A stretch of 64,000 nucleotides of DNA from Methanosarcina mazei S-6 (GTDB lineage Archaea > Halobacteriota > Methanosarcinia > Methanosarcinales > Methanosarcinaceae), in contig NZ_CP009512.1 of NCBI RefSeq assembly GCF_000970205.1, forward strand, positions 2,356,001 to 2,420,000, in the 5' to 3' direction. Position 1 is the stretch's first letter; every line of letters begins with the position of its first letter. Made by a program: the position numbers and the translations under genes. The notes beneath the pieces were generated by a model. The model was not told where the DNA came from. It searched no databases and was given only the letters and a program-made list of their open reading frames with translations. Of this stretch, positions 1 to 64,000 are shown piece by piece.

Positions 1-712
1 TACAAGTTTTACATTTAAAAAGAGCATGGTTATTTTTACCATATCTTTCTTTAAGGACTATATTCCCTTGATTTTTAATTCCATAATCAGTGCAGTCTTT
101 GTTCCAGCAAAAAAATTGTGAAAAATCGATTTCAGAAGTGATTAAGATGCCCCCAAATAATAATAGATTCAAGATTATATAAAACTAAGTCAATGATTTG
201 AGGACACGACCCAATTTCTGGCTTCCCATTTTTTTCACCTGAAAGAGATAATTTGTGAAAAATTTTATAAAGCTTACTAAATTCTATAAAGCTTACTAAC
301 CTGATAACTTTTCATTTATATTTTAGATATTGCATCTAAAACAATAATTACATCTAAAACAATATTAGATAAGATAAAACTTGAAAAAAAGACATGCTCA
401 GCTTTTATAGGCTGGTTTATTAATAATTCTTCTGCAATCGGTTTTCAGAATTTCTCCACGCTCCGATGCCGAATAGTCAGAAAACCCATGACAACTCTTA
501 AGTATAAGATTCTTCTTCTACTCTCCTAATGTTAAGTTCTACCACAAAGTACACGGAATCCGATTTTCCTGTATCCGTAGTAACTGTAGTAGTGGTAGTA
601 CTATTCGCTTGAGCAAGAAAAAGAAATCATTCTGGCTCAAGTGTGCTGTTTTTGGTTATTATACTGAATAGTGCATTCTGTGCCAGTTTTGTTTCTTTCC
701 GGGTGTTTTAAG
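1..712. other. gene-poor AT-rich leader region
   Basis: No convincing coding region is visible. The stretch holds two short direct duplications: a roughly 20-bp motif containing ATAAAGCTTACTAA is repeated near 268-299, and ATCTAAAACAATA is repeated near 334-365. It probably carries the promoter of the downstream ThDP enzyme, but I cannot place a TATA box with confidence. Confidence 0.5.
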
Positions 713-2425
713 ATGAAAGAAATGAATGGAGCAGAAGTCCTGATTAAGTGTCTGGAGGACCTTGGTGTCAAACATATCTTTGGCTATACGGGAGCAGCAA
801 TACTTCCGGTATTCCATGCCCTCAGGCATAGTGATATTGAGATTATAGTTAATTCCAATGAGCAATCTGCAGCATTCAGCGCGGCAGGCTATTCACGGTC
901 AAGTAACCGGGTAGGTGTGGCTATAGTTACATCCGGACCTGCCATAACTAACACGCTCACGAGTGTTGCTGATGCTTATGGGGACAGCATTCCCCTGCTT
1001 GTATTTGCAGGGCAGGTCCCTGAGCATAAGATAGGCACCGATTCCTTTCAGCATATTAACGTAAGAGGTATCTTCAGGGATGCAGCCAAAAAGGTCATAC
1101 AGCTCTCCAATGGTGATGACATAGAAACCATAATCAAGGATGCCTATTACTTTTCAAAGTCAGGAAAACCCGGACCTGTAGTCATAGATTTTCCTCTTGA
1201 CAAACAGATAAAAAACCATGAGTATCATGGTATGGACGTCAAAAGGTTCGAGGGAAGTTATCATGATGATAGACATCTGTCTGAAGGCCAGTGTGAAAAT
1301 TTTTTTAAGCTGCTGCTCAACTCCAGAAGGCCCCTGCTCTATCTCGGAGGCGGTCTGAATTCTGAGTCAGGAAGCCAGGCAGTCAGGGAATTCAATGAGC
1401 TTTTCGGAATACCTTCTGTCAATACACTTATGGCAAAAGGCGTCGTTGACGAAAGGCATGACCTGAACCTTGGAATGCTGGGAATGTTCGGTACACCTTA
1501 TGCGAACATGCTCATACAGGAGAACGACTTATTCTTCGCCATCGGAGTAAGATGGGATGACCGGGTTGCGGAAAAGGTCGGGTTTGCAATAGGCACTGAC
1601 ATAGCTTATATTGATATTAATCCTGAGAAAATGCATCAGATAAAAATCGAGCGCAGCCCGAAATTCACATTCATAGGAGATGCTGCCACAGCGCTACGCG
1701 ACCTGCTGAACTATGCCAGGAAGCATAATATCCGTCTTGATATTCGGGAATGGCAGATACGTGCAAGATACCTGAAAAAGTCGTGGCCTCTGAATTACAA
1801 CAGATCATCCGAATACATACAGGCTGCCAAGGTAATTTCAATGCTTGCAAACCACGTTGACGAAAGCACAAAGATAACTACTGGTGTAGGTAACCACCAG
1901 ATGCTTGCAGCTCAGTACCTGTCAATGCAATGCCCAAAATCTTTCATGACTTCCGGCTCTTTTGGCACAATGGGCTTTTCCCTGCCCACAGCAATTGGTG
2001 TCCATTATGCGAACCCACATTCAGGAGTCATAGCAATCGATGGTGACGGCAGCCTGAGAATGAATCTGGGAGAACTGCATACAATTGCATCACTGGACCT
2101 TCCAATCAAGATTCTCATGTTGAATAACAGAAGCGATGGTATGGTCCAGAACCTTCAGGATGCAGCTTATGAAGGAGTACGCACAGGAACACAAAGGCCA
2201 AAAGATGTGAATTTTGCAGAGATTGCAAGGTCATTTGGTTTCAGTTATGCAGAGAGGGTAAGCAACAGAAATGATTTGAATGTGAAAATGGAAGCATTTA
2301 TTGATGCAGAGGGACCTTGCTTCCTGGAAGCCTGCACAGACAGGGAAGAGGTCCTGTATCCGAAGGTTCCGGCTGGAGGGTCTTATAAAGATATGATTCT
2401 GGGTCCTTACATTAAATCAACTTGA
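713..2425 (+). CDS. acetolactate synthase-like ThDP-dependent enzyme
   Basis: This is a 570-residue protein with the three-domain layout of the acetolactate synthase / pyruvate oxidase family. The N-terminal pyrimidine-binding domain carries the glutamate expected to activate ThDP (NEQSAAFSAAGYSR, about residue 50). A central domain follows, and the C-terminal PP domain has the GDGS...NN diphosphate/metal motif (GDGSLRMN, later LNNRSDGMVQ). Family members condense pyruvate to acetolactate in branched-chain amino acid synthesis, or carry out related ThDP chemistry. The ATG at 713 was chosen over the ATG at 671 because GGGTG at 701-705 is well spaced from it. No regulatory subunit gene (ilvH/ilvN) is adjacent, and the region after GMVQ departs from classical IlvB, so the substrate is uncertain; it may be a paralogue rather than the housekeeping enzyme. 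Confidence 0.8.
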   Translation: MKEMNGAEVLIKCLEDLGVKHIFGYTGAAILPVFHALRHSDIEIIVNSNEQSAAFSAAGYSRSSNRVGVAIVTSGPAITNTLTSVADAYGDSIPLLVFAGQVPEHKIGTDSFQHINVRGIFRDAAKKVIQLSNGDDIETIIKDAYYFSKSGKPGPVVIDFPLDKQIKNHEYHGMDVKRFEGSYHDDRHLSEGQCENFFKLLLNSRRPLLYLGGGLNSESGSQAVREFNELFGIPSVNTLMAKGVVDERHDLNLGMLGMFGTPYANMLIQENDLFFAIGVRWDDRVAEKVGFAIGTDIAYIDINPEKMHQIKIERSPKFTFIGDAATALRDLLNYARKHNIRLDIREWQIRARYLKKSWPLNYNRSSEYIQAAKVISMLANHVDESTKITTGVGNHQMLAAQYLSMQCPKSFMTSGSFGTMGFSLPTAIGVHYANPHSGVIAIDGDGSLRMNLGELHTIASLDLPIKILMLNNRSDGMVQNLQDAAYEGVRTGTQRPKDVNFAEIARSFGFSYAERVSNRNDLNVKMEAFIDAEGPCFLEACTDREEVLYPKVPAGGSYKDMILGPYIKST

Positions 2426-2503
2426 CATCTAAGGACTATCTTCTGGAGACGGAGGAGAAACAGAAAGCAGAGTTTCAGTTACGGATAAAACAGTTCCGGA
2501 TAT

Positions 2504-4150
2504 TCAGGAAATTTTATTAATTTCAAATCCTCCGGTCTCACATTTTACCAGCTTCACTCTGCCTCCAGAACTTTCCTTATCCTGCTCCATCTCCACAATA
2601 TACGTATAATCCGAGATCTGCGAAAGCCCGCCTGCTCCGCTGCCTCCGACGATCAGGGAATAGACCTTTGCGTTATACTTCTTTTTTGCCTCTTCCCAGC
2701 GAGCCAGGACAAGTTCATCAGAAATTTCAGACTTCCCGTCTGTAATAAAAAGCAGGTCTGCGCCCTGAAAATCCTTTTCTTTAAGGGATTTAAGGCCTGA
2801 AGCGAGCGCGGTATTGAAATCTGTCCCGCCGCCGAAGGTGTAGAGAAGGAAGTTAAGAAACCTCTCTGACATCTTTTTTCTATTGCTGAGCTCGATTTCA
2901 AGGTGCTGGCTCGTAGAGGCAAAAAGAATAACCTTCATGTCCCGCTGCTGGGAGAGCATCAGCTTTGCCATTGCAAGCACTGCAGACTTTGCAAGGGTCT
3001 GGGGAGTCCCGTGCATTGATCCCGAGGTGTCGACGAGCGCAATCATAGGGCCTCTGGGTTTTATTCGGGGAGGGCCTGTGTAGTGTTTGCCAAGAAGCTG
3101 GTAGCTCAGGAGTTTTCCTTCAAGCATGTCAGCATAGAATTTTCGCTTCAGAGCAGGGTTAAGGAGCTTTGCGGCTTCCATGGGCAGCAGGCTATTTATC
3201 GAGTCCGAAAACCGCACGGTCTGGATCCGGTTTTTTCCAAAAGGAGAATAACGTATGCGCTCAGAAGGAGGGTCAAATTCCTGCCTGCCTATAAAATTTA
3301 TTATCCTCCTCAGGTCAGGGTTTTTTTCAAAAAAAGCCGAATAGCTTTTCAACATCCTGAGCTGGACATAAAAAGGCTCTTTTTTAAGTTCTTTTACGGA
3401 ATAACTCCAGCTTCTGCCAGGGAAGAGCAGGGCAAGGGTATCAAACAGGTCCAGGTTTTCTTCCATTTCAGAGATGAACTCCTGCATCCTGCTGTACACT
3501 CCTTCCATTATCCCGTCAAGAAAAGCCTGGCTTCCGTCCTGCTGCATGAAGCCGAGGACAGCTTCATAAATATCGGGATTCCCGGAAAAAGAACTTGATC
3601 CCGGAGAATCTCCAGATGAAGAGTCATCTGAATAACTTTTTTGCCTCAGGAGGAAAGTTTGTTTAAGGATTTTTTCAAATTCCTCCAGGATGGCTTCTGT
3701 TTCAGCATCCAGTTCCTTTAATAATCCTGTTTCCGAATTCCGGCCTCTATTTTCTGAAAAGCGTTCCATAAGGTCATAAATTAAAGGAAGAAGAAGTTTC
3801 AAACATGCAACCCCGGCTCCCCTGCTTCGTTTTGCAATCTTCTGAAGCCTGGGCCATGGCCTTGAGTTTTTCAAAGTCAGGAAAATCGGGTAAAAAGCCC
3901 CTGCAAGTCCTATAAACTTTTCAGTATCTTTTATCTCATACGGCTGGCCAAAAAGAATTTCAAGTGCGATAACTTCAGCTATTTTTTCACGTAGAGACCT
4001 GGGGATTGTCCTGGGATAAGCGATGATGCTTCTCAATTCCCCTCCAAGAAGAAAAGCCGTCTGTCTCTGGACTGAAAGAGAATCATGCCAGAGCCTGTTT
4101 CTTGAAAAAAACGAGTAAAACCCTGATGGGGCGCTGTCCAGAGAGCTCAA
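2504..4150 (-). CDS. ViaA-like VWA-domain protein
   Basis: This is a 548-residue protein. The first 360 residues are helical and contain a Ser-rich linker (about 173-191). The C-terminal von Willebrand A domain has the metal-ion-dependent adhesion site DTSGS at about 374-378 and the second motif GGGTDFNTA near 437. The arrangement matches ViaA, the VWA partner of the MoxR ATPase RavA, and a RavA-like gene lies directly upstream on the same strand. In enterobacteria the pair acts as a chaperone-like complex linked to respiratory-chain and iron-sulfur or membrane targets; that role is not shown here. The only in-frame start is a TTG at 4150 and no strong ribosome site precedes it, so the start is uncertain. 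The gene is separated from its partner by a 270-bp repeat-filled gap. Confidence 0.82.
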   Translation of the reverse strand: MSSLDSAPSGFYSFFSRNRLWHDSLSVQRQTAFLLGGELRSIIAYPRTIPRSLREKIAEVIALEILFGQPYEIKDTEKFIGLAGAFYPIFLTLKNSRPWPRLQKIAKRSRGAGVACLKLLLPLIYDLMERFSENRGRNSETGLLKELDAETEAILEEFEKILKQTFLLRQKSYSDDSSSGDSPGSSSFSGNPDIYEAVLGFMQQDGSQAFLDGIMEGVYSRMQEFISEMEENLDLFDTLALLFPGRSWSYSVKELKKEPFYVQLRMLKSYSAFFEKNPDLRRIINFIGRQEFDPPSERIRYSPFGKNRIQTVRFSDSINSLLPMEAAKLLNPALKRKFYADMLEGKLLSYQLLGKHYTGPPRIKPRGPMIALVDTSGSMHGTPQTLAKSAVLAMAKLMLSQQRDMKVILFASTSQHLEIELSNRKKMSERFLNFLLYTFGGGTDFNTALASGLKSLKEKDFQGADLLFITDGKSEISDELVLARWEEAKKKYNAKVYSLIVGGSGAGGLSQISDYTYIVEMEQDKESSGGRVKLVKCETGGFEINKIS

Positions 4151-4172
4151 AAAACCGGTTTTGTCTTCCGTT

Positions 4173-4370
4173 CCAACACCTCAATAACTGACAATACATC
4201 AATAACTGACAATACATCAATAACTGATCAGTATATCAATAACTGACCAACACCTCAATAACTGACAATACATCAATAACTGACAATACATCAATAACTG
4301 ATCAGTATATCAATAACTGACCAACACCTCAATAACTGACAATACATCAATAACTGACCAGTATCTGATA
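4173..4370. repeat. 74-bp higher-order tandem repeat
   Basis: The unit starts at CCAACACC at 4173, 4247 and 4321, giving an exact 74-bp period with two full copies and a partial third. Each unit is built from four related 18-19-bp subunits based on TCAATAACTGAC. It fills the gap between the ViaA-like and RavA-like genes. No spacer-like unique sequence separates the copies, so it is not a CRISPR array. Confidence 0.9.
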
Positions 4371-4421
4371 TTGACTAATATCTTAACACCTTAAACAATA
4401 TTTCGATACCAGTTTTGCTTT

Positions 4422-6017
4422 TTATCTGAGCTTGAATCTGGACCCGAGCCCTTTTATGAAACCTCCGGCATTGTTTCCCAAATCAGATGCCTGGACTTTT
4501 GCTTCCACCTTTGCGGCATGAGAGCCTGAGTGAGAAACTTCAGATAATAGCCCGGAAGATGAAGGTTTTACGGGTACGGATCCTGCAGCCCTACCTCCTT
4601 TATCTTGCAGGCTCAGAATATCACGGATTTCAGCTATGAATTCTTCCGTGCCTGAAAGCTCTGAGCTACCGGTATCATGCAGGAGCAGGGCTTCGTTCCT
4701 GTCAGCAGTCGAAAGCCAGATGTTTGCCTCCATCAGGTCCCTGAGCAGTTCTTTTTCTTCTTCCAGGCGCTTTTTTACTCTGTTTATCCTGTCAGCCAGG
4801 GCTTCGAATTCTATTTCGAAAACCTCTCTCTGGCTTTGAGACAGGGTACTTTTCTTTCCTGAACTCACATGAAGAGATTCAATTTCCCTCACAAGGTTAT
4901 CGTAAGGGTAAATCCTCGAATTCCCCTCCTGCCTGAGAGTATAGCTGTGGTTCGGGCAGGCAGCGTGATGGACTTCAAGAGTTTCCCTCAGTTGAAACTC
5001 TTCCCCGCAGCTGTCGCAGACTACTCTAACAGGGAGTTCGTTTTTCAGGGCAATACTGAGTGCTGTCCTCAAGTCTTCAGCATCCTGGCGGAGCTTTTCC
5101 GTATCTGTTCCTCCTGAAACGACGAGCTTAAAAACTGCTTTTCTGATGGTCTCTCTTTCTTCGGGGAGGTTCCAGAGCATGTGCTGGAGCAAAAGAGCCA
5201 TTGTCCTGTCAACAGCCGAACACCCGCTGCTGCAGGCTGCAACTTTCAAGACCTGGACTATTCTTTTCCAGCGCCTGTCTGAGATCTCTATCTCCTGAAG
5301 CTGGAGATTCTTCCTGAGTTCCGTAATTATTATCTCAACATCAGGGTCAACAGAAAGAGAATTTGCATTTTTGCGGAGCTCTTCGATTTCTGAGACCGGA
5401 ATGCGTGCAGAAGGTCTGAAATCTTCGGGTTCTCTGAAAAGAAGATTTTTGAAGTTTTCATCGTCCTGGATATATGAGAGCCTGTACCTGAACAGGAAAC
5501 GGTCATAAAGGGCTTCAAGACTTTCGTCTTCTTCCGGAAGTTCATTTGAAGCCCCGAAGACGGACAGCAGGGGAACATCAACTATCTCCCTTCCGTTATG
5601 GTATTTTCTTTCATTCAGTATGGTAAGGAGGCTGTTGAGGATAGCGCTGCTTGCTTTAAAGATCTCGTCCAGCAGAGCAACATGGGCAGTCGGGAGGCAT
5701 CCGTTTATATTTCTCCTGAACTCGTCTTCTTCAAGGGCTTTTAAGGAAAGGGGCCCGAAAATCTCTTCAGGAGTGGAAAAGCTGGTCAGGAGATAATTAA
5801 AAAAGTTCCCTCCTTCAATTATCTGGCAGATGCTTCCTGCAAGCTGGGTTTTGGCCGTACCGGGAGGACCGAGAAAGAGAAGGTTTTCTCCTGAAAGGAC
5901 AGCGAGAAGAGAGCCGTTAATCTCAGCTTCGCGTTCTTTAAAGTATCCTGCAAATTCTGCCTTTATCTCAAGAAGGGTCTCTTTCAGGTTCAAGCCTCCC
6001 GGTATTGTAATAGCCAT
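4422..6017 (-). CDS. RavA-like MoxR-family AAA+ ATPase
   Basis: This 531-residue protein has Walker A GPPGTAKT (about 50-57), Walker B ALLDEI (about 114-119) and the RavA-typical segments STPEEIFGPLS and SNELPEEDESLEALYDR. Sensor-type arginines follow at SDRRWKR. After the AAA+ core a cluster of potential metal ligands appears (C334, C337, H350, H351, C354, H357), then a helical, charged C-terminal region with a coiled-coil-like stretch near 405-440. E. coli RavA has a different beta-rich LARA domain after its AAA+ core, so the Cys/His insert is unusual. It should work with the ViaA-like protein encoded downstream as an ATP-driven remodelling pair. No clear Shine-Dalgarno precedes the ATG at 6017, and part of the start region is duplicated upstream. 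Confidence 0.87.
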   Translation of the reverse strand: MAITIPGGLNLKETLLEIKAEFAGYFKEREAEINGSLLAVLSGENLLFLGPPGTAKTQLAGSICQIIEGGNFFNYLLTSFSTPEEIFGPLSLKALEEDEFRRNINGCLPTAHVALLDEIFKASSAILNSLLTILNERKYHNGREIVDVPLLSVFGASNELPEEDESLEALYDRFLFRYRLSYIQDDENFKNLLFREPEDFRPSARIPVSEIEELRKNANSLSVDPDVEIIITELRKNLQLQEIEISDRRWKRIVQVLKVAACSSGCSAVDRTMALLLQHMLWNLPEERETIRKAVFKLVVSGGTDTEKLRQDAEDLRTALSIALKNELPVRVVCDSCGEEFQLRETLEVHHAACPNHSYTLRQEGNSRIYPYDNLVREIESLHVSSGKKSTLSQSQREVFEIEFEALADRINRVKKRLEEEKELLRDLMEANIWLSTADRNEALLLHDTGSSELSGTEEFIAEIRDILSLQDKGGRAAGSVPVKPSSSGLLSEVSHSGSHAAKVEAKVQASDLGNNAGGFIKGLGSRFKLR

Positions 6018-6080
6018 ATAACAGTATGGTAATATGGTACTGTAATAGTCATATAACGGTATGGTAGTACAACAGTATGG
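6003..6080. repeat. imperfect direct repeat over ravA start
   Basis: The segment GTAATAGCCATATAAC, which includes the reverse complement of the RavA-like start codon, recurs about 36-37 bp downstream as GTAATAGTCATATAAC. Further AGTATGGTA elements follow. The duplication includes the 5' end of the gene and may shift or obscure its promoter. Confidence 0.7.
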
Positions 6081-6084
6081 TAGT

Positions 6085-6588
6085 GTGGTTATGAAATAAT
6101 TTTATTGATAAGATAATTCCATAATGAGGTAACGCTGGATAAAAGAGTTTTCGAAAGCTGTTTTCAGTCTTTTTTCTAAGTCTTTAGCCTGATCCTATTT
6201 TAAATCTTGCAATTTTCTTTCTCCTGCCAGTATCACGCCTCATTTCACAGAAAATCCTGAGTTTTCCGGAGTCGGACTGCAAGTACAACAGCTCGCTGTA
6301 CAGTACAACAGCTCTCTGTACATTTCTCTCACTATGCTTTGATAAAAAGGACTAAAAAATGGATAAATTATAATCATTTGCCGTAAAATCTCATACTCCA
6401 TGCCCAAGGCAGGGCCATAAGAAAAGATGCAGAAGATTTTTGCTCGTGGTCATATGTAACGTGGTCAAATGTAAAGAAGAAAATGAAAATGAAAATGTAA
6501 AGAAAAAAATAAAAAACACACATGATATTCTTGGAATAACATGCCCAAAAAATGAAAGTCTTTTTCACTTAGCTTTTTTGATAATAGA
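6085..6588. other. intergenic region left of the insertion elements
   Basis: No gene is visible. The region contains a small duplicated GTACAACAGCTC motif near 6291-6320, and a 32-bp tract at 6466-6497 (starting CAAATGTAAAGAAG) that is repeated exactly at 9703-9734, on the other side of the insertion elements. Confidence 0.5.
6466..6497 (+). repeat. 32-bp direct repeat, left copy
   Basis: The A-rich 32-bp sequence beginning CAAATGTAAAGAAGAAAATG is identical to 9703-9734. The two copies bracket the whole IS110/IS66 block, 3.2 kb apart. They may mark the ends of the inserted block or a recombination-prone duplication. Confidence 0.8.
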
Positions 6589-6749
6589 ACTCCATCATTA
6601 CCTTTGGACAGGAAGGTTGTTTTTACTTTGGTTCTCCGAAGCCGTCAAAAAACTAACCATTGAATTGCCATCGAAGGCCCAGATGTGACCTTGATCACGG
6701 ATGCCAAATTGCCTTTGAAGCAATTCTACTGTCCTGGAAATGATGGAGT
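6589..6749 (+). ncRNA. possible IS110 bridge-RNA region
   Basis: IS110-group elements are known to encode a structured guide (bridge) RNA in the noncoding end ahead of the transposase. In the 170 bp before this transposase start, ACTCCATCATT (6589-6599) is the exact inverse of AATGATGGAGT (6739-6749), enclosing the region. Inside it, AATTGC (6707-6712) and GCAATT (6720-6725) form a hairpin. The structure is seen; the guide role is inferred from the family. Confidence 0.35.
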
Positions 6750-7169
6750 AATGTAAATTGGACGGAGAAATAAACAAATCTTGTGGTTTAGACATTCACA
6801 AACGTTTTGTTATTGCTACTATCCTCAGTAGATCCGGTGAAAAACAACAACATCGTTTTGCCAGAGATGATGATGGGATTTTAGATCTTAAAAATTTGGT
6901 AACCTCTGAAAAATGTGATGTTGTTGCCTGTGAATCAACAAGTGATTTCTGGGTTCCGATTTATGAGGCATTGATAGATCATTTGCCTGTTATAGTTGGA
7001 AATGCTCGAGATATGAAAGCATTTACACATAAAAAAACAGATAAAATAGATTCCGAAGTAATTGCAAAACTTGCGTTGAATAAGATGGTTCAACCATCAA
7101 GAGTTTTTCCGAAGAAACATAGAGAATTCAGGTCATACGTCAGGCTTCGCCTAACTCTTGTAAGAAAAA

Positions 7170-7177
7170 GAACGGAC
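7170..7177 (+). repeat. target-site duplication, left copy
   Basis: GAACGGAC abuts the left end of the IS66-family element and matches 8738-8745. Eight base pairs is the usual duplication length for IS66-family insertion. Confidence 0.93.
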
Positions 7178-7185
7178 GTAACTAT

Positions 7186-8643
7186 TCAGGGTATAGTTAA
7201 CGGCGCTCTCTTGAGCGCCGCTATAATACCCTCCAAAACAGGTAATCCGTTCTTTCTAATTGTAGAGATGTAAGCTCTAATTCTGCAGAAAGCTTCCGCT
7301 CCTTGTATAGTTCTGAAAGTTCCTGATATTTTCTGCTGTAATTTCATCATCCTGATATCTCTTTCTGCTTGATTATTCTCAAACGGAACTTTCAAATCTG
7401 TCAGGAATCTCAGAATATTTTCTTTGTGTTCTATAAACCTATCTAGCAGATTCCTTGCTTTTGTTTTTGGATTTTTTCCACGTTTTCCTTTCTTTTCAGG
7501 ATTTAGAGATTGTGGATTTTCTTCAATTCCTTTAATTATGATAGCATCGAACCTTTCTTCCAATGCTTTAATTTGCTCAAAATCCAGTTCTTTGACTTGA
7601 TCCTTGCATTCGTCGGTATACTTTTTCATCTCAGTGAGCAATTCATTCATTTCTTTAGCCCACTGCTGTTTATAGTTCTCTTCAATTCCAGTAAGTTCTC
7701 TCTGTAAATGAGCATTACAGAGAGCATGATCACAGTCATAAACGTTGTAAGGTTTCCATCCGTCGTGAACTGCTACTCCCTTAAACTCCGGAAGAATACC
7801 CATAGCGTCTATTGCTTCTGCTCCTCTTTTTGAGTGAGGTAAATAACAGGTGTATTTCTCATTAGAAGCTACATGAAGCCAGTGTCTTTTTCCTTCAATC
7901 TTCATACCAGTTTCATCAAAATTGATTACAGGCGAGGCTAATAACTTCTCTCTAATAACGTTTTCAAATTCCTCTAAATTCTGGAAACATTCTCTTTCTG
8001 CTCTAATTATCGTAGCAGGACAGATTTTTATTCCCATTATGTCCTCAAAAAATTCGGAAATTCTTTCATAGGGGATAAAATGGTGATTTTTACAGTAAAT
8101 AGCTGAAGCTAAAATATTTGGACCATACTGAACTGGATATTTAACTGATTCAGGAAAAACAGCTTTATTTATTTTTCCACAGTAAGGGCAGGTCTTTATC
8201 TGACTTTTGTGTTCTGTAACAATCAGATTTACAGGAGGAATATCAAAGACCTGTCTTTTCTCATAGGCTTCAACTTCAACATTCTCAAGAGTATGGCCAC
8301 ATTCTTTGCAGCAACTCAAAGAATGTTCTATTACCTACTCAGGATGATCAACCATTTCAAGAGTTGTTCCTGGATGACCATCTTGACCTCCAGGTTTTTT
8401 GCCACTCTTTTTACGGAGACTCTTGGGGTTAGGTTTCTCCTTGATAAAAAAATCAGTAGAAGGAGGGCGACTGCTGTTACGACTGTTTTGGTTTAAACGA
8501 GATTCTAATACCTTTACACGTTCTTCGAGTTCAGCAATACGAATAGATTGTTCTTCTATGATAGTCTCAAGCCTCTGGATTACAGAAATTACAGCTTCAG
8601 GACCAGCGTCATAAATGATAAGAATCTCTTCACGTGTAAGCAT
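7186..8643 (-). CDS. IS66-family transposase with in-frame TAG
   Basis: Read as one frame, this gene encodes 485 residues with a TAG at codon 103 (8335-8337). Before the TAG come the N-terminal helical region and the IS66 signature NSSRPPSTD...KKPGGQDGHPGTTL. After it come a zinc-binding segment (CCKEC, CPYC), the DDE catalytic domain (FDETGMKIEGKRHW, AVHDGWKPY, CNAHLQREL) and the C-terminal NNQAERDIRMMK motif. The reading continues as MVDHPE, TAG, VIEHS with no frame change, so a family-typical protein results if the TAG is decoded. In Methanosarcina TAG can specify pyrrolysine; a fresh GAG-to-TAG mutation is the alternative. The 3' end contains a strong hairpin at 7201-7220. Confidence 0.85.
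7201..7220. other. perfect hairpin near IS66 left end
   Basis: CGGCGCTC and GAGCGCCG pair around a TCTT loop. It lies in the last codons of the IS66 transposase gene, just inside the terminal repeat. Such structures near IS ends often limit read-through transcription from the neighbouring DNA; that role is inferred. Confidence 0.6.
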
Positions 8644-8737
8644 AATAACGAAAGGAAATAGGATTCAATTTATATGCAATTTTTCCTCGAAAAGAGGAAA
8701 AATTGTAGCCTTTCAAAGGCTCTACCTGAATAGTTAC

Positions 8738-8745
8738 GAACGGAC
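8738..8745 (+). repeat. target-site duplication, right copy
   Basis: GAACGGAC immediately follows the right terminal repeat of the IS66-family element and matches 7170-7177. Confidence 0.93.
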
Positions 8746-9550
8746 ATTAAAAATGAAGCTCATGCAATTCTTTCCTCCGAAATGTTACATCTGGGTGATG
8801 TTCTGACTGACATTTTTGGAAAAAATGGTAGAGCAATTCTAGCAGGAATCTCTTCAGGTAAAAATATTGATCAAATTATAGAGTCGCTTTCTCCAAATGT
8901 TCGGAAAAAGAGTGTTCAGATAAGGGAAATTCTGGATAGAGAAGTATCACAGAGTGCTGCAATAAGGCTTCAGATATGTCTGAAATCCTTATAAAACATT
9001 TAGATGAAGAAATTGAAGTTCTTGAAAGAGAAATTTTCAATTATGCTTATCAAAAGCATAAAAGGGAAATGGAAATTTTGATGTCAGTTCCAGGTATTGG
9101 AGAGCTTGGTGCGGCAACTCTAATTGCTGAAATAGGAGATTTCAGGGATTTTCCAACGGGAGATAAACTTGCTTCATGGCTTGGAATAGTTCCTAATGTG
9201 TATCAATCTGCAGATAAATACCATAACGGAAGAATCACTAAGAGAGGATCAAAAGTAGCAAGGTGGATTCTAACTCAGATTGCTCAAGCAGCAGCAAGAA
9301 AGAAAAATAGCAGATTAAAGGAGTTTTTTAACAGGAAAAAGAAGACAATTGGATATGCTAAGGCAATTATTGCCTTAGCAAGGAAAATTGCAACAATAAT
9401 ATGGCATTTGATCACAAACGATGAGATGTACGAAGATGAAACAGGATACCAAAAGGGAGAAGTTAAAAAGAGAAAGATTGTTGAGGCAGACATATTCTCG
9501 GTTGATGAAAGGATAACAATAATTAGTGGAATTATCGCAATTATGGGAAA

Positions 9551-9703
9551 AAAGGAAGGAGAGAGTACGTGATGAGTTTTCTCATCATGGACTTTCATGC
9601 CAAAGGAAGGAGAGAGTACGTGATGAGTTTTCTCATCATGGACTTTCATGCCAAAGGAAGGAGAGAGTACGTGATGAGTTTTCTCATCATGGACTTTCAT
9701 GCC
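9551..9703 (+). repeat. three 51-bp tandem repeats with hairpin
   Basis: Three near-identical 51-bp units start at 9551, 9602 and 9653. Each contains TGATGAG-TTTT-CTCATCA, a 7-bp stem with a four-base loop. The first copy overlaps the 3' end of the IS110 transposase gene, whose last codons read into the repeat. They are followed directly by the second copy of the 32-bp repeat. Confidence 0.92.
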
Positions 9704-9734
9704 AAATGTAAAGAAGAAAATGAAAATGAAAATG
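9703..9734 (+). repeat. 32-bp direct repeat, right copy
   Basis: Identical to 6466-6497 and located at the far side of the insertion block, straight after the 51-bp repeats. It runs into further degenerate GAAAATG/GGAAATG repeats that fill the space up to the enolase gene. Confidence 0.8.
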
Positions 9735-9856
9735 GAAATGGAAATAAGAATAGGGAAATGTAAATAAGGAAATAAGTAAAAAACTGAAAATAAGTAAAAA
9801 GCCGAAAAGAATGAAAATAAAAAAGGTAAAAAATTAGAAAACTGCATTAAAAAGGG

Positions 9857-11143
9857 TTAGAGCTGCACATAATGTGCAACTTCGCCAAGGTCTTCTTCTA
9901 TTCTGAGAAGCTGGTTGTATTTTGCAGTTCTCTCGCCGCGTGCCGGTGCACCGGTCTTTATCATTTCAGCTCCTATTGCAACCGCGAGGTCTGAAATGGT
10001 CGTATCTTCAGTTTCTGCAGAGCGATGGCTTACAATTACTGTGTAGCCGTTTCTGGAAGCCATGCTTGCGGCATCAAAAGCTTCCGAGATTGAGCCAATC
10101 TGGTTAACTTTGAGAAGGAGGGCATTTGCTGCTCCCATGTCCACTCCTTTTGACAGCCTTTCAATGTTTGTGACAAAGAGGTCGTCACCTACAATGATTG
10201 TGTCCCAGAGTTCATTGGTAAGCGCTTCAAAGTCTTCGAAGGCTTCCTCATAGAAGGGGTCTTCAATAGAAAGGATCGGGTAAGAGTTTACAAGCTCCAC
10301 ATAATAGTCAAGCAGTTCAGGAGCAGCCAGTTTCTTCCCGTCAATGTTATAGAATTCCTCTTCATAAAACTCGGTTGCTGCGGCATCAAGACCTATTGTG
10401 ACCTCAGACTCGGTATAGCCTGCTTCTTCAATTGCGTGTACGAGCGCATCAAGGGCTTCTGTGGACTCGCCCATTTTTGGAGCGTACCCGCCTTCGTAAC
10501 CCACGTTAGTAGAAGAGCGTCCGTATTTATTCTCCAGGAACTTCCCGAGGGTCTGGTAAATCTCAGCCCCGATCTGAAGAGCTTCGTAGAAGGTCTCTGC
10601 GCCTTTCGGCTGAATCATGAATTCCTGAATTGCAAGCTCGTTTCCTGCATGTTTTCCTCCATTCAGGACATTCATTGTGGGCACTGGGAGGGTAAAAGCG
10701 TTGGAGCCGCCGAAATAACGGTAAAGCGGTATATTAAGAGAGTCAGCTGCAGCTTTTGCAACTGCCATGGATACGCCAAGAATGGCATTTGCTCCAAGGT
10801 TAGATTTGTTTTCGGTCTCATCGAGCTCTATCATAAGCTCGTCGATTTCCCGCTGGTTTCGCACATCAAGTCCAAGCAGTTCCTTCTGGATAATGGTATT
10901 TACGTTCTTGACTGCGGTCAGGACTCCTTTTCCTCCGTACCTGTTAGGATCTGCATCACGCAGTTCAAGGGCTTCGTTAGTACCCGTGGAAGCTCCTGAA
11001 GGAACACTTGCCCTGCCAAATCCTTTAGGTGTAAACACATCAACTTCAACTGTGGGATTTCCCCTTGAGTCCAGGATCTCCCGAGCATGTATCTTTTGGA
11101 TCTTATATTCTCCAGAATCCTGCTGTAAACCGATATACGACAT
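9857..11143 (-). CDS. eno: enolase
   Basis: Enolase interconverts 2-phosphoglycerate and phosphoenolpyruvate in glycolysis/gluconeogenesis. The protein (428 residues) is full length. It begins with the HAREILDSRGNPTVEVDV segment and has the SGASTG loop, the catalytic acid region (NVGYEGGYAP), metal ligands in GLDAAATEFY, SIEDPFYEE and VGDDLFVTN, the catalytic lysine in LLLKVNQIGS and the SHRSAETED loop. The ATG at 11143 is preferred to the one at 11146 because GGGTGA lies five bases upstream of it. A TATA-like sequence (AATATATGTATAG on the minus strand, near 11172-11184) would give a very short leader. The gene stands alone. Confidence 0.97.
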   Translation of the reverse strand: MSYIGLQQDSGEYKIQKIHAREILDSRGNPTVEVDVFTPKGFGRASVPSGASTGTNEALELRDADPNRYGGKGVLTAVKNVNTIIQKELLGLDVRNQREIDELMIELDETENKSNLGANAILGVSMAVAKAAADSLNIPLYRYFGGSNAFTLPVPTMNVLNGGKHAGNELAIQEFMIQPKGAETFYEALQIGAEIYQTLGKFLENKYGRSSTNVGYEGGYAPKMGESTEALDALVHAIEEAGYTESEVTIGLDAAATEFYEEEFYNIDGKKLAAPELLDYYVELVNSYPILSIEDPFYEEAFEDFEALTNELWDTIIVGDDLFVTNIERLSKGVDMGAANALLLKVNQIGSISEAFDAASMASRNGYTVIVSHRSAETEDTTISDLAVAIGAEMIKTGAPARGERTAKYNQLLRIEEDLGEVAHYVQL

Positions 11144-11146
11144 CAT

Positions 11147-11790
11147 TTCACCCTTTCTAATCTCTGACTATCTATACATATATTCTGTTATTTGAACTTG
11201 ACTTTTAGTTGATCTATGCGTCAGTTAATCTAAGCGTTACATGTCCGAATTGTATTTAATTCTTTATCCGGTTCGGACGAATAATTTAACTGAGTGATGT
11301 GCCTGCATTTTCCGGAAGAGATATTCTTTTTCAGAGGAGACATTCCTTTTTTATTCTTCTACAACAATTCTATCTCAGGGCAGCAGTATGTAAGGAATCT
11401 CATTTTAAGGAATCCTGTTTTGAGAATTCACACATATCTTTTCAGAGCAAATCTTCCCCATTTAAAGGATAGAAGAGATTAATGCGCCTAAAGCCGATTA
11501 TTTATTTATCTGAAGTATTTATTTCCAGCTTTCAAGGACATCTATCTCCCGGAACAACAGAACCTCTTTTTTTGTTTCCTGAATGTCTATTTTCTGCTTA
11601 AGAGATGTTTATTCCTGCAAACCCATGCTTTAAAGGTTTTGGTTAGAACTACAAAGTCTATTTTTTTCTGGAGATTTGTTCTTCAAGTCTTTTATACACA
11701 AACTCCATGAAAAAGGAACTACTAGGGTTAGATACCTTTTTTATCTGGTTACAGTACCCAATTTATTTAAAAAAATAATTTTATCTACAT
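11147..11790. other. intergenic region between eno and HTH gene
   Basis: The region carries the divergent promoters of enolase (left) and the small HTH gene (right). A 62-codon open frame at 11294-11482 has no family resemblance or ribosome site and is not called. No RNA gene was recognised. Confidence 0.5.
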
Positions 11791-11803
11791 AAAATATATA
11801 AAC
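11791..11803 (+). promoter_or_regulatory. TATA box of the HTH regulator gene
   Basis: AAAATATATAAAC is centred about 28 bp before the ATG at 11826, so transcription should begin within a few bases of the start codon, giving a leaderless or near-leaderless mRNA. No Shine-Dalgarno precedes the ATG, in agreement. Confidence 0.65.
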
Positions 11804-11825
11804 CTGAAAGTATTATTCATTCTCG

Positions 11826-12215
11826 ATGACCGAAGATTCTCCAGTTAATTTAACCGAAAAAGAGTATTCAATCATTGATATGCTCCAGAGCCTGGGACTC
11901 CCGAGGACAGAGGCCACCGCAATCGTATGTTTAAAAGACTGTAAAGAGCTCAGATCCCTTCACATCGAACTCGTTTCCGGACTCAGACAACCGGAAGTGA
12001 GTGTAGCCATGCGCCCTCTAAGGGATAGGGGCTGGGTGGATGAAAGGTCCGAAAAGAAGAATAAAGGAAAAGGCAGACCTGTAAAATATTACCAGTTAAC
12101 TGTTCCATTCCCGAAAATAGTACAGACTCTGGAAGAGGAATTTTTAAGAGATAATACCGAGAAGATGATTGCACTAAAAAGATTACGGGAACTGGAAATC
12201 ATAATGCAAAACTAG
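11826..12215 (+). CDS. small winged-helix transcriptional regulator
   Basis: This 129-residue protein has a predicted winged helix-turn-helix: LTEKEYSIIDMLQSLGLPRTEAT, then a recognition region QPEVSVAMRPLRDRGWV and a basic wing (KKNKGKGRPVKYYQL). It resembles archaeal TrmB/ArsR-type predicted regulators. A short helical C-terminus (EEFLRDNTEKMIALKRLREL) may dimerise. No ligand domain is present and the target is unknown; the isolated location suggests autoregulation or a distant target. It terminates in TAG, which is rare in this window. If that TAG were decoded, the frame would run 14 more codons to TGA at 12258-12260. Confidence 0.75.
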   Translation: MTEDSPVNLTEKEYSIIDMLQSLGLPRTEATAIVCLKDCKELRSLHIELVSGLRQPEVSVAMRPLRDRGWVDERSEKKNKGKGRPVKYYQLTVPFPKIVQTLEEEFLRDNTEKMIALKRLRELEIIMQN

Positions 12216-12375
12216 CCTTACTGCAGTTCTAATTCGGAACAATTAAGTTTGAATAACTGAAAAATAAGTTTCTTAAAAATGGAAATGGGACAATTTGCTA
12301 GATCTGTTTTCCATCATTTTCAGCTTAAACTGGCCGGTTCCAGAACAATACTATATTTATATCAATTGGAAAATA

Positions 12376-12831
12376 TTATTCGTTATCAGGGATCTGTATA
12401 AAGCTCACGGGGGCAAACCCCTGCTCCGGATCCATTATCCTTCTGGCAGAAATTCCTTCTAACTCGAAAATAAATACTTCTACAACCATGAAAACTTCAC
12501 TTTCCCCTCGCAGGCAACCCAGTTTAATGTCATCACCCCGGGCTGTCCCTGCATGAAGGTGAATTTTGGGCTCCCCGTCCTCCTGAAAAATGTCCCCGAT
12601 CCCGAGAATCTCACGGGCGTCACTGAAGCCGGTCCAGACAGGTTCAGGAGGCCTTCTGTTTTCTTTCGGACCTGCAACAAGTTTTCCTTCCTTCAATGCA
12701 CCCAACAGCATAAACACAGCAGACTCGATCTTCTCAAGTTCTGCAAGTTTGATAAGTTCAAGAATCAGGTCATCCCCGTGGTCAATCCTTACGGTAAAAA
12801 CCCTTCCTATCCTTCCTTTTGCGTACTCCAT
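12376..12831 (-). CDS. PPC/DUF296-domain protein
   Basis: This 151-residue protein consists almost wholly of a PPC (DUF296) domain, a trimeric beta-rich fold found in archaeal and bacterial stand-alone proteins and in plant AT-hook DNA-binding proteins. Diagnostic parts are the opening RVFTVRIDHGDDLILEL, the AVFMLLGALKEG strand-turn and the HLHAGTARGDD histidine loop, which could bind metal. Its ribosome site GAGGGGGAA lies just before the ATG and overlaps the stop codon of the upstream ABC ATPase gene, so the two are translationally linked. The molecular role of archaeal PPC proteins is not established. Confidence 0.82.
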   Translation of the reverse strand: MEYAKGRIGRVFTVRIDHGDDLILELIKLAELEKIESAVFMLLGALKEGKLVAGPKENRRPPEPVWTGFSDAREILGIGDIFQEDGEPKIHLHAGTARGDDIKLGCLRGESEVFMVVEVFIFELEGISARRIMDPEQGFAPVSFIQIPDNE

Positions 12832-12840
12832 TATTCCCCC

Positions 12841-13524
12841 TCACTGATCCGTTATTTTTCCGTCCACAATTTTGATAACCCTGTCGGCTTTTCCAGCCAG
12901 CTCTTCATTATGGGTTACCACAATAAATGTCTGATTATACTCCCTGTTCAGTCTGCGGAGAAGTTCATAGATTAAATCCCCTGTTTTCGTATCAAGGTTG
13001 CCTGTTGGCTCGTCTCCGAGCACGATTGCCGGGGAACAGCTGAGAGCCCGGGCTACAGCAACCCTCTGGTTTTGCCCGCCTGAAAGTTCTCCTGGCCTGT
13101 GGTCTATTCTGTCTGCGAGCCCGACCTCTTTAAGGAGTTTTTCTGCAACAGACTTTGCTTCATCCCTGCTCTTTCCCGCAATCAGGAGCGGCATCATTAC
13201 GTTTTCGAGAGCAGTAAAATCGGGAAGAAGATGGTGGTACTGGAAAATAAAGCCAAGCATCCTGTTTCTCACTGCGGAACGTTCCTTATCCGACATCTTT
13301 GTTACGTCCCTGCCGTCTATAAGAAGAGTTCCTGAGCTGGGCGTGTCCAGCAGACCTATGAGATGCATAAGTGTGCTTTTGCCTGAACCAGAAGGACCTA
13401 CAATTGCAACAAATTCCCCTTTTTGAATTATCAGGTTTGCGCTGTCAAGAGCGCGAAATTCAACCCCGTTTTTGTAAGTTTTGGTCAGGTTCTTAAGCTC
13501 TATAATTGGGATTTCGTCTGTCAT
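12841..13524 (-). CDS. LolD/MacB-type ABC transporter ATPase
   Basis: A 227-residue ATP-binding subunit of the LolD/MacB/FtsE class. It has Walker A GPSGSGKST, Q-loop FQYHHLLPDF, signature LSGGQNQRVAVARAL, Walker B IVLGDEPTGNLD and H-loop VVTHN. Such ATPases normally pair with a FtsX/MacB-like permease for lipoprotein or peptide export. No permease gene is adjacent here; instead the gene is followed nine bases later by the PPC-domain gene. AGGAAA precedes the ATG. The partner must be encoded elsewhere. Confidence 0.92.
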   Translation of the reverse strand: MTDEIPIIELKNLTKTYKNGVEFRALDSANLIIQKGEFVAIVGPSGSGKSTLMHLIGLLDTPSSGTLLIDGRDVTKMSDKERSAVRNRMLGFIFQYHHLLPDFTALENVMMPLLIAGKSRDEAKSVAEKLLKEVGLADRIDHRPGELSGGQNQRVAVARALSCSPAIVLGDEPTGNLDTKTGDLIYELLRRLNREYNQTFIVVTHNEELAGKADRVIKIVDGKITDQ

Positions 13525-13746
13525 GCTTTTCCTGCGATTTCAAAACTTCAGTCTTAAAAATAGAGGAGTTCTTAAGTAAAGAGCTTTTGGGAACGGGATA
13601 GGAAGCATATTAAAAATTAACTGCCTGTGTCCGGCAAATTCTATTTTAAAGCCTGGACCCTGGAGCACCTATCGTAATATCGCTGATCATTTTTGTTGTG
13701 CCCATTAATATATCACCATTATCGAATTGCACAGACCATAAACCTA

Positions 13747-14664
13747 TCAGAGTACTGGCTGGTTATCGGTTTTTAGACTCTGGTCTCCGGTTCCATTTCT
13801 ACTCACGAGATAAGCTGCTGTAAGAATTAACACGCAGCCCAGGAGAGTCGAAATATAAAACGGGCTTCTCAGGACAACCGTGTCAAAGAAGATTCCTGAT
13901 ACGGGTTCCAGAAGGGCAAGAATGCTGCCAGTCTGAGCTTTTATGCCTGAAATTCCCCTGAGGTAGAGGATGGCAGCGAAGGTTATAGTTATACCAAAGA
14001 GAAACAGAGTATCGAAATTCTTTAAGAATACTGAGGCAGGAGTTAAAAGTGCTGACGGCAACATAAAAAGAAGGCTTACTCCGGTCAACCAGAAAGTCTG
14101 GGAGATCCCTGTATAGTCATGCCTCAGGTAACGGATCAGAATTATTGTCGTACCGAAAGAGATTCCTGAAAGTATGCCGTATAACAGGCCCTTTATGAAC
14201 TCGGAGCCTGCATTAATGTTAAACAGAATTTCACCGGGACGCGTAATAAGCAATACCCCCAAAACCGAAAGGATGAGAGGCAGGAAACTTTTACTGCTGC
14301 CCTTCTCGCCGAGAATTGCCGGAGCAAGCAGATTGACATATACCGGAGCCGTATAAAGGAGAAGGACGGCAGTGGAAATCCCGCTGTGCCTTATAGCAGA
14401 TAGATAGCATATTCCTGTTACAGCATTAAGGAAACCCAGCAGTAAAAGATATTTTCTGTTCCTGCGAAGTCTGAGCTGTTCCAGGCTTCCGCTCAGCAGC
14501 AGGTAAAAGAAAATCATGAATACGCCGAATAAAAGCCTGCAGAATAAAACGGACCCTACAGACATATCCTGAACCCGGTCCAGAAAAACCCCAATGGTAC
14601 CGTAAATGATGCTGCCTGTTATGACTTCTGAATATGACTTGAAAGAATTTTCCTGAACTGGCAC
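13747..14664 (-). CDS. EamA/DMT-family transporter (copy 1)
   Basis: An integral membrane protein with about ten hydrophobic segments and two EamA repeats, the layout of drug/metabolite exporters. It is clearly paralogous to the next gene: both share IYGT(I/V)GVF, DMSVGS and the LLLYT..Y segments in the first half and GSILxLLEPVS in the second. I chose the GTG at 14664 rather than the GTG at 14682. A TATA-like sequence at about 14687-14698 would place the transcription start near 14664, and the resulting N-terminus matches the paralogue in length. The substrate is unknown. Tandem duplication is the likely origin of the pair. Confidence 0.82.
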   Translation of the reverse strand: MPVQENSFKSYSEVITGSIIYGTIGVFLDRVQDMSVGSVLFCRLLFGVFMIFFYLLLSGSLEQLRLRRNRKYLLLLGFLNAVTGICYLSAIRHSGISTAVLLLYTAPVYVNLLAPAILGEKGSSKSFLPLILSVLGVLLITRPGEILFNINAGSEFIKGLLYGILSGISFGTTIILIRYLRHDYTGISQTFWLTGVSLLFMLPSALLTPASVFLKNFDTLFLFGITITFAAILYLRGISGIKAQTGSILALLEPVSGIFFDTVVLRSPFYISTLLGCVLILTAAYLVSRNGTGDQSLKTDNQPVL

Positions 14665-14767
14665 ATTCGAGAAATAAAACACTGTGGATATATATTTTTT
14701 GGAGTAAGACCGGGTTTTCAGCGGGATTTTTTCCTGAACTCAGAAATATAAAAAGAAAGAAGGGAAT

Positions 14768-15733
14768 TTATTTTCCCTGAGGTCTTAAGAGTTCTTTTTT
14801 CCAGAAAGGCAATTTTATACTGGAGGCCAGTTTTTCCCCAAAGATAAATTTTCTGAGAAACACACAGTTATCAAGGCTTATCACAATTGCTGCTGCAAGG
14901 ATAAAGAAGCATCCGATAAGCATTCCACTGTGTACATCGCTCCCCAGCACAGTGTAATCGAAGAATATGCAGGAAACAGGCTCAAGAAGGGTCAGGATAC
15001 TGCCTGTGATGGCACTTACTCCTGCAACCCCTCTTATGTAAAACACTGCACCTATACCTGTAATCATTACTCCGAAAAGCATGAGGGTATAAAGGTTTTC
15101 TACAAGAACCTGTCCTGGCAGGGTGACTGCAAAAGGAGACAGGAAGACCAGACTGATCACACTCTGCCAGACCAGCTGGGTAAGCCCGTTGTATTCGTTC
15201 CTCAGGTAGCGGACGGAGATAATGACACCGCTGCTGAAAAGGCCGCCTACGAGCCCGAAAACCACACCTTTGAGATAGTCGCTTCCGAATGCAATCTGTT
15301 CAAAGCCGCCTTCAGGTCTTGTTACGTAAAATACACCTATGAGGCCAAGGAAAAGGGCAAAAATAGTTTTCTCAGTATTCTTTTCTCCAAGAAGAGCAGG
15401 AGCAAGGAAAGTCAGGTATATGGGGTCAGTATAAAGAAGAAGAACGGCAGAAGAAGCCCCGAGATACCGGATTGCAGAATAGTAGGAAAACATCTGTGAA
15501 ACATATAAGATTCCTAAAAGAAGAAGATATTTTTTCTTCTTTTTTAACGCAAGTTGACTGAGGTTTCCGGTAATTGCAAGATAGCACAGTATGGCTGACA
15601 GCCCGAAGAGGACTCTATAGAAAATAATGGAGCCAACAGACATGTCCTTAAGATATTCCATAAAAATTCCGACGGTACCATAAATAACACATGCGGTGAG
15701 CAATTCAAGGTGATGTTTAGAGGCAGCAATCAT
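14768..15733 (-). CDS. EamA/DMT-family transporter (copy 2)
   Basis: A 321-residue protein with around ten transmembrane segments and two EamA domains, homologous along its length to the gene just downstream. It has an extra basic, soluble C-terminal tail (about 30 residues ending LRPQGK) that copy 1 lacks. Its start ATG lies about 25 bases downstream of a strong TATA-like run (near 15750-15765), suggesting a leaderless message. The separate TATA boxes of the two paralogues imply independent promoters rather than one operon. The transported metabolite cannot be inferred. Confidence 0.85.
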   Translation of the reverse strand: MIAASKHHLELLTACVIYGTVGIFMEYLKDMSVGSIIFYRVLFGLSAILCYLAITGNLSQLALKKKKKYLLLLGILYVSQMFSYYSAIRYLGASSAVLLLYTDPIYLTFLAPALLGEKNTEKTIFALFLGLIGVFYVTRPEGGFEQIAFGSDYLKGVVFGLVGGLFSSGVIISVRYLRNEYNGLTQLVWQSVISLVFLSPFAVTLPGQVLVENLYTLMLFGVMITGIGAVFYIRGVAGVSAITGSILTLLEPVSCIFFDYTVLGSDVHSGMLIGCFFILAAAIVISLDNCVFLRKFIFGEKLASSIKLPFWKKELLRPQGK

Positions 15734-15891
15734 GCTATATGAGGGGATACGAATGTATATATATTTTTAGTAAGATAACAACAATTCCAGTAGTATAACA
15801 CTTTGTAAAAAAATTTATATATTTGGTATGAAAAATATTATTATATTTCAGCGCAGGTTAACACTTAGCATATTCATTTCGGAGATATATT

Positions 15892-17553
15892 TCAGCGCTT
15901 TTTTAAATTGAGAACAACATGTTGTCTGCTTCCTGTCCTGTAGATTGTAAGCCCTTTCAATCCCTGTTTCCAGGCATAAATCAGAGCTTTCCCTATATCC
16001 TCTTTTCCAGCATCTACAGGCATGTTTATGGTTTTTGAGATCCCTGCATGGCAGTGTCTCTGAAAGGCTGCCTGTATATCTATATGAGTTTTCCAGTTAA
16101 TATCAAGGGCTGACCTGAAGAGCCCTTTTTCTTCCTCGCTCACTATTTTTGAATCTGTTATGTCCTGCAGAGTTCCGTGAGCATATACATGCTCAAGCAG
16201 CCGATTGTAATCAGGTTTCGAAAGCTTTTGCTTGAAATGCGTTTCAAAAAGGGGATGCACAAGCATGAATTCCTTTCCAGCTATCCTGGCCCGCCTGTAA
16301 ACCCAGCTGAAAACAGGCTCAATTCCTGCCGAGCAGCCGGCGAGGATGCTTATAGTGCCAGTAGGGGCAATTGCAGTTAATGTTGCATTTCTTACTGGAA
16401 ATTCCCATATTGAGTTTTCGTATTCCGGAAAAGGCCCTTTTTCGGCTGCAAGTTTTTCTGACTCCCGGATAGCAGCCCGGTTAATCTGGCCCATAAGTTT
16501 TTCTGCAAGCCTGAGAGCTTCTTCCGAGTCATAGGGCAGCCCGAGTTTCAAAAGCATATCATGAAAGCCCATGACTCCAAGCCCGATTTTTCGTGTCTTT
16601 TTTGTTGCCTTTTCAATCTCCGGGACAGGATAAACATTTACATCGATTTCATTATCCAGGAAACGGACAGCTTTTCGGACTGCTTCCCTGAGTGAGTCCC
16701 GGTTAACTTTTCCTTCCTCAACAAGTATGGAAAGGTTAATGCTTCCCAGGTTGCAGGACTCAAAAGGCAGGAGAGGTTCTTCTCCGCAGGGGTTTGTCGC
16801 TGAAATGTCTCCAAGTGCAGGTGTGAAATTGTCCCTGTTTATGTGGTCATAGAAAAGAACCCCCGGCTCTCCATTTCTCCAGATCCCCTCGACGATTTCG
16901 GAAAATATTTCTCCTATTTTTGTGCCTGTTTCTGTATTCCAGACCTCATCCATCCTTCCTTCGTCAGCCAGGCTCATGAAAGAATCGGTAAGCATGACAG
17001 AGATATTGAAATTACTCAGAACTCCTTCAGTACGTTTTGCCCTTATAAAAGAAATAATGTCATTATGGGAAATATCGAGAATCCCCATATTGGCGCCTCT
17101 TCTTTTCCCAAAATGTTTTACAATCTCGGTAGCCTCATTAAAGAGCCGCATTAAAGCTACAGGTCCGCTCGCAGTACCCACACCTGAGACAGTAACAGAG
17201 CCGTCGGGCCTGATCTTTGAGAAATTAAAACCCGTACCTCCTCCTGTCTTCTGTATAAGGGCAGCAGTCTTGACAGAATCAAATATTTTTTCTATTCCGT
17301 CCTCAACAGGTATGACAAAACAGGCTGAAAGCTGGCCTGAAGGTGTCCCCGCATTCATAAGAGTTGGAGAGCTTGGAATGAAGGCTTTACTGAGAATAAT
17401 GTCAAGAAACTCGGTATACTCTCCCCGGTTTAATGCAATTGCTTTCGCTACCCTCTTACAGACGTCCTCCCAATCTTTCTCTCCTTCCTGAAGGTACCTG
17501 GATTTAAGAGTCTCAATTGCAAGAAGATCAAATTCTTCTCCGGTTTCAGACAC
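15892..17553 (-). CDS. nrdJ: adenosylcobalamin-dependent ribonucleotide reductase
   Basis: Class II ribonucleotide reductase makes deoxyribonucleotides using adenosylcobalamin. The 553-residue protein starts directly at the catalytic region (LAIETLKSRYL) and has no ATP-cone. It shows the redox cysteine in GQLSACFVIPVEDG, the GGGTGFNFSKIRP loop, the active-site NPCGEEPLLPFESCNLGSINL with its cysteines, the C-E pair region, and the PTGTISILAGCSAGIEP phosphate loop. It ends at KGLTIYRTGSRQ without the long C-terminal cysteine tail of many NrdJ proteins, so the final reduction may use another route. The start is GTG with GGGAG eight to nine bases upstream. No separate small subunit gene is needed for this class. 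Confidence 0.92.
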   Translation of the reverse strand: MSETGEEFDLLAIETLKSRYLQEGEKDWEDVCKRVAKAIALNRGEYTEFLDIILSKAFIPSSPTLMNAGTPSGQLSACFVIPVEDGIEKIFDSVKTAALIQKTGGGTGFNFSKIRPDGSVTVSGVGTASGPVALMRLFNEATEIVKHFGKRRGANMGILDISHNDIISFIRAKRTEGVLSNFNISVMLTDSFMSLADEGRMDEVWNTETGTKIGEIFSEIVEGIWRNGEPGVLFYDHINRDNFTPALGDISATNPCGEEPLLPFESCNLGSINLSILVEEGKVNRDSLREAVRKAVRFLDNEIDVNVYPVPEIEKATKKTRKIGLGVMGFHDMLLKLGLPYDSEEALRLAEKLMGQINRAAIRESEKLAAEKGPFPEYENSIWEFPVRNATLTAIAPTGTISILAGCSAGIEPVFSWVYRRARIAGKEFMLVHPLFETHFKQKLSKPDYNRLLEHVYAHGTLQDITDSKIVSEEEKGLFRSALDINWKTHIDIQAAFQRHCHAGISKTINMPVDAGKEDIGKALIYAWKQGLKGLTIYRTGSRQHVVLNLKKR

Positions 17554-18135
17554 AAAAATCGCTTCTCCCGCATATTCAGCAGTTTTTACTCACAGTTTTT
17601 AATGGAATTTCCTGTTATGCGTGAATTATTATACATTTCCTGTTACGCGTAACTTGTTATACATATCCTGTTATGCGTGACTTGTTACGCATTCCTGTTA
17701 CACGTTACCGTTGTTTTCTAAAAACATCTTATATTTCTTATTGGACGGTATTTTTTATCAGTATATCCGAAAATCCGGTTAGAACGTATAATCAGAAACA
17801 ACAATAAGTTTCATTTGAACCGACTAATATTTTTGCAGTACTTGGTTTTCGCAGTTCTTGATTATAGTTTCCATTCTGTCTTCAATTGTTTTCATTCAAT
17901 TTTTTCATATTTTGGCAATTATTTAAATCGGTTATTTTTCTTCTTTTTCGTCGTGGGAAGGGCTGCAACCCACTATAATATAAACCTGGAATTCTCCTAT
18001 AGCAGGTACAAAAAATGAAAGTTAAAAAAAGTATAAAAATGAAAGTTAAAAAAGGCACAAAAAACAAAGTAAAAAATAACAAATAAAAAAATAAAAATTT
18101 AAAAGAAGTGTTGAATGGTCCGGTTACTCAAAACT
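17554..18135. other. intergenic region with degenerate repeats
   Basis: The left part has repeats of TCCTGTTATGCGTGACTTG type (see 17609-17710). The right part is very AT-rich, with short A-tract repeats such as AATGAAAGTTAAAAAA twice near 18014-18052. No gene was recognised. Confidence 0.55.
17609..17710. repeat. degenerate ~30-bp direct repeats
   Basis: Variants of TTCCTGTTAYGCGT(G/A)A followed by a TTRTTAYRCAT segment occur about four times with roughly 28-31-bp spacing upstream of nrdJ. The copies have diverged. A role in nrdJ expression is possible but not shown. Confidence 0.65.
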
Positions 18136-18603
18136 TCAGACCAGTTCAGCTTTTATGATTTTTACTTCAGTTTTCGGACGGTCCTGACGGTCAGTCTTTA
18201 CTTTTCCCATGGCATCGACGACATCCATGCCTTCCACCACCTTTCCAAATACAGGGTGCATTTTATCAAGGTAGTTATTATTTACGAGGTTGATGAAGAA
18301 CTGGCTCCCGCCAGTGTTTGGTCCTGCGTTTGCCATGGAAATAGTGCCCTTGTCGTTCCTGTTGTGCTTTGTGAATTCGTCAGGGATCTCATAACCTGGC
18401 CCTCCAGTGCCCGTTCCAGTCGGGTCTCCGCCCTGTATCATGAACTTGTCAATTATCCTGTGGAAAATTACGCCATCATAGAAGCCCTGGTCCACAAGTT
18501 TTGCAAAGTTTCCTGCCGTGATCGGCATATCTTCAAAAAGTTCGATAGTGATGTCACCCATAGTGGTATGAAAAACCACTTTCTTTCCCTTCCATACAGC
18601 CAT
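18136..18603 (-). CDS. cyclophilin-type peptidyl-prolyl isomerase
   Basis: A compact 155-residue cytoplasmic cyclophilin that catalyses cis-trans isomerisation of prolyl bonds during protein folding. The catalytic arginine lies in FHRIIDKFMIQGGDPTGTG, followed by the SMANAGPNTGGSQFFI motif and the HPVFGKVVEGMDVV segment. There is no signal peptide. AGAGGAAC precedes the ATG. The length is typical of small prokaryotic cyclophilins (single domain). It is a stand-alone gene. Confidence 0.95.
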   Translation of the reverse strand: MAVWKGKKVVFHTTMGDITIELFEDMPITAGNFAKLVDQGFYDGVIFHRIIDKFMIQGGDPTGTGTGGPGYEIPDEFTKHNRNDKGTISMANAGPNTGGSQFFINLVNNNYLDKMHPVFGKVVEGMDVVDAMGKVKTDRQDRPKTEVKIIKAELV

Positions 18604-19565
18604 TTCTGTTCCTCTTTCGGTCTTTTAATTAGATTTATATGTGTGCCTGTCTTTTTGCCGGCTTCTTTGCACTCTATGCTCGCCTTACATGTAAATCCTG
18701 CGCTCCTCGAGTTTCGCCTCGGGAGTAAGACGTCCTTTTCGCTACTCTCAAGCGACTTTTTCTGCGAGGTATAACTCGCATCTGAAAGCAAAAGGATTAA
18801 TTTACGAATCATCGAAGTGAGCTTCCCCTGAAGGCTAATTCAGGACTTCACAGCATTCCATTTATTAGTTTTTGCCATGTTTATGTTGCTGGACCGGGTC
18901 TTTAAAGAGTCTCAGGCGGGAGTCTCAGGCAGAAGAGATTTCCTTACTTCGGGCACTTCAGGAGAAAAAAGCCAGTTGTACATAGTGTTTAAATTCCTGA
19001 TTATTACTCATGATTTAAGGCGCCCGAATGCCCGGTTAATAGCGTATCTGAGGGGGAACTGAAAAGCCTGTATAAAAATTCAATAAAAATTCGTTCGTTG
19101 TTAATATAAGAATAAAATTATAATTCCAATTTTTGCGATTATTTAAAGTTTTTGAGTGAGAGGAGGAGATTTTACTCTCATACAGTACATTTTACTCTCA
19201 TACAGTACAACCTGACATTTTATTTTCCAAACTTTCAGTATAACAGATGGCTTGATTTTACTGGATTTTACTAGATTTTAAAAAATCTATATGGACTTCA
19301 GGTTATTTTGACCTTTTTTCGGGATTTTTTGACATTTTTCCAGGATTTTTTGACATTTTTCCAGGATTTTTTGACATTTTTCCAGGATTTACACTTCTTC
19401 GATTATTTTATTCAAATACTTACATTTTTATAGAGTGATCAGATTATATTATAATGGGAAGAAAGCAGGTAAATTTTGTCAAAATTCTTCAAAAATTGTT
19501 AAGATTTGATACATGCCACATAAATCGGTCTAAAAGTTCTGATGAACGCAGTGGGGTAGATTTTT
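18604..19565. other. gene-poor region upstream of secreted protein
   Basis: About 960 bp without a credible gene. It contains a duplicated TTTTACTCTCATACAGTACA (about 19171-19210), short AGTCTCAGGC duplications near 18909-18932, and tandem 21-bp repeats at 19319-19392. The distal end should hold the promoter of the secreted-protein gene. Confidence 0.55.
19319..19392 (+). repeat. 21-bp tandem repeats
   Basis: Three to four copies of a 21-bp unit, GGATTTTTTGACATTTTTCCA, lie in tandem; the first is divergent. The strand asymmetry (T-rich) is marked. No function is apparent. Confidence 0.85.
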
Positions 19566-20132
19566 ATGAGCAGAGGTCAGGTTTTTAGCCTGTGGTTAGC
19601 CGCAGGCTTCTTCATCCTTCTGGCTGTGTATCCGGCTTCAGCTGAAACGGTTACGGATGGGACAAGTCCTGAATATGAAGAAGGAAAAATAAACTTAACA
19701 GAATACTCAGCGAATTCTTATAATGAAACCGAAAGTATTGAGACTGAGCTGGGGCTGGGCTTCAAATTTCTGAAATCCATGCTTAGCCTGCTTCACCTTA
19801 ACCTGAATCTTATAAATGAAACTCTCAGTGAACGCTCTGAAGAATATCCTTTCCTGCAGCCCACAATAGAAGGAACATCTACAGGGATAAATGCTGTTAA
19901 CTCAACTATTGATTTTGTGGATGATCCGACAAACATGAGTAAAGCAAATGCCACCATGCATACGTTTGACAGCGCCATTGAAGACCTGAACGCAAGCCTC
20001 GTATATCCACAGGATATGCTTGATGCTGCAAATGCAACCCTGGGGAGCCCTGAAGCCACAACACCGATACTTGAAGACATGTACAGAATAACCAGGGCAA
20101 TGATCACTGTTTACGACCACATGGAAAATTAA
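19566..20132 (+). CDS. secreted, sequon-rich hypothetical protein
   Basis: I do not recognise a family. The 188-residue protein begins with a clear Sec signal peptide (basic MSRGQ, hydrophobic LWLAAGFFILLAV, cleavage likely after ASA at about residue 26). The mature part is acidic and helical and contains eight N-glycosylation sequons (NLT, NET, NET, NST, NMS, NAT, NAS, NAT). No cysteine or membrane anchor is evident after the signal. It is probably an extracellular or S-layer-associated glycoprotein. It is flanked by a repeat-rich noncoding region and by a convergent carbohydrate enzyme gene. Confidence 0.75.
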   Translation: MSRGQVFSLWLAAGFFILLAVYPASAETVTDGTSPEYEEGKINLTEYSANSYNETESIETELGLGFKFLKSMLSLLHLNLNLINETLSERSEEYPFLQPTIEGTSTGINAVNSTIDFVDDPTNMSKANATMHTFDSAIEDLNASLVYPQDMLDAANATLGSPEATTPILEDMYRITRAMITVYDHMEN

Positions 20133-20281
20133 TAAATATTCAAAAAAATTTTAAAATAGGAATCCACAACTGTTAAAAAAGCTCAAAAACATAACGGCAT
20201 GTCTGATGAATTAAATACACCATTTAATCATGAAATATATCTTTGCAGGATAAAAGAGGGACAGGTCCCTGGCTCTTGCCT

Positions 20282-22351
20282 TCATTCTGACAATTTTATT
20301 TCTGAACGACCTTTTCCTGCAAATACTGAAAATTTTTTATTGAACAGCCTGATGTTTTCCACGCAAATATCCTCAATCACCTGAGGCAAATAAGGATCTA
20401 TTTTTATACTCTGGCTTTTGCGGTCAGGTTCAAGTCCTAAAATAAGCCGTAAAAATAGCATGCTTGCACCAGCAGCCCACGCCTGAGGTATGGATGAAGT
20501 CGGATACGACACTGGGAAATCAACTTCAGTCCTCTGGTAGCCTGCAAATACCTCAGGGAACCTGCTGTCAAAATATTGAGAAGCTTCCAGAAGGTTTGTT
20601 ATTATCCGGTTTGCTTCATCCCTGTACCCATATTTTATAAATCCCTCTGCGATTAAACTGTTATCATGGGGCCATACCGTCCCGTTATGATACTCAATAG
20701 GATTATATCCCCTGTCGTGACTGGATAGCGTGCGAATTCCCCAGCCGTTATAAAGGTCCCTGCTCATCAGTTGTTTGACGATAATACCAGCCCTGTCATC
20801 TTCAACTATTCCGCTCCAGAGAAGATGCCCCATATTTGATGTCATTGAATCAATTTTTTCCTTGTTTTTGTCCAGCCCAAGAGCAAAATACCCTCCCCTG
20901 TCCTCTATCCAGAAATCTCTGTTAAAACGCCTTTTTAACTCTTTTGCCTGATTTCTCAATTCTTCTGCAAAAGAGGGGTCATCCCAGACTTCCTCCGCCA
21001 GTTCGGCAAGCCTGATCTTCGCGTCATAGATATAACCCTGAAACTCAACCGTAGCTATGGGAGCTTCGGCAAGCCTTGAATCACTGAAAATCATACTGGT
21101 GCCAGAATCTTTCCAGCAGTGGTTATCAAGCCCTTCTTTTGATCTTTTCTTATATTCTACATACCCGTCGCCGTCCATATCCCCAAAATTGTCAATCCAG
21201 TAAAGGGCTTTTAGCGCTGGTTCCTTAAACTCATTAACAAATTCTTTATTGCCTGTCCATTTAAATACCTCGTGGAGCAGGATAAGGAACAACTGACAGG
21301 TGTCAGCAGATCCGAAATACGGGCTATAAGGTTTCTTTCCCAGTAGCGTTTTTTCTCCAAACCTTAGTTCATGAAGAATCTTTCCTGGTTCTTCATCCTT
21401 AAAATAATTATATTCTTTTCCCTGAAGATTTGCTAAATTTCTCAATGTATTGAACGCGATATCCGGAGCAATAAAACAGCACTGGTAAGATGTGATTAAA
21501 CTATCACGGCCGAATAAAGCCATGTACCACGGCATGCCTGCTGCTATTACAGGTTTTTTTCCCGGGGCTATGTAAAATCTGAGTGCAGCTAAATCCATCA
21601 AGCTGTGCCCATATGTCCTGGATAAAATGCTGCAATGCCCGGTTAACCTGGGGACCCTGTCCAGCCATTCCTGCAGGGATTTATGTAAAAATATTTTATT
21701 TTCATCAAGATCTTTACATAAATATTCAGGCTCTATGATGTCATCTTCCCAGACAGGACGAATCGTCAAACAGGTCCTCCAGACCTCTTTTGCAGGAATA
21801 TTAATATTGAAACTTATTTTTTTATTTTCAATTTGCGCTCCGGATTCACATTGAATTATAGTTTTCCTGCATATCCCGTTAGCCCGATATACAAAAATAT
21901 GCTGATATTCTTCCGGATTAATCTCAATAACAGGTTTTGCTTCCGGATCCTGAGAACTTTTTAATTCTATGATGTCCACAAAGTCAGCATCAAGCTGTAC
22001 TGATAAGGTTAAATCCACAGGTTCAGTTTTATAATTATGTATTATAATTTCTTCTCTGGCTCCGTTGCCTGCTGCACGTCTTCTAATAATCGTAATGGGG
22101 TGGGACTCAAATATGGATTCAAAAGGAAGAGTAGCATAATGAGTTGACCAGAAATAATTCACTTCCTTTGCGCTCAATATAGATAGATCCTGATCATTTA
22201 TTTTCAAAATCAGCTCAGATAAAAAACGTGTATCCCTGAAGAAAAAGCCAAGACTGCGATTACCCTTCTGATGTATATTTCCAACAGGATCTGATATGAT
22301 GAATGTTTCTCCGTTGACGATTCGTATTTCAGATTTTGTTTGATAGGTCAC
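20282..22351 (-). CDS. amylo-alpha-1,6-glucosidase / debranching-type glycosidase
   Basis: A 689-residue protein with two regions. Residues 1 to about 230 form the beta-rich N-terminal domain of GDE_N_bis type (starts near the conserved SDPVGNI and GFFFRDTRFLSEL). Residues about 250-670 form an (alpha/alpha)6 barrel as in amylo-alpha-1,6-glucosidase and related GH families, with GMPWYMALFGRDSLITS, FQGYIYDAK, and EYHNGTVWPHDNSLIAEG near the likely catalytic acids. It would trim alpha-linked glucans such as glycogen or a related reserve or glycan; the exact linkage is not determinable here. No secretion signal is present. The start is GTG after GGAGAGAG. Confidence 0.85.
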   Translation of the reverse strand: MTYQTKSEIRIVNGETFIISDPVGNIHQKGNRSLGFFFRDTRFLSELILKINDQDLSILSAKEVNYFWSTHYATLPFESIFESHPITIIRRRAAGNGAREEIIIHNYKTEPVDLTLSVQLDADFVDIIELKSSQDPEAKPVIEINPEEYQHIFVYRANGICRKTIIQCESGAQIENKKISFNINIPAKEVWRTCLTIRPVWEDDIIEPEYLCKDLDENKIFLHKSLQEWLDRVPRLTGHCSILSRTYGHSLMDLAALRFYIAPGKKPVIAAGMPWYMALFGRDSLITSYQCCFIAPDIAFNTLRNLANLQGKEYNYFKDEEPGKILHELRFGEKTLLGKKPYSPYFGSADTCQLFLILLHEVFKWTGNKEFVNEFKEPALKALYWIDNFGDMDGDGYVEYKKRSKEGLDNHCWKDSGTSMIFSDSRLAEAPIATVEFQGYIYDAKIRLAELAEEVWDDPSFAEELRNQAKELKRRFNRDFWIEDRGGYFALGLDKNKEKIDSMTSNMGHLLWSGIVEDDRAGIIVKQLMSRDLYNGWGIRTLSSHDRGYNPIEYHNGTVWPHDNSLIAEGFIKYGYRDEANRIITNLLEASQYFDSRFPEVFAGYQRTEVDFPVSYPTSSIPQAWAAGASMLFLRLILGLEPDRKSQSIKIDPYLPQVIEDICVENIRLFNKKFSVFAGKGRSEIKLSE

Positions 22352-22538
22352 ATTTCTCTCTCCGTATAACCTCGGTCTATCTGCCCCATTCCGTCTTTCC
22401 GAATACCGAAGAGCAGTTGCTAGTTTTCAACCTTTACTGAAGTTTGAGGGCAGTTTTTCTTTCCGTTCAGGTTTCTCTTCTCTATTTTGAATTTAATTAA
22501 AAAAATAAAATCTCCTTAAAATAAGTAAAAGGACATAA

Positions 22539-23159
22539 TTATCTCCTTAAAATAACTCTTGCAGGAGCCCCATCAGCATTTATCTTTATGGGCAGTGCAA
22601 CAAGTTCATACTCTCCCGGCTCTACATTCAGGAGATTCACCCCTTCAATAACCACAACACCGTTTCCTGCAAATTCTTTATGAGCAGGCTTATCCTGATC
22701 TTCGATACGGTCGATAGTAAAATAGTCAAGCCCGATCAGCTTTACTCCATTTTTTACAAGATGGCCGGCAGCCTGCTCTTCTATATAAACAAAGTCTTTA
22801 GTGAGCTTATTTTCGGCTATGAGTTCCGAATTCCTTGTTTTAAACAACAGCCGGATATTGTCTTTTAAATTCACTCTTTTAAGCTCATCAACAGATATTT
22901 TGTGCTCGTCCTTTATCTCTACAACCAGTGCCTTTCCCATTAAAGTGTCCAGATCCAGCTGATTTATTAGGGCCCCTTCCGAAACAAAATGAGCTGGTGC
23001 ATCAATATGCGTACCTATATGGTTACTCATACATATTTTATACAGTTCATACCCTTCTTTCCCGATTGAAGCCAGTCTTTCCTTATCGAATTCAGGGTTC
23101 TCGGGCATTACAACCGTATCTTCAGTTATATCAAGGCTTATATCAATAATCTCTGTCAT
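22539..23159 (-). CDS. cyclase-family metal-dependent hydrolase
   Basis: A 206-residue member of the cyclase / kynurenine-formamidase-like family (PF04199). The hallmark HIGTHIDAPAHF metal-binding motif is present at about residues 47-58, and a second histidine region appears as KPAHKEFAGNG. The downstream segment GEYELVALPIKINADGAPARV is typical. Family members hydrolyse formamides or cyclic amides using zinc or manganese; the substrate here is unknown, and no tryptophan-degradation genes are nearby. The ATG at 23159 (MTEIIDIS) is preferred to the in-frame GTG at 23174 because a GGGGGC element lies just upstream. Confidence 0.83.
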   Translation of the reverse strand: MTEIIDISLDITEDTVVMPENPEFDKERLASIGKEGYELYKICMSNHIGTHIDAPAHFVSEGALINQLDLDTLMGKALVVEIKDEHKISVDELKRVNLKDNIRLLFKTRNSELIAENKLTKDFVYIEEQAAGHLVKNGVKLIGLDYFTIDRIEDQDKPAHKEFAGNGVVVIEGVNLLNVEPGEYELVALPIKINADGAPARVILRR

Positions 23160-23241
23160 CCGTGATGCCCCCACAGATACTCCACAATAAATACAGATAC
23201 CGACAAAAGATAATAAAATTAAGCGAATAATCTGAAATATT

Positions 23242-23360
23242 CAGTAAATTAATAAACTGGACTATTAAGTAAATTAATAAACTGGACTATTAAGTAAATT
23301 AATAAACTGAACTATTAAGTAAATTAATAAACTGAGCTATTAAGTAAATTAATAAATTGG
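23242..23360 (+). repeat. 25-bp tandem repeat, about five copies
   Basis: TAAATTAATAAACTG begins at 23245, 23270, 23295, 23320 and 23345, an exact 25-bp period with a few substitutions. The array fills most of the gap between the cyclase gene and the LLM oxidoreductase gene, next to the latter's stop codon. There are no unique spacers. Confidence 0.93.
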
Positions 23361-23365
23361 ACCAT

Positions 23366-24352
23366 TTATGGAATGGATTCTTTTTTAAGTACAGGAAGAA
23401 CCTTTTCTCCAAAATCCCTGATGAATTTCTCCTGTTCAGAATTGGCATTATGCAAAATGATATTACTGAAACCAAGCTCGATATCTTTTTGAATCCATTC
23501 GATGTGTTTCTCAGGCTCGCAAGAAATCCTTATATGTTCGTCCAGGTCGTCGGGTCTTATATATTTTGAAGCCGAATCAAACTGTTCTGGAGTGTAAATC
23601 TCCTCTTCAACAATACTTTCGATAGTGTTGTTTTTCCACTGCTCATAAGCCCCCTGGCGAGCCTTTTCATCGGTGTTGGAATATGAAAGGTGGACCTGAA
23701 GGTACATAGGTTTTCCTTCTCCTCCACCTTCATGAAAAGCACCCACCATTTTTCTGAGTTTATTGTATGGCTGTGATACTGTCACCATTCCATCTGCCCA
23801 GCCACCTGCCCATTTTGCGGTCTCAGGGGTGAGTGCTGCCCCGATAATTTTTGGCATAGTTTCAGGCTTAACATAAAGCCTGGCTTCTTCTACAGTTATA
23901 TAAGACCCGTAATAAGATACCGTCTCTCCTGAAAACAGCGCCCTTATTACTTCCACACACTCCCGCAGCCTTTCATTTCTTTCAAACTTGGGAGGGTACA
24001 GCTCCCCTGTTATTCTCTCGTTTAAAGCCTGACCGCTCCCGAGTGCCATCCAGAACCTGCCTGGAAACATTTCAGCCAGGGTTGCTGCAGCCTGAGCGAT
24101 AATTGCAGGGTGGTACCTCTGGCCGGGAGCGTTTACGACTCCAAATTCAAGTGAAGTAGCCTGCATAGCCGCTCCAAGCCATGACCATGCAAAACCGGTT
24201 CCTCCCTGTTCAGCCTGCCTGCTGCTCCAGGGCTTAAAGTGATCCGAAGATAAAGCCCCGGTAAATCCGGCTCTTTCAGCCAGCTAAACCCAGTTTAAAA
24301 GCTCCCCGGGCTTGAACTGCTCATGAGAAACATGATATGATAACCCCACCAT
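23366..24352 (-). CDS. F420-dependent LLM-class oxidoreductase with in-frame TAG
   Basis: Read through one TAG (codon 23, 24284-24286), this encodes 328 residues of the luciferase-like, F420-dependent dehydrogenase type. The N-terminus is MVGLSYHVSHEQF...LLNWV, TAG, LAERAGFTG...SSDHFKPW. Downstream are AMQATSLEFGVVNAPGQRYHPA, FPGRFWMALGSGQALNE and the C-terminal ISCEPEKHIEWIQKD. The ATG at 24352 has an AAAGGG ribosome site six bases upstream, so initiation before the TAG is well supported. Starting at the internal ATG 24166 would lose the first beta-alpha unit of the TIM barrel, which carries conserved residues. In relatives a glutamine-like residue is expected at the TAG position (CAG to TAG is one change). 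Pyrrolysine insertion or a recent nonsense mutation are the alternatives. Confidence 0.87.
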
Positions 24353-24786
24353 AAAAACCCTTTATTCCCAATTGCAGATAAAGGTAATTGAGGAAAGCAA
24401 TAACCTGACTAAAGAATCATTCAAGTCACAACCTTTTTGCTGGATAATTGGTCAGGCATTGTTATACGGGTCCATTTTTTACCCCTTTATTTCTACTGGA
24501 AAAATTTAATACAGATTTTTTGTAATTTCAATTTTTGCCTTTAAAATTCATCAAACACCTGAAGATCAAAAGAAGTGTTTCCCATACTTGAGGGAATGTT
24601 CATCAGAGTCTATCAGTTTTTCTCAAACTGCATGGCACGACAGCGTTTCTGTGTAGAAATGAACTGTCAGCGATTTCTTCAGCCTGTACCCCGGCAGAAC
24701 TGATAAATTTACTCAAAATCCGCAGAACTCTTAATCCGTCACTTCTAAGTGGTTACTTTTTAAACTCCTGTCATCATCCGAAATCT
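24353..24786. other. intergenic region upstream of trp operon
   Basis: No gene is seen between the divergent LLM oxidoreductase and trpC. The left end has the oxidoreductase ribosome site and promoter; the right end leads into the trp promoter. No RNA structure was recognised in the middle. Confidence 0.5.
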
Positions 24787-24822
24787 TTTTATATCAAGTA
24801 CAGCATTAGACATTGTTGTACA
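24787..24822 (+). promoter_or_regulatory. trp operon promoter with TGTACA box
   Basis: A TATA-like element TTTTTATATCAAG lies at about 24786-24798, predicting a transcription start near 24818-24823. Exactly there is TGTACA (24817-24822), inside the inverted repeat GTTGT-AC-ACAAC. TGTACA is the TRP-box recognised by the archaeal tryptophan repressor TrpY in Methanothermobacter. The position fits repression by blocking initiation; which protein binds here is inferred. Confidence 0.55.
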
Positions 24823-24845
24823 CAACTATACGTCAGTGATTCATA

Positions 24846-25649
24846 ATGCACGATTCAATTCTCCATATCCTTAACACAACAAAGACCCGAATCCAAACTT
24901 TTGGGCCTGATGCTTACAAAAAGAGATCGCAGCCGCAGTTCCGGAAAAGAGACTTTATTGCCGCTGTGGCAGCCGCACAGGCAGAAGGCAGGGTTCCTGT
25001 AATTGCAGAGGTCAAGCCTGCGTCCCCTGGAAAGAGTTTCAGGGAAGTTCCGCCGTCCGTGGCTGCTGATCTTGCACTGGAAATGGAGGAAGCAGGTGCT
25101 GTTGCAATCTCTGTCCTTACAGAGCCGGGAGTGTTTCGGGGTTCGCTAGAAAACCTGAAAGAAGTAAGGAAAACTGTGTGCCTGCCTGTACTCAGGAAGG
25201 ACTTCATTATTGATAGAGTGCAGCTTGAAGAAGAGGGAAGCGATCTCGTGCTCCTGATAGCAGGAATCCTTGGAAAAGAGCTTGGAGCATTTGTCGAGCT
25301 TGCCATTGAAAAAGGATTTGAGCCCCTTGTAGAGGTGCACAGCAGGGAAGAGCTTGAACTTGCCCTGGAAACGGATACAAAAATAATAGGGGTCAACAAC
25401 CGGAATTTCGAGACCCTTAAAATCGACCTGGCTACCACGGAAGAGCTTGCACCCCTCATCCGGGAATACGACCTTGAACACGGGACCAGCCATCTTATCA
25501 TAAGCGAGAGCGGGATGAACAGTCCCTCAGATGTCAGGCGATTGATGCTGGCAGGGGCAGACGCTGTGCTTATAGGGTCTGCACTTATGGAAAGTGACTC
25601 GGTTTTCGACAAAACTAAAGAATTCGTCCAGGGCTTTTGCTGGCGTTAA
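24846..25649 (+). CDS. trpC: indole-3-glycerol phosphate synthase
   Basis: First gene of the tryptophan operon. It closes the indole ring of CdRP to give indole-3-glycerol phosphate. The 267-residue TIM barrel has the IAEVKPASPGKS catalytic lysine segment (about 57-68), the SVLTEPGVFRGS loop, LRKDFIIDRVQ with the second catalytic lysine, GVNNRNFETLKID, and ISESGMNSPSDVRRL followed by the phosphate-binding GADAVLIGSALM. Full length and stand-alone (not fused to trpF). It precedes trpB by 148 bp, a gap containing a hairpin. Confidence 0.96.
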   Translation: MHDSILHILNTTKTRIQTFGPDAYKKRSQPQFRKRDFIAAVAAAQAEGRVPVIAEVKPASPGKSFREVPPSVAADLALEMEEAGAVAISVLTEPGVFRGSLENLKEVRKTVCLPVLRKDFIIDRVQLEEEGSDLVLLIAGILGKELGAFVELAIEKGFEPLVEVHSREELELALETDTKIIGVNNRNFETLKIDLATTEELAPLIREYDLEHGTSHLIISESGMNSPSDVRRLMLAGADAVLIGSALMESDSVFDKTKEFVQGFCWR

Positions 25650-25678
25650 TAACTGCTTTTTTTCGATTTTCAGGAGTT

Positions 25679-25701
25679 TTAGCCTGCGAAAATAAGGCTA
25701 A
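25679..25701 (+). terminator. hairpin between trpC and trpB
   Basis: TTAGCCT (25679-25685) pairs with AGGCTAA (25695-25701), followed by A-rich then T-rich sequence. It could be a partial terminator, an mRNA processing signal or a stabiliser that sets trpC and trpBA levels apart. No leader peptide is apparent. Confidence 0.4.
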
Positions 25702-25797
25702 AAAATCCTTTTTCACTTCAAAACCAGGTAAATAATTCTTTTTCATAAAATCACGACTAAATAAACCATAAATCAGGAAAATAAAGGAGTAATCAAA

Positions 25798-27009
25798 TTG
25801 GCAGCAGCTATAATTTCAGAATTACAGGTAAAAGGAAAGTACGGGAAATATGGAGGGCAGTACGTGCCAGAAGTCCTCATGCCGGCTCTGGAAGAGCTTG
25901 AGGAAGGTTATGAGAGATACAAAAACGATCCTGAATTCCTTGCAGAACTCGACCACTATCTCAGGGATTTTGCGGGCAGAGAAACTCCTCTTTATCTTGC
26001 CCGGAACCTCAGCAAGAAATATGGGACAAAGATCTACCTCAAGAGGGAAGACCTTGTGCACGGAGGAGCCCACAAGTTAAACAACGCCATAGGGCAGGCC
26101 CTCCTTGCGAAATATATGGGAAAAACCAGGCTGATTGCCGAAACCGGAGCAGGACAGCACGGGACTGCAACTGCAATGGCAGGGGCAAACCTGGGGTTTG
26201 AAACTGTCGTCTACATGGGGGCAAAAGATGTCAAACGACAGCAGATGAATGCATACAGAATGGAACTCATGGGAACCGAGGTAAAACCCGTAAAGACTGG
26301 CTCAAAAACACTCAAGGACGCGATCAACGAGGCTTTCAGGGACTGGGTTACGAACATAGGAAACACACATTACCTTATAGGCTCGGTTGTGGGTCCCCAT
26401 CCCTATCCCATGATCGTAAGGGACTTCCAGAGCGTAATAGGGCGGGAAGTAAAGGAGCAGGCAATGGAAAAAGAAGGCAGGCTTCCCGACACAATAATCG
26501 CCTGCGCAGGAGGAGGGAGCAATGCAATGGGGACTTTCTATCCGTTTATCGAAGACCGGGATGTCAGGCTGATTGCTGTGGAAGCCGGAGGAAAAGCTTT
26601 GAGATGCACGGAAAAAGCAGCTCTTCACTCAGCTTCCCTCTGCGCAGGAGAAGAAGGAATCCTGCATGGGGCAAGGACAAAGGTTCTGCAGGACAAAAAC
26701 GGGCAGATCCTTGAGTCAGAATCCGTGTCTGCCGGGCTTGACTATTCAGGAGTGGGACCTGAACTGGCTTCCCTGGCAGAAAGCGGCAGGGTTACAGCCC
26801 GTTACGTGACAGACGACGAAGCAGTTGAAGCTTTTAACGAGCTGAGCAGGCTTGAAGGGATTATTCCTGCCCTTGAATCCTCCCATGCCCTTGCATACCT
26901 TAAAAAGGCTGCTGAATCAGGAGAACTCGGGGAATTTGTGGTTGTAAACCTTTCAGGACGAGGGGACAAAGACCTGGAAACCGTACTGAGCCTGAAGAGA
27001 GGGATATGA
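25798..27009 (+). CDS. trpB: tryptophan synthase beta chain
   Basis: Condenses indole with serine using PLP. At 403 residues it is the standard TrpB1 form. It opens with [12 protein letters not shown], has the PLP lysine in [20 protein letters not shown], the indole-site glutamate region [13 protein letters not shown], the phosphate cup GGGSNAMG and the C-terminal NLSGRGDKD. The start is a TTG at 25798, supported by AAAGGAGT seven bases upstream. Its stop codon nearly touches trpA, so the two subunits are co-translated. Confidence 0.97.
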
Positions 27010-27010
27010 A

Positions 27011-27826
27011 ATGAAAACTGAACTTAAGGCGGTTCTTAAAAGACCAAAAATTTCCGAAAAATTCGATGAACTCAGGGAGAAAAAAGAAGGAGCTCTTATA
27101 GGTTATGTGATGGCAGGTGATCCCACTTTTGAGGCAAGCTCAGAGGTTGTAAAAGCCCTGGCAAAAGGGGGAGCAGATATAATCGAACTCGGGTTCCCGT
27201 TCTCAGACCCTGTAGCCGACGGACCTACTATCCAGGTAGCAGGACAGAGAGCACTTGCAGAAGGCATGGATATTGAACGCTACTTCGCGTTTGCCAGAGC
27301 CCTTGAGGTTGATGTCCCTCTTGTGTGCATGACTTACTATAACCCTGTTTTCAGGTATGGAGTAGAGAAATTTGTAGAAAATGCCGCAGAGGCAGGAATT
27401 AGCGGACTTATAATACCCGATATCCCGGTAGAGGAAGCAGCTGACCTGAAAACAGGCTGCGATGCCCATGGACTTGACCTTATATTTCTGGTCGCACCCA
27501 CCACAACAGAAGCAAGAATCCGAAAAATCCTGCAGAGGGGGTCAGGTTTCATCTACCTTGTATCAAGGCTCGGAGTTACGGGAGCAAGAGACGATGTTGC
27601 AGGTTCAACAAAAGAACTGCTGTCCAGAGTAAATACCGACATTCCAAAAGCAGTTGGCTTCGGGATTTCTACGGGGGAGCAGGCTGCCGAGGTTAGAAAA
27701 GCCGGAGCGGATGGTGTAATTGTAGGCTCGGCATTTGTGAGGATAATTGAGGAAGGAACAGACGTAAACGAAAGACTGGAAACCCTTGCAAGGGAACTCA
27801 AATCCGGTATGCTTGAAGCGAACTGA
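27011..27826 (+). CDS. trpA: tryptophan synthase alpha chain
   Basis: Cleaves indole-3-glycerol phosphate to indole, which is channelled to TrpB. The 271-residue TIM barrel contains the catalytic glutamate in IIELGFPFSDPVADGPTIQ (about residue 56), the catalytic aspartate in GLIIPDIPVEEA, and the phosphate-binding VGFGISTGEQA and GVIVGSAFV segments. The ATG follows the trpB stop by one base. Confidence 0.97.
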   Translation: MKTELKAVLKRPKISEKFDELREKKEGALIGYVMAGDPTFEASSEVVKALAKGGADIIELGFPFSDPVADGPTIQVAGQRALAEGMDIERYFAFARALEVDVPLVCMTYYNPVFRYGVEKFVENAAEAGISGLIIPDIPVEEAADLKTGCDAHGLDLIFLVAPTTTEARIRKILQRGSGFIYLVSRLGVTGARDDVAGSTKELLSRVNTDIPKAVGFGISTGEQAAEVRKAGADGVIVGSAFVRIIEEGTDVNERLETLARELKSGMLEAN

Positions 27827-27858
27827 AGGCATAACAGGTGGATATGGGAGAGAGGAAA

Positions 27859-28971
27859 ATGCAGAAAATAAAGGAATATATTAAAAAGCTTGAAGAAGGC
27901 TGTGATCTGAGTTCAGAGGAAGCCGAAGCTGCACTTGAAGAGGTTCTGAGCACAGCCGAAGACGGGGAAATAGAGACATTTCTGCTCGCTCTAAAGGCTA
28001 AAGGCGAGAAGCCGCAGGAAATAGTCGGTTTTGTAAGAGGAATGAAAAAAGCTGGAAATATGATCAAACCAAACACCCCCTTCAGGATCGTGGACACCTG
28101 CGGGACAGGAGGGGACGGGCTCAACACCATCAATGTATCAACTGCAGCTGCAATCGTAACTGCAGCAGCCGGCGTTCCCGTAGCAAAGCACGGAAACAGG
28201 GCAGCCACTTCCATGACAGGAAGTTCCGACGTGCTTGAGGCTCTGGGAATTAAAGTGGATCTTTCCCCGGAATATGTCAGGAAAACAATAGAAAAGATAG
28301 GTATAGGCTTCATGTTTGCACCTGTTTTCCACCCTGCAATGAAGAGGGTTGCAGGGGTGAGAAAAAAGCTGGGGGTGAGAACGGTTTTCAATATCCTTGG
28401 TCCGCTGACGAATCCTGCAGGAGCAAAAGGGCAGGTTGTTGGGGTTTTTGATAAAAACCTCTGCGAACCCATAGCATATGCTCTTGCAGAACTCGGAACA
28501 GAACATGCACTTGTTGTGCACGGGGATGGAATGGATGAAATTACAAACACAGGGGAGACCTATGTTGCGGAATTAAAAAACGGAAAGGTTTCAACGTATA
28601 CACTTACCCCGGAATCCCTTGGCATGCTGCGGGCAAGCCCGGGAGACACAAAGGGAGGTAGCCCAAAAGAAAACGCAAGAGACCTGCTGTGCATTTTTAA
28701 GGGGCAAAAAGGGCCTAAAAGGGACCTTATTATCCTCAATGCAGCTGCAGCCCTTTACGTAAGCGGGATTGTGGGGTCTATCAGGCAGGCAATTCCTATT
28801 GCGGAAGACGCAATAGACAGCGGCAAGGTAATGGTAAAATTCAACCAGTTCAGGACTTTTACCGGCGAATTTTATCAAATAGATAAAAAACAGGGCTTCA
28901 TCCCGGGAAAAACAGCTTTGTCACCTTCCAGGGTTTCCATGTTAAGCCCGGCTTCCGGGGAACAGGCATGA
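27859..28971 (+). CDS. trpD: anthranilate phosphoribosyltransferase
   Basis: Transfers phosphoribose from PRPP to anthranilate. The 370-residue protein has the N-terminal helical domain and the signature DTCGTGGDGLNTINVSTAAA (PRPP site), KHGNRAATSMTGSSDVLEALG, and NILGPLTNPAGA with VHGDGMDEI downstream. Three in-frame starts are possible (GTG 27838, ATG 27844, ATG 27859). I chose 27859 because GGGAGAGAGG lies just upstream and the N-terminus then aligns as MQKIKEYIKKL; 27844 with AGGTGG is the alternative. The stop overlaps the trpF start (ATGA). Confidence 0.95.
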   Translation: MQKIKEYIKKLEEGCDLSSEEAEAALEEVLSTAEDGEIETFLLALKAKGEKPQEIVGFVRGMKKAGNMIKPNTPFRIVDTCGTGGDGLNTINVSTAAAIVTAAAGVPVAKHGNRAATSMTGSSDVLEALGIKVDLSPEYVRKTIEKIGIGFMFAPVFHPAMKRVAGVRKKLGVRTVFNILGPLTNPAGAKGQVVGVFDKNLCEPIAYALAELGTEHALVVHGDGMDEITNTGETYVAELKNGKVSTYTLTPESLGMLRASPGDTKGGSPKENARDLLCIFKGQKGPKRDLIILNAAAALYVSGIVGSIRQAIPIAEDAIDSGKVMVKFNQFRTFTGEFYQIDKKQGFIPGKTALSPSRVSMLSPASGEQA

Positions 28972-29672
28972 GAAAAAGACTGAAAACCAGAATAAAAATC
29001 TGCGGGATGTGCAGCCCTGAAGATATGGAAATGGCAGCCCTCTATGGAGCCGATGCAGTTGGATTCATAACCGAAGTCCCTATCGAAAGCCCGAGAAAAC
29101 TTGATTCTGACACTGCAGCTTCCCTGATCTCAAAGCTTCCTGAATGTCTTGATTCCGTAATGGTCATAATGCCTGAAAACTCTTCGAGGGCTCTGGAACT
29201 CATCGAGAAAGTAAGGCCCGATATTGTTCAGATCCACTCAAATCTGCCTTCTGTTGAACTTGAGGTAATAAGAGAAAAAACAGACATCCCCATTATAAAA
29301 ACACTTTCTGTACCTGCCGGAATGGGAGCTTCCAGAGTCCAGAGCCCTGTAAAACGCCTTCTTGATGAGGTCCGCAGGCTGGAAGAAAGCGGAGTTGTGG
29401 ACAGTATTCTTCTGGATTCCGGGATTGCAGGAAAAACCGGCGGTACTGGCTACGTTCATGATTGGGACCTGAGCAGAAGGATCGCTGACGAGACTGAACT
29501 TCCTTTAATCCTTGCAGGCGGGCTCAAGCCGGAAAATGTACAGGAGGCAATAAGGATTGTTTCCCCCTATGCTGTGGATGCGGCTTCTGGAGTAGAAATC
29601 CTCGGAAAAAAAGATGCCGTAAAAATAAGAAGTTTTATTGAAGAAGTGAGGTGTGCCAATGCTTTCCTTTGA
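28968..29672 (+). CDS. trpF: phosphoribosylanthranilate isomerase
   Basis: Amadori isomerase converting PRA to CdRP. The 234-residue barrel begins with the catalytic cysteine in RIKICGMCSPEDME (residue about 13) and has the IVQIHSN segment, the catalytic aspartate in SILLDSGIAGKTGGTG, and LAGGLKPENV with DAASGVE for phosphate binding. Its ATG overlaps the trpD stop, and its 3' end overlaps the trpE start, showing tight translational coupling. Confidence 0.95.
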   Translation: MRKRLKTRIKICGMCSPEDMEMAALYGADAVGFITEVPIESPRKLDSDTAASLISKLPECLDSVMVIMPENSSRALELIEKVRPDIVQIHSNLPSVELEVIREKTDIPIIKTLSVPAGMGASRVQSPVKRLLDEVRRLEESGVVDSILLDSGIAGKTGGTGYVHDWDLSRRIADETELPLILAGGLKPENVQEAIRIVSPYAVDAASGVEILGKKDAVKIRSFIEEVRCANAFL

Positions 29673-31497
29673 CATTGGGGAAGAAGAGTTTAAGAAACTT
29701 GTATCAGGACTTGAAAAACCGGGTCTTATCCAGCTCCTTGCAAAAGTGGATTCAAATTTTTCTCGTTCCTGTTCTCCTCTCGATCTTTATCAAATACTGA
29801 AAAAATCTGGATGTTCAGGAGGTTCAGGATACTCCTACCTTCTCGAATCCGTGGAAAAACAGGCGAGCAAAGCAAGGTATTCTTTTGTTGGAAATTCCCC
29901 GGATTCTCTCCTGACAATTAACGACAGGAAGCTTTCCCTTGAACTCCTTAACCCGAATGCCTCTGATTTTTTTGAAGAAATAGTCTCAAAAGTGAAAAAA
30001 GTATGCTCAGCCGGAACAGGAGAAGAAGTAGAAGAAGTAGCTAAAGAAAAAGAGAAAGAAAACAAAAACAAAAACAAAAAACGTGGAGAAGAAAATAATG
30101 CAGAAGAGGATAATGCAGAAGAGAATACTGAAGTGCGAAAACTCCGAAAATTCACGGCCTCTATCCCGGAAGGAAAAGACTCTTTTGATGCACTTCGCCT
30201 GGTTTTTCCTCCGGCAAACGGGATTGAGTTCCTCAATGAAAAGCGCTTTGAAAGGCAGACTTTTCTCGGAGGAGCTATCGGGTACACGGCTTATGATGCA
30301 GTTTATGACAGCTGGCTTGGGGCTGATAAGGGCTTTGAATCCGAAATCCCGGAACTTCAGTACCTTCTGGTCACGAAAAGTTATGTTTTCGACCACCTGA
30401 CCGAAGAGGTCTATATCGTGGTCACTCCCTTTATAAATCCAGACTCGGATACAGGAAAAATATATGAAGAAGCCCTTTCAGAGGCAGAAAAACTTTATTC
30501 AGCTATCAGGGAAGTTTCCCTGTATGAAAGTACAGGAAAAGCAGCATTTCTGAATCGGTTAGCAGGACCACAATCAACAGAATTACAGCCAACGAAATTA
30601 CAGTCAGCAGAATTAAAGTCAACAGCGTCAAACTCAACAGGATTACAGTTAGAAGGGTCAGGTTCACCTTTACAGGTCTGCAGTTCTGACAGATCTGAGT
30701 TTGAAATTTCTGTACTCAGGGCAAAAGAACACATTTTTGCAGGGGATATCTTCCAGGCTGTCCTGTCCAGAAAATGTGAGTTCAGGCTTGAACAGCCTCC
30801 ATTTGAGCTTTATGCACAGCTCAGGGCGATAAACCCCAGTCCTTATATGTATATTTTCGAGTTCGGAGACCTGGCAATAGTGGGGGCAAGCCCTGAAACC
30901 CTGATGACTGTACATAAGCGTAAAGTTATGATAAATCCCATAGCAGGCACCTGCCCCCGGGGAAAGTCTAAAGCTGAGGACGAAGCACTGGCTTCCCATA
31001 TGCTCAATGACGAAAAAGAAAGGGCAGAACATGTAATGCTGGTTGACCTGGGGAGAAACGATGTCCGCATGGTTTGCGAAAGCGGCTCCGTAAAAGTTTC
31101 AGGATTTATGAAAGTCCTCAAGTATTCTCATGTGCAGCACATAGAAAGTACGGTTTCGGGAACCCTGAGGCCTGAATGCGACCAGTTCGATGCCTTCAGG
31201 GCAATCTTTCCTGCAGGGACCCTTTCAGGAGCTCCGAAAATCCGGGCAATGGAGATCATTTCCGAACTTGAAACAGCCCCCAGGGGGATTTACGGCGGTG
31301 GGGTAGGGTATTACAGCTGGAACGGGGACGCTGATTTTGCAATAGTGATAAGAACCCTGCTTATACAGGGGAAAAAGGTTTCATTACAGTCAGGGGCAGG
31401 GATTGTTGCGGATTCCGATCCTGCATATGAGTTCAGGGAAACAGAAAGGAAAATGGCAGCAATGCTTACGGCTATAGGTGGAGAAACTGAGCTCTGA
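29659..31497 (+). CDS. trpE: anthranilate synthase component I, with repeat insertions
   Basis: Converts chorismate to anthranilate with TrpG. The ATG at 29659 is preferred to the GTG at 29653 because GAGGTG sits six bases before it. The N-terminal domain keeps the LLES motif (about 55) linked to tryptophan feedback inhibition. The catalytic half is complete: DIFQAVLSRKCEF, NPSPYMYIFEFGD, PIAGTCPRGKSKAEDE, LVDLGRNDVRMVCESGSV, and TLSGAPKIRAMEIISELE. At about 612 residues it is longer than usual because of two low-complexity stretches: a Glu/Lys/Asn-rich run (nt 30022-30135, residues about 122-159) and a pentapeptide repeat of QSTEL type (nt 30571-30645). Both lie outside catalytic motifs. Confidence 0.95.
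   Translation: MLSFDIGEEEFKKLVSGLEKPGLIQLLAKVDSNFSRSCSPLDLYQILKKSGCSGGSGYSYLLESVEKQASKARYSFVGNSPDSLLTINDRKLSLELLNPNASDFFEEIVSKVKKVCSAGTGEEVEEVAKEKEKENKNKNKKRGEENNAEEDNAEENTEVRKLRKFTASIPEGKDSFDALRLVFPPANGIEFLNEKRFERQTFLGGAIGYTAYDAVYDSWLGADKGFESEIPELQYLLVTKSYVFDHLTEEVYIVVTPFINPDSDTGKIYEEALSEAEKLYSAIREVSLYESTGKAAFLNRLAGPQSTELQPTKLQSAELKSTASNSTGLQLEGSGSPLQVCSSDRSEFEISVLRAKEHIFAGDIFQAVLSRKCEFRLEQPPFELYAQLRAINPSPYMYIFEFGDLAIVGASPETLMTVHKRKVMINPIAGTCPRGKSKAEDEALASHMLNDEKERAEHVMLVDLGRNDVRMVCESGSVKVSGFMKVLKYSHVQHIESTVSGTLRPECDQFDAFRAIFPAGTLSGAPKIRAMEIISELETAPRGIYGGGVGYYSWNGDADFAIVIRTLLIQGKKVSLQSGAGIVADSDPAYEFRETERKMAAMLTAIGGETEL
30571..30645 (+). repeat. 15-bp in-frame repeat in trpE
   Basis: Five 15-bp units starting with CAATCAACAGAATTA encode QSTEL, QPTKL, QSAEL, KSTAS and NSTGL. 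The repeat lies in the linker before the chorismate-binding domain. Confidence 0.9.
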
Positions 31498-31542
31498 GTG
31501 AAACAAAAAACTTCGGATAAAAGCTCCAGAAGGGATTTTCAG

Positions 31543-32145
31543 ATGAAAATAGTTTTCATAAACAATAAAGATTCTTTCGTATGGAATCTTGTAGATTACA
31601 TCTCATATTTCGAAAAAGATACTCTGGTTCTTCCTAACACGGTTACTCTGGAAGAATTGAAAGAAATAAAACCTGATGCACTTGTGATTTCTCCAGGTCC
31701 AGGAAATCCTTCCGACCCGAAGGATATAGGGAATTGCCTGGAGATAATCAGGGAACTGGGTAGGGAAACTCCACTCCTGGGGGTTTGCCTGGGTCACCAG
31801 GCAATTAATGTGGCATTTGGCGGACCTGTACGGAGATGTAAGGTTGGGCCTGTGCACGGTAAAAGTTCAAGGATCAGGCATGCGGAGTCGGCTCTCTTTA
31901 CAACACTTGAAGAAAAGTTTGAAGCAGGCCGTTACCATTCGCTTGAGATTGGAGATCCGGCTCCCGGAATAAAAGTTACTGCCCTTGCAGAAGACGGAAC
32001 CATTATGGCAGTTGAACATTCAGAATTCCCTATCTACGGACTGCAGTTCCACCCGGAATCCGTACTTACCCCGGATGGGTTAAAAATAATAGAAAGATTT
32101 CTTGAAATCTCAAGGGACTTTAAAAAAAGGCAGCCGGCTGTTTAA
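31543..32145 (+). CDS. trpG: anthranilate synthase component II (glutamine amidotransferase)
   Basis: Supplies ammonia from glutamine to TrpE. The class I amidotransferase domain has the oxyanion SPGPGNPSDP, the nucleophile cysteine in LLGVCLGHQAI, and the HPES histidine-glutamate pair near the C-terminus. I chose the ATG at 31543 (MKIVFINNKDSF), with AGGGA a few bases upstream, rather than the GTG at 31498 that abuts the trpE stop. At 200 residues it is the unfused form. It is the last gene of the operon and is followed by a terminator. Confidence 0.95.
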   Translation: MKIVFINNKDSFVWNLVDYISYFEKDTLVLPNTVTLEELKEIKPDALVISPGPGNPSDPKDIGNCLEIIRELGRETPLLGVCLGHQAINVAFGGPVRRCKVGPVHGKSSRIRHAESALFTTLEEKFEAGRYHSLEIGDPAPGIKVTALAEDGTIMAVEHSEFPIYGLQFHPESVLTPDGLKIIERFLEISRDFKKRQPAV

Positions 32146-32163
32146 ACAGCCGGGTCTTTTTTT
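32134..32163 (+). terminator. trp operon terminator
   Basis: CCGGCTGTTTAAACAGCCGG is a perfect 20-bp palindrome that overlaps the trpG stop codon. It is followed by GTCTTTTTTTCT, giving a hairpin plus U-tract that should end the seven-gene transcript. Confidence 0.85.
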
Positions 32164-32283
32164 CTGCCTGAACTACATTAATTTAACTTAACTGAATCTA
32201 ACTTAACTGAGCTTAGCTGAATTTAACTGAACTTAATCTAACTTAAATTAATTCACTTTATATCTGTTACCAGCTTGTGAGTA
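32164..32283. repeat. degenerate TAACTGAA/TAACTTAA repeats
   Basis: Short near-repeats of CTTAACTGAATCTAA type run through about 32178-32255 between the trp terminator and the convergent hypothetical gene. No function is apparent. Confidence 0.6.
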
Positions 32284-33030
32284 TTATTTTTCTTTTCCAG
32301 AAGCCTCCGTTTCAGGCTCTTCCTCAGCCTCTTCTTCGAAGAATTCTTCTTCCGTGAATTCCTCATTTGGTCTGTTCTCACCATAGCCTGCAGGCTGAAG
32401 GTTCTGCAGGTCTGAGAATTCGCTTAAGGTCTGGGAGATAAGTTGAGGGTATTTCACAATTTGTTCTCTTGGAATGAATCCGCTATCCTCTGAAAATTGT
32501 ATAACTCTTTCCCTCGCATCTTTTGCTGAATTGCTCAGGTCTTCAAGCTGTTTCTTGCCTGCAAGATAGCCTATTTCTTCAAGCGACATGGTTGTCCAGA
32601 GGGTTACAACTTCCATCCTTTTTTCAACAGCCCCTCTTCCTATCTTCTCAAGAGCCTTCACGGCATTTTCTGCAGTTTCGGGCATTTCAGCCTGTGCGGC
32701 TCCTTTTCCAATTTCCTGTGCGGCTTTTGAGAAAGACCAGAGAGCATTGGAGTATCCTTTTTCTACCAGAGAACCCGCAAGAGAATCAACTACCTCCACA
32801 GCACCGGATGCAACCGATCCAAAATTCTTCTGGACAGCTTTATTACCTATGTTCCTGAGGGAAATGGCGACTCTTTTTAAATCTGTTTCAAAGTCTGCGC
32901 TGAGCAGTTCTTCTCCGAACTCCCGGAGGTACTCAACATATTGAAGAGCGTCATATTCATTCTGTTCCCTTACTGCTTTTTCTCCAGATTCTCCAAGTTC
33001 AATAGCTTTTTGTTCGTTTATTGAGAACAT
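32284..33030 (-). CDS. helical hypothetical protein
   Basis: I do not recognise a named family. The 248-residue protein is soluble, almost entirely helical, and built of repeating 35-40-residue helical pairs (for example AISLRNIGNKAVQKN, SFSKAAQEIGKGAAQ, NAVKALEKIGRGAVEK, TMSLEEIGYLAGKK), each ending in a similar L..IG..A element. This suggests an alpha-solenoid scaffold resembling TPR/HEAT-like folds. The C-terminal 35 residues are strongly acidic and disordered-looking (EEFTEEEFFEEE). AAGGGG precedes the ATG. It is convergent with the trp operon and likely binds protein partners; the role is unknown. Confidence 0.8.
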   Translation of the reverse strand: MFSINEQKAIELGESGEKAVREQNEYDALQYVEYLREFGEELLSADFETDLKRVAISLRNIGNKAVQKNFGSVASGAVEVVDSLAGSLVEKGYSNALWSFSKAAQEIGKGAAQAEMPETAENAVKALEKIGRGAVEKRMEVVTLWTTMSLEEIGYLAGKKQLEDLSNSAKDARERVIQFSEDSGFIPREQIVKYPQLISQTLSEFSDLQNLQPAGYGENRPNEEFTEEEFFEEEAEEEPETEASGKEK

Positions 33031-33205
33031 ATTTAAACCCCTTTCAAGTAAAATCCTGTAAAAAATACCAGTTTTAAGAATTTAGTTATTTATATAGGAA
33101 TACTCAGATATTAGTCTTCCTATATTTTTGGAAATTTGTAAAGAGTTTCAGGTTACAATTTTAAGAATAAAAGAAGACAGTGCAAAAAGGAAAAACTGGA
33201 TGATG

Positions 33206-33330
33206 TTTTACAGGTTTAGTAACATTGTTATTTTACAGGTTTAGTAACATTGTTATTTTACAGGTTTAGTAACATTGCTATTTTACATGTTTAGTAACAT
33301 TGTTATTTTACAGGTTTAGTAACATTGCTA
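33206..33330 (+). repeat. 25-bp tandem repeat, five copies
   Basis: TTTTACAGGTTTAGTAACATTGTTA begins at 33206, 33231, 33256, 33281 and 33306 with very few changes. The array lies between divergent genes, directly ahead of the TATA box of the MBL-fold gene, so it could act as a binding array in that promoter. It has no spacers. Confidence 0.93.
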
Positions 33331-33336
33331 TAATAC

Positions 33337-33347
33337 ACTTATATACG
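33337..33347 (+). promoter_or_regulatory. TATA box of MBL-fold gene
   Basis: ACTTATATACG is centred about 27 bases before the ATG at 33370, and there is no Shine-Dalgarno, so the mRNA is probably leaderless. Confidence 0.6.
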
Positions 33348-33369
33348 CTTCAGGCAAATTTAACTCTTC

Positions 33370-34212
33370 ATGAAACTCACGGTCCTTGTTGACAATAACA
33401 CCCTTATTGACAGGTATTTCCTTGCCGAACCCGGTCTGTCCTTCCTGCTGGAGGACTCTGGCACCAGAGTGCTTTTTGATACCGGATACTCGGATATTTT
33501 CCTCAAAAACGCCCGGAAAATGGGGCTTTCACTTCTGGACCTTGATTACGTGGTACTCTCCCACGGGCACCTGGACCACAGCTGGGGACTTGAGCCCCTG
33601 GTCCGCTTATTCCTTGAAGCAGGGATAGAAAAACTTCCTTTCAGGTCTCCAGTTCTTATAGCCCATCCCCTTGCCTTCGAAAGCAAAAAAATTGAAGATA
33701 TTGGAGAAATCGGAAGCCTGCTAACTCCTAAAAAACTCTCGGGACATTTCAGGATGCAGCTTTCAAGCATTCCTGTCTGGTTGAGCGAGAATCTGGTTTT
33801 CCTTGGAGAGATTCCCAGGAACTTCTCCTTTGAGAAAGAGGCAGCTGTCGGATATGTGCAGGACAGCAAAGGAAATAAAGTTCCCGACCTCCTTCCGGAC
33901 GACACCGCTCTTGCGTACAGGACTAGGGCAGGGCTTGTAATCATCACGGGCTGTTCCCATTCAGGGATCTGTAATATCACGGAGTATGCAAAAGAGGTCT
34001 GCGGAGACAGCAGGGTCCTTGATATAATAGGTGGCTTTCATCTCCTGAAACCCTCGGAAGAACGGATGCGGGGAACTCTCGAATACCTTAAAAAACTTAA
34101 CCCTGCCTGTGTCCATGCGTGCCACTGTACTGACCTGAATTCAAAAATCGAGCTTTCAAAGGTTTGCAGGCTTGAAGAAGTGGGAGCCGGGCTGCAAATT
34201 GAGTACCTTTAA
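33370..34212 (+). CDS. MBL-fold protein, MJ0301/COG1237-like
   Basis: A 280-residue metallo-beta-lactamase-fold protein. It has the metal motif SHGHLDHSWG (about 64-73), a late GCSHSGICN with a third histidine (about 194-202), and GGFHLLKPS near the C-terminus, with HACHCTD just after. This pattern matches the COG1237 group, which includes MJ0301, assigned to dihydropterin-ribofuranosylaminobenzene-phosphate synthesis in the tetrahydromethanopterin pathway. That role fits a methanogen but should be held loosely, because COG1237 includes paralogues. The gene is monocistronic. Confidence 0.83.
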   Translation: MKLTVLVDNNTLIDRYFLAEPGLSFLLEDSGTRVLFDTGYSDIFLKNARKMGLSLLDLDYVVLSHGHLDHSWGLEPLVRLFLEAGIEKLPFRSPVLIAHPLAFESKKIEDIGEIGSLLTPKKLSGHFRMQLSSIPVWLSENLVFLGEIPRNFSFEKEAAVGYVQDSKGNKVPDLLPDDTALAYRTRAGLVIITGCSHSGICNITEYAKEVCGDSRVLDIIGGFHLLKPSEERMRGTLEYLKKLNPACVHACHCTDLNSKIELSKVCRLEEVGAGLQIEYL

Positions 34213-34337
34213 CTATTTTTTCTTTTTCCACAGGCTTGATTTAAAGGAGAACGGAGCAGTTCTGAAAATTACTGGGAATTTTTTCCTCCAGCCTTTTCTT
34301 CCAGCCCTTTATTTATTTTTTTATTCAGCCTTGTTAT

Positions 34338-35000
34338 TCAGCTTTTTTTCAATTCTTCACGGATATTTTCCACAGTCTGCCAGGACTGCCTGACGATATC
34401 GGGAAAATCTCCTCCGTGCTCTTTTCCCCATTTCAGCAGGAACCCTCTGGTCTTGGGGTCCGAAGGATAGCCGCTTCCGAAATCTATGCACCATTCTCTT
34501 TTGAGCTCTTCTATCAGCTCGTCCCTGCGCACCTTTGCAATGATAGAGGCTGCCGACACCACAGGATAAATCGCATCTGCCTGGTGCATGGAGACTACCT
34601 TTATTTTCTTTGCATGGTCAGGGCTGGTTTTTGCGTACTGCCTGAGCAGGTTTTCGGCAAAGCGTTCAGCTTTTACATCAGCGGCATCTGCATACACGAT
34701 ATCCGGCTTAAGCTGCTCAAGCACTTTTGCAAAGCAGACAACCATGATCTCGTTCATGCTCATTATTTTCCGGAGCTCGTCAATCTGAGAAGGGCTGACC
34801 TCAAAAATAAAATAGCCGTCAGCATGCTTTTTTATCTGGGATGCAAGCTGCTCCCTCTTTTTCGGCGTCAGCTTTTTGGAGTCCGCAACTCCCAGAACTT
34901 TGAGTATGTGGGCTTTGGATTCATCGATTTTTACGCCTCCTATGCACATGGGCCCGATTACCGGACCTTTTCCGGCTTCATCAATTCCTGCGATCATCAT
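34338..35000 (-). CDS. rnhB: ribonuclease HII
   Basis: Removes RNA from RNA-DNA hybrids and single ribonucleotides from DNA. The 220-residue protein has the catalytic DEAGKGPVIGPM near its N-terminus (D and E), VLGVADSKKL with KREQLA, a third acidic residue in VYADAADVKAERF, and the SAASIIAKVRRDE helix with GSGYPSDPKT. It is full length for an archaeal RNase HII. AGGAG lies 10-13 bases before the tandem ATG codons. Confidence 0.96.
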   Translation of the reverse strand: MMIAGIDEAGKGPVIGPMCIGGVKIDESKAHILKVLGVADSKKLTPKKREQLASQIKKHADGYFIFEVSPSQIDELRKIMSMNEIMVVCFAKVLEQLKPDIVYADAADVKAERFAENLLRQYAKTSPDHAKKIKVVSMHQADAIYPVVSAASIIAKVRRDELIEELKREWCIDFGSGYPSDPKTRGFLLKWGKEHGGDFPDIVRQSWQTVENIREELKKS

Positions 35001-35100
35001 TCTATGGTTATCTCCTGCTGAAGGAAGAGAGCTTTTTTACTTTATAAAAGTAGGTACAGGTACATTTTTAAAAGTATTAAATAGTCTTAATAATGCAGGC

Positions 35101-35943
35101 TTATTTTTTCCCGGCTTCTAACTTTGAAATTTCCAGGAACCAGTAGCCTCCCCTCAAAACCATTTCACTCTCCGTCACCTTTATTTTATTTTTGAACAGC
35201 GGACAGTCGGTGACAAAAGTATGGAACTCCCCGTTTTCACCGCATGGATCGATTGAAGGATTGTGCTTTTTCAGGTCGCATATGAAATTTTCATCGATCT
35301 TTCTGCCAAGCCACTCTTTTCCCAGCAAATCGGCTTTGACACTGATAAGTATCACCTCAAACCCCGAATCTATGAGGCTATTTATAATCTACCTGGAATT
35401 CTTCTGCCAGAGCGGCATTATCAACTCGAGGCACAGTTCTCCGCAGATCCTGTCTACAAGTTTCCTGTGAGTCTCGATATGCCCGAAAACTGCCCCATCG
35501 ATTTTCTCTCCATTATTTCTTAAATTACGGACCGCTTTTTTGAATTCCTGTTCATATGAAATAAAGTCCTTATGGATAAGGGGAATCCCGAGAGCTTCAG
35601 CCTGTGCATAAAGAAGAGCAGGATTGATGTCATGGGAGCCGCGCCTCCGGATTTCTCTGAAGTTCAGGAGGTGGGTCACCTCAAAACCTTCCAAGATTGC
35701 CCCATAACACGCGAGGCAACCGTCCTTACCTCCGGTCCAGGAAACAACCACCCTTCCTTTATCTGCCTTTTCTTCATCGACCTTTTTTTCATCGACTTCT
35801 TCTTCATCGACATCTTCTTCATCGAGATTTCCCTTATCGATCTTTTCTTTATCCACCTTTCCTTTATCGATCTTGCAGTTATCACTTTTATCGTCATCTT
35901 TTTTGATTCCATCACTCCTGATTAAAACGGGCTCTGTGTTCAT
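35101..35943 (-). CDS. dph6: diphthine-ammonia ligase-like enzyme with in-frame TAG
   Basis: Reading through one TAG (codon 185, 35389-35391) gives a 280-residue protein of the Dph6/COG2102 family, which amidates diphthine on elongation factor 2. The PP-loop VVSWTGGKDGCLA (about 65-77) binds ATP. GHIETHRKLVDRICGELCLE and MPLWQKNSR lie just before the TAG; SLIDSGFEVILISVKADLLG and DPCGENGEFHTFVTDCPLF lie after it, all in one frame. The second half carries conserved residues, so stopping at the TAG should inactivate it. The first 63 residues are an unusual Asp/Lys/Glu repeat (KIDKG, VDEEK types). GGAG abuts the ATG, which is atypical spacing. Confidence 0.88.
35755..35874 (-). repeat. 15-bp in-frame repeat at the 5' end of dph6-like gene
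   Basis: About eight 15-bp units encode pentapeptides KIDKG, KVDKE, KIDKG, NLDEE, DVDEE, EVDEK, KVDEE and KADKG. They form a charged N-terminal extension ahead of the PP-loop. Confidence 0.88.
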
Positions 35944-36146
35944 CTCCTGTACACATGCACAATTTGAAAAAAAAGATTTTGTTTTTTACCGGCTCTCTGC
36001 CAGAATGCCCCTCAAAAAAGCCATATAATATTAAGAGATACTGTTTACTCTGAAACTTTTCTAACAATCCCCTAACAAAAGCATTAAATCTAAAGTAGAT
36101 TATTTTTGGGGTTAAGTTAGCCAGCAACAGATGAGATGAAATCCCT

Positions 36147-37784
36147 ATGCCAGTAATCACCTTGCATTATGAAGACCTCGAGAAACTCACGGGAACAGAC
36201 AAGGAAACCATCATAAAAAGAGTGCCCATGATAGGGGCCGATATTGAAAGGGTTGAAGACGAATACGTTGACATCGAGTTCTTCCCTGACAGGCCTGACC
36301 TCTACAGTGTGGAAGGGGCAGCCAGGGCAATGCGGGGTTTTCTGGACCTTGAGACCGGACTTCCCGAATACGAGATAAAGCCCTATAAGGTGTCCATATC
36401 CGTAAGTGAGGATATCCTGAAAATCAGGCCTTTCCTTGGGTGCGCGGTCGTAAGGGGAGTTAAGTTCACTTCCTCTTCCATAAAGTCCCTCATGGACCTT
36501 CAGGAAGACCTTCACTGGGGCCTCGGTAGAAACAGGAAAAAAGTTTCTATAGGAGTCCACGACCTCAAAAATGTGAAGCCGCCTTTCAGGTATATGGCAG
36601 TGGACCCGGGGTTCGAGTTCGTGCCTCTTGACTACACGGAAAAGATGAGCATGACAGAAATCCTTGAAAAACATCCCAAAGGCACAAGGTTTGCCCATCT
36701 CGTTAGCGGTTTTGAAAAATACCCGATCATCCTGGACGCAGACGACAATGTGCTGTCCTTCCCTCCAATTATCAACGGCACACTCACATCTGTGACCGAA
36801 GAGACAACAGACCTTTTCATTGACGTTACAGGGCTTGGGGAAGCTGTGTATACGGCTTTAAACATCGTTGTCACAGCCCTTGCCGAAAGAGGCGGAGAAA
36901 TTGAGTTTGTAAGGGTAATCCGCCCCGGAGGCGAAGAGCTTGTCCTGCCTGACCTTGAGCCAGAAGAAAGGCTGCTTACAACAGGCGAGGTAAAGTCCCT
37001 GATAGGCATGGAACTCCCGGTTGAAGAGATAGTAAAACAGCTTGAAAGGATGCGCTTTGGGGCATGCGCCCTGGATAAGGAAACTGTTGAGGTAAGGGTT
37101 CCGGCTTACAGGGCAGATATCCTGCACAATTATGACCTTGTGGAGGACATTGCCAAAGGCTATGGTTACGAGAATATCAAGGTAAAGATCCCTGAGACCT
37201 ATACCGCAGGCAAGTCCCACCCGATTTCCCTTATGCGGGCTCCGGTAAACGAAATAATGGTCGGGCTCGGTTATTATGAGGTTATGCCCTTCACGCTTAC
37301 CAGCGAAAAGGTCAACTTTGAAAACATGTGCAGAGAAAAGACTGATGATGTTACCTACGTGCTTCACCCGATAAGCGAAGACCAGACCATGCTCAGGACA
37401 ACCGTGCTCCCCAATCTTCTTGAAATCCTTGCCTTAAACCAGCACAGGGAACTTCCACAGAAGATATTTGAGTTCGGAGAGGTGGTAAGCAATGAAACAA
37501 CAGGTCAGCACGTTGCTGCGGTCTCCATCCACCCACAGGCAAACTTCACCGAAGTATATGAGGTAGTTGACGCCTTTATGAGGGAGATGATGCTCTCTTA
37601 TGAAGTAAAAGAGTCAAAAGACCCCGCATTCCTTGAAGGCAGGCGGGCAGATGTTTACGTCAACGGTAAAAAGCTTGGAGTTTTCGGAGAATTACACCCT
37701 GAGGTAATAAGCAAGTTTTCACTCGGGTATGCCGTTGTAGGATTCGAACTTGACCTGAATGACCTCATAGGTAAAAATATTTAA
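36147..37784 (+). CDS. pheT: phenylalanyl-tRNA synthetase beta subunit
   Basis: The beta subunit of the (alpha-beta)2 enzyme that charges tRNA-Phe. At 545 residues it is the short archaeal/eukaryotic type, without the bacterial tRNA-binding or anticodon-binding end domains. Visible features are [18 protein letters not shown] (B1-B3 area), [39 protein letters not shown], the B5 segment [23 protein letters not shown], and the synthetase-like [14 protein letters not shown]. pheS is not adjacent. The ATG at 36147 gives the expected N-terminus [11 protein letters not shown]. Confidence 0.96.
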
Positions 37785-37836
37785 TTCTGGTTAAGAAGAG
37801 GTTTTTTCCTCTCCTTTACTTAATTTTTCCTTTCCT

Positions 37837-38463
37837 TCAATTCTCTTCCAATATTTTTTCCATTTCCTCTGCAATTCTCCTGATTTCGGATATTTCTTCG
37901 GTTTCAGCCAGCCTACTGGTAAGCTCAAGCAATTTCTCCCTGGTCAAGTTAAGGTCTTCAAGAGCTAAGAAAAGCTCCTGTGTAATGGTTTCCAGGCTTT
38001 TTACTTCAACAAGTTCGGAAAGTTTTTGAAAGTCTGTATTTATAAGGGAAAGGGCTTCAGGAGAATTAAGGTCAACATCATATTCTTCTTCAAATTCTCC
38101 TTTGGAGATTGTTTTAAGCCACCTTACTTTTCTGGTATGGCTGATAAAATCGCTGAGCTGGCGGTATTCGTAATCTCCGGTGACCTTTCCGATAAGCACT
38201 TCGTTTCTGGTCTTTAGCGGGACTGCAACGAGGTCACCTTTTTTGATATTTGTAATGAAAAAGAAGATTTCCCCTGCCCATTTATCAGAAAGCTTACCCT
38301 TCATGCCGGGATATTTCTCAATTATGACCTTTTCTACCTGTTCTTTCTCTTTAATGCCGGATAAATCCGGAAATTCCGCCCCCCCGATGGTAATCACGCT
38401 GTTCTCAAGGATTATCTCTTCGTCTTCCAGAGTGCCTGCGGCTTTGAGCAACCAGAACTTCAT
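37837..38463 (-). CDS. hypothetical protein with Mrr-associated N-terminal-like domain
   Basis: This 208-residue protein is not firmly assigned. Its first half (MKFWLLKAAG, KKGDLVAVPLKTRNEVLIGKVTGDYEY, HTRKVRWLKTISKGEF) resembles the beta-rich domain found at the N-terminus of COG4127-type predicted Mrr nucleases. Here it is not followed by a nuclease domain. The second half is helical with a likely coiled coil (LTREKLLELTSRLAETEEI and onward). A stand-alone nucleic-acid or modified-base reader is possible. It is convergent with pheT and its position gives no functional clue. Confidence 0.6.
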   Translation of the reverse strand: MKFWLLKAAGTLEDEEIILENSVITIGGAEFPDLSGIKEKEQVEKVIIEKYPGMKGKLSDKWAGEIFFFITNIKKGDLVAVPLKTRNEVLIGKVTGDYEYRQLSDFISHTRKVRWLKTISKGEFEEEYDVDLNSPEALSLINTDFQKLSELVEVKSLETITQELFLALEDLNLTREKLLELTSRLAETEEISEIRRIAEEMEKILEEN

Positions 38464-38633
38464 AACCTGTCTCCGATTTTATAATGTATCCCACTGATCG
38501 TAGTATTATTCGTATATATTGCAGCTATTTGTATACATTGCAGCTACTCGTATATATTGCAGCTAATTAACGGTTTCCAGCAGCTATTATCTCCGCAGGA
38601 AAAATTCTTTAAGTTTATGCTCTCAGTACAGGT

Positions 38634-39425
38634 ATGGGCAAAAAGGTCTTTGTCGGGGTCGACGGCTGCAGAGCAGGCTGGTTTGCGGTGTTCCTTGAAG
38701 AAGAAAAAGATGAAAGAGAAAAAGAAAATGACTGCAAATGGGAAGTTGCCCTGTTCCCTGAATTTTCGTTACTGATGGATTTTCTGGAAAATAATTATAC
38801 TCAGGCAGAGCCTTTAGTCCTTATCGACATTCCTGTTGGCCTGAAAAACGGGGGTGCCGGAGAACGACTTGCCGATACTGAAGCCAGAAAAATCCTGAAA
38901 TCTCGAAAGTCAAGTATTTTCCCTGTGCCATGCAGGGAAGCGGTTTATGCGGAAAGTTATGAGAAAGCCTGCGAGGTAAATGAGAAGCTCACTGGAAAAC
39001 GGATCTCAAAGCAGGCATGGAATATAGTCCCTAAAATCCGGGATGTGGACAGTTTTCTGGTAAAAAATGAAAATTACAGGGAAAAGGTCAGGGAAGTGGG
39101 ACCTGAAATCTGTTTCCAGGCTTTTGAAGGCTCCCCCATGAAATTCTCAAAAAAGAAAGCCGAAGGTTTTCTTGAGAGAAAAAAAGCCCTGGGCAGGGTC
39201 TGCAAATCTTCAGGTGAAATAGCTGCATGCAAAATAATAGAATACTCCCTTTCAAAATACAGAAGAAAGGATCTTGCAAAAGATGATGTTCTGGATGCGC
39301 TTGTAGCTGCTCTTACTGCACTGATGGGGAACAAATACGGGTTTGTGTATGTGCCCGACAAACCTGAAATCGACAGCATGGGACTGAAAATGCAGATGTT
39401 ATACTTCAGCTCCAATACTGATTAG
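38634..39425 (+). CDS. DUF429-family RNase H-fold protein
   Basis: A 263-residue member of the DUF429 (COG4923) family of predicted RNase H-like nucleases. The N-terminal FVGVDGCRAGWFAV is the hallmark, followed by VLIDIPVGL, RKILKSRKSSIFPVPCREAVY, KQAWNIVPKIRDVD, EICFQAFEGSPM and the C-terminal DDVLDALVAALTAL, which together provide acidic residues for metal binding. A Lys/Glu-rich loop is inserted at about 24-35. The function of the family is unproven. It ends in TAG, rare here; the frame continues seven codons to a TAA at 39447-39449. Confidence 0.82.
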   Translation: MGKKVFVGVDGCRAGWFAVFLEEEKDEREKENDCKWEVALFPEFSLLMDFLENNYTQAEPLVLIDIPVGLKNGGAGERLADTEARKILKSRKSSIFPVPCREAVYAESYEKACEVNEKLTGKRISKQAWNIVPKIRDVDSFLVKNENYREKVREVGPEICFQAFEGSPMKFSKKKAEGFLERKKALGRVCKSSGEIAACKIIEYSLSKYRRKDLAKDDVLDALVAALTALMGNKYGFVYVPDKPEIDSMGLKMQMLYFSSNTD

Positions 39426-39542
39426 AAATCTGTTAACTGCTCTAAATAATCTGAAAAAAATCTGTTAACAGCTCAAAATTATCCTGATAAAAATCATGGG
39501 CTCTGAATGAAGATTACCTGCCTGAGCCTGCCCATGCCGCAT

Positions 39543-40391
39543 TTAGTCCACATTTACGGAATGCCTGTTGCAGACAGGCTGACGCTTCGCAAGAAGCTGG
39601 AAGAATGTTTTTCCTTCTACCGGTTCGACCACTTCCATGCAGTGCCAGAAAAGATCCCTTCCCCAGTCCAGAGCTTTTTTCTCAGTGGATATAAGTATCT
39701 GATCCCTCAATTTTCCTCCGTTTTCGAAGAGTTTGAGTGAAAGGAACCTGTCAGTTACAACAATTGAAGGGATTGGCGCGGGCTTCTGGCAGACAAATAT
39801 TTTTGAATTTTCACTTATGGAAAGCCTTTCAGCTTCTTCCGGAAAACTGGAGAACAGGCGCAATATTACGTTTTCTGCCATACAGAGTGTTATTTTAGTC
39901 CCTTTTTCCGCAAGGTCTGCGTACAGGGAAGGGGCTTCAGGATGAAAATAAGATACAAAAGTAAGTATCTCATTAGAACTAGCTATATTTTCTATGAAAG
40001 CTTTTGGCGTTTCAAGCATATGTTCCACATCGGGCTCAAGAAGTTCGCAATGCCCGAGCTCATCAATCCTGTCCAGAAGAAAATCTGGAACCGAGGTTAA
40101 GTCATGCGTTTTCCAGTAATCTTCATTGACTTCAAAAACCTCAATCGTATTCAGGAAAGGAGCCAGATTTTCGACTATTACTTTTCCGATTTCAGACAGG
40201 CTGTAGACCTTTTTTTCCTCGACAAGCAGGTGAGCATCCTTCATTTTTTTTATATGGGGCTGGATCGTGCCGGCATCTACATTGAGCAATTCTTTGATTG
40301 CATCAATATCTCTTGGCCCTTCCCTGAGAAGAAACAAAAGCTCTTTTCTCCTGTCAGAAAAGAAGATAAGATTGATAAGTGACTGTTTCAC
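39543..40391 (-). CDS. FilR1-type winged-helix regulator
   Basis: A 282-residue regulator with an N-terminal winged helix-turn-helix (RKELLFLLREGPRDIDAIKELLNVDAGTIQPHIKKM) and a C-terminal FilR1 (DUF1724) sensory domain starting near DYWKTHDLTSVPDFLLDRI. This architecture is expanded in Methanosarcina, where members such as the Msr proteins control methyltransferase isozymes. The effector of this one is unknown. The start is GTG with a strong AAGGTGAG site. No methyltransferase gene is in the window, so the target is probably elsewhere. Confidence 0.88.
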   Translation of the reverse strand: MKQSLINLIFFSDRRKELLFLLREGPRDIDAIKELLNVDAGTIQPHIKKMKDAHLLVEEKKVYSLSEIGKVIVENLAPFLNTIEVFEVNEDYWKTHDLTSVPDFLLDRIDELGHCELLEPDVEHMLETPKAFIENIASSNEILTFVSYFHPEAPSLYADLAEKGTKITLCMAENVILRLFSSFPEEAERLSISENSKIFVCQKPAPIPSIVVTDRFLSLKLFENGGKLRDQILISTEKKALDWGRDLFWHCMEVVEPVEGKTFFQLLAKRQPVCNRHSVNVD

Positions 40392-40778
40392 GCGCTCACC
40401 TTCAGTTGCCCTCTAATTTCTACAACAATGCCCTAAAAACTTTTTGATTTTTGAGCGCGGTTATTTCTCTCAGTTAGTTTTCAAGTTCTTAGACATCCAG
40501 AATTAAAAATTGAGCGAGAAAAGAGAGAAAAAAGGAAAGGAGAGAAAGAGAAGGGAAGGAAAAGAAGAGAAGAGAATAAATGAAAAGAGAAAAGGAAAGA
40601 AGAGAATAAATGAAAAGAAAACGAAAGAAACGAAAGAAACAAAAGAAAACGAAAGAAAATAAACGAAAAGAAGAGGGAAAAAAGTAAACGGAATACCAAA
40701 CAGGAAAGAACAAAAAATATATAACAGAAACAGAAAGCTTTAGAATATTATCTGCAGAATATTGATTCATATGGAGAT
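40392..40778. other. purine-rich low-complexity intergenic tract
   Basis: From about 40500 to 40690 the plus strand is almost pure purine, with GAAAAGAGAGAAAAAAGG-type repeats and two copies of GAAGAGAATAAATGAAAAGA. Open frames across it are composition artefacts. The right end should contain the promoter of the FGE-domain gene (ATATATAAC near 40717-40725). Confidence 0.6.
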
Positions 40779-41801
40779 GTGAGACCGCTGGATTCAAACA
40801 TATATTTTTACGGAGAATGTATTAGCTTTGAAGATTCCAATTCCATTGTTAACAATTTTAAAGAAGGTTTAACTGAAAACTCGGCTAGATTTTTTACTGA
40901 AGATTCAATTGAGGGTATGAAAGGGCATTTAACTGAAGAAGTAACTGAAGATTTAAGTAGAAATCCAGCCAGAAATTCATCTAGCGCAGTAGAGGACATG
41001 GTTAAAAGTTTGTCTCAGAACTTAATCGAAATTCCAGTTCATGTAAAAAATAATGTCACTGCAGAACGTCAGATCAGAAACGCAATAGGGATAGAGTTTG
41101 TCCTGGTACCTGCAGGAGAATTTTTAATGGGCTCTCCATTAAACGAGAAACGCAGAAAGCTCTGGGAAAGCCCTGTGCATGAAGTAACCATTAAAAAGCC
41201 TTTTTATCTTGGTAAATATCCGGTTACCCAGGAACAATGGTGTAGAGTAATGGGAAATAACCCCTCATATTTCAGGGATGAGAAACATCCGGTTGAAAAT
41301 GTCTCCTGGAAAGAAGCTCAGGAGTTTGTCCGGAAACTCAATGCGTTAGAAGATACTGGGGAAAAAAGTCCGGTCTACAGACTCCCTACGGAAGCCGAGT
41401 GGGAATATGCCGCAAGGGCAGGAAATTCAGGCAGCTATTTTTTCGGCGATGATGAATCGAAACTTAAAGAATATGCCTGGTTTCTTGAGAACTCCGGACT
41501 TGAGACTCATCCAGTGGGCCTGAAAAATCCTAACCCCTGGGGATTTTACGACCTTTACGGAAACGTGGGGGAATGGATGCAGGATGAATACCACATAAGC
41601 TACAAAGGGGCGCCTTCAGACGGGAGAGCATGGGAAAGCCTTTTTCCCAGCGTATCTGTCCCTGTAAGGATAAGGAGAGGCGGCGGGTGGAATGGGAACG
41701 CAGGTTGCTGCAGGTCGGCTGAAAGGCTTTTTGCTGCCCAGGATAAAAAGCTCAATAGCCTGGGGTTCAGAATAGTCAGAGAATATAATTTTCAGATATA
41801 A
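40779..41801 (+). CDS. FGE-sulfatase (SUMF1)-domain protein
   Basis: A 340-residue protein. After a variable N-terminal 105 residues with short near-repeats (EGLTEN, TEDSIEG, TEEVTEDL), the domain starts at GIEFVLVPAGEFLMGS and has KPFYLGKYPVTQEQW, NPSYF, HPVENVSWKEAQEFVRKLN, YRLPTEAEWEYAARAG, NPWGFYDLYGNVGEWMQDEY and RRGGGWNGNAGCCRSAER. Such domains occur in formylglycine-generating enzymes, EgtB-like enzymes and kinase-linked proteins; whether this one is catalytic is unclear. There is no signal peptide. The GTG at 40779 follows GGAG closely, so the exact start is uncertain. Nothing nearby suggests a sulfatase substrate. Confidence 0.85.
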   Translation: MRPLDSNIYFYGECISFEDSNSIVNNFKEGLTENSARFFTEDSIEGMKGHLTEEVTEDLSRNPARNSSSAVEDMVKSLSQNLIEIPVHVKNNVTAERQIRNAIGIEFVLVPAGEFLMGSPLNEKRRKLWESPVHEVTIKKPFYLGKYPVTQEQWCRVMGNNPSYFRDEKHPVENVSWKEAQEFVRKLNALEDTGEKSPVYRLPTEAEWEYAARAGNSGSYFFGDDESKLKEYAWFLENSGLETHPVGLKNPNPWGFYDLYGNVGEWMQDEYHISYKGAPSDGRAWESLFPSVSVPVRIRRGGGWNGNAGCCRSAERLFAAQDKKLNSLGFRIVREYNFQI

Positions 41802-42415
41802 TTTTACTATTTTTATCATTATCCCCGGTTTCAGCACCCCTGACCCCTGCCCGTTTTTCTCAGGCGGGGGCAAAAAAGAGTTCAAGGTGCTTTCGACGAT
41901 TTAGGAGGCGACTAAATTTGTGTCTGTCGGGTAGAGACACTCTTCTATAGTACCAATTGGTATTTAATACTTTTGTTATCTTATTTGCTACTTGATATTA
42001 AGTATATTAACCATAATATTACCAAGATAAAAGCACATTTTTTTGAAGATCCATAATATTTACTGTTAAAACCGCCAGGACGACAGAAAATACCGGAAAT
42101 ACAGGATATCACATACTTGAAAAATATAATTTGATAGATAGTGTTGGCGGAGAGCCCTTTAAGGTATGTTCCAGGCTCATTCTGGCAGAGGCTTTCGTCC
42201 CCCACCTGTCGCTTCGCTTCGAGAGAGGGAAATTTCAACCTTAGAGTTAAAAAATAATCTGAAAAGAAGTAGCATAAAAAGATGTAGCTTGAGAAAAGAT
42301 AAATAAAAAAGAGATAAATAAAAAAGAGATAAATAAAAAAGAGATAAATAAAAAAGAAGTAATTTGAAAAGAGATAGTTTAGAAAGAAATAACTAAAAAA
42401 GAAGTAAAAAGCGGA
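41802..42415. other. intergenic region with hairpin, weak ORF and 15-bp repeats
   Basis: A hairpin GTGTCT...AGACAC (about 41920-41940) follows the FGE-domain gene. A minus-strand 85-codon frame at 41981-42238 has a hydrophobic C-terminus but no ribosome site or family match, so it is not called. Four 15-bp units GATAAATAAAAAAGA lie at 42298-42357. Confidence 0.5.
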
Positions 42416-43114
42416 TTAGAAATTTTCTGTAATATAATCCGCCATGGACTCGAAAACCTTCCTGCCTTCATCAGAACCAAGGATTGATTCAGATGCCCTT
42501 TCAGGATGAGGCATGAGCCCGAGAACGTTTCTTGAAGAGTTCACTATTCCTGCAATATTTTCCAGGGAACCGTTGGGATTGGCTTTATCAGTTAGCCTTC
42601 CTTTTTCGTCCACATAACGGAAAACAACCTGTTCATTCTCGTCAAGCTCTGCAAGGGTTGCTTCTTCAGCGTAGAATTTGCCTTCCATATGGGCTATCGG
42701 CAGCTTGATAACCTCTCCTTTCCTGAACTTTGAGGTAAAGGGGGTATTTGCTGTTTCTACTCTGAGGTTGGTCCAGTGACACCTGAATTTGGGATACTCA
42801 TTTGTAGTAAGAGCCCCTTCGAGAAGCCGGGCTTCGGTCAGGATCTGGAAACCATTGCAGATACCCAGGACAGGTTTTCCTTCGGATGCAATTTTCTTTA
42901 TGGAATCCATAATAGGAGTTCTGGCTGCTATAGCTCCCGCCCTGAGATAATCACCATAGGAAAAGCCTCCGGGGACAACAACTCCGTCAAAACCTGTCAG
43001 GCTTTCTTCTTTGTACCAGACAGTTTCGGCATCCACACCAACCACGTCTTTAAGGACATGAAGAACGTCCATGTCGCAGTTTGTGCCTCCGAACTGAATA
43101 ATGGCAATTTTCAT
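42416..43114 (-). CDS. purQ: phosphoribosylformylglycinamidine synthase subunit PurQ
   Basis: The glutaminase subunit of FGAM synthase in purine synthesis. The 232-residue class I amidotransferase has GVVVPGGFSYGDYLRAGAI (oxyanion region), the nucleophile cysteine in VLGICNGFQIL (about residue 87) and the C-terminal LMPHPERASE His-Glu pair. It follows purS by 85 bp on the same strand, and the two gene products form a complex with PurL, which is not in the window. Confidence 0.97.
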   Translation of the reverse strand: MKIAIIQFGGTNCDMDVLHVLKDVVGVDAETVWYKEESLTGFDGVVVPGGFSYGDYLRAGAIAARTPIMDSIKKIASEGKPVLGICNGFQILTEARLLEGALTTNEYPKFRCHWTNLRVETANTPFTSKFRKGEVIKLPIAHMEGKFYAEEATLAELDENEQVVFRYVDEKGRLTDKANPNGSLENIAGIVNSSRNVLGLMPHPERASESILGSDEGRKVFESMADYITENF

Positions 43115-43199
43115 CTTTTTCCCTCAATCTTCCTTCAAATTTACAAAGCATTTAGTTTTCTGGATTTGCTTTTCAATCATTTATTCCCGCAGCGAACCC

Positions 43200-43451
43200 T
43201 TAGTTGAATTCCCTGAGCTCTATTGTGTAGTTGTGAATGATTGGGTTTGCAATAAGTTTCTGGCACATCTCATCAACTTTCTGCTTTGCAACTTCGGCAG
43301 ATTCGGCTTCAAGCACGATTTCATACAGTTTTGCAGTCTTTACGCTTTCGACTGCGTATCCAAGGTGTCCGAGAGCCCTCTTGGCTGTGGTGCCTTCAGG
43401 ATCAAGCATGCCTGCTTTCTGTTCAATGGTTACTGTTGCCTGGTACTGCAT
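43200..43451 (-). CDS. purS: phosphoribosylformylglycinamidine synthase subunit PurS
   Basis: A small (83-residue) subunit that bridges PurQ and PurL and helps ammonia transfer. Family features are MQYQATVTIEQKAGMLDPEG, ALGHLGYAVESVKTAK and the C-terminal CQKLIANPIIHNYTIEL. The ATG at 43451 is chosen over the upstream TTG at 43466 because GAGG lies about nine bases before it and the N-terminus then matches the family. Confidence 0.95.
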   Translation of the reverse strand: MQYQATVTIEQKAGMLDPEGTTAKRALGHLGYAVESVKTAKLYEIVLEAESAEVAKQKVDEMCQKLIANPIIHNYTIELREFN

Positions 43452-43466
43452 CTTTATAAGCCTCAA

Positions 43467-44664
43467 TTTTGAATCTTTAAATTTTTTGAATCTTTAAATT
43501 AAATATTTGGATTAATCGGACTTTGCCTTTTTTCAGTATCCCGAATACTATATAGGGTTAAAGGTAAGCAAATTTAAAGGTAAACAATTTCCGGTCTGCA
43601 CATAATAATTGTAAGATGCTTAAAAACGTTGCGTATATTGGAGGACGGCGATAAAAAACTTCCTTCACAAAGATCAGAATTCTCTGTCAAAGTTCTGGGA
43701 AATTAAATTTTTCTTTTTGTCCGAATTTTGTCTAGATACCATTAATAATTATAAAATCTTTGTTATAAAAATATTCGACAGATCAGGGAAGTTTTAAATG
43801 TATATATAACCCAATATAAATTGGGTGAAATACTGAACTTCAATGGACCTGATAGTTGGGGCAGTGAACAGTTCAGACTGGAATAGGACCTGCACCTGAC
43901 CAGGCAGCTTGTTCTCTGCAAACATGGAGTTCTTAGAGGCAGCAATTGCTGCAGAGCTTACGTGCCAAAAAATGACCTGTACACCACACGCTGCTGTTGC
44001 TTTTTCTGCACTCACTCCATCTGGATAGGGGATGAAAAAAGCGCAAGAAATCCCTTTGCTGCACTGCAAGGGGATCCCGTGTTCGCTGTGGAAGTTCTTA
44101 GGGAGGAGCCGCCCGGATGAAAAAGAAAAACTGAAAAGATTCAGGCAAAACGGGTATTCTGGAAAATAATCTTCTCCCAATTTTGTTTTATGCTAATTTT
44201 AGAGCTCTTCTTTTTAAGGACTGCGGATTTAAGGACTGCAGACAAAAAGACATGATTTCTCCTCCTGTCGCGCCATCCGGAATTCTGTGCGGGTCACAGG
44301 AAATCCAAGATCTTCCGGAAGGTGAACTGCGAGTGAAATAGCACAAGGTCTTTTTCGCTTCGCCTACGAGTTTAATTATAAAGATCTCTCTGACCCATAC
44401 AGCTTAACAATTAATTTTAATGACCTTAATTTTAGTGACCTTAATTTTAATAACATTATTTTAGCAATCATATTTTAATGACTTGTCGTATTTTAAACTG
44501 CGTATTTCAGCCTGCATTGCAAGCAGTTTTTTGAAAATCTGTTTACCTGAATGCAGCGGTTTTTCGGGATATTCACAGATGCACTTCCATTTACGGGGAT
44601 GGCAAAGCAATAAATACAGGGCGGAGTTGTGTATACCGAACAGAGGACAGAAAAAGGTGTAATT
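43467..44664. other. long intergenic region between purS and asnB
   Basis: Contains the purS promoter on the left, a small ACCCAAT-ATAA-ATTGGGT hairpin at 43809-43826, a degenerate coding-like frame at 43843-44169, and repeats of ATTTTAATGACCTTA type around 44409-44460 upstream of asnB. No RNA gene was recognised. Confidence 0.5.
43843..44169 (+). pseudogene. degenerate small coding frame with TGA and TAG
   Basis: I do not recognise a family. Starting at an ATG, the frame reads MDLIVGAVNSSDWNRTCT, then TGA (43897-43899), a 42-codon segment (ANMEFLEAAIAAELTCQKMT and on), TAG (44026-44028), and 46 more codons to TAA. Codon choice in the middle looks coding-like. A TATA-like ATATATAAC lies at 43802-43810. 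A shorter version from the ATG at 43924 would contain only the TAG. It may be a decayed gene, a Cys-rich small protein needing TAG decoding, or chance. Confidence 0.25.
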
Positions 44665-46146
44665 ATGTGCGGAATAGCGGGAATGTTCGGAACTCCTGAC
44701 AGCAATACGAAAGTAAAAAAAATGCTTGCAATCCTCGGGCACAGAGGACCTGATGCCTGTGGAATCCATACTGAAGGAAAACTGAGCATAGGAAATACAC
44801 TGCTAAAGATAACAGGAGACATGCCCCAGCCGCTTACCGGAACAGGGTCCCTCGTACTTAACGGAGAGATATACAATTTTCGAGAGCTTGCAGCCGAAAT
44901 CGGGTTAAAAACCGATTCTGATACCGAGCTTCTTTTTACACTTATAGAACGCAAGGTTAGGAAAGGGATTAAGCCGACAAATGCCGTCTTTTCCGTGCTT
45001 TCGAAAGTAAATGGGGATTACGCCCTTGCATATGCCTGCGGGACAGAGCTTGTCCTTGCCAGGGACCCGTCGGGAGTAAAGCCTCTTTTTTATTTTTATG
45101 AAAAAAGTATGGTAAAACCAGGATTAGCTTTTGCCTCAGAAAAAAAAGCCCTTGCGTTCACCGGGAGAGAAGTAAAACCATTTCCTCAGGGAGGGATTAT
45201 GGGCTTCAGTACAGAAAACGGAAAAATAGCAGAAAAATTTACGGAAAAATCACTTAAAATAACACAGCCTGAGAAGAGAATTTCCGCAGAAAAAGAAGCC
45301 ATAATTTACCTGAAGGCAGCTCTTGAAAAGGCTGTGGAACTCAGGCTTACCCCTATTTCAGGAATAGCATTTTCAGGAGGCATTGACAGCACTTTTCTGG
45401 CAGCCCTTGCAAAAAGAATAGACCCGTATGTCTCCCTTTATGCTGTTGGGCTTCCTGATTCCCATGACATTGCCCAGGCAGAGTATGCAGCCGAAGCCAT
45501 AGGCATGAAAAGGAATCTCAAGACTCATTTCCTTTCTCCCGAAGAAATCGAAGCAGCGGTCCCTGAAGTAATCTACGCAACCGAATCTACCGACCCCATG
45601 AAGGTTGCCATAGGGCTTCCTCTTCACATAGTCGCAAAAACCGCAAGAGAAGAGGGAAAACGAGTCCTTCTGACAGGGCAGGGAGCAGACGAACTCTTTG
45701 GAGGGTACAGCAGGCATGAAGGATTTTTCGAGCAGGGAGCTGATGTTCTTGATAGGGAGATTTACTCTGACCTTGAGAACATCTCAGCAATCAACCTTGA
45801 AAGAGACGACATGGTTGCCATGGCAAATTCCGTTGAACTCAGGGTGCCTTTTCTGGATAAAGAAGTAATAAAAACCGGGCTTGCAATAAGTCCAGAACTT
45901 AAAGTCAGGAAAAAAGAAGGCGTTTATATACGAAAATACATCCTCAGGAAAGCTGCGGAAGGCCTTCTCCCTCCGAAAATTCTCTGGAAAGAGAAAAAAG
46001 CAGTGCAGTACGGAACCGGAGTCCAGAAAACACTTGACAGGCTTGCCAGAGATTCTGGCTTTTCTAAAAAGCAGGGTGGGCATATAGAAAAATACCTTTC
46101 ACAGATTGCTTCGGAAAAAGGATTTGATTTCATAAATGAGATGTAA
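44665..46146 (+). CDS. asnB: asparagine synthetase (glutamine-hydrolysing)
   Basis: Converts aspartate to asparagine with glutamine and ATP. The ATG at 44665 (preceded by AGGTG) places the nucleophile at Cys2 (MCGIAGMFG), which must be exposed, so the upstream in-frame start at 44629 is rejected. The glutaminase half contains ILGHRGPDACG, LVLNGEIYNF and SDTELLF; the synthetase half has the PP-loop SGIAFSGGIDSTFLAALA and GQGADELFGGYSRH. At 493 residues it is shorter than bacterial AsnB but typical of archaeal forms. No neighbouring gene is functionally related. Confidence 0.94.
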   Translation: MCGIAGMFGTPDSNTKVKKMLAILGHRGPDACGIHTEGKLSIGNTLLKITGDMPQPLTGTGSLVLNGEIYNFRELAAEIGLKTDSDTELLFTLIERKVRKGIKPTNAVFSVLSKVNGDYALAYACGTELVLARDPSGVKPLFYFYEKSMVKPGLAFASEKKALAFTGREVKPFPQGGIMGFSTENGKIAEKFTEKSLKITQPEKRISAEKEAIIYLKAALEKAVELRLTPISGIAFSGGIDSTFLAALAKRIDPYVSLYAVGLPDSHDIAQAEYAAEAIGMKRNLKTHFLSPEEIEAAVPEVIYATESTDPMKVAIGLPLHIVAKTAREEGKRVLLTGQGADELFGGYSRHEGFFEQGADVLDREIYSDLENISAINLERDDMVAMANSVELRVPFLDKEVIKTGLAISPELKVRKKEGVYIRKYILRKAAEGLLPPKILWKEKKAVQYGTGVQKTLDRLARDSGFSKKQGGHIEKYLSQIASEKGFDFINEM

Positions 46147-46627
46147 AAAGAAGCATTCAGGGGCAATTGACCTGTTATCATTTAATTCATCTATCAGTTA
46201 ATTCATCAGGTACTTAATTATACAATAGTTTATAATGATATCCAAATCTTTTTTTAAATAAAATTGAAAGTTTCATGGGTTTATTTGCAATATTTTTTAT
46301 ATGATGGCTTCATTAACTACAATAGGAAGTTAGACAGTTATACGCATCAGAATCAAGTCTGAACCCTGCCATTGTATAATCGATTTTTACAAAAATTAAT
46401 GACCTCTGGCAGGGGAATCCGCCTGGGCTTATTCTAAAGCGTGAATCCCGGAATAGTGTATACAACCTGCAAAATATTGTTGCTTGTATCATAGAGAAAC
46501 TAAAAACCTGGGGAGAGTCACTTTACCTGCAGGTAGAGTTTCCTTGAAAAAATTGATACATTACAATATAAATTTTTGTTCAGTATACATTAAGAAATAT
46601 TATATTAATTTTATCCAGGTGGAAAAA
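46147..46627. other. promoter region of the disaggregatase-related gene
   Basis: AT-rich region with several TATA-like segments (for example TTTTTTATATGATGG near 46290). No gene is visible. A long leader before the ATG at 46628 is possible. Confidence 0.45.
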
Positions 46628-48724
46628 ATGTTGAAAGGAAAATCAGGAATTATATTTCTGGCAGGCTGCCTCCTCTTTTTTGCACACGTTCCTGTTGTTT
46701 TATGCATGTCTTCAGGTCCGGTTGTTTATGTTGCAGGAGACGGCAGTGGAGATTTCAACTGTGATGGACAAGACGATAACTTACAGATTAACCAGGCTCT
46801 TAAATTCGTTGCAGAAAACTCTAAATATACAACTGTTCACCTCAAAGGGCCTTTTACATATGTAATTGATGACACTCTCCTGATAGGCAGCAATACGATT
46901 CTTGAGGGGGATTCCGACGCTGTTGTCAAACTGGTTAATCATGCAGGATGGGCCAATGAGCCCATGGTCCCCTTAATCGGTAACAAGGGTTCGCTAAGCA
47001 ATATAACCATAAGAGGGTTTGAAATCGATGCAAACCATGACGGGAATACCGAAACTCCGGTTGGAGAAGGATATTACAATTGCATCTGCTTCCTTCACGT
47101 AAAAAATCTCTTTGTATATGATATGTACATGCACGATGGGCATGGCGACGGATTGCGAATATACGATTGCGAAAATATCCAGTTCCATGACAATACAGTA
47201 AATTTACCCGGGCATGATGGGTTTTATGCTGTTGAGTCCAGGAATGTGGAAGCCTGGAACAACAGGATTACCTGCCGGATAAATAGCGGGCTCAGAGTCT
47301 GGAATTCTGATAACGTAAAGTTCCATGATAACTTCATTGATTCTTATCCGAACGCGGGTCCGGGTATCCAGATCCACAGGTCATCAGGCAGTATGGATGT
47401 AGAGATCTATGATAACCTGATCACAAACACTTACGGGCCTGGAATATGGGTTATCGGGACTGCCGGTGCATATGATAAAAGCTTAACAAGCTGCCACATC
47501 CACCACAATATTTTCAGCGGTTCGGGTACGAACAAAAATATTCAGTGGGTTGGAGGGGTTCTTGGCAGCGGATTCCATAATGTACTGGTCGAAAACAACG
47601 TCTTTGACGGGGTTCATAATGCGGCAGTTGTAAATATGTACAAGACCGACGACAATGCCGGACCTTCAGGAAAAGGATATACGACAACTGTAAGAAATAA
47701 CATAATTGTTAATACAGTCCCCAGAAAAACAAAAGGAACCAACACCGGGTATGGTGTGGTTAATTGCCTCCCCAAGTCACATAATATGGTTCTGGAATAC
47801 AACTGCGTCTACAATAATGCAGCCGGCAATTATAAAAACGTAAATCATCCAACTGACATAAATGCTGACCCTCTTTTCGCAGATAGTAAAAATGGTGACT
47901 ATCATCTTAAATCAACAGCCGGGCGCTGGACAGGCTCAGCATGGGTAAAGGATAGTGTAAGTTCCCCGTGCATTGACGCCGGAAATCCATCCTCGGACTA
48001 TTCAAATGAGCCTGAAGACAATGGAAACAGGATTAATATCGGAAGGTACGGAAATACTAATTATGCATCCCTGAAAGGGGCAACTCCTGTAACAGACTCA
48101 AAAATACCTGCATCTCCGGGGCTCCAGACTTCCGCACCCACAGCAGGTCCACAGATATCTGAGATGTATGATAACAGACTGCGTGAAAAATCTCCTGAAT
48201 ACACCTATCCGAGCAAGCCCTGCCTCGATCTTGGAAACAGCCCCGGAGTTGGAAACGACAGGGATATAATTTGGTTTGACCTGAGCGGATACGCAGATGC
48301 TGAAAAAATAAGCAGTGCAGTTCTTTCTCTTTACTGGTACTATCCGACTGTTCCAAAGACCAGAGATACTGTTGTTGATCTTTACAGACCTGCCGATTCG
48401 TGGGATCCTGACCATGTAAGCTGGAATAAAAAAGATAGAGGTGTTAAGTGGAAAAATGCCGGAGGAGACTGGTACGATAAGAAGGGAGCAGCCCAGGGAA
48501 AAACTCCTTATGCTACATTTACAATTAAAAGCGGGACGCTTCCTGACTTCAGATATTATGAGCTGGACGTAACCGATCTCGTAAAAGAATACGTAAGCGG
48601 CAAATATGAAAATACGGGTTTCCTGATAAAAACGCGCTATGAAAACTCCGACTATGTAGCCTTCTATAGCCTCGAATGTGATGAAGGAGACTTTGAGCCA
48701 AAACTGGATATAACGTACAGATAA
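46628..48724 (+). CDS. secreted disaggregatase-related beta-helix protein
   Basis: A 698-residue exported protein. The ATG at 46628 follows AGGTGG and gives a clean signal peptide (MLKGKSGIIFLAGCLLFFAHVPVVLC). Next come a DGQDDNLQINQAL segment and a right-handed parallel beta-helix (about residues 60-430) with many PbH1 turns such as ENIQFHDNTVNL and NVKFHDNFIDS. The C-terminal 190 residues start at DNRLREKSPEYTY and match the disaggregatase-related repeat, with WFDLSGY, SSAVLSLYWYYP, DPDHVSWNKK and ELDVTDLVKEYVSG. In Methanosarcina such proteins are linked to breakdown of the heteropolysaccharide that holds cell clumps together. It is therefore a likely surface glycan lyase or binder. Confidence 0.85.
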   Translation: MLKGKSGIIFLAGCLLFFAHVPVVLCMSSGPVVYVAGDGSGDFNCDGQDDNLQINQALKFVAENSKYTTVHLKGPFTYVIDDTLLIGSNTILEGDSDAVVKLVNHAGWANEPMVPLIGNKGSLSNITIRGFEIDANHDGNTETPVGEGYYNCICFLHVKNLFVYDMYMHDGHGDGLRIYDCENIQFHDNTVNLPGHDGFYAVESRNVEAWNNRITCRINSGLRVWNSDNVKFHDNFIDSYPNAGPGIQIHRSSGSMDVEIYDNLITNTYGPGIWVIGTAGAYDKSLTSCHIHHNIFSGSGTNKNIQWVGGVLGSGFHNVLVENNVFDGVHNAAVVNMYKTDDNAGPSGKGYTTTVRNNIIVNTVPRKTKGTNTGYGVVNCLPKSHNMVLEYNCVYNNAAGNYKNVNHPTDINADPLFADSKNGDYHLKSTAGRWTGSAWVKDSVSSPCIDAGNPSSDYSNEPEDNGNRINIGRYGNTNYASLKGATPVTDSKIPASPGLQTSAPTAGPQISEMYDNRLREKSPEYTYPSKPCLDLGNSPGVGNDRDIIWFDLSGYADAEKISSAVLSLYWYYPTVPKTRDTVVDLYRPADSWDPDHVSWNKKDRGVKWKNAGGDWYDKKGAAQGKTPYATFTIKSGTLPDFRYYELDVTDLVKEYVSGKYENTGFLIKTRYENSDYVAFYSLECDEGDFEPKLDITYR

Positions 48725-48923
48725 AATTAAGGCTACGTACAGATAAAAATTAAGGCTAAAGCCCCCCTGAAAATAGATTCCGGAGAGCAGAATAAAAATA
48801 TTGAAGTTCTCCGGATTTTTTCCAGAAAACCAGATATAAATCAATAAGTATAAACAGTTTGATGGTCATATCCAAGTAGAAAATATTCCATTTGAATTAT
48901 ATTAAATCCCAGGGGGAATTCGA

Positions 48924-49706
48924 ATAAAAATAGCAATCACCGGAAAAGGCGGCGTTGGAAAGACTACTCTCTCAGGCACTCTGGCAAGACTGCTTGCAAG
49001 AGACGGATACGAAGTCCTGGCAATAGATGCAGACCCGGACATGAACCTTGCATCTTCTCTGGGTATAGAAAATCCCCCAAAACCCCTTACCGATTTCAAA
49101 GACCTTATTCAGGAAAGGGCAGGTGCCGAAGGCGGGGCTTTTATCTATAACCCGAAAGTTGACGACATTGCAGGCAAATACGGGGTTATAGGACCCGATG
49201 GAGTCAGGATGCTTGTCATGGGTACAGTGGATAAAGGAGGAAGCGGGTGCATGTGTCCCGCATCAGCCTTCCTCAGGGCCCTTCTAAGACACCTTATGCT
49301 TAAGGAGAAGAGCGCGGTTATCCTTGACATGGAAGCCGGTATAGAGCACCTGGGCAGGGGCACCACGCGCGGGATGGACCTTATGATCGTGGTTGTGGAG
49401 CCTGGAGCAAGGTCTCTTGAAACAGCCGAGAGGATAAAAAAGCTCTCCTCCGAGATAGGGGTAAAACATATCGCTGCAGTAATCAACAAAGGGGGCGCAG
49501 GAAAGGTCAATGACAGGCTTGAAGAGCTTGGCATCCCCGTACTTGGAGAAATACCTTTTGACCAGCAGTTAATGAAGGCTGACCTGGAAAAGAGGGCCCC
49601 TATTGATGAAGGCGGTGAAGCTGTTAACGCGATCATCAAAATCAAAGAAAAACTTATGGAAACAGTTGAAGAGGTAAGAAAGGAAAACGAGCAGAGTAAA
49701 AAGTAA
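48924..49706 (+). CDS. CooC-like MinD/ParA-family ATPase with ATA start
   Basis: A 260-residue P-loop ATPase like CooC, the nickel-insertion accessory protein of CO dehydrogenase. It has the deviant Walker A KGGVGKTTLSG at its N-terminus, DADPDMNLASSLG, the nickel-site-like GGSGCMCPASAF (CxC), VILDMEAGIEHLGRGT and VVEPGARSLETA. No ATG, GTG or TTG exists between the in-frame TAA at 48903-48905 and the P-loop. The internal ATG at 49041 would delete Walker A. ATA at 48924 lies seven bases after AGGGGG and gives (M)KIAITGKGG, the family-typical start; ATT at 48918 is too close to the ribosome site. CO dehydrogenase genes are not in the window. Confidence 0.88.
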   Translation: MKIAITGKGGVGKTTLSGTLARLLARDGYEVLAIDADPDMNLASSLGIENPPKPLTDFKDLIQERAGAEGGAFIYNPKVDDIAGKYGVIGPDGVRMLVMGTVDKGGSGCMCPASAFLRALLRHLMLKEKSAVILDMEAGIEHLGRGTTRGMDLMIVVVEPGARSLETAERIKKLSSEIGVKHIAAVINKGGAGKVNDRLEELGIPVLGEIPFDQQLMKADLEKRAPIDEGGEAVNAIIKIKEKLMETVEEVRKENEQSKK

Positions 49707-49830
49707 AGGCTGGAAAACAGCCTGTACTATTTTTTATATTCTGGTTTTTATATTCTGGCTGTTATATTCTGGTTTTTATATTCTGGCTTTTAAATTCCGG
49801 TTTTAAATAAGATTTTTCGGGCATTGAAGT

Positions 49831-50406
49831 TCAGTTGAAGTCGCTGTCCGGAGAATCGACCAGAGTTCCCTTTTTATAAATAAGCCCGAGAAGTCTCATC
49901 TTTTTTTCTCTGATAAGGATATCAGCAGGGTCGATCTCAAGAGCTCTGTCGTAAGCTTCCATGGCTTCTCCGTACCTCCCAAGGTTTTCCAGAACAGAAC
50001 CTTTTTGGAACAGGGAAAAGACATCTTCAGAATTGACTTTAAGGACCTCATCATAACATTCTATAGCTTTTTCATAATCCTTCAGATTGCTGTAAGCAAA
50101 ACCCTTGAGGCATTTTATTCCCAGGTGATCAGGCACGATTTCGAGAGCTTTGTTATAACAGTCAAGAGCTTCATTCGACCTCCCCAGCCTGTCAAGGACA
50201 AAACCTTTCTGGAGCCAGGCATCAAAGTACAGAGGGTCCAGACCCAAGGCTTTGTCGTAGATCCTGAGCTTGTCCTCATAATTGTCGGTTTCACTGGCTG
50301 TTAGAAGGAGCTGTTTGGGGTCCTCTTTTTCTCTGGTTTTTCCTGCCGTTTCCAGATCCTTTTGCTTATTTACGGTGTTTTCTGCAGTGTTCTTTTGCTC
50401 GTTCAT
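49831..50406 (-). CDS. TPR-repeat protein (short)
   Basis: A 191-residue protein with a Lys/Glu-rich N-terminus and about four tetratricopeptide repeats from residue 40 on (for example YFDAWLQKGFVLDRLGRSNE and VFSLFQKGSVLENLGRYGE). It has no signal peptide or membrane segment and is expected to be a protein-protein interaction scaffold. It is related in sequence to the larger TPR gene that follows on the same strand side (50610-51794), suggesting paralogy. Confidence 0.87.
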   Translation of the reverse strand: MNEQKNTAENTVNKQKDLETAGKTREKEDPKQLLLTASETDNYEDKLRIYDKALGLDPLYFDAWLQKGFVLDRLGRSNEALDCYNKALEIVPDHLGIKCLKGFAYSNLKDYEKAIECYDEVLKVNSEDVFSLFQKGSVLENLGRYGEAMEAYDRALEIDPADILIREKKMRLLGLIYKKGTLVDSPDSDFN

Positions 50407-50609
50407 TTCGAAATCCTCTTTTAATGGAGATTATTCGGGCCCCTTCAGGAAACATTTTCCATGCCTTGTTTTCCGGTTTTATGCATGAAACCGGAGCAAG
50501 CCTGTATTGAGGACTTTTTATTTCAAATAAGATATACTTTTTCTGATTCGAATTTTACTGAATAAGCGGAATAAAGGGTTTGTGTAAAATATAGCCAGTA
50601 AAGAAAAAA

Positions 50610-51794
50610 TTATCGGGATTTTTCGGCTTTCTGGCGGCTAATTCTCGAAAGGATTTCGACCTTGATCTCAAGAGCTGGATTAAATCCCGGCTTCAGTTCA
50701 AGGGCTCGGTTACAGTTCTGCAGGGCTTCTTCCTGTTTGTTCAGTTCGGAAAGGACAAGCCCCCTTCCAGCCCAGAGCCCGGGATCTTCCGGTGAAGCCT
50801 GAAGAGCCATATCATATGTTGATAGAGCTTTCTCATACCTGCCGAGCTTGAAAAGAAGGTTTCCGGCAGCTTTCAGGGCTTCAGGATAGTCGGGTCTGAT
50901 TTTCAGAGCTGAGCTGTATGCCTCAAGAGCTTCTTCTTTCCTGTCAAGTGCAGAAAGAACCGAGCCTTTTCCTGCCCAGGCCTCTGCATATTTCGGGTCT
51001 CTCAGGAGCACTTTTTCATATGTTTCAAGTGCTTCCTCAAGCCTGCCTAGCCCTGCGAGCACTACTCCCTTATTGTCCCATACGATCTCAAAAGAAGGTT
51101 CAAGCTCAATTGCCCTGTCATAAGCATCCAGTGCCTCTTTAAGCAGACCCATATCCGAAAGAATTACACCTTTATTATACCAGACTCTGAAGTCATCAGG
51201 TACGATTTCAAGCACCTGCTCTATAAATTTCAGGGAATTTTCAAACCTTCCCGCCTTATAAAGAAGTAAGGATTTCTGAAAGAGTGCTGTGGCGTCCCAG
51301 GGATCCTTTTCAAGCATTTCAGTACAGGATTTGAGTTCATCAAAAAAAGGGAGAGAAGAGTAAAGATCCCTTACAGCCATAAATAGGGGCAGGATTTCAA
51401 GCCTTTTATCCTTAATCTTTAGAACTTCCTGAGCAGAGTCATAAGAAAAGGGAGCTGCTTTCTGGATACCTTGACTCTCTCCCCCTTGACTCTCTCCCGG
51501 GAGATTTTCCATTTTTTTAAGCTCTGTCTCCGTTATGGACATGAGCCTCGGGGAGAGAGGAGAATTATCTGCTATAGAAAGGACCGATCTCAGGCGTTGC
51601 CGGTATTTTTTGTCACTTTTGCACCAGAGAATGGCTGAAACCCGGCTGCATTCCGTCCAGAAATCCTTAAAAGAAGAATGCAGATCCACATCCCCAGAAC
51701 TATTTAAATTGCCGAAATTCCTGATTGCGGCCTTGCAGTGCCCGCGGAGTTCCGGAAGAATTACACCGTATTCGGATTCAAGTCCTCTCATCAT
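50610..51794 (-). CDS. TPR-repeat protein (long)
   Basis: A 394-residue protein. The N-terminal 150 residues are non-repetitive and helical (starting MMRGLESEYGVILPELRGH), with a GESQGGESQG duplication. From about residue 165 there are roughly seven TPR units, such as VWYNKGVILSDMGLLKEALD, IVWDNKGVVLAGLGRLEEAL and EAWAGKGSVLSALDRKEEAL. No enzymatic domain is seen. It is the first of three same-direction genes after the PASTA protein and is probably an adaptor whose partner is unknown. Confidence 0.87.
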   Translation of the reverse strand: MMRGLESEYGVILPELRGHCKAAIRNFGNLNSSGDVDLHSSFKDFWTECSRVSAILWCKSDKKYRQRLRSVLSIADNSPLSPRLMSITETELKKMENLPGESQGGESQGIQKAAPFSYDSAQEVLKIKDKRLEILPLFMAVRDLYSSLPFFDELKSCTEMLEKDPWDATALFQKSLLLYKAGRFENSLKFIEQVLEIVPDDFRVWYNKGVILSDMGLLKEALDAYDRAIELEPSFEIVWDNKGVVLAGLGRLEEALETYEKVLLRDPKYAEAWAGKGSVLSALDRKEEALEAYSSALKIRPDYPEALKAAGNLLFKLGRYEKALSTYDMALQASPEDPGLWAGRGLVLSELNKQEEALQNCNRALELKPGFNPALEIKVEILSRISRQKAEKSR

Positions 51795-51887
51795 TACCAG
51801 GTCCTGTATACAATATGCTTTCCTTTTGTTTTTAAAATTCAGACTTCTCTGAGTCAGGTTTCTTCTCCTGATCCTTAACTCCTGACC

Positions 51888-52397
51888 TCAATGCTTTGAA
51901 AATTGGCATAAAGGCGAATCCCTGCCCAGATTAGGTTTAAGCTTTCCCTTGGTTGCCACAATCAGGTCCACGGTCGACCCTCTGTCTGCAAGCATTCCCC
52001 CTTTTGGTTCCTGCTGGATAACGTCTCCAAAATGGACGCCTGCTACAAAGATACTTTTCTCTCCGATATTGCCGGCAAGCAATCCCGATTCTTCCAGCTT
52101 TTTAACAGCCTTCTCCAGAGGTAATCTTACGACAAAAGGAACCTCAACATTTTTATTCTGTGATTCCGTATCCTGAGAATCTGTATCTGATACTTCTGTA
52201 ACTTCGTTTTTACTATCTTCTCCCAGAACCTCTTCCAGAAGCTCTATTGCCCCGCTGATCCTGAGGAGTGTTTCATTCAGATTATTTTTCCTTTTTTCAA
52301 GCTCTACAATTTTTGCTTCAATATCTTTGAAGATTTTCTGACCGGTCTCATACTCAGCCCTGAGCTCTGCCAGACGCTTTTCGAGTTGTGCTTTCAT
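51888..52397 (-). CDS. coiled-coil PASTA-domain protein
   Basis: A 169-residue protein. The first 75 residues form a long coiled coil (KAQLEKRLAELRAEYETGQK through LLRISGAIELLEE), then an acidic Ser/Thr/Asp/Gln linker, then a PASTA domain (VPFVVRLPLEKAVKKLEESGL, then GVHFGDVIQQEPKGGMLADRGSTVDLIVA). PASTA domains in bacteria bind cell-wall fragments; in an archaeon without peptidoglycan the ligand is unclear. No signal peptide or membrane segment is present, so it may be cytoplasmic. The ATG at 52397 is preferred to 52418 because AAGGGG lies nine bases before it. Confidence 0.78.
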   Translation of the reverse strand: MKAQLEKRLAELRAEYETGQKIFKDIEAKIVELEKRKNNLNETLLRISGAIELLEEVLGEDSKNEVTEVSDTDSQDTESQNKNVEVPFVVRLPLEKAVKKLEESGLLAGNIGEKSIFVAGVHFGDVIQQEPKGGMLADRGSTVDLIVATKGKLKPNLGRDSPLCQFSKH

Positions 52398-52418
52398 ATC
52401 CTGTAAACCCCTTTTCAT

Positions 52419-52878
52419 TAATTATTACTACAGTCAAATCAAAATAAGGCTTTGGACTTTATTTAAATCCCTTTATTTCATATTAATTTCTTTAATATCC
52501 AGCCACTTTTAAATTAAGGAATTTATTTTTTATTTAGCCTTTGTATTTTGCTCCCTCTACAATTTCAGCCCAATACATTTTAAGTTTTATATTTTTACTT
52601 ATTAGTAAAGTAGCATTGGAAAGTTTAGCTAATTTTGAAAACTCAGGTATTCCAGGCTTTTCCGCTCAAACTTTTCCTCTCGAACTGCTGGAGATACTGC
52701 AACCGGAATTTGTGGAAAGACTAAATAAACAGGCAAAGATCTGAACGAAATTACAGGTAAAGTTTCCGGATACTGATTAATAGTATAATAGTCAAAGATA
52801 GTCAGAGGAATCGTTTTTAGATCATTGTTCAAATGGATCTTTGTTCAAATGGATCTTTGTTCAAAATTAGATTTTTGT
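52419..52878. other. intergenic region, no confident gene
   Basis: AT-rich. Weak frames at 52541-52744 (plus) and 52629-52832 (minus) overlap each other and lack family resemblance. The short duplication TTGTTCAAATGGATC occurs at about 52826-52858. Confidence 0.5.
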
Positions 52879-54288
52879 TTAAAAGCTATACTGTAAGAAG
52901 TAACTGATAACAGGCAGTAAAATGACCCCCATTGCATGGGATTTTCTGATGTTCATAAAAGAAGGGAGCATGCCTATAGGGGTAGAAATAATGAAAATGA
53001 ATAAACCGAAAAGACCTGTAAAAAGATATACCATTACCGCAAGTCCTATAAGGACACCTGTGCAGAGCTTGGTGTAGTCAATTTTTCGGAGCATATGATG
53101 GGCATTATTCCCTATCCATACTGTGGAAAAGTATGAAAACAGGGCAGAAAGGAGTATGGCAGCGAAAAAGAGCATAATTATCTGAAAACCAAGTGATTCT
53201 ATACCCAGTATGTCATTTATAGCAACCATTGCGCCGCTTCTGGTCTTTCCTATGATAAGAAGAGCTACGAGCCCGAAGATTGCATTTGAGGTGTTTACTC
53301 CTGAGATGGATACTATAAACTCCTTTGAGCTTTCAAGAGTCTGGTGGTCTGCGCGTGAATCAGAAAAAAGGGAGGACTTTCGCTCTCCAGGTACAGGTTC
53401 TGAGTCTTCTTTTTTAATTGGTCTTCTGTCAAAGTCCGAGCGAACAAAAAGCCCTACCAGAAGAGCGGCAATAGAAGAGGAAACACCCGGAAGCCAGGCT
53501 ACAAGGGAGCCTGCAGCACTGCCGGTAAAGACTCCTCTCAGGATTCTTTTTCTGGAAAGCTCAAATTTGGAAATGGATTTTTCAGGGATCTCGGAGCCTG
53601 TAAAAAGACTTATTATTAACTGGGATGCCCCGAAAAGCCCGCTAAGGAGAGGAAGGAGCATGGAAGCTTCCCCGAAGTTTATGATGGGAGTGAGGAGGTC
53701 CTCTCTGGAAAAAGCAAAAAGGCCCAGAATTCCTGTGATAAGGAACAGGAGAAGAGCCATAGCTTTATACTTATATTTTGCAAGCAAACCCAAGCCTTTC
53801 TTTCCCTCCACCTCCCCGTTTTTCTCGCTCGCAATCGTAATAAATACAATCGTGAGCAGGATCCATACCATACTATCTTGAATGTAGGGATAAAACGCCC
53901 CGAAAAAAAGAGAGAAAGGCAATAAAAAAAGCATGGATGTAAACACAGAGCCCGCACTCCCCAGGGCAGAGAGCCTTATTGCTTCTGCACCTGCACCTTC
54001 AAGCAGAAGCCTGTGGCCTGGGAGGACTGCAAGGGCTGTGTCTCCGTCAGGTGCGCCTAAAAACACGGACGGGATTATGTCGTGAAACGTGTGAGACACC
54101 GCATTTGAGAGGATTATGAGAGCAATATAAAACGGAGCGACCCCTTTTTCAGCCAGAAAGGGGGAAAAAGCTACGAGTGCAAGTGCGAAATTATTTGTAT
54201 GTACTCCGGGCAATAACCCTGAAACTATTCCCAGCAGGTAGCCTGCAAGAACAGAAAGAAATATCAGGAACAGAGAAATCTCTTCCAT
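52879..54288 (-). CDS. TctA-family (DUF112-like) membrane transporter
   Basis: A 469-residue integral membrane protein with about eleven hydrophobic segments. The first motif GLLPGVHTNNFALAL corresponds to the conserved GxxPG loop of TctA-type tripartite tricarboxylate permeases. Further parts are AVSHTFHDIIPSVFLGAPDGDTAL and a mirrored GSAAGSLVAWLPGVSSSIAALL. A charged insertion at about 285-320 separates the halves. It belongs to the archaeal COG1784 branch, which lacks an accompanying binding protein and small subunit, and none is found here. The substrate is unknown. Confidence 0.87.
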   Translation of the reverse strand: MEEISLFLIFLSVLAGYLLGIVSGLLPGVHTNNFALALVAFSPFLAEKGVAPFYIALIILSNAVSHTFHDIIPSVFLGAPDGDTALAVLPGHRLLLEGAGAEAIRLSALGSAGSVFTSMLFLLPFSLFFGAFYPYIQDSMVWILLTIVFITIASEKNGEVEGKKGLGLLAKYKYKAMALLLFLITGILGLFAFSREDLLTPIINFGEASMLLPLLSGLFGASQLIISLFTGSEIPEKSISKFELSRKRILRGVFTGSAAGSLVAWLPGVSSSIAALLVGLFVRSDFDRRPIKKEDSEPVPGERKSSLFSDSRADHQTLESSKEFIVSISGVNTSNAIFGLVALLIIGKTRSGAMVAINDILGIESLGFQIIMLFFAAILLSALFSYFSTVWIGNNAHHMLRKIDYTKLCTGVLIGLAVMVYLFTGLFGLFIFIISTPIGMLPSFMNIRKSHAMGVILLPVISYFLQYSF

Positions 54289-54469
54289 TCAAAAAACTCC
54301 CTATGTTATTGGCACATAACCTCTTGAACTTAGTAAAATATTTCACATACTAAGTATTAATACTTAGCTCTGCTATGGGAAACGCATTTTTATTTCTCTT
54401 GGAAAAAAATAAAATTCTAAAATATATTATTTAAGATAGGGGAGACACATTTCAGGAGAGATCATAAAG

Positions 54470-54585
54470 GAACGAAGATAAAATAAGAAAAATAAAAAAA
54501 GAACGAAGATAAAATAAGAAAAATAAGAAAAGAACGAAGATAAAAGAAAAGAGATAAGAAAGAAACGAAGATAAAAGAAAAAGAA
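54470..54585 (+). repeat. 31-bp A-rich tandem repeats
   Basis: GAACGAAGATAAAATAAG begins at 54470, 54501 and 54532, an exact 31-bp period, with a diverged fourth copy near 54563. Confidence 0.88.
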
Positions 54586-54955
54586 AATGAAAGAAAAAAT
54601 GCATAAAAGAGTATTTAAATCAGAAAAAACAAAGCGATCTATCAGGATTTTTAATTAAGATGAGAAATTTCAAACCTGTTAGTATAAATAAATTTCCGTT
54701 GAAAATAATACCCTTCTAATAAATAGAGGGGTTTTCGGCAGAAAGTATAAAAGCAAAATTCGAAAAGTCAAACATTTTTAGTTTACCGATCTGATAAGCC
54801 GCTTGAAAAATTTGAAGGTTCTTTATTACAACAAAGTAAAAAAAAAATCATTTCCATTTATGTTTTATATGTAACAGTTATACTATAGCTTGTAGTCCTA
54901 AATGCTAATATTGAATGGGGTTCATGAGAGCATTTAGCAAAAAACAGCAGGGCAA

Positions 54956-55103
54956 TTGAGGTTCGCCATTCCTCAGTCTGCTCTGGGCAACCCGGAACCC
55001 CGCCCTCTTGAGGCAAAATCGAGGTTTTTTGCCATTCCTCGGTTTAAGCTCAGGGAGAGGTATCGGGAAAAGAGGTCCGAAGTGAGGTTCGCCATTCCTC
55101 ACC
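54956..55103. repeat. three dispersed hairpin repeats
   Basis: Three related elements contain GAGGTTCGCCATTCCTC or a variant (about 54958-54974, 55020-55040, 55084-55101). Each is a short inverted repeat, (T)GAGG paired with CCTC(A), spaced by about 64 bp. They could form RNA hairpins or bind a protein dimer. Confidence 0.7.
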
Positions 55104-55954
55104 CGGTCTCTCAGATATCAGAAGCAATAGAGAAGTGCGGGGGCAAATCCCTCTCTAAACTATTTTTACCCCCCACTTCAACTCTATTCTCTATGCTGTC
55201 CAGTTTTATCCTCTGTTATATTCAATAAAACTGGGACTCTGTTTTGAATTTGCCATTAACAACTCAAACATCTAAATTCAGTAACTGTTTCATTGTTCCT
55301 TTATTATAAAAATAAGATTAATCCTTCATATACAAAGTGGGCTGTGCCGCAATCTTCTGCTTCTTTACTTCTTCCTTAACCTCTCAACTTTTATCTGGCT
55401 TCCCGAACTTCTGCCCTTTAAGACCCTCCCCATTCCGGCTGGTCTTCCGTCAATCATTTCCTCTCCCTGAATGCCCTTTCTTTTTATCACTTCCTCTTTC
55501 AGGAAGGCTTTTCTCTGAATTATTCTCTTTTTCAGTTACTTCAGCCTCTAAAGATTCCTCCTTGCCAGAATCTTCATGTTCTTCCAGGCTTCTCTCCCGG
55601 AGAACTCCAGCCTCGTCAGATTCGCCTCTGCCTGGCTGATCCTGTATCGTATCACTCCCTCTCCCTGGCAGTTTTTCTTTTCTGTCACTTCCTCTTCCCA
55701 GTTGAGTATGCCTCTTCTCATCTCCTTTTTTAGAGTTTTTTACTTTTCATGTGTTTTTTTAATTTTTTTATCAGGACTTTCTCTGTCAGACCTGGTTTAT
55801 AAGAATACAGTCTATCAAGATAATATTCTTGTTGTCAGCCAGTAATGACAGGATTGGTTTTATTCGACCACGATGTTGAGATTGGTTTGTTGGCAATGAA
55901 ATTGAGATTGGTTTTTTGTCTCAAAAATGAGCCTCAAAAACACTTATTCCGTGC

Positions 55955-56689
55955 TCAGTTCCTGTTATGGATTTCCGCTCCCTGAGTGGAAACATCAATC
56001 AGGATAAATTCTGCAGGCTGACCTGCACAAACAGATTCCATGTGGATTACCTGCTCAAGGTCAATGCGAGCCTGATCTCCCTGCTCTATTCTCTGTCCAT
56101 TAACGGTGAGCTCGCCGACAGACGTGTAAATGAAAGTTCGGCGGTTATCCTGTGTGTAAAAATGGATAACATGTCCCTTTTCGAGGCTGCACCGGTAAAC
56201 TGTTGCATCGGCGTTTATCTTCAGGGCGTCCTTAAAATCCTGTCCAGAAGCGACCGGATGCAGCTGATTTCTCCATTCCATGCATTCAAACTTTTTTTGA
56301 GAATAAGAAGGTTCGAGGCCACTTCTGGACGGTAAAATCCAGATCTGATAAAAGTGCAGGACTTCCTTATCCCTGTTAAACTCTGAATGAAGTATCCCTG
56401 TACCTGCGGTAATGCTCTGTACTTCTTCTTTTCCAAGGGTTCCCCTGTTCCCCATACTGTCTTCATGCGTTATTTCCCCGTCAAGAACAACGGATATAAT
56501 TTCCATCTCGGAGTGCCTGTGAGCCGAAAACCCCTTTCCCGGCTGGACGGTATCATCATTAAAGGCGCGCAGGTTTCCAAACTGGACGTTGTCAGGATCA
56601 TAATAGTTTGAAAAAGAAAAAAGCATGTAGCTTTTTAGCCAGCCTGAATCCTCAAAATGCCTGGCTCCCGCCGGAATTATTCTGAGCAT
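55955..56689 (-). CDS. pirin-family protein
   Basis: A 244-residue bicupin of the pirin family. The N-terminal cupin has the metal ligands in GFSAHRHSEMEIISVVLDGEITHED and TAGTGILHSEFN; the C-terminal cupin is also preserved. Characterised pirins bind iron, and some are quercetinases or transcription cofactors; the archaeal role is unknown. The ATG at 56689 (MLRIIPAGARHF) follows AAGGGAT. The longer frame upstream merely translates an 8-bp repeat and is rejected. Confidence 0.92.
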   Translation of the reverse strand: MLRIIPAGARHFEDSGWLKSYMLFSFSNYYDPDNVQFGNLRAFNDDTVQPGKGFSAHRHSEMEIISVVLDGEITHEDSMGNRGTLGKEEVQSITAGTGILHSEFNRDKEVLHFYQIWILPSRSGLEPSYSQKKFECMEWRNQLHPVASGQDFKDALKINADATVYRCSLEKGHVIHFYTQDNRRTFIYTSVGELTVNGQRIEQGDQARIDLEQVIHMESVCAGQPAEFILIDVSTQGAEIHNRN

Positions 56690-57168
56690 ATAAGATCCCT
56701 TTCTTCCCATGTAATTATTCGAATATTTGAATATTTGAATATTTGAATATTTGAATATTTGAATAATAAGTAAGGTTTGATGGATGAATAGAATATACCT
56801 TTGGAAACAGAGTTTAGCAATAGTATTCAGTAACATTGTTCAGCGACATAGTTCGGAAATGTATTTCAGTAAAATATTAAGAAAGACAGTTAAGAAATAT
56901 AGTTGAGAAATGTAGTTGGAAAAAGTTGAGAAATATAGTTGGAAAATATAGTTAAGAAATGTAGTTAGGAAATAGTTAAGAAATATAATTTAATGAATGA
57001 TCACCAGGCTTTCTTTGACAGGTTAAAAAGATCAGTCTTCTTTGCAAAAGACACGTAAAAAACAATATATACGAGTGCTCCCTTTCCTAAAGGAGCCTGT
57101 TACAATCAAATTTTCGTTTTTTTCAGATTACCAGTGCAAAGTAAAAAAGGACTTTAAAAGGATTTCAA
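56690..57168. other. intergenic region with 8-bp repeat, ahead of ncsA
   Basis: Includes the microsatellite at 56721-56764 and degenerate AGTTGAGAAATATAGTTGG repeats (about 56890-56995). A probable TATA box CAATATATACG at 57063-57073 precedes ncsA; a small imperfect hairpin (CTCCCTTT/AAAGGAG) lies between it and the gene. Confidence 0.55.
56721..56764 (+). repeat. 8-bp microsatellite
   Basis: GAATATTT is repeated five and a half times without interruption, upstream of the pirin gene (reading minus strand). Such arrays can change length by slippage. Confidence 0.93.
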
Positions 57169-58077
57169 ATGACAATTAAATGTAAAAAATGTAACCATGA
57201 TGCTATTATTTTTCAAAAATACTCAGGAATGCACCTGTGTAAAAGGCATTTTATAGAGGACGTTGAAAGGAAAATTAAGCTGACTGTCCGGAGAGATTAC
57301 AGCATACAGAAAAATGATGTAATAGCCGTTGCTCTGAGTGGAGGAAAGGACAGCTCGGTCGCTCTTTATATCATGCATAAGATCCTGGGGAACAGGCCTG
57401 ATATTCAGATTGTGGCAATTTCAGTTGATGAGGGTATTAACGGATACCGCCCGCAATCCCTTGAGCTTGCAAAACAGCTTACTGAAACGCTTGGTGTTCG
57501 CCATATTATAAAATCTTTTAAAGATGAACATGGCGCAACAATGGACGAGCTGGCTGTAATGGACCGCGAAAAAGGCACATGCAGCTACTGTGGAGTTCTC
57601 AGGAAGAGCATTCTTAACAGGGTGGCTATCGAGATAGGCGCAACGAAACTGGTCACAGGACACAACCTGGACGATGAAGCCCAGACCATTCTCCTTAACC
57701 ACTTCAGAGGAGACATGGAACGCATGGTCAGGCTTGCCCCTCCTGTAGCTGTTGAAGGGCTTGTTATGCGTGCAAAGCCTCTGCGGAATATTCCTGAAAA
57801 GGAGGTTGCACTCTATGCCCTCGTAAATTCCCTGCCAGTGGATTTCAGTGAATGCCCGTATGCAGGGGAAGCCCTGCGAGGAGAAATAAGGGAACTGTTA
57901 AACGGTTTTGAGACAAACCACCCCGGAACCAAGTACTCTCTGCTCCGGGGATTTGACAAGCTTGTTGGGGCACTGGCAAAGGAACTTCCTCCTGCAAAAA
58001 TTGAAAAATGCAGGATCTGCGGAGATACCTGCACGGAAAATATATGCCAGGCATGCAAACTGCTCGGCAGGACGTAA
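57169..58077 (+). CDS. ncsA: tRNA 2-thiouridine synthetase, NcsA/CTU1 type
   Basis: Adenylates and thiolates the wobble uridine of certain tRNAs. The 302-residue protein has an N-terminal zinc ribbon (CKKCNHD...MHLCKRHF), the PP-loop ALSGGKDSSVAL (about 55-66), the catalytic CSYCGVLR cysteines (about 142), TGHNLDDEAQT, a further cysteine in FSECPYAGEA, and a C-terminal zinc motif CRICGDTCTENICQAC. All expected cysteines are present. AAAGGAT lies six bases before the ATG. Confidence 0.94.
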   Translation: MTIKCKKCNHDAIIFQKYSGMHLCKRHFIEDVERKIKLTVRRDYSIQKNDVIAVALSGGKDSSVALYIMHKILGNRPDIQIVAISVDEGINGYRPQSLELAKQLTETLGVRHIIKSFKDEHGATMDELAVMDREKGTCSYCGVLRKSILNRVAIEIGATKLVTGHNLDDEAQTILLNHFRGDMERMVRLAPPVAVEGLVMRAKPLRNIPEKEVALYALVNSLPVDFSECPYAGEALRGEIRELLNGFETNHPGTKYSLLRGFDKLVGALAKELPPAKIEKCRICGDTCTENICQACKLLGRT

Positions 58078-58463
58078 GAGAGCAGAACTGAAATCAGGCA
58101 TTTTCTGGCTAAATAGCCGGTATTCTGAATCAGATTTCCAGAACAGTTAAAGCTTTCATTTTCATTTGTATTTTTTATTTTTATTTTTATTTTTATTTTT
58201 ATTTTTATTTTTATTTTTATTTTTATTTTCTGTAAGCAGCCGGGTTCAGCCGGAGAACAACGCGTGAACAGGATGAATTGAGATTCGATTTAAGACATTC
58301 AGGAACACTATCAGCCAGTAAGCTCGAGCTCCAAAATCAAGAGAAAAGGGAAAGCCAAGAAAGAAAAAAATTATGAAAAAGAGAAACTAAGAGAGAAAAA
58401 AATTAAGAAAAAGGGAAAGTTAAGAAAGAAAAGTATTTGTAGATTTCATGAAGTTTCGGACTT
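58078..58463. other. intergenic region with microsatellite
   Basis: Between convergent ncsA and the membrane protein gene. It holds the 6-bp repeat array at 58171-58230 and duplicated GAGAAAAAAATTA(A/T)GAAAAAG tracts near 58360-58425. No gene is seen. Confidence 0.55.
58171..58230 (+). repeat. TTTTTA microsatellite
   Basis: About ten uninterrupted copies of the hexamer TTTTTA lie between two convergent genes. The T-run on the plus strand could also act as a terminator for ncsA. Confidence 0.9.
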
Positions 58464-59369
58464 TTATAACCCATCAGGACCGGAAAGCAGGTCATCAGGG
58501 TTATAGAGTTTCCTTTCCTCTCCCAGAAGATAAAGCCGGGTCCACAGGACAGCAGTGAACGGCTGCAGTATGATCATCGGCACGAAATATGTTATGATTG
58601 AGACCAGAAGAATTTCCGAACCCAGGAGCTCGCCGATAAAACCATTGACGAAAGCAAGTCCGACTGAAAATGTCCAGAGAAAGAAAACATCAAGTTTATT
58701 GCTCATGAAAAAACCGTATCCGGCTTTCAGAGCGTCAAGGGGGTCGAGCTCATCAATTACTAGAGCATAAGGGGCAAGGGAAAATAAAATACTTATGACC
58801 AGCAGATAAACTGTCCAGAGCATGACTCCCGCTCCCAGCACTCCCATTCCTTTTACAGGCAGCCCGGGATTGTGAACAAGACTGTTCAGGTCTCCTATTG
58901 TGAGAGCTCCGGGCACGATAAATACAATGCCTGCGAGAACCATCAGAGCGAGAAGAAGGCTCGTGAGAAAAAGCCTGAAGCTGTTTTTCCAGCCTGATCT
59001 GAACATGTCAGAAAACACAGTATCTCCGGTCTCTGAGGCTTTCTTTGCCATTCCTATTGCCCCTGCTGTGAAAAAGGCCTGCAGAATCATGCTAAGCAGG
59101 AAAAAAGCAAGAACCAGGGCTACCGAGACCGGTATATTATTCTTAAACCCGTCCCATATCATGGAGTAAATTTCTTCATTGGTGAGGACAGCAGGATCTA
59201 CCACATTCATAGACCCCGAAACGTAGAGCAGGGCACCTATTAAGACAAAGAAAAAGACAAAAAGGATTAAATTGATAAAAAAATTCAGGACATATGGAAT
59301 ACAAATATTCAGATTTCTAACCCAGGTCTTGAACCCTCTATTCAATATTGTTCCAAAATCTTCATACAT
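58464..59369 (-). CDS. six-helix integral membrane protein of unknown function
   Basis: A 301-residue protein with about six hydrophobic segments, starting MYEDFGTILNRGFKTWVRNL and followed by a large first transmembrane helix (LNFFINLILFVFFFVLIGALL). This resembles archaeal DUF4013/DUF7544-like membrane proteins that have a glycerophosphoryl-phosphodiesterase-membrane-like fold. The LAPYALVIDELDPLDALKAGYGFF segment late in the sequence is characteristic of that group. The ATG at 59369 is chosen over 59522 because AAGG lies upstream and the extra residues are non-hydrophobic and atypical. The function is not known. Confidence 0.75.
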   Translation of the reverse strand: MYEDFGTILNRGFKTWVRNLNICIPYVLNFFINLILFVFFFVLIGALLYVSGSMNVVDPAVLTNEEIYSMIWDGFKNNIPVSVALVLAFFLLSMILQAFFTAGAIGMAKKASETGDTVFSDMFRSGWKNSFRLFLTSLLLALMVLAGIVFIVPGALTIGDLNSLVHNPGLPVKGMGVLGAGVMLWTVYLLVISILFSLAPYALVIDELDPLDALKAGYGFFMSNKLDVFFLWTFSVGLAFVNGFIGELLGSEILLVSIITYFVPMIILQPFTAVLWTRLYLLGEERKLYNPDDLLSGPDGL

Positions 59370-59571
59370 GTGACACGACCTTCCAGTTTTTAAGGCAGCA
59401 GCTCTGCACCCCCTCTTTGCAGCAATGTCCTGACTGACTGCAAAAATGAGACTCTTGTGCAGGCTCACATGCCCTATTTTCGGATACATATGCAGAAGAT
59501 AAATATATAATCTCTTATTCAAGTACAGATAAGAACAGTGACGATCAATAACGAAAGCAAAAGGCGATCAC

Positions 59572-60147
59572 ATGAAAAAGCTGGAAAATTACATACCTTT
59601 TTCAGTCCCGGATAACCCTTCCGCGCGCGAAAAACCTTCAGGACCTGCAAATCCAAAAAGATTCACAGTCCCGGACAAACCTGAAACAGACAATCCTCAA
59701 AAAGAAGTAGTTGTACTCGGGCACTGCCTTCTCAACCCCATTGCAAGAGTAAAAGGAGCAAAACCGGTTATCCCTATTGATGCAAAAGGAGCAAACGTAA
59801 TCCAGCTCCCCTGTCCGGAATCAATGTACCTTGGAATAAGGCGCAGGGAAATCACCAAAGACCAGCTCGACCACCCAGCCTACAGGCGCTTTTGCAGAGA
59901 AATCTTCACCCCGTTTGCGGATATGCTCGAAGACCTCGCAATAAATGGCGTAAGCATAAGGATTATCGGCGTCCCTAAAAGCCCTTCCTGCGGTGTCAGA
60001 ATAACAAGCGTAGGCGGCGAGCCAGGAAAATCGAAGGAGTTCCACCATATCCATTCACAGGAGCCCGGCGTGTTTATGGAAGAGATTATGAAGGAACTTG
60101 AAAGGCGCAGGGTCAGTTTTGAGATTGAGGACGCCAGCACGCAATGA
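59572..60147 (+). CDS. DUF523/TudS-like protein
   Basis: A 191-residue protein. A proline-rich N-terminal 45 residues contains a near-repeat (FSVPDNP, FTVPDKP). The core begins EVVVLGHCLLNPIARVKGA and has QLPCPESMYLG and GVPKSPSCGV, giving three cysteines in the arrangement that holds a [4Fe-4S] cluster in TudS/DUF523 thiouracil desulfurases. The archaeal branch (COG5418-like) is not characterised, so desulfidase activity is only suggested. It is divergent from the membrane protein gene; an AAATATATAATC element near 59501-59512 is a plausible promoter. Confidence 0.72.
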   Translation: MKKLENYIPFSVPDNPSAREKPSGPANPKRFTVPDKPETDNPQKEVVVLGHCLLNPIARVKGAKPVIPIDAKGANVIQLPCPESMYLGIRRREITKDQLDHPAYRRFCREIFTPFADMLEDLAINGVSIRIIGVPKSPSCGVRITSVGGEPGKSKEFHHIHSQEPGVFMEEIMKELERRRVSFEIEDASTQ

Positions 60148-60352
60148 GACCTCTATGTACGATTTCAATTAGTTAGTTCTCTTGAGCGTAGCGAAAAGGA
60201 CAGCGCACTGCAGAGCCGCAACTCTGCCGGGACGAGAACAGTTAGGTATAGTGAATAAGTTAACTCGATTGATTATCCCAAATTCATGATTTAGAGGAGT
60301 AGTTTTGAGCTGCAGGATCAGCACGCTAACAAACTGCAAATTATTCATTATA

Positions 60353-61027
60353 TTATAATCCCACTTTTTCCTTCGCATGCCCGATCATGTTTTCAAGGTC
60401 TTCAACCGTATTGATATTCACAAAAGTCCTCAGTTCCGGATCAAATTCCCTTATTTCCGAAACCTCAACGAAAACGACATCCTGCATCTGAAAAACCGGC
60501 GCAAGAACTGAGTGTTTCCCCCTCTCAAAAGCTTTTTCGATTTCCGGCAGCATTTTTTTTGAGTAGACCGCATGAAGAGGCTCAAACATTCTCTCTTCCC
60601 ACCTCGGGATAGCAGCATCGTGACCGCTTGCTTTCTCAAACAGCAGGTCTACAATTTCAGGGTTTACAAAAGGCATATCTCCGGCGCAGACGAAAGAGTT
60701 TTCGGATCTGGATTCAAGCAGCCCCGCCCGAATGCCTTCAAGAGGGCCGGCGTCTTCCAGAGAATCAAAGCAGAAACGAATTTCCCTATCAGGAAATTTA
60801 TCAAGCACGGGAAAGAGCTTTTCTTTCTGTGAGTTATCACGGACCGAAAGGATAACCTCATCAACAACCCGGAACAGGTTTTCAAGCAGTCTCTCGAGAA
60901 TGGTTTTTCGTTCGAATTCGAGAAGGGCTTTTTCGACCATACCCATCCTGCGTCCTCTTCCGCCTGCCAGTACAATCGCGCTTCGAAAGCTCCTTTTTTG
61001 CTCTTTAGATTCCGTTTTTTTATTCAT
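60353..61027 (-). CDS. mobA: molybdenum cofactor guanylyltransferase
   Basis: Attaches GMP to molybdopterin. The 224-residue nucleotidyltransferase has the N-terminal AIVLAGGRGRRMGMVEKAL signature (LAGGxxxRMG..K), DAGPLEGIRAGLLES, and the metal-binding CAGDMPFVNPEIV. It is slightly longer than E. coli MobA, with a charged N-terminus. It follows the mobB-moaE gene on the same strand (125 bp apart), giving a small molybdopterin cluster. Confidence 0.92.
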   Translation of the reverse strand: MNKKTESKEQKRSFRSAIVLAGGRGRRMGMVEKALLEFERKTILERLLENLFRVVDEVILSVRDNSQKEKLFPVLDKFPDREIRFCFDSLEDAGPLEGIRAGLLESRSENSFVCAGDMPFVNPEIVDLLFEKASGHDAAIPRWEERMFEPLHAVYSKKMLPEIEKAFERGKHSVLAPVFQMQDVVFVEVSEIREFDPELRTFVNINTVEDLENMIGHAKEKVGL

Positions 61028-61152
61028 CTAACCGCATCCGGACATTGAATTTCTTTTTAACTTGAGCCTGCCCAGTATGTTTACTAAACCCTATTTTTAT
61101 ATCATATACATTTTCCTTTTTTTCTTTCTATTCTTTTCTTTCTTAACCTTTT

Positions 61153-61989
61153 TCAGGCATGTTCCCTATCATGGACCCAGAAATGCTCTTTTTCGGTGAA
61201 TTCCTTTTTCCAGATCGGAGCTTCTGTTTTTATCCTTTCAATAGCTTCACTGAGGGCAGGGAAGAGTTCGGTCCTGTGGGCGGATGCGATCACAATGTAA
61301 ACAATGTCCTCTCCGGCTTCTATTAAGCCTGTTTTGTGGTGGATAAGGACTTCAAGTATACCTTCTTTTTTCTTTATTTCGTCCCGGATACGGTCGAGGA
61401 CTTTTGAGGCTTCCGGTTCGTATTTTTCGAACTCGAGCCTTGATGTTTTTTCTTCTCCCGCAAGCTCGCGTACAATGCCAGTAAAGGTACCTATTGCTCC
61501 TGCTTTCCTTATATCAGGATTCTTGCGGACTTTTTTGACAAGGGCTTCCAGGGTATAGCGGTCTGGCTGGGCGAGGGCGATTCCTACTAAGGACGCTGTA
61601 AGTTCCTCATGAGGGTCAATGTTTTCCGGTACCCTGAAAATGATGTTGGAAACGCCTTCAATGTCTCCAAGGGCTATTTTCGGAAGGTTGCTCGCCTTAA
61701 ACCCTTCCACGACAGCGAAATCAAGGCCTCTGTCACAGAGCATATCAAGGGCATCTTCAAGGCCCGAGTCCCTGGCGAAGCTGACGAGTTCGGTGCCTGT
61801 AATCCCCACTACCATATCCGCTCCCGCATCAAAATGCCTTCCAGTATCAGTTTCTGCAGGGTTCAGGCGCTGCTCTCCCATGTGTTTAACAGTACCCACT
61901 GTCCCGAACCCTGAAAGCTGCCTTACAAGAGCTGAGACAAGGGCTGTTTTTCCTGATTTCTTATACCCGACAACGGAAACGACTTTCAT
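61153..61989 (-). CDS. MobB-MoaE fusion protein
   Basis: A 278-residue fusion of two molybdenum-cofactor activities. Residues 1 to about 160 are MobB, the GTP-binding partner of MobA, with the P-loop GYKKSGKTALVSAL, GTVKHMG and TDTGRHFDAGAD. Residues about 165-278 are MoaE, the large subunit of molybdopterin synthase: GAIGTFTGIVRE, FEKYEPEA, VLIHHKTGLIEAGEDIVYI, SAHRTELFPALSEAIERIK and PIWKKEFTE with catalytic lysines. MoaD is not in the window. The ATG at 61989 follows AAGG; the TTG at 61992 is an alternative. Similar fusions are seen in methanogens. Confidence 0.92.
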   Translation of the reverse strand: MKVVSVVGYKKSGKTALVSALVRQLSGFGTVGTVKHMGEQRLNPAETDTGRHFDAGADMVVGITGTELVSFARDSGLEDALDMLCDRGLDFAVVEGFKASNLPKIALGDIEGVSNIIFRVPENIDPHEELTASLVGIALAQPDRYTLEALVKKVRKNPDIRKAGAIGTFTGIVRELAGEEKTSRLEFEKYEPEASKVLDRIRDEIKKKEGILEVLIHHKTGLIEAGEDIVYIVIASAHRTELFPALSEAIERIKTEAPIWKKEFTEKEHFWVHDREHA

Positions 61990-62317
61990 CAAAGAGCCTT
62001 ATGGATTTCCCGGTATAAGTAAAGGCCGGCACATTTCTGCGGTTTCCTTTAAATAGGACCATTTGAAGGTCTAGAATTATAATAAGGATAGAATAAACAC
62101 AAAATTGATAACAAATAAATTCTTTTTTCATATATTTTAGACTTATTTGATTATTTTTAGAAAGATTCAAATATCCAAACTATTAATAGTATTAATCACA
62201 GTCCGCCCGAAAAGAATCGTAATCAGGGATGCAGCTCAGTTTTCTCTAAACACAGCAGGGCTGATGGGCACCGGATACCTGTTAATTGGCAGTAAAAGTG
62301 AAAAGTGGGGATGGAAT

Positions 62318-63007
62318 ATGGAAGTAAGTAAAATAAGGATTCATGACCTTCCTGAAGAAGAACGACCGAGGGAACGGCTCATTAAGAACGGGCCTGAATC
62401 CCTTTCAAATGCTGAGCTTCTCGGGATAGTCCTGAGGACAGGCTCAAGGGAAGAAAATGTTATCAGCCTGTGCAGCCGGATACTCATGGAGTATAATATC
62501 AAGCAGCTCAGCCTTGCAAACGTTTCAAAGCTTATGCAGGTCAATGGGATAGGAAAGGCAAAAGCTGCACAGATAGCTGCGGTTTTTGAACTCGCAAGGC
62601 GGCTTGAAACCTTTGTGGAAGAGCCAAAAAGAAAAATATCTTCCCCAAAGGACGTCTATACCCTGATGTATCCTAAAATGCGTGAACAAAAAAAAGAAAA
62701 ATTTATAACGCTCTATCTTGATACAAAAAACCAGATACTTAAAGAAGAAGTGGTATCCATAGGCAGCCTGAATGCCAGTATCGTTCATCCGCGAGAGGTT
62801 TTTAAATCTGCACTTATGGAATCCTCGGCGTCCGTAATCATGGTCCATAACCATCCCTCTGGAGACCCGAGCCCGAGCAGGGAAGATATAATGGTTACTG
62901 AAAAACTGGTAGAAGGAGGAAAACTCCTTGGAATCGACATCCTTGACCACATAATTATAGGGGATGGCAGGTACGTAAGCCTTAAAGACGAAGGGTTTGT
63001 TAAATGA
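62318..63007 (+). CDS. radC: RadC-family JAB-domain protein
   Basis: A 229-residue RadC homologue: an N-terminal helix-hairpin-helix region (DLPEEERPRERLIKNG, SNAELLGIVLRTGS, LMQVNGIGKAKAAQIAA) and a C-terminal JAB/MPN metalloprotease-like domain with the zinc motif VHNHPSGDPSPSREDI. Despite the name, its role in DNA repair is unproven, and RadC proteins often travel with mobile elements. The ATG at 62318 follows GGGGATGG; the longer upstream frame has no ribosome site. Confidence 0.93.
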   Translation: MEVSKIRIHDLPEEERPRERLIKNGPESLSNAELLGIVLRTGSREENVISLCSRILMEYNIKQLSLANVSKLMQVNGIGKAKAAQIAAVFELARRLETFVEEPKRKISSPKDVYTLMYPKMREQKKEKFITLYLDTKNQILKEEVVSIGSLNASIVHPREVFKSALMESSASVIMVHNHPSGDPSPSREDIMVTEKLVEGGKLLGIDILDHIIIGDGRYVSLKDEGFVK

Positions 63008-63330
63008 GAACTCTAATAGAAGAGCTGTGAAGAATAGTAACAGAAGCCATAAATGAAGCTTCCATCAGAATACTTGAAATCATCCTGTAACGTCTAAAAG
63101 AATCTGAAAAATTATTACCTATTCTTCTAACACGCCCTGTAGTTTTAAACTTCTCTACCTGTTCAAATTTCCCTTACTTCTAATTCCTTATTTCTAATAA
63201 TTCATCGGGCCCGAAGAAGAAGAAAAAGATTCTAAATACATTTATTTGAAGTATAAACCCCTTATAGCCTGATTCTTCTGCCGGTCTAAAATGCTGAAAA
63301 GCTAGATAAATAAAATATGAGTTGAAATTT
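63008..63330. other. intergenic region, no gene seen
   Basis: AT-rich spacer between radC and the flavoprotein gene. It has a possible TATA element AAATAAAATATGAG (about 63308-63321) just before the next gene. Confidence 0.5.
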
Positions 63331-63900
63331 ATGAAAGTTTTAGGTATTAACGGAAGCGCGAGAAAAGACGGTAATACCGCAATCCTGATTAAAACGGTAT
63401 TTGATGAGCTCATGAAAGAAGGGATTGAAACCGAACTCATTCAGCTTTCAGAAAACAGAATAGAAGGCTGCAGAGCCTGTCATAAAAATAAGGATAAGCA
63501 ATGTGTAATTACAGATGATTTTTTCAATGAATGCCTTGCAAAAATGATAGCTTCAGATGGGATTATTCTTGGTTCTCCGGTATATTCTGCCGGTGTGACT
63601 TCTCAAATGAAAGCCTTAGTTGACAGAGCAAGTATGGTACTGGCAGGAAATAAAGGGTTACTTAAACATAAAGTTGGAGCATCCGTTATAGCTGCTCGCC
63701 GCGGCGGAGCTATCAGTGCTTTTGATACCCTGAATAACTTCCTGTACAGTAAAGAGATGATCCTTACAGGCTCAAGTTACTGGAATATGGTTTACGGAAA
63801 CGCCATAGGAGAAGTCGAACAGGATAAAGAAGGCATTGAAAATATGAAAAATCTCGGACAAAATATGGCATGGATTTTGAAGAAAATCCATAGTAGTTGA
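63331..63900 (+). CDS. iron-sulfur-flavoprotein-like NAD(P)H:FMN reductase
   Basis: A 189-residue flavodoxin-fold protein. MKVLGINGSARKDGNTA binds FMN phosphate, followed by a Cys-containing loop EGCRACHKNKDKQCVITDD, GIILGSPVYSAGVTSQMKALVDRA and IAARRGGAI. It resembles archaeal iron-sulfur flavoproteins (Isf), whose compact CX2CX2CX4-7C motif holds a [4Fe-4S] cluster; here only three cysteines are seen in the loop (CxxC then C eight residues later), so cluster binding is doubtful. It would transfer electrons between ferredoxin or NAD(P)H and an acceptor. The ATG at 63331 was chosen over the TTG at 63322 for its family-typical N-terminus. Confidence 0.85.
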   Translation: MKVLGINGSARKDGNTAILIKTVFDELMKEGIETELIQLSENRIEGCRACHKNKDKQCVITDDFFNECLAKMIASDGIILGSPVYSAGVTSQMKALVDRASMVLAGNKGLLKHKVGASVIAARRGGAISAFDTLNNFLYSKEMILTGSSYWNMVYGNAIGEVEQDKEGIENMKNLGQNMAWILKKIHSS

Positions 63901-64000
63901 GATTAAAGTTAGATTATTAAGGCTATTACAGTTAGATATTTGAGATTAGATGATAGAATCACAATAGTTAAGATGTGGTCAAGTAGTTAAGATTAATTTA

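Follow-up and report, generated by a model that had tools for sequence, protein, structure and literature searches.

A derived in-frame TAG in a luciferase-like oxidoreductase gene of Methanosarcina mazei S-6 as a probable near-neutral pyrrolysine replacement

A Methanosarcina mazei S-6 gene for an oxidoreductase of the luciferase-like (LLM) class is interrupted early in its frame by a TAG, which probably reflects a near-neutral replacement of glutamine by pyrrolysine (Pyl) through a single transition. The gene would still be translated, and the replacement would represent tolerated drift and not a new function.

RESULTS AND DISCUSSION

An intact reading frame with one amber codon

The LLM gene (23366..24352, minus strand) was analyzed within a stretch of 64,000 nucleotides, hereafter the window. 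Translation from the ATG at 24352 to the TAA at 23366 gives 328 codons followed by the terminator, with the TAG at codon 23 (24284..24286, minus strand) as the sole internal stop. The frame around this codon reads MVGLSYHVSHEQFKPGELLNWV-TAG-LAERAGFTG, in agreement with an earlier note on this DNA that had placed the TAG between LLNWV and LAERAGFTG.

The ATG start (24350..24352, minus strand) lies 5' of the TAG and is preceded by a Shine-Dalgarno-like AAAGGG (24358..24363, minus strand), which is represented by AAGGA in the orthologues. Further upstream, a TATA-like block, TTACCTTTAT (24378..24387, minus strand), is conserved in the orthologues and is a putative promoter element; the upstream block as a whole, TTACCTTTAT..AATAA-G..TTTTTATG, is common to the LLM gene and both orthologues. 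The AAAGGG and this shared block make the ATG at 24352 credible as the start, as had been proposed. The first start codon 3' of the TAG is the ATG at 24166, from which the product would be 62 residues shorter. Initiation there was dismissed as nonfunctional, since it would remove the first two predicted strands (residues 3-7 and 32-36) together with helix alpha-1 (residues 15-28). Within residues 1-22 of the read-through protein, H7, S9, H10, E11, Q12, P15, L18, and L19 are conserved in 71 relatives.

The read-through protein is luciferase-like (PF00296), and its best NCBIfam model is TIGR03885, where its score of 484.4 bits against a cut-off of 398.7 places it within the family. It also exceeds the cut-off of the broader F420 model TIGR03557 (270.8 versus 210.4 bits). 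Given that the NCBI name for TIGR03885 is FMN-dependent LLM class oxidoreductase, the protein passes FMN- and F420-named models alike. The previous description of the enzyme as F420-dependent agrees with TIGR03557, but not with the name of its best-scoring family. The likeness to TIGR03885 members is also seen in the 48-62% identity to those aligned from outside Methanosarcina; the difference lies in column 23, which is TAG in M. mazei S-6 and a sense codon in the others examined.

An orthologue is present in 3 of 31 Methanosarcina genomes, and bacteria account for most of the remaining relatives, other archaea for a few. The orthologue in genome G007 (90% amino acid identity) occupies the same site, with a glycogen-debranching-type gene on one side and a divergent trp operon on the other, and that of Methanosarcina sp. 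DH2 (G020) still adjoins the debranching gene. In the window, a PF04199 cyclase or arylformamidase-like gene (22539-23174, minus strand) separates the LLM gene from the debranching-enzyme gene. It scores 142 bits to TIGR03035, under the cut-off of 223, and the corresponding site of G007 and of G020 has no counterpart among open reading frames (ORFs) of at least 150 amino acids. Tandem CAGTTTATTAATTTACTTAATAGT-like units were observed directly 3' of the LLM gene, at approximately 23230-23365, and none was seen 3' of the orthologues.

Origin and setting of the amber codon

Codon 23 is CAG in the syntenic orthologue of G007 and CAA in that of G020. Among the 71 wider relatives, column 23 is Gln in 42, of which 32 use CAG; the rest have R, K, V, G, I, H, T, L, A, or E. 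As judged from this alignment, the TAG does not mark a conserved recoding site but arose by a change in the lineage of the window, in the simplest case from CAG. The CAG-to-TAG origin, which the earlier note had put forward as an alternative to recoding, is therefore likely.

An AlphaFold model of the LLM enzyme (mean pLDDT of 91) places residue 23 in the middle of helix alpha-1, with a pLDDT of about 97. The conserved residues around the site are H10-E11-Q12, P15, L18-L19, A25, G29-F30, and S36-D37-H38, and residue 23 falls outside them. The alignment indicates that column 23 tolerates varied side chains. With a variable column and a modelled position in mid-helix, a catalytic pyrrolysine at residue 23 is not supported. 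A role for a Pyl residue near the F420 pocket is likewise not supported, since the column (Q/R/K/V/G/I/H) belongs to modelled helix alpha-1, outside H10-E11-Q12 and S36-D37-H38.

Nearly all orthologues of the methylamine methyltransferases MtmB, MtbB, and MttB retain the UAG, and their pyrrolysine is catalytic. The LLM gene is similar to these genes in having an in-frame UAG in Methanosarcina, and the mttB copy of this genome is similarly interrupted. It differs in that its TAG is not conserved and in that residue 23, at a variable column in the middle of a modelled helix, does not look like an active-center site. That pyrrolysine would be functionally important at residue 23, as it is in the methylamine methyltransferases, is very improbable: nothing speaks for it beyond the codon itself, and the variable column, the mid-helix position, and the sense codon in all orthologues speak against it.

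Alternatively, the UAG could serve as a valve that restricts the full-length enzyme to conditions with ample charged tRNA-Pyl, as in growth on methylamines. Pyl decoding depends on the growth substrate in Acetohalobium (PMC8211752), and the early position of the codon would make termination cheap. However, the TAG is not conserved among the orthologues, and folding of the 100 nucleotides from the UAG, examined for a recoding signal, gave a z score of −1.07, which is nothing unusual. We regard such conditional expression as improbable.

Constraint on the interrupted gene

The LLM gene was inspected for further disabling changes, and no indel, frameshift, or second stop was found. Compared with the 71 relatives, its own amino acid substitutions fall at variable columns, away from the invariant ones. 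The synonymous and nonsynonymous counts per branch are 67/25 for the window, 27/10 for G007, and 40/14 for G020, so that the interrupted gene has the same ratio of the two kinds of change as its uninterrupted relatives. A simple Poisson model was applied, in which the constraint ratio is taken as exact and the unrooted three-taxon branch is not subdivided. With constraint lost along 10% of the window branch, it predicts 39 to 41 nonsynonymous changes versus the 24 observed without the TAG (P = 0.003 to 0.008). Loss of function at any point before roughly the final 10% of the branch is rejected under this model (P < 0.01). Neither of the two marks of a pseudogene, additional disabling changes or relaxed constraint, was observed. 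The alignment of orthologues that had been suggested as a check gives a divided answer: the sense codons in the orthologues argue against recoding, yet this copy carries no other disabling change.

These data bear on the main competitor of a tolerated replacement, namely, a recent null mutation, in which CAG changed to TAG in the strain or a young lineage, the UAG mostly terminates translation, and the gene is turning into a pseudogene but has yet to acquire further damage. Such an event would leave one derived transition in just one of the three orthologues, as observed, and the counts are compatible with a loss confined to the final ~5% of the window branch (P = 0.07 to 0.11). The patchy distribution of the gene agrees with it as well: with orthologues in so few of the Methanosarcina genomes, the LLM gene may not be required and could decay freely. 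Against this stand the lack of decay of any kind in the LLM gene and the pattern of other interrupted frames described below, and overall we find a recent null mutation unlikely, though it is the strongest of the alternatives.

Decoding of UAG in M. mazei

The genome of M. mazei S-6 contains pylS, with tRNA-Pyl(cta) just upstream, and open pylB, pylC, and pylD frames. Its PylRS matches many solved pyrrolysyl-tRNA synthetase structures and is 454 residues long, like the known full-length M. mazei enzyme. Insertion of Pyl needs no strict context element, and Methanosarcina acetivorans decodes introduced amber codons (PMC8211752; PMC2933860). The earlier proposal that TAG is decoded as Pyl without strict context is thus in line with these reviews and with the pylTSBCD genes of the host. 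At the same time, UAG also serves as a stop within the pyl operon, where pylB ends in TAG (L150:12189-12191), as stated for M. mazei (PMC2933860). In a sample of this genome, TAG is the terminal stop of 25 of 734 ORFs of at least 250 codons.

A further in-frame TAG in the window is found in an IS66 transposase gene (7189-8643, minus strand) at codon 103 (8335..8337). A related IS66 element is present in 13 identical copies across the genome, with others at 87-88% identity, each with one TAG; family members with an in-frame TAG include L116:3125-4555, L136:5493-6923, and L140:8682-10112. The near-full-length copies in other Methanosarcina species mostly carry one TAG too. In these transposases the TAG lies between Pfam domains, and its context, DxPE-TAG-xIEH, is found at the same place in the 12 loci for which the context was listed. 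The IS66 amber is not new, as a conserved amber has already been described in a transposase family of M. acetivorans and M. mazei (PMC2933860). That family resembles the LLM gene in having an in-frame TAG in a non-methyltransferase of the same genome, and is itself represented in the window, but it is multicopy and its TAG is conserved across species. The conserved TAG of this multicopy family makes routine read-through of UAG in M. mazei likely. Read-through of the TAG in the LLM gene is also likely.

The closest precedent for a tolerated replacement is Thg1 (tRNA-His guanylyltransferase) of M. acetivorans, whose in-frame amber, acquired in this species alone, is translated as Pyl and is dispensable for activity (PMC2933860). 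This Pyl is ascribed to neutral evolution in the work of Heinemann et al. 2009, as presented in PMC2933860 and PMC3639795. The LLM gene shares with Thg1 the species-specific single amber in an intact frame, the sense codons in homologues, and a host with Pyl genes. The difference is that in Thg1 the Pyl was physically observed and activity assays showed that it is not needed, whereas the LLM gene is known from its sequence.

In the explanation favored here, a Gln codon, most simply CAG, became TAG in the M. mazei lineage, as the comparison of orthologues shows. From known Methanosarcina biology, Pyl-tRNA(CUA) supplied by the intact pylTSBCD system would decode the UAG in competition with release factor. 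A useful amount of active, full-length enzyme would be made, with Pyl substituted for a surface-type residue of helix alpha-1, where it would have no catalytic role and would be tolerated as a near-neutral change. Possible side effects are some truncated product of 22 residues and a yield that follows the charging of tRNA-Pyl. The points that weigh against this explanation are the presence of the gene in only 3 of 31 genomes, the small TAG sample, the use of UAG to terminate pylB, and the comparison of a single M. mazei strain.

Other interrupted frames in the genome

Single-stop frames were explored in a 1.68-Mb sample (41%) of the genome, where frames broken by exactly one stop were listed for each stop codon. 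Codon-usage scores were too weak for finding interrupted genes genome-wide (0.13 nats per codon), and Pfam domains spanning the stop were used instead; many frames with plausible coding, forming part of those listed, were scanned. No domain spanned the stop in the 23 TAA and 28 TGA merged frames scanned in this sample, although nascent pseudogenes should include such cases, which argues against a recent null mutation in the LLM gene. Domains across a TAG were found in the LLM gene, in a PF01902 gene, and in mttB, the methyltransferase gene expected as positive control. The contrast between two single-copy genes with TAG and none with TAA or TGA is suggestive in a small sample. It is not decisive, since mutation alone is expected from codon usage to give a TAG share of 33-44% among nonsense changes.

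The PF01902 gene, which is diphthamide-synthase-like (35104-35943, minus strand), has its in-frame TAG at codon 185 (35389..35391), a site occupied by CAG in each of the eight Methanosarcina orthologues compared. On this comparison it is a second candidate for neutral pyrrolysine. That a second intact gene in the window shows the same CAG-to-TAG change is a further argument against a null mutation in the LLM gene. It also speaks against a sequencing or assembly error, in which a C was read as T. Such an error would involve a single-base change, as seen here, but it is highly unlikely in a single-contig genome of 99.97% completeness, where two intact genes within the window each show a CAG-to-TAG change independently of the other.

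A different LLM oxidoreductase gene in another species (genome G012, L008:1501-2484) also contains a single TAG, in the context WTG-TAG-KVSF. In 13 relatives, this site is CAG in 6 and an acidic codon (GAG, GAT, GAA, or GAC) in the others. Only two single internal stops occur among the full-length TIGR03557-type genes of the genus, and both are TAG. Two other apparent stops were discarded: a TGA in an LLM gene of G007 is the normal C-terminal stop or lies past it, and a TAA in G006 is located upstream of the start. Radical SAM genes from 15 genomes, taken as background, showed no internal stop among the matches listed, a comparison that has no power. A pattern scan of viral contigs for strain-level comparison gave no match.

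A broader reading would be that M. mazei uses UAG as an ordinary low-frequency sense codon, so that unrelated single-copy genes, such as those of the LLM enzyme and the PF01902 protein, exchange Gln for Pyl and are still made at full length, and Pyl would be spreading by drift through the general proteome at sites that were once CAG. We advance this tentatively, as possible but short of probable. The LLM gene and two more cases in the window extend the short list of genes other than those of methyltransferases in which UAG may be drifting into ordinary proteins of a pyrrolysine-decoding archaeon. Such cases show a stepwise path by which a stop codon becomes a sense codon, and automatic annotation would label the genes as pseudogenes or truncate them. 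Elsewhere in the data, a frame at L138:97-3624 (plus strand) has subtilase and peptidase M15 domains separated by one TAG at codon 816; the two domains belong either to separate genes or to a single protein made by read-through of the TAG.
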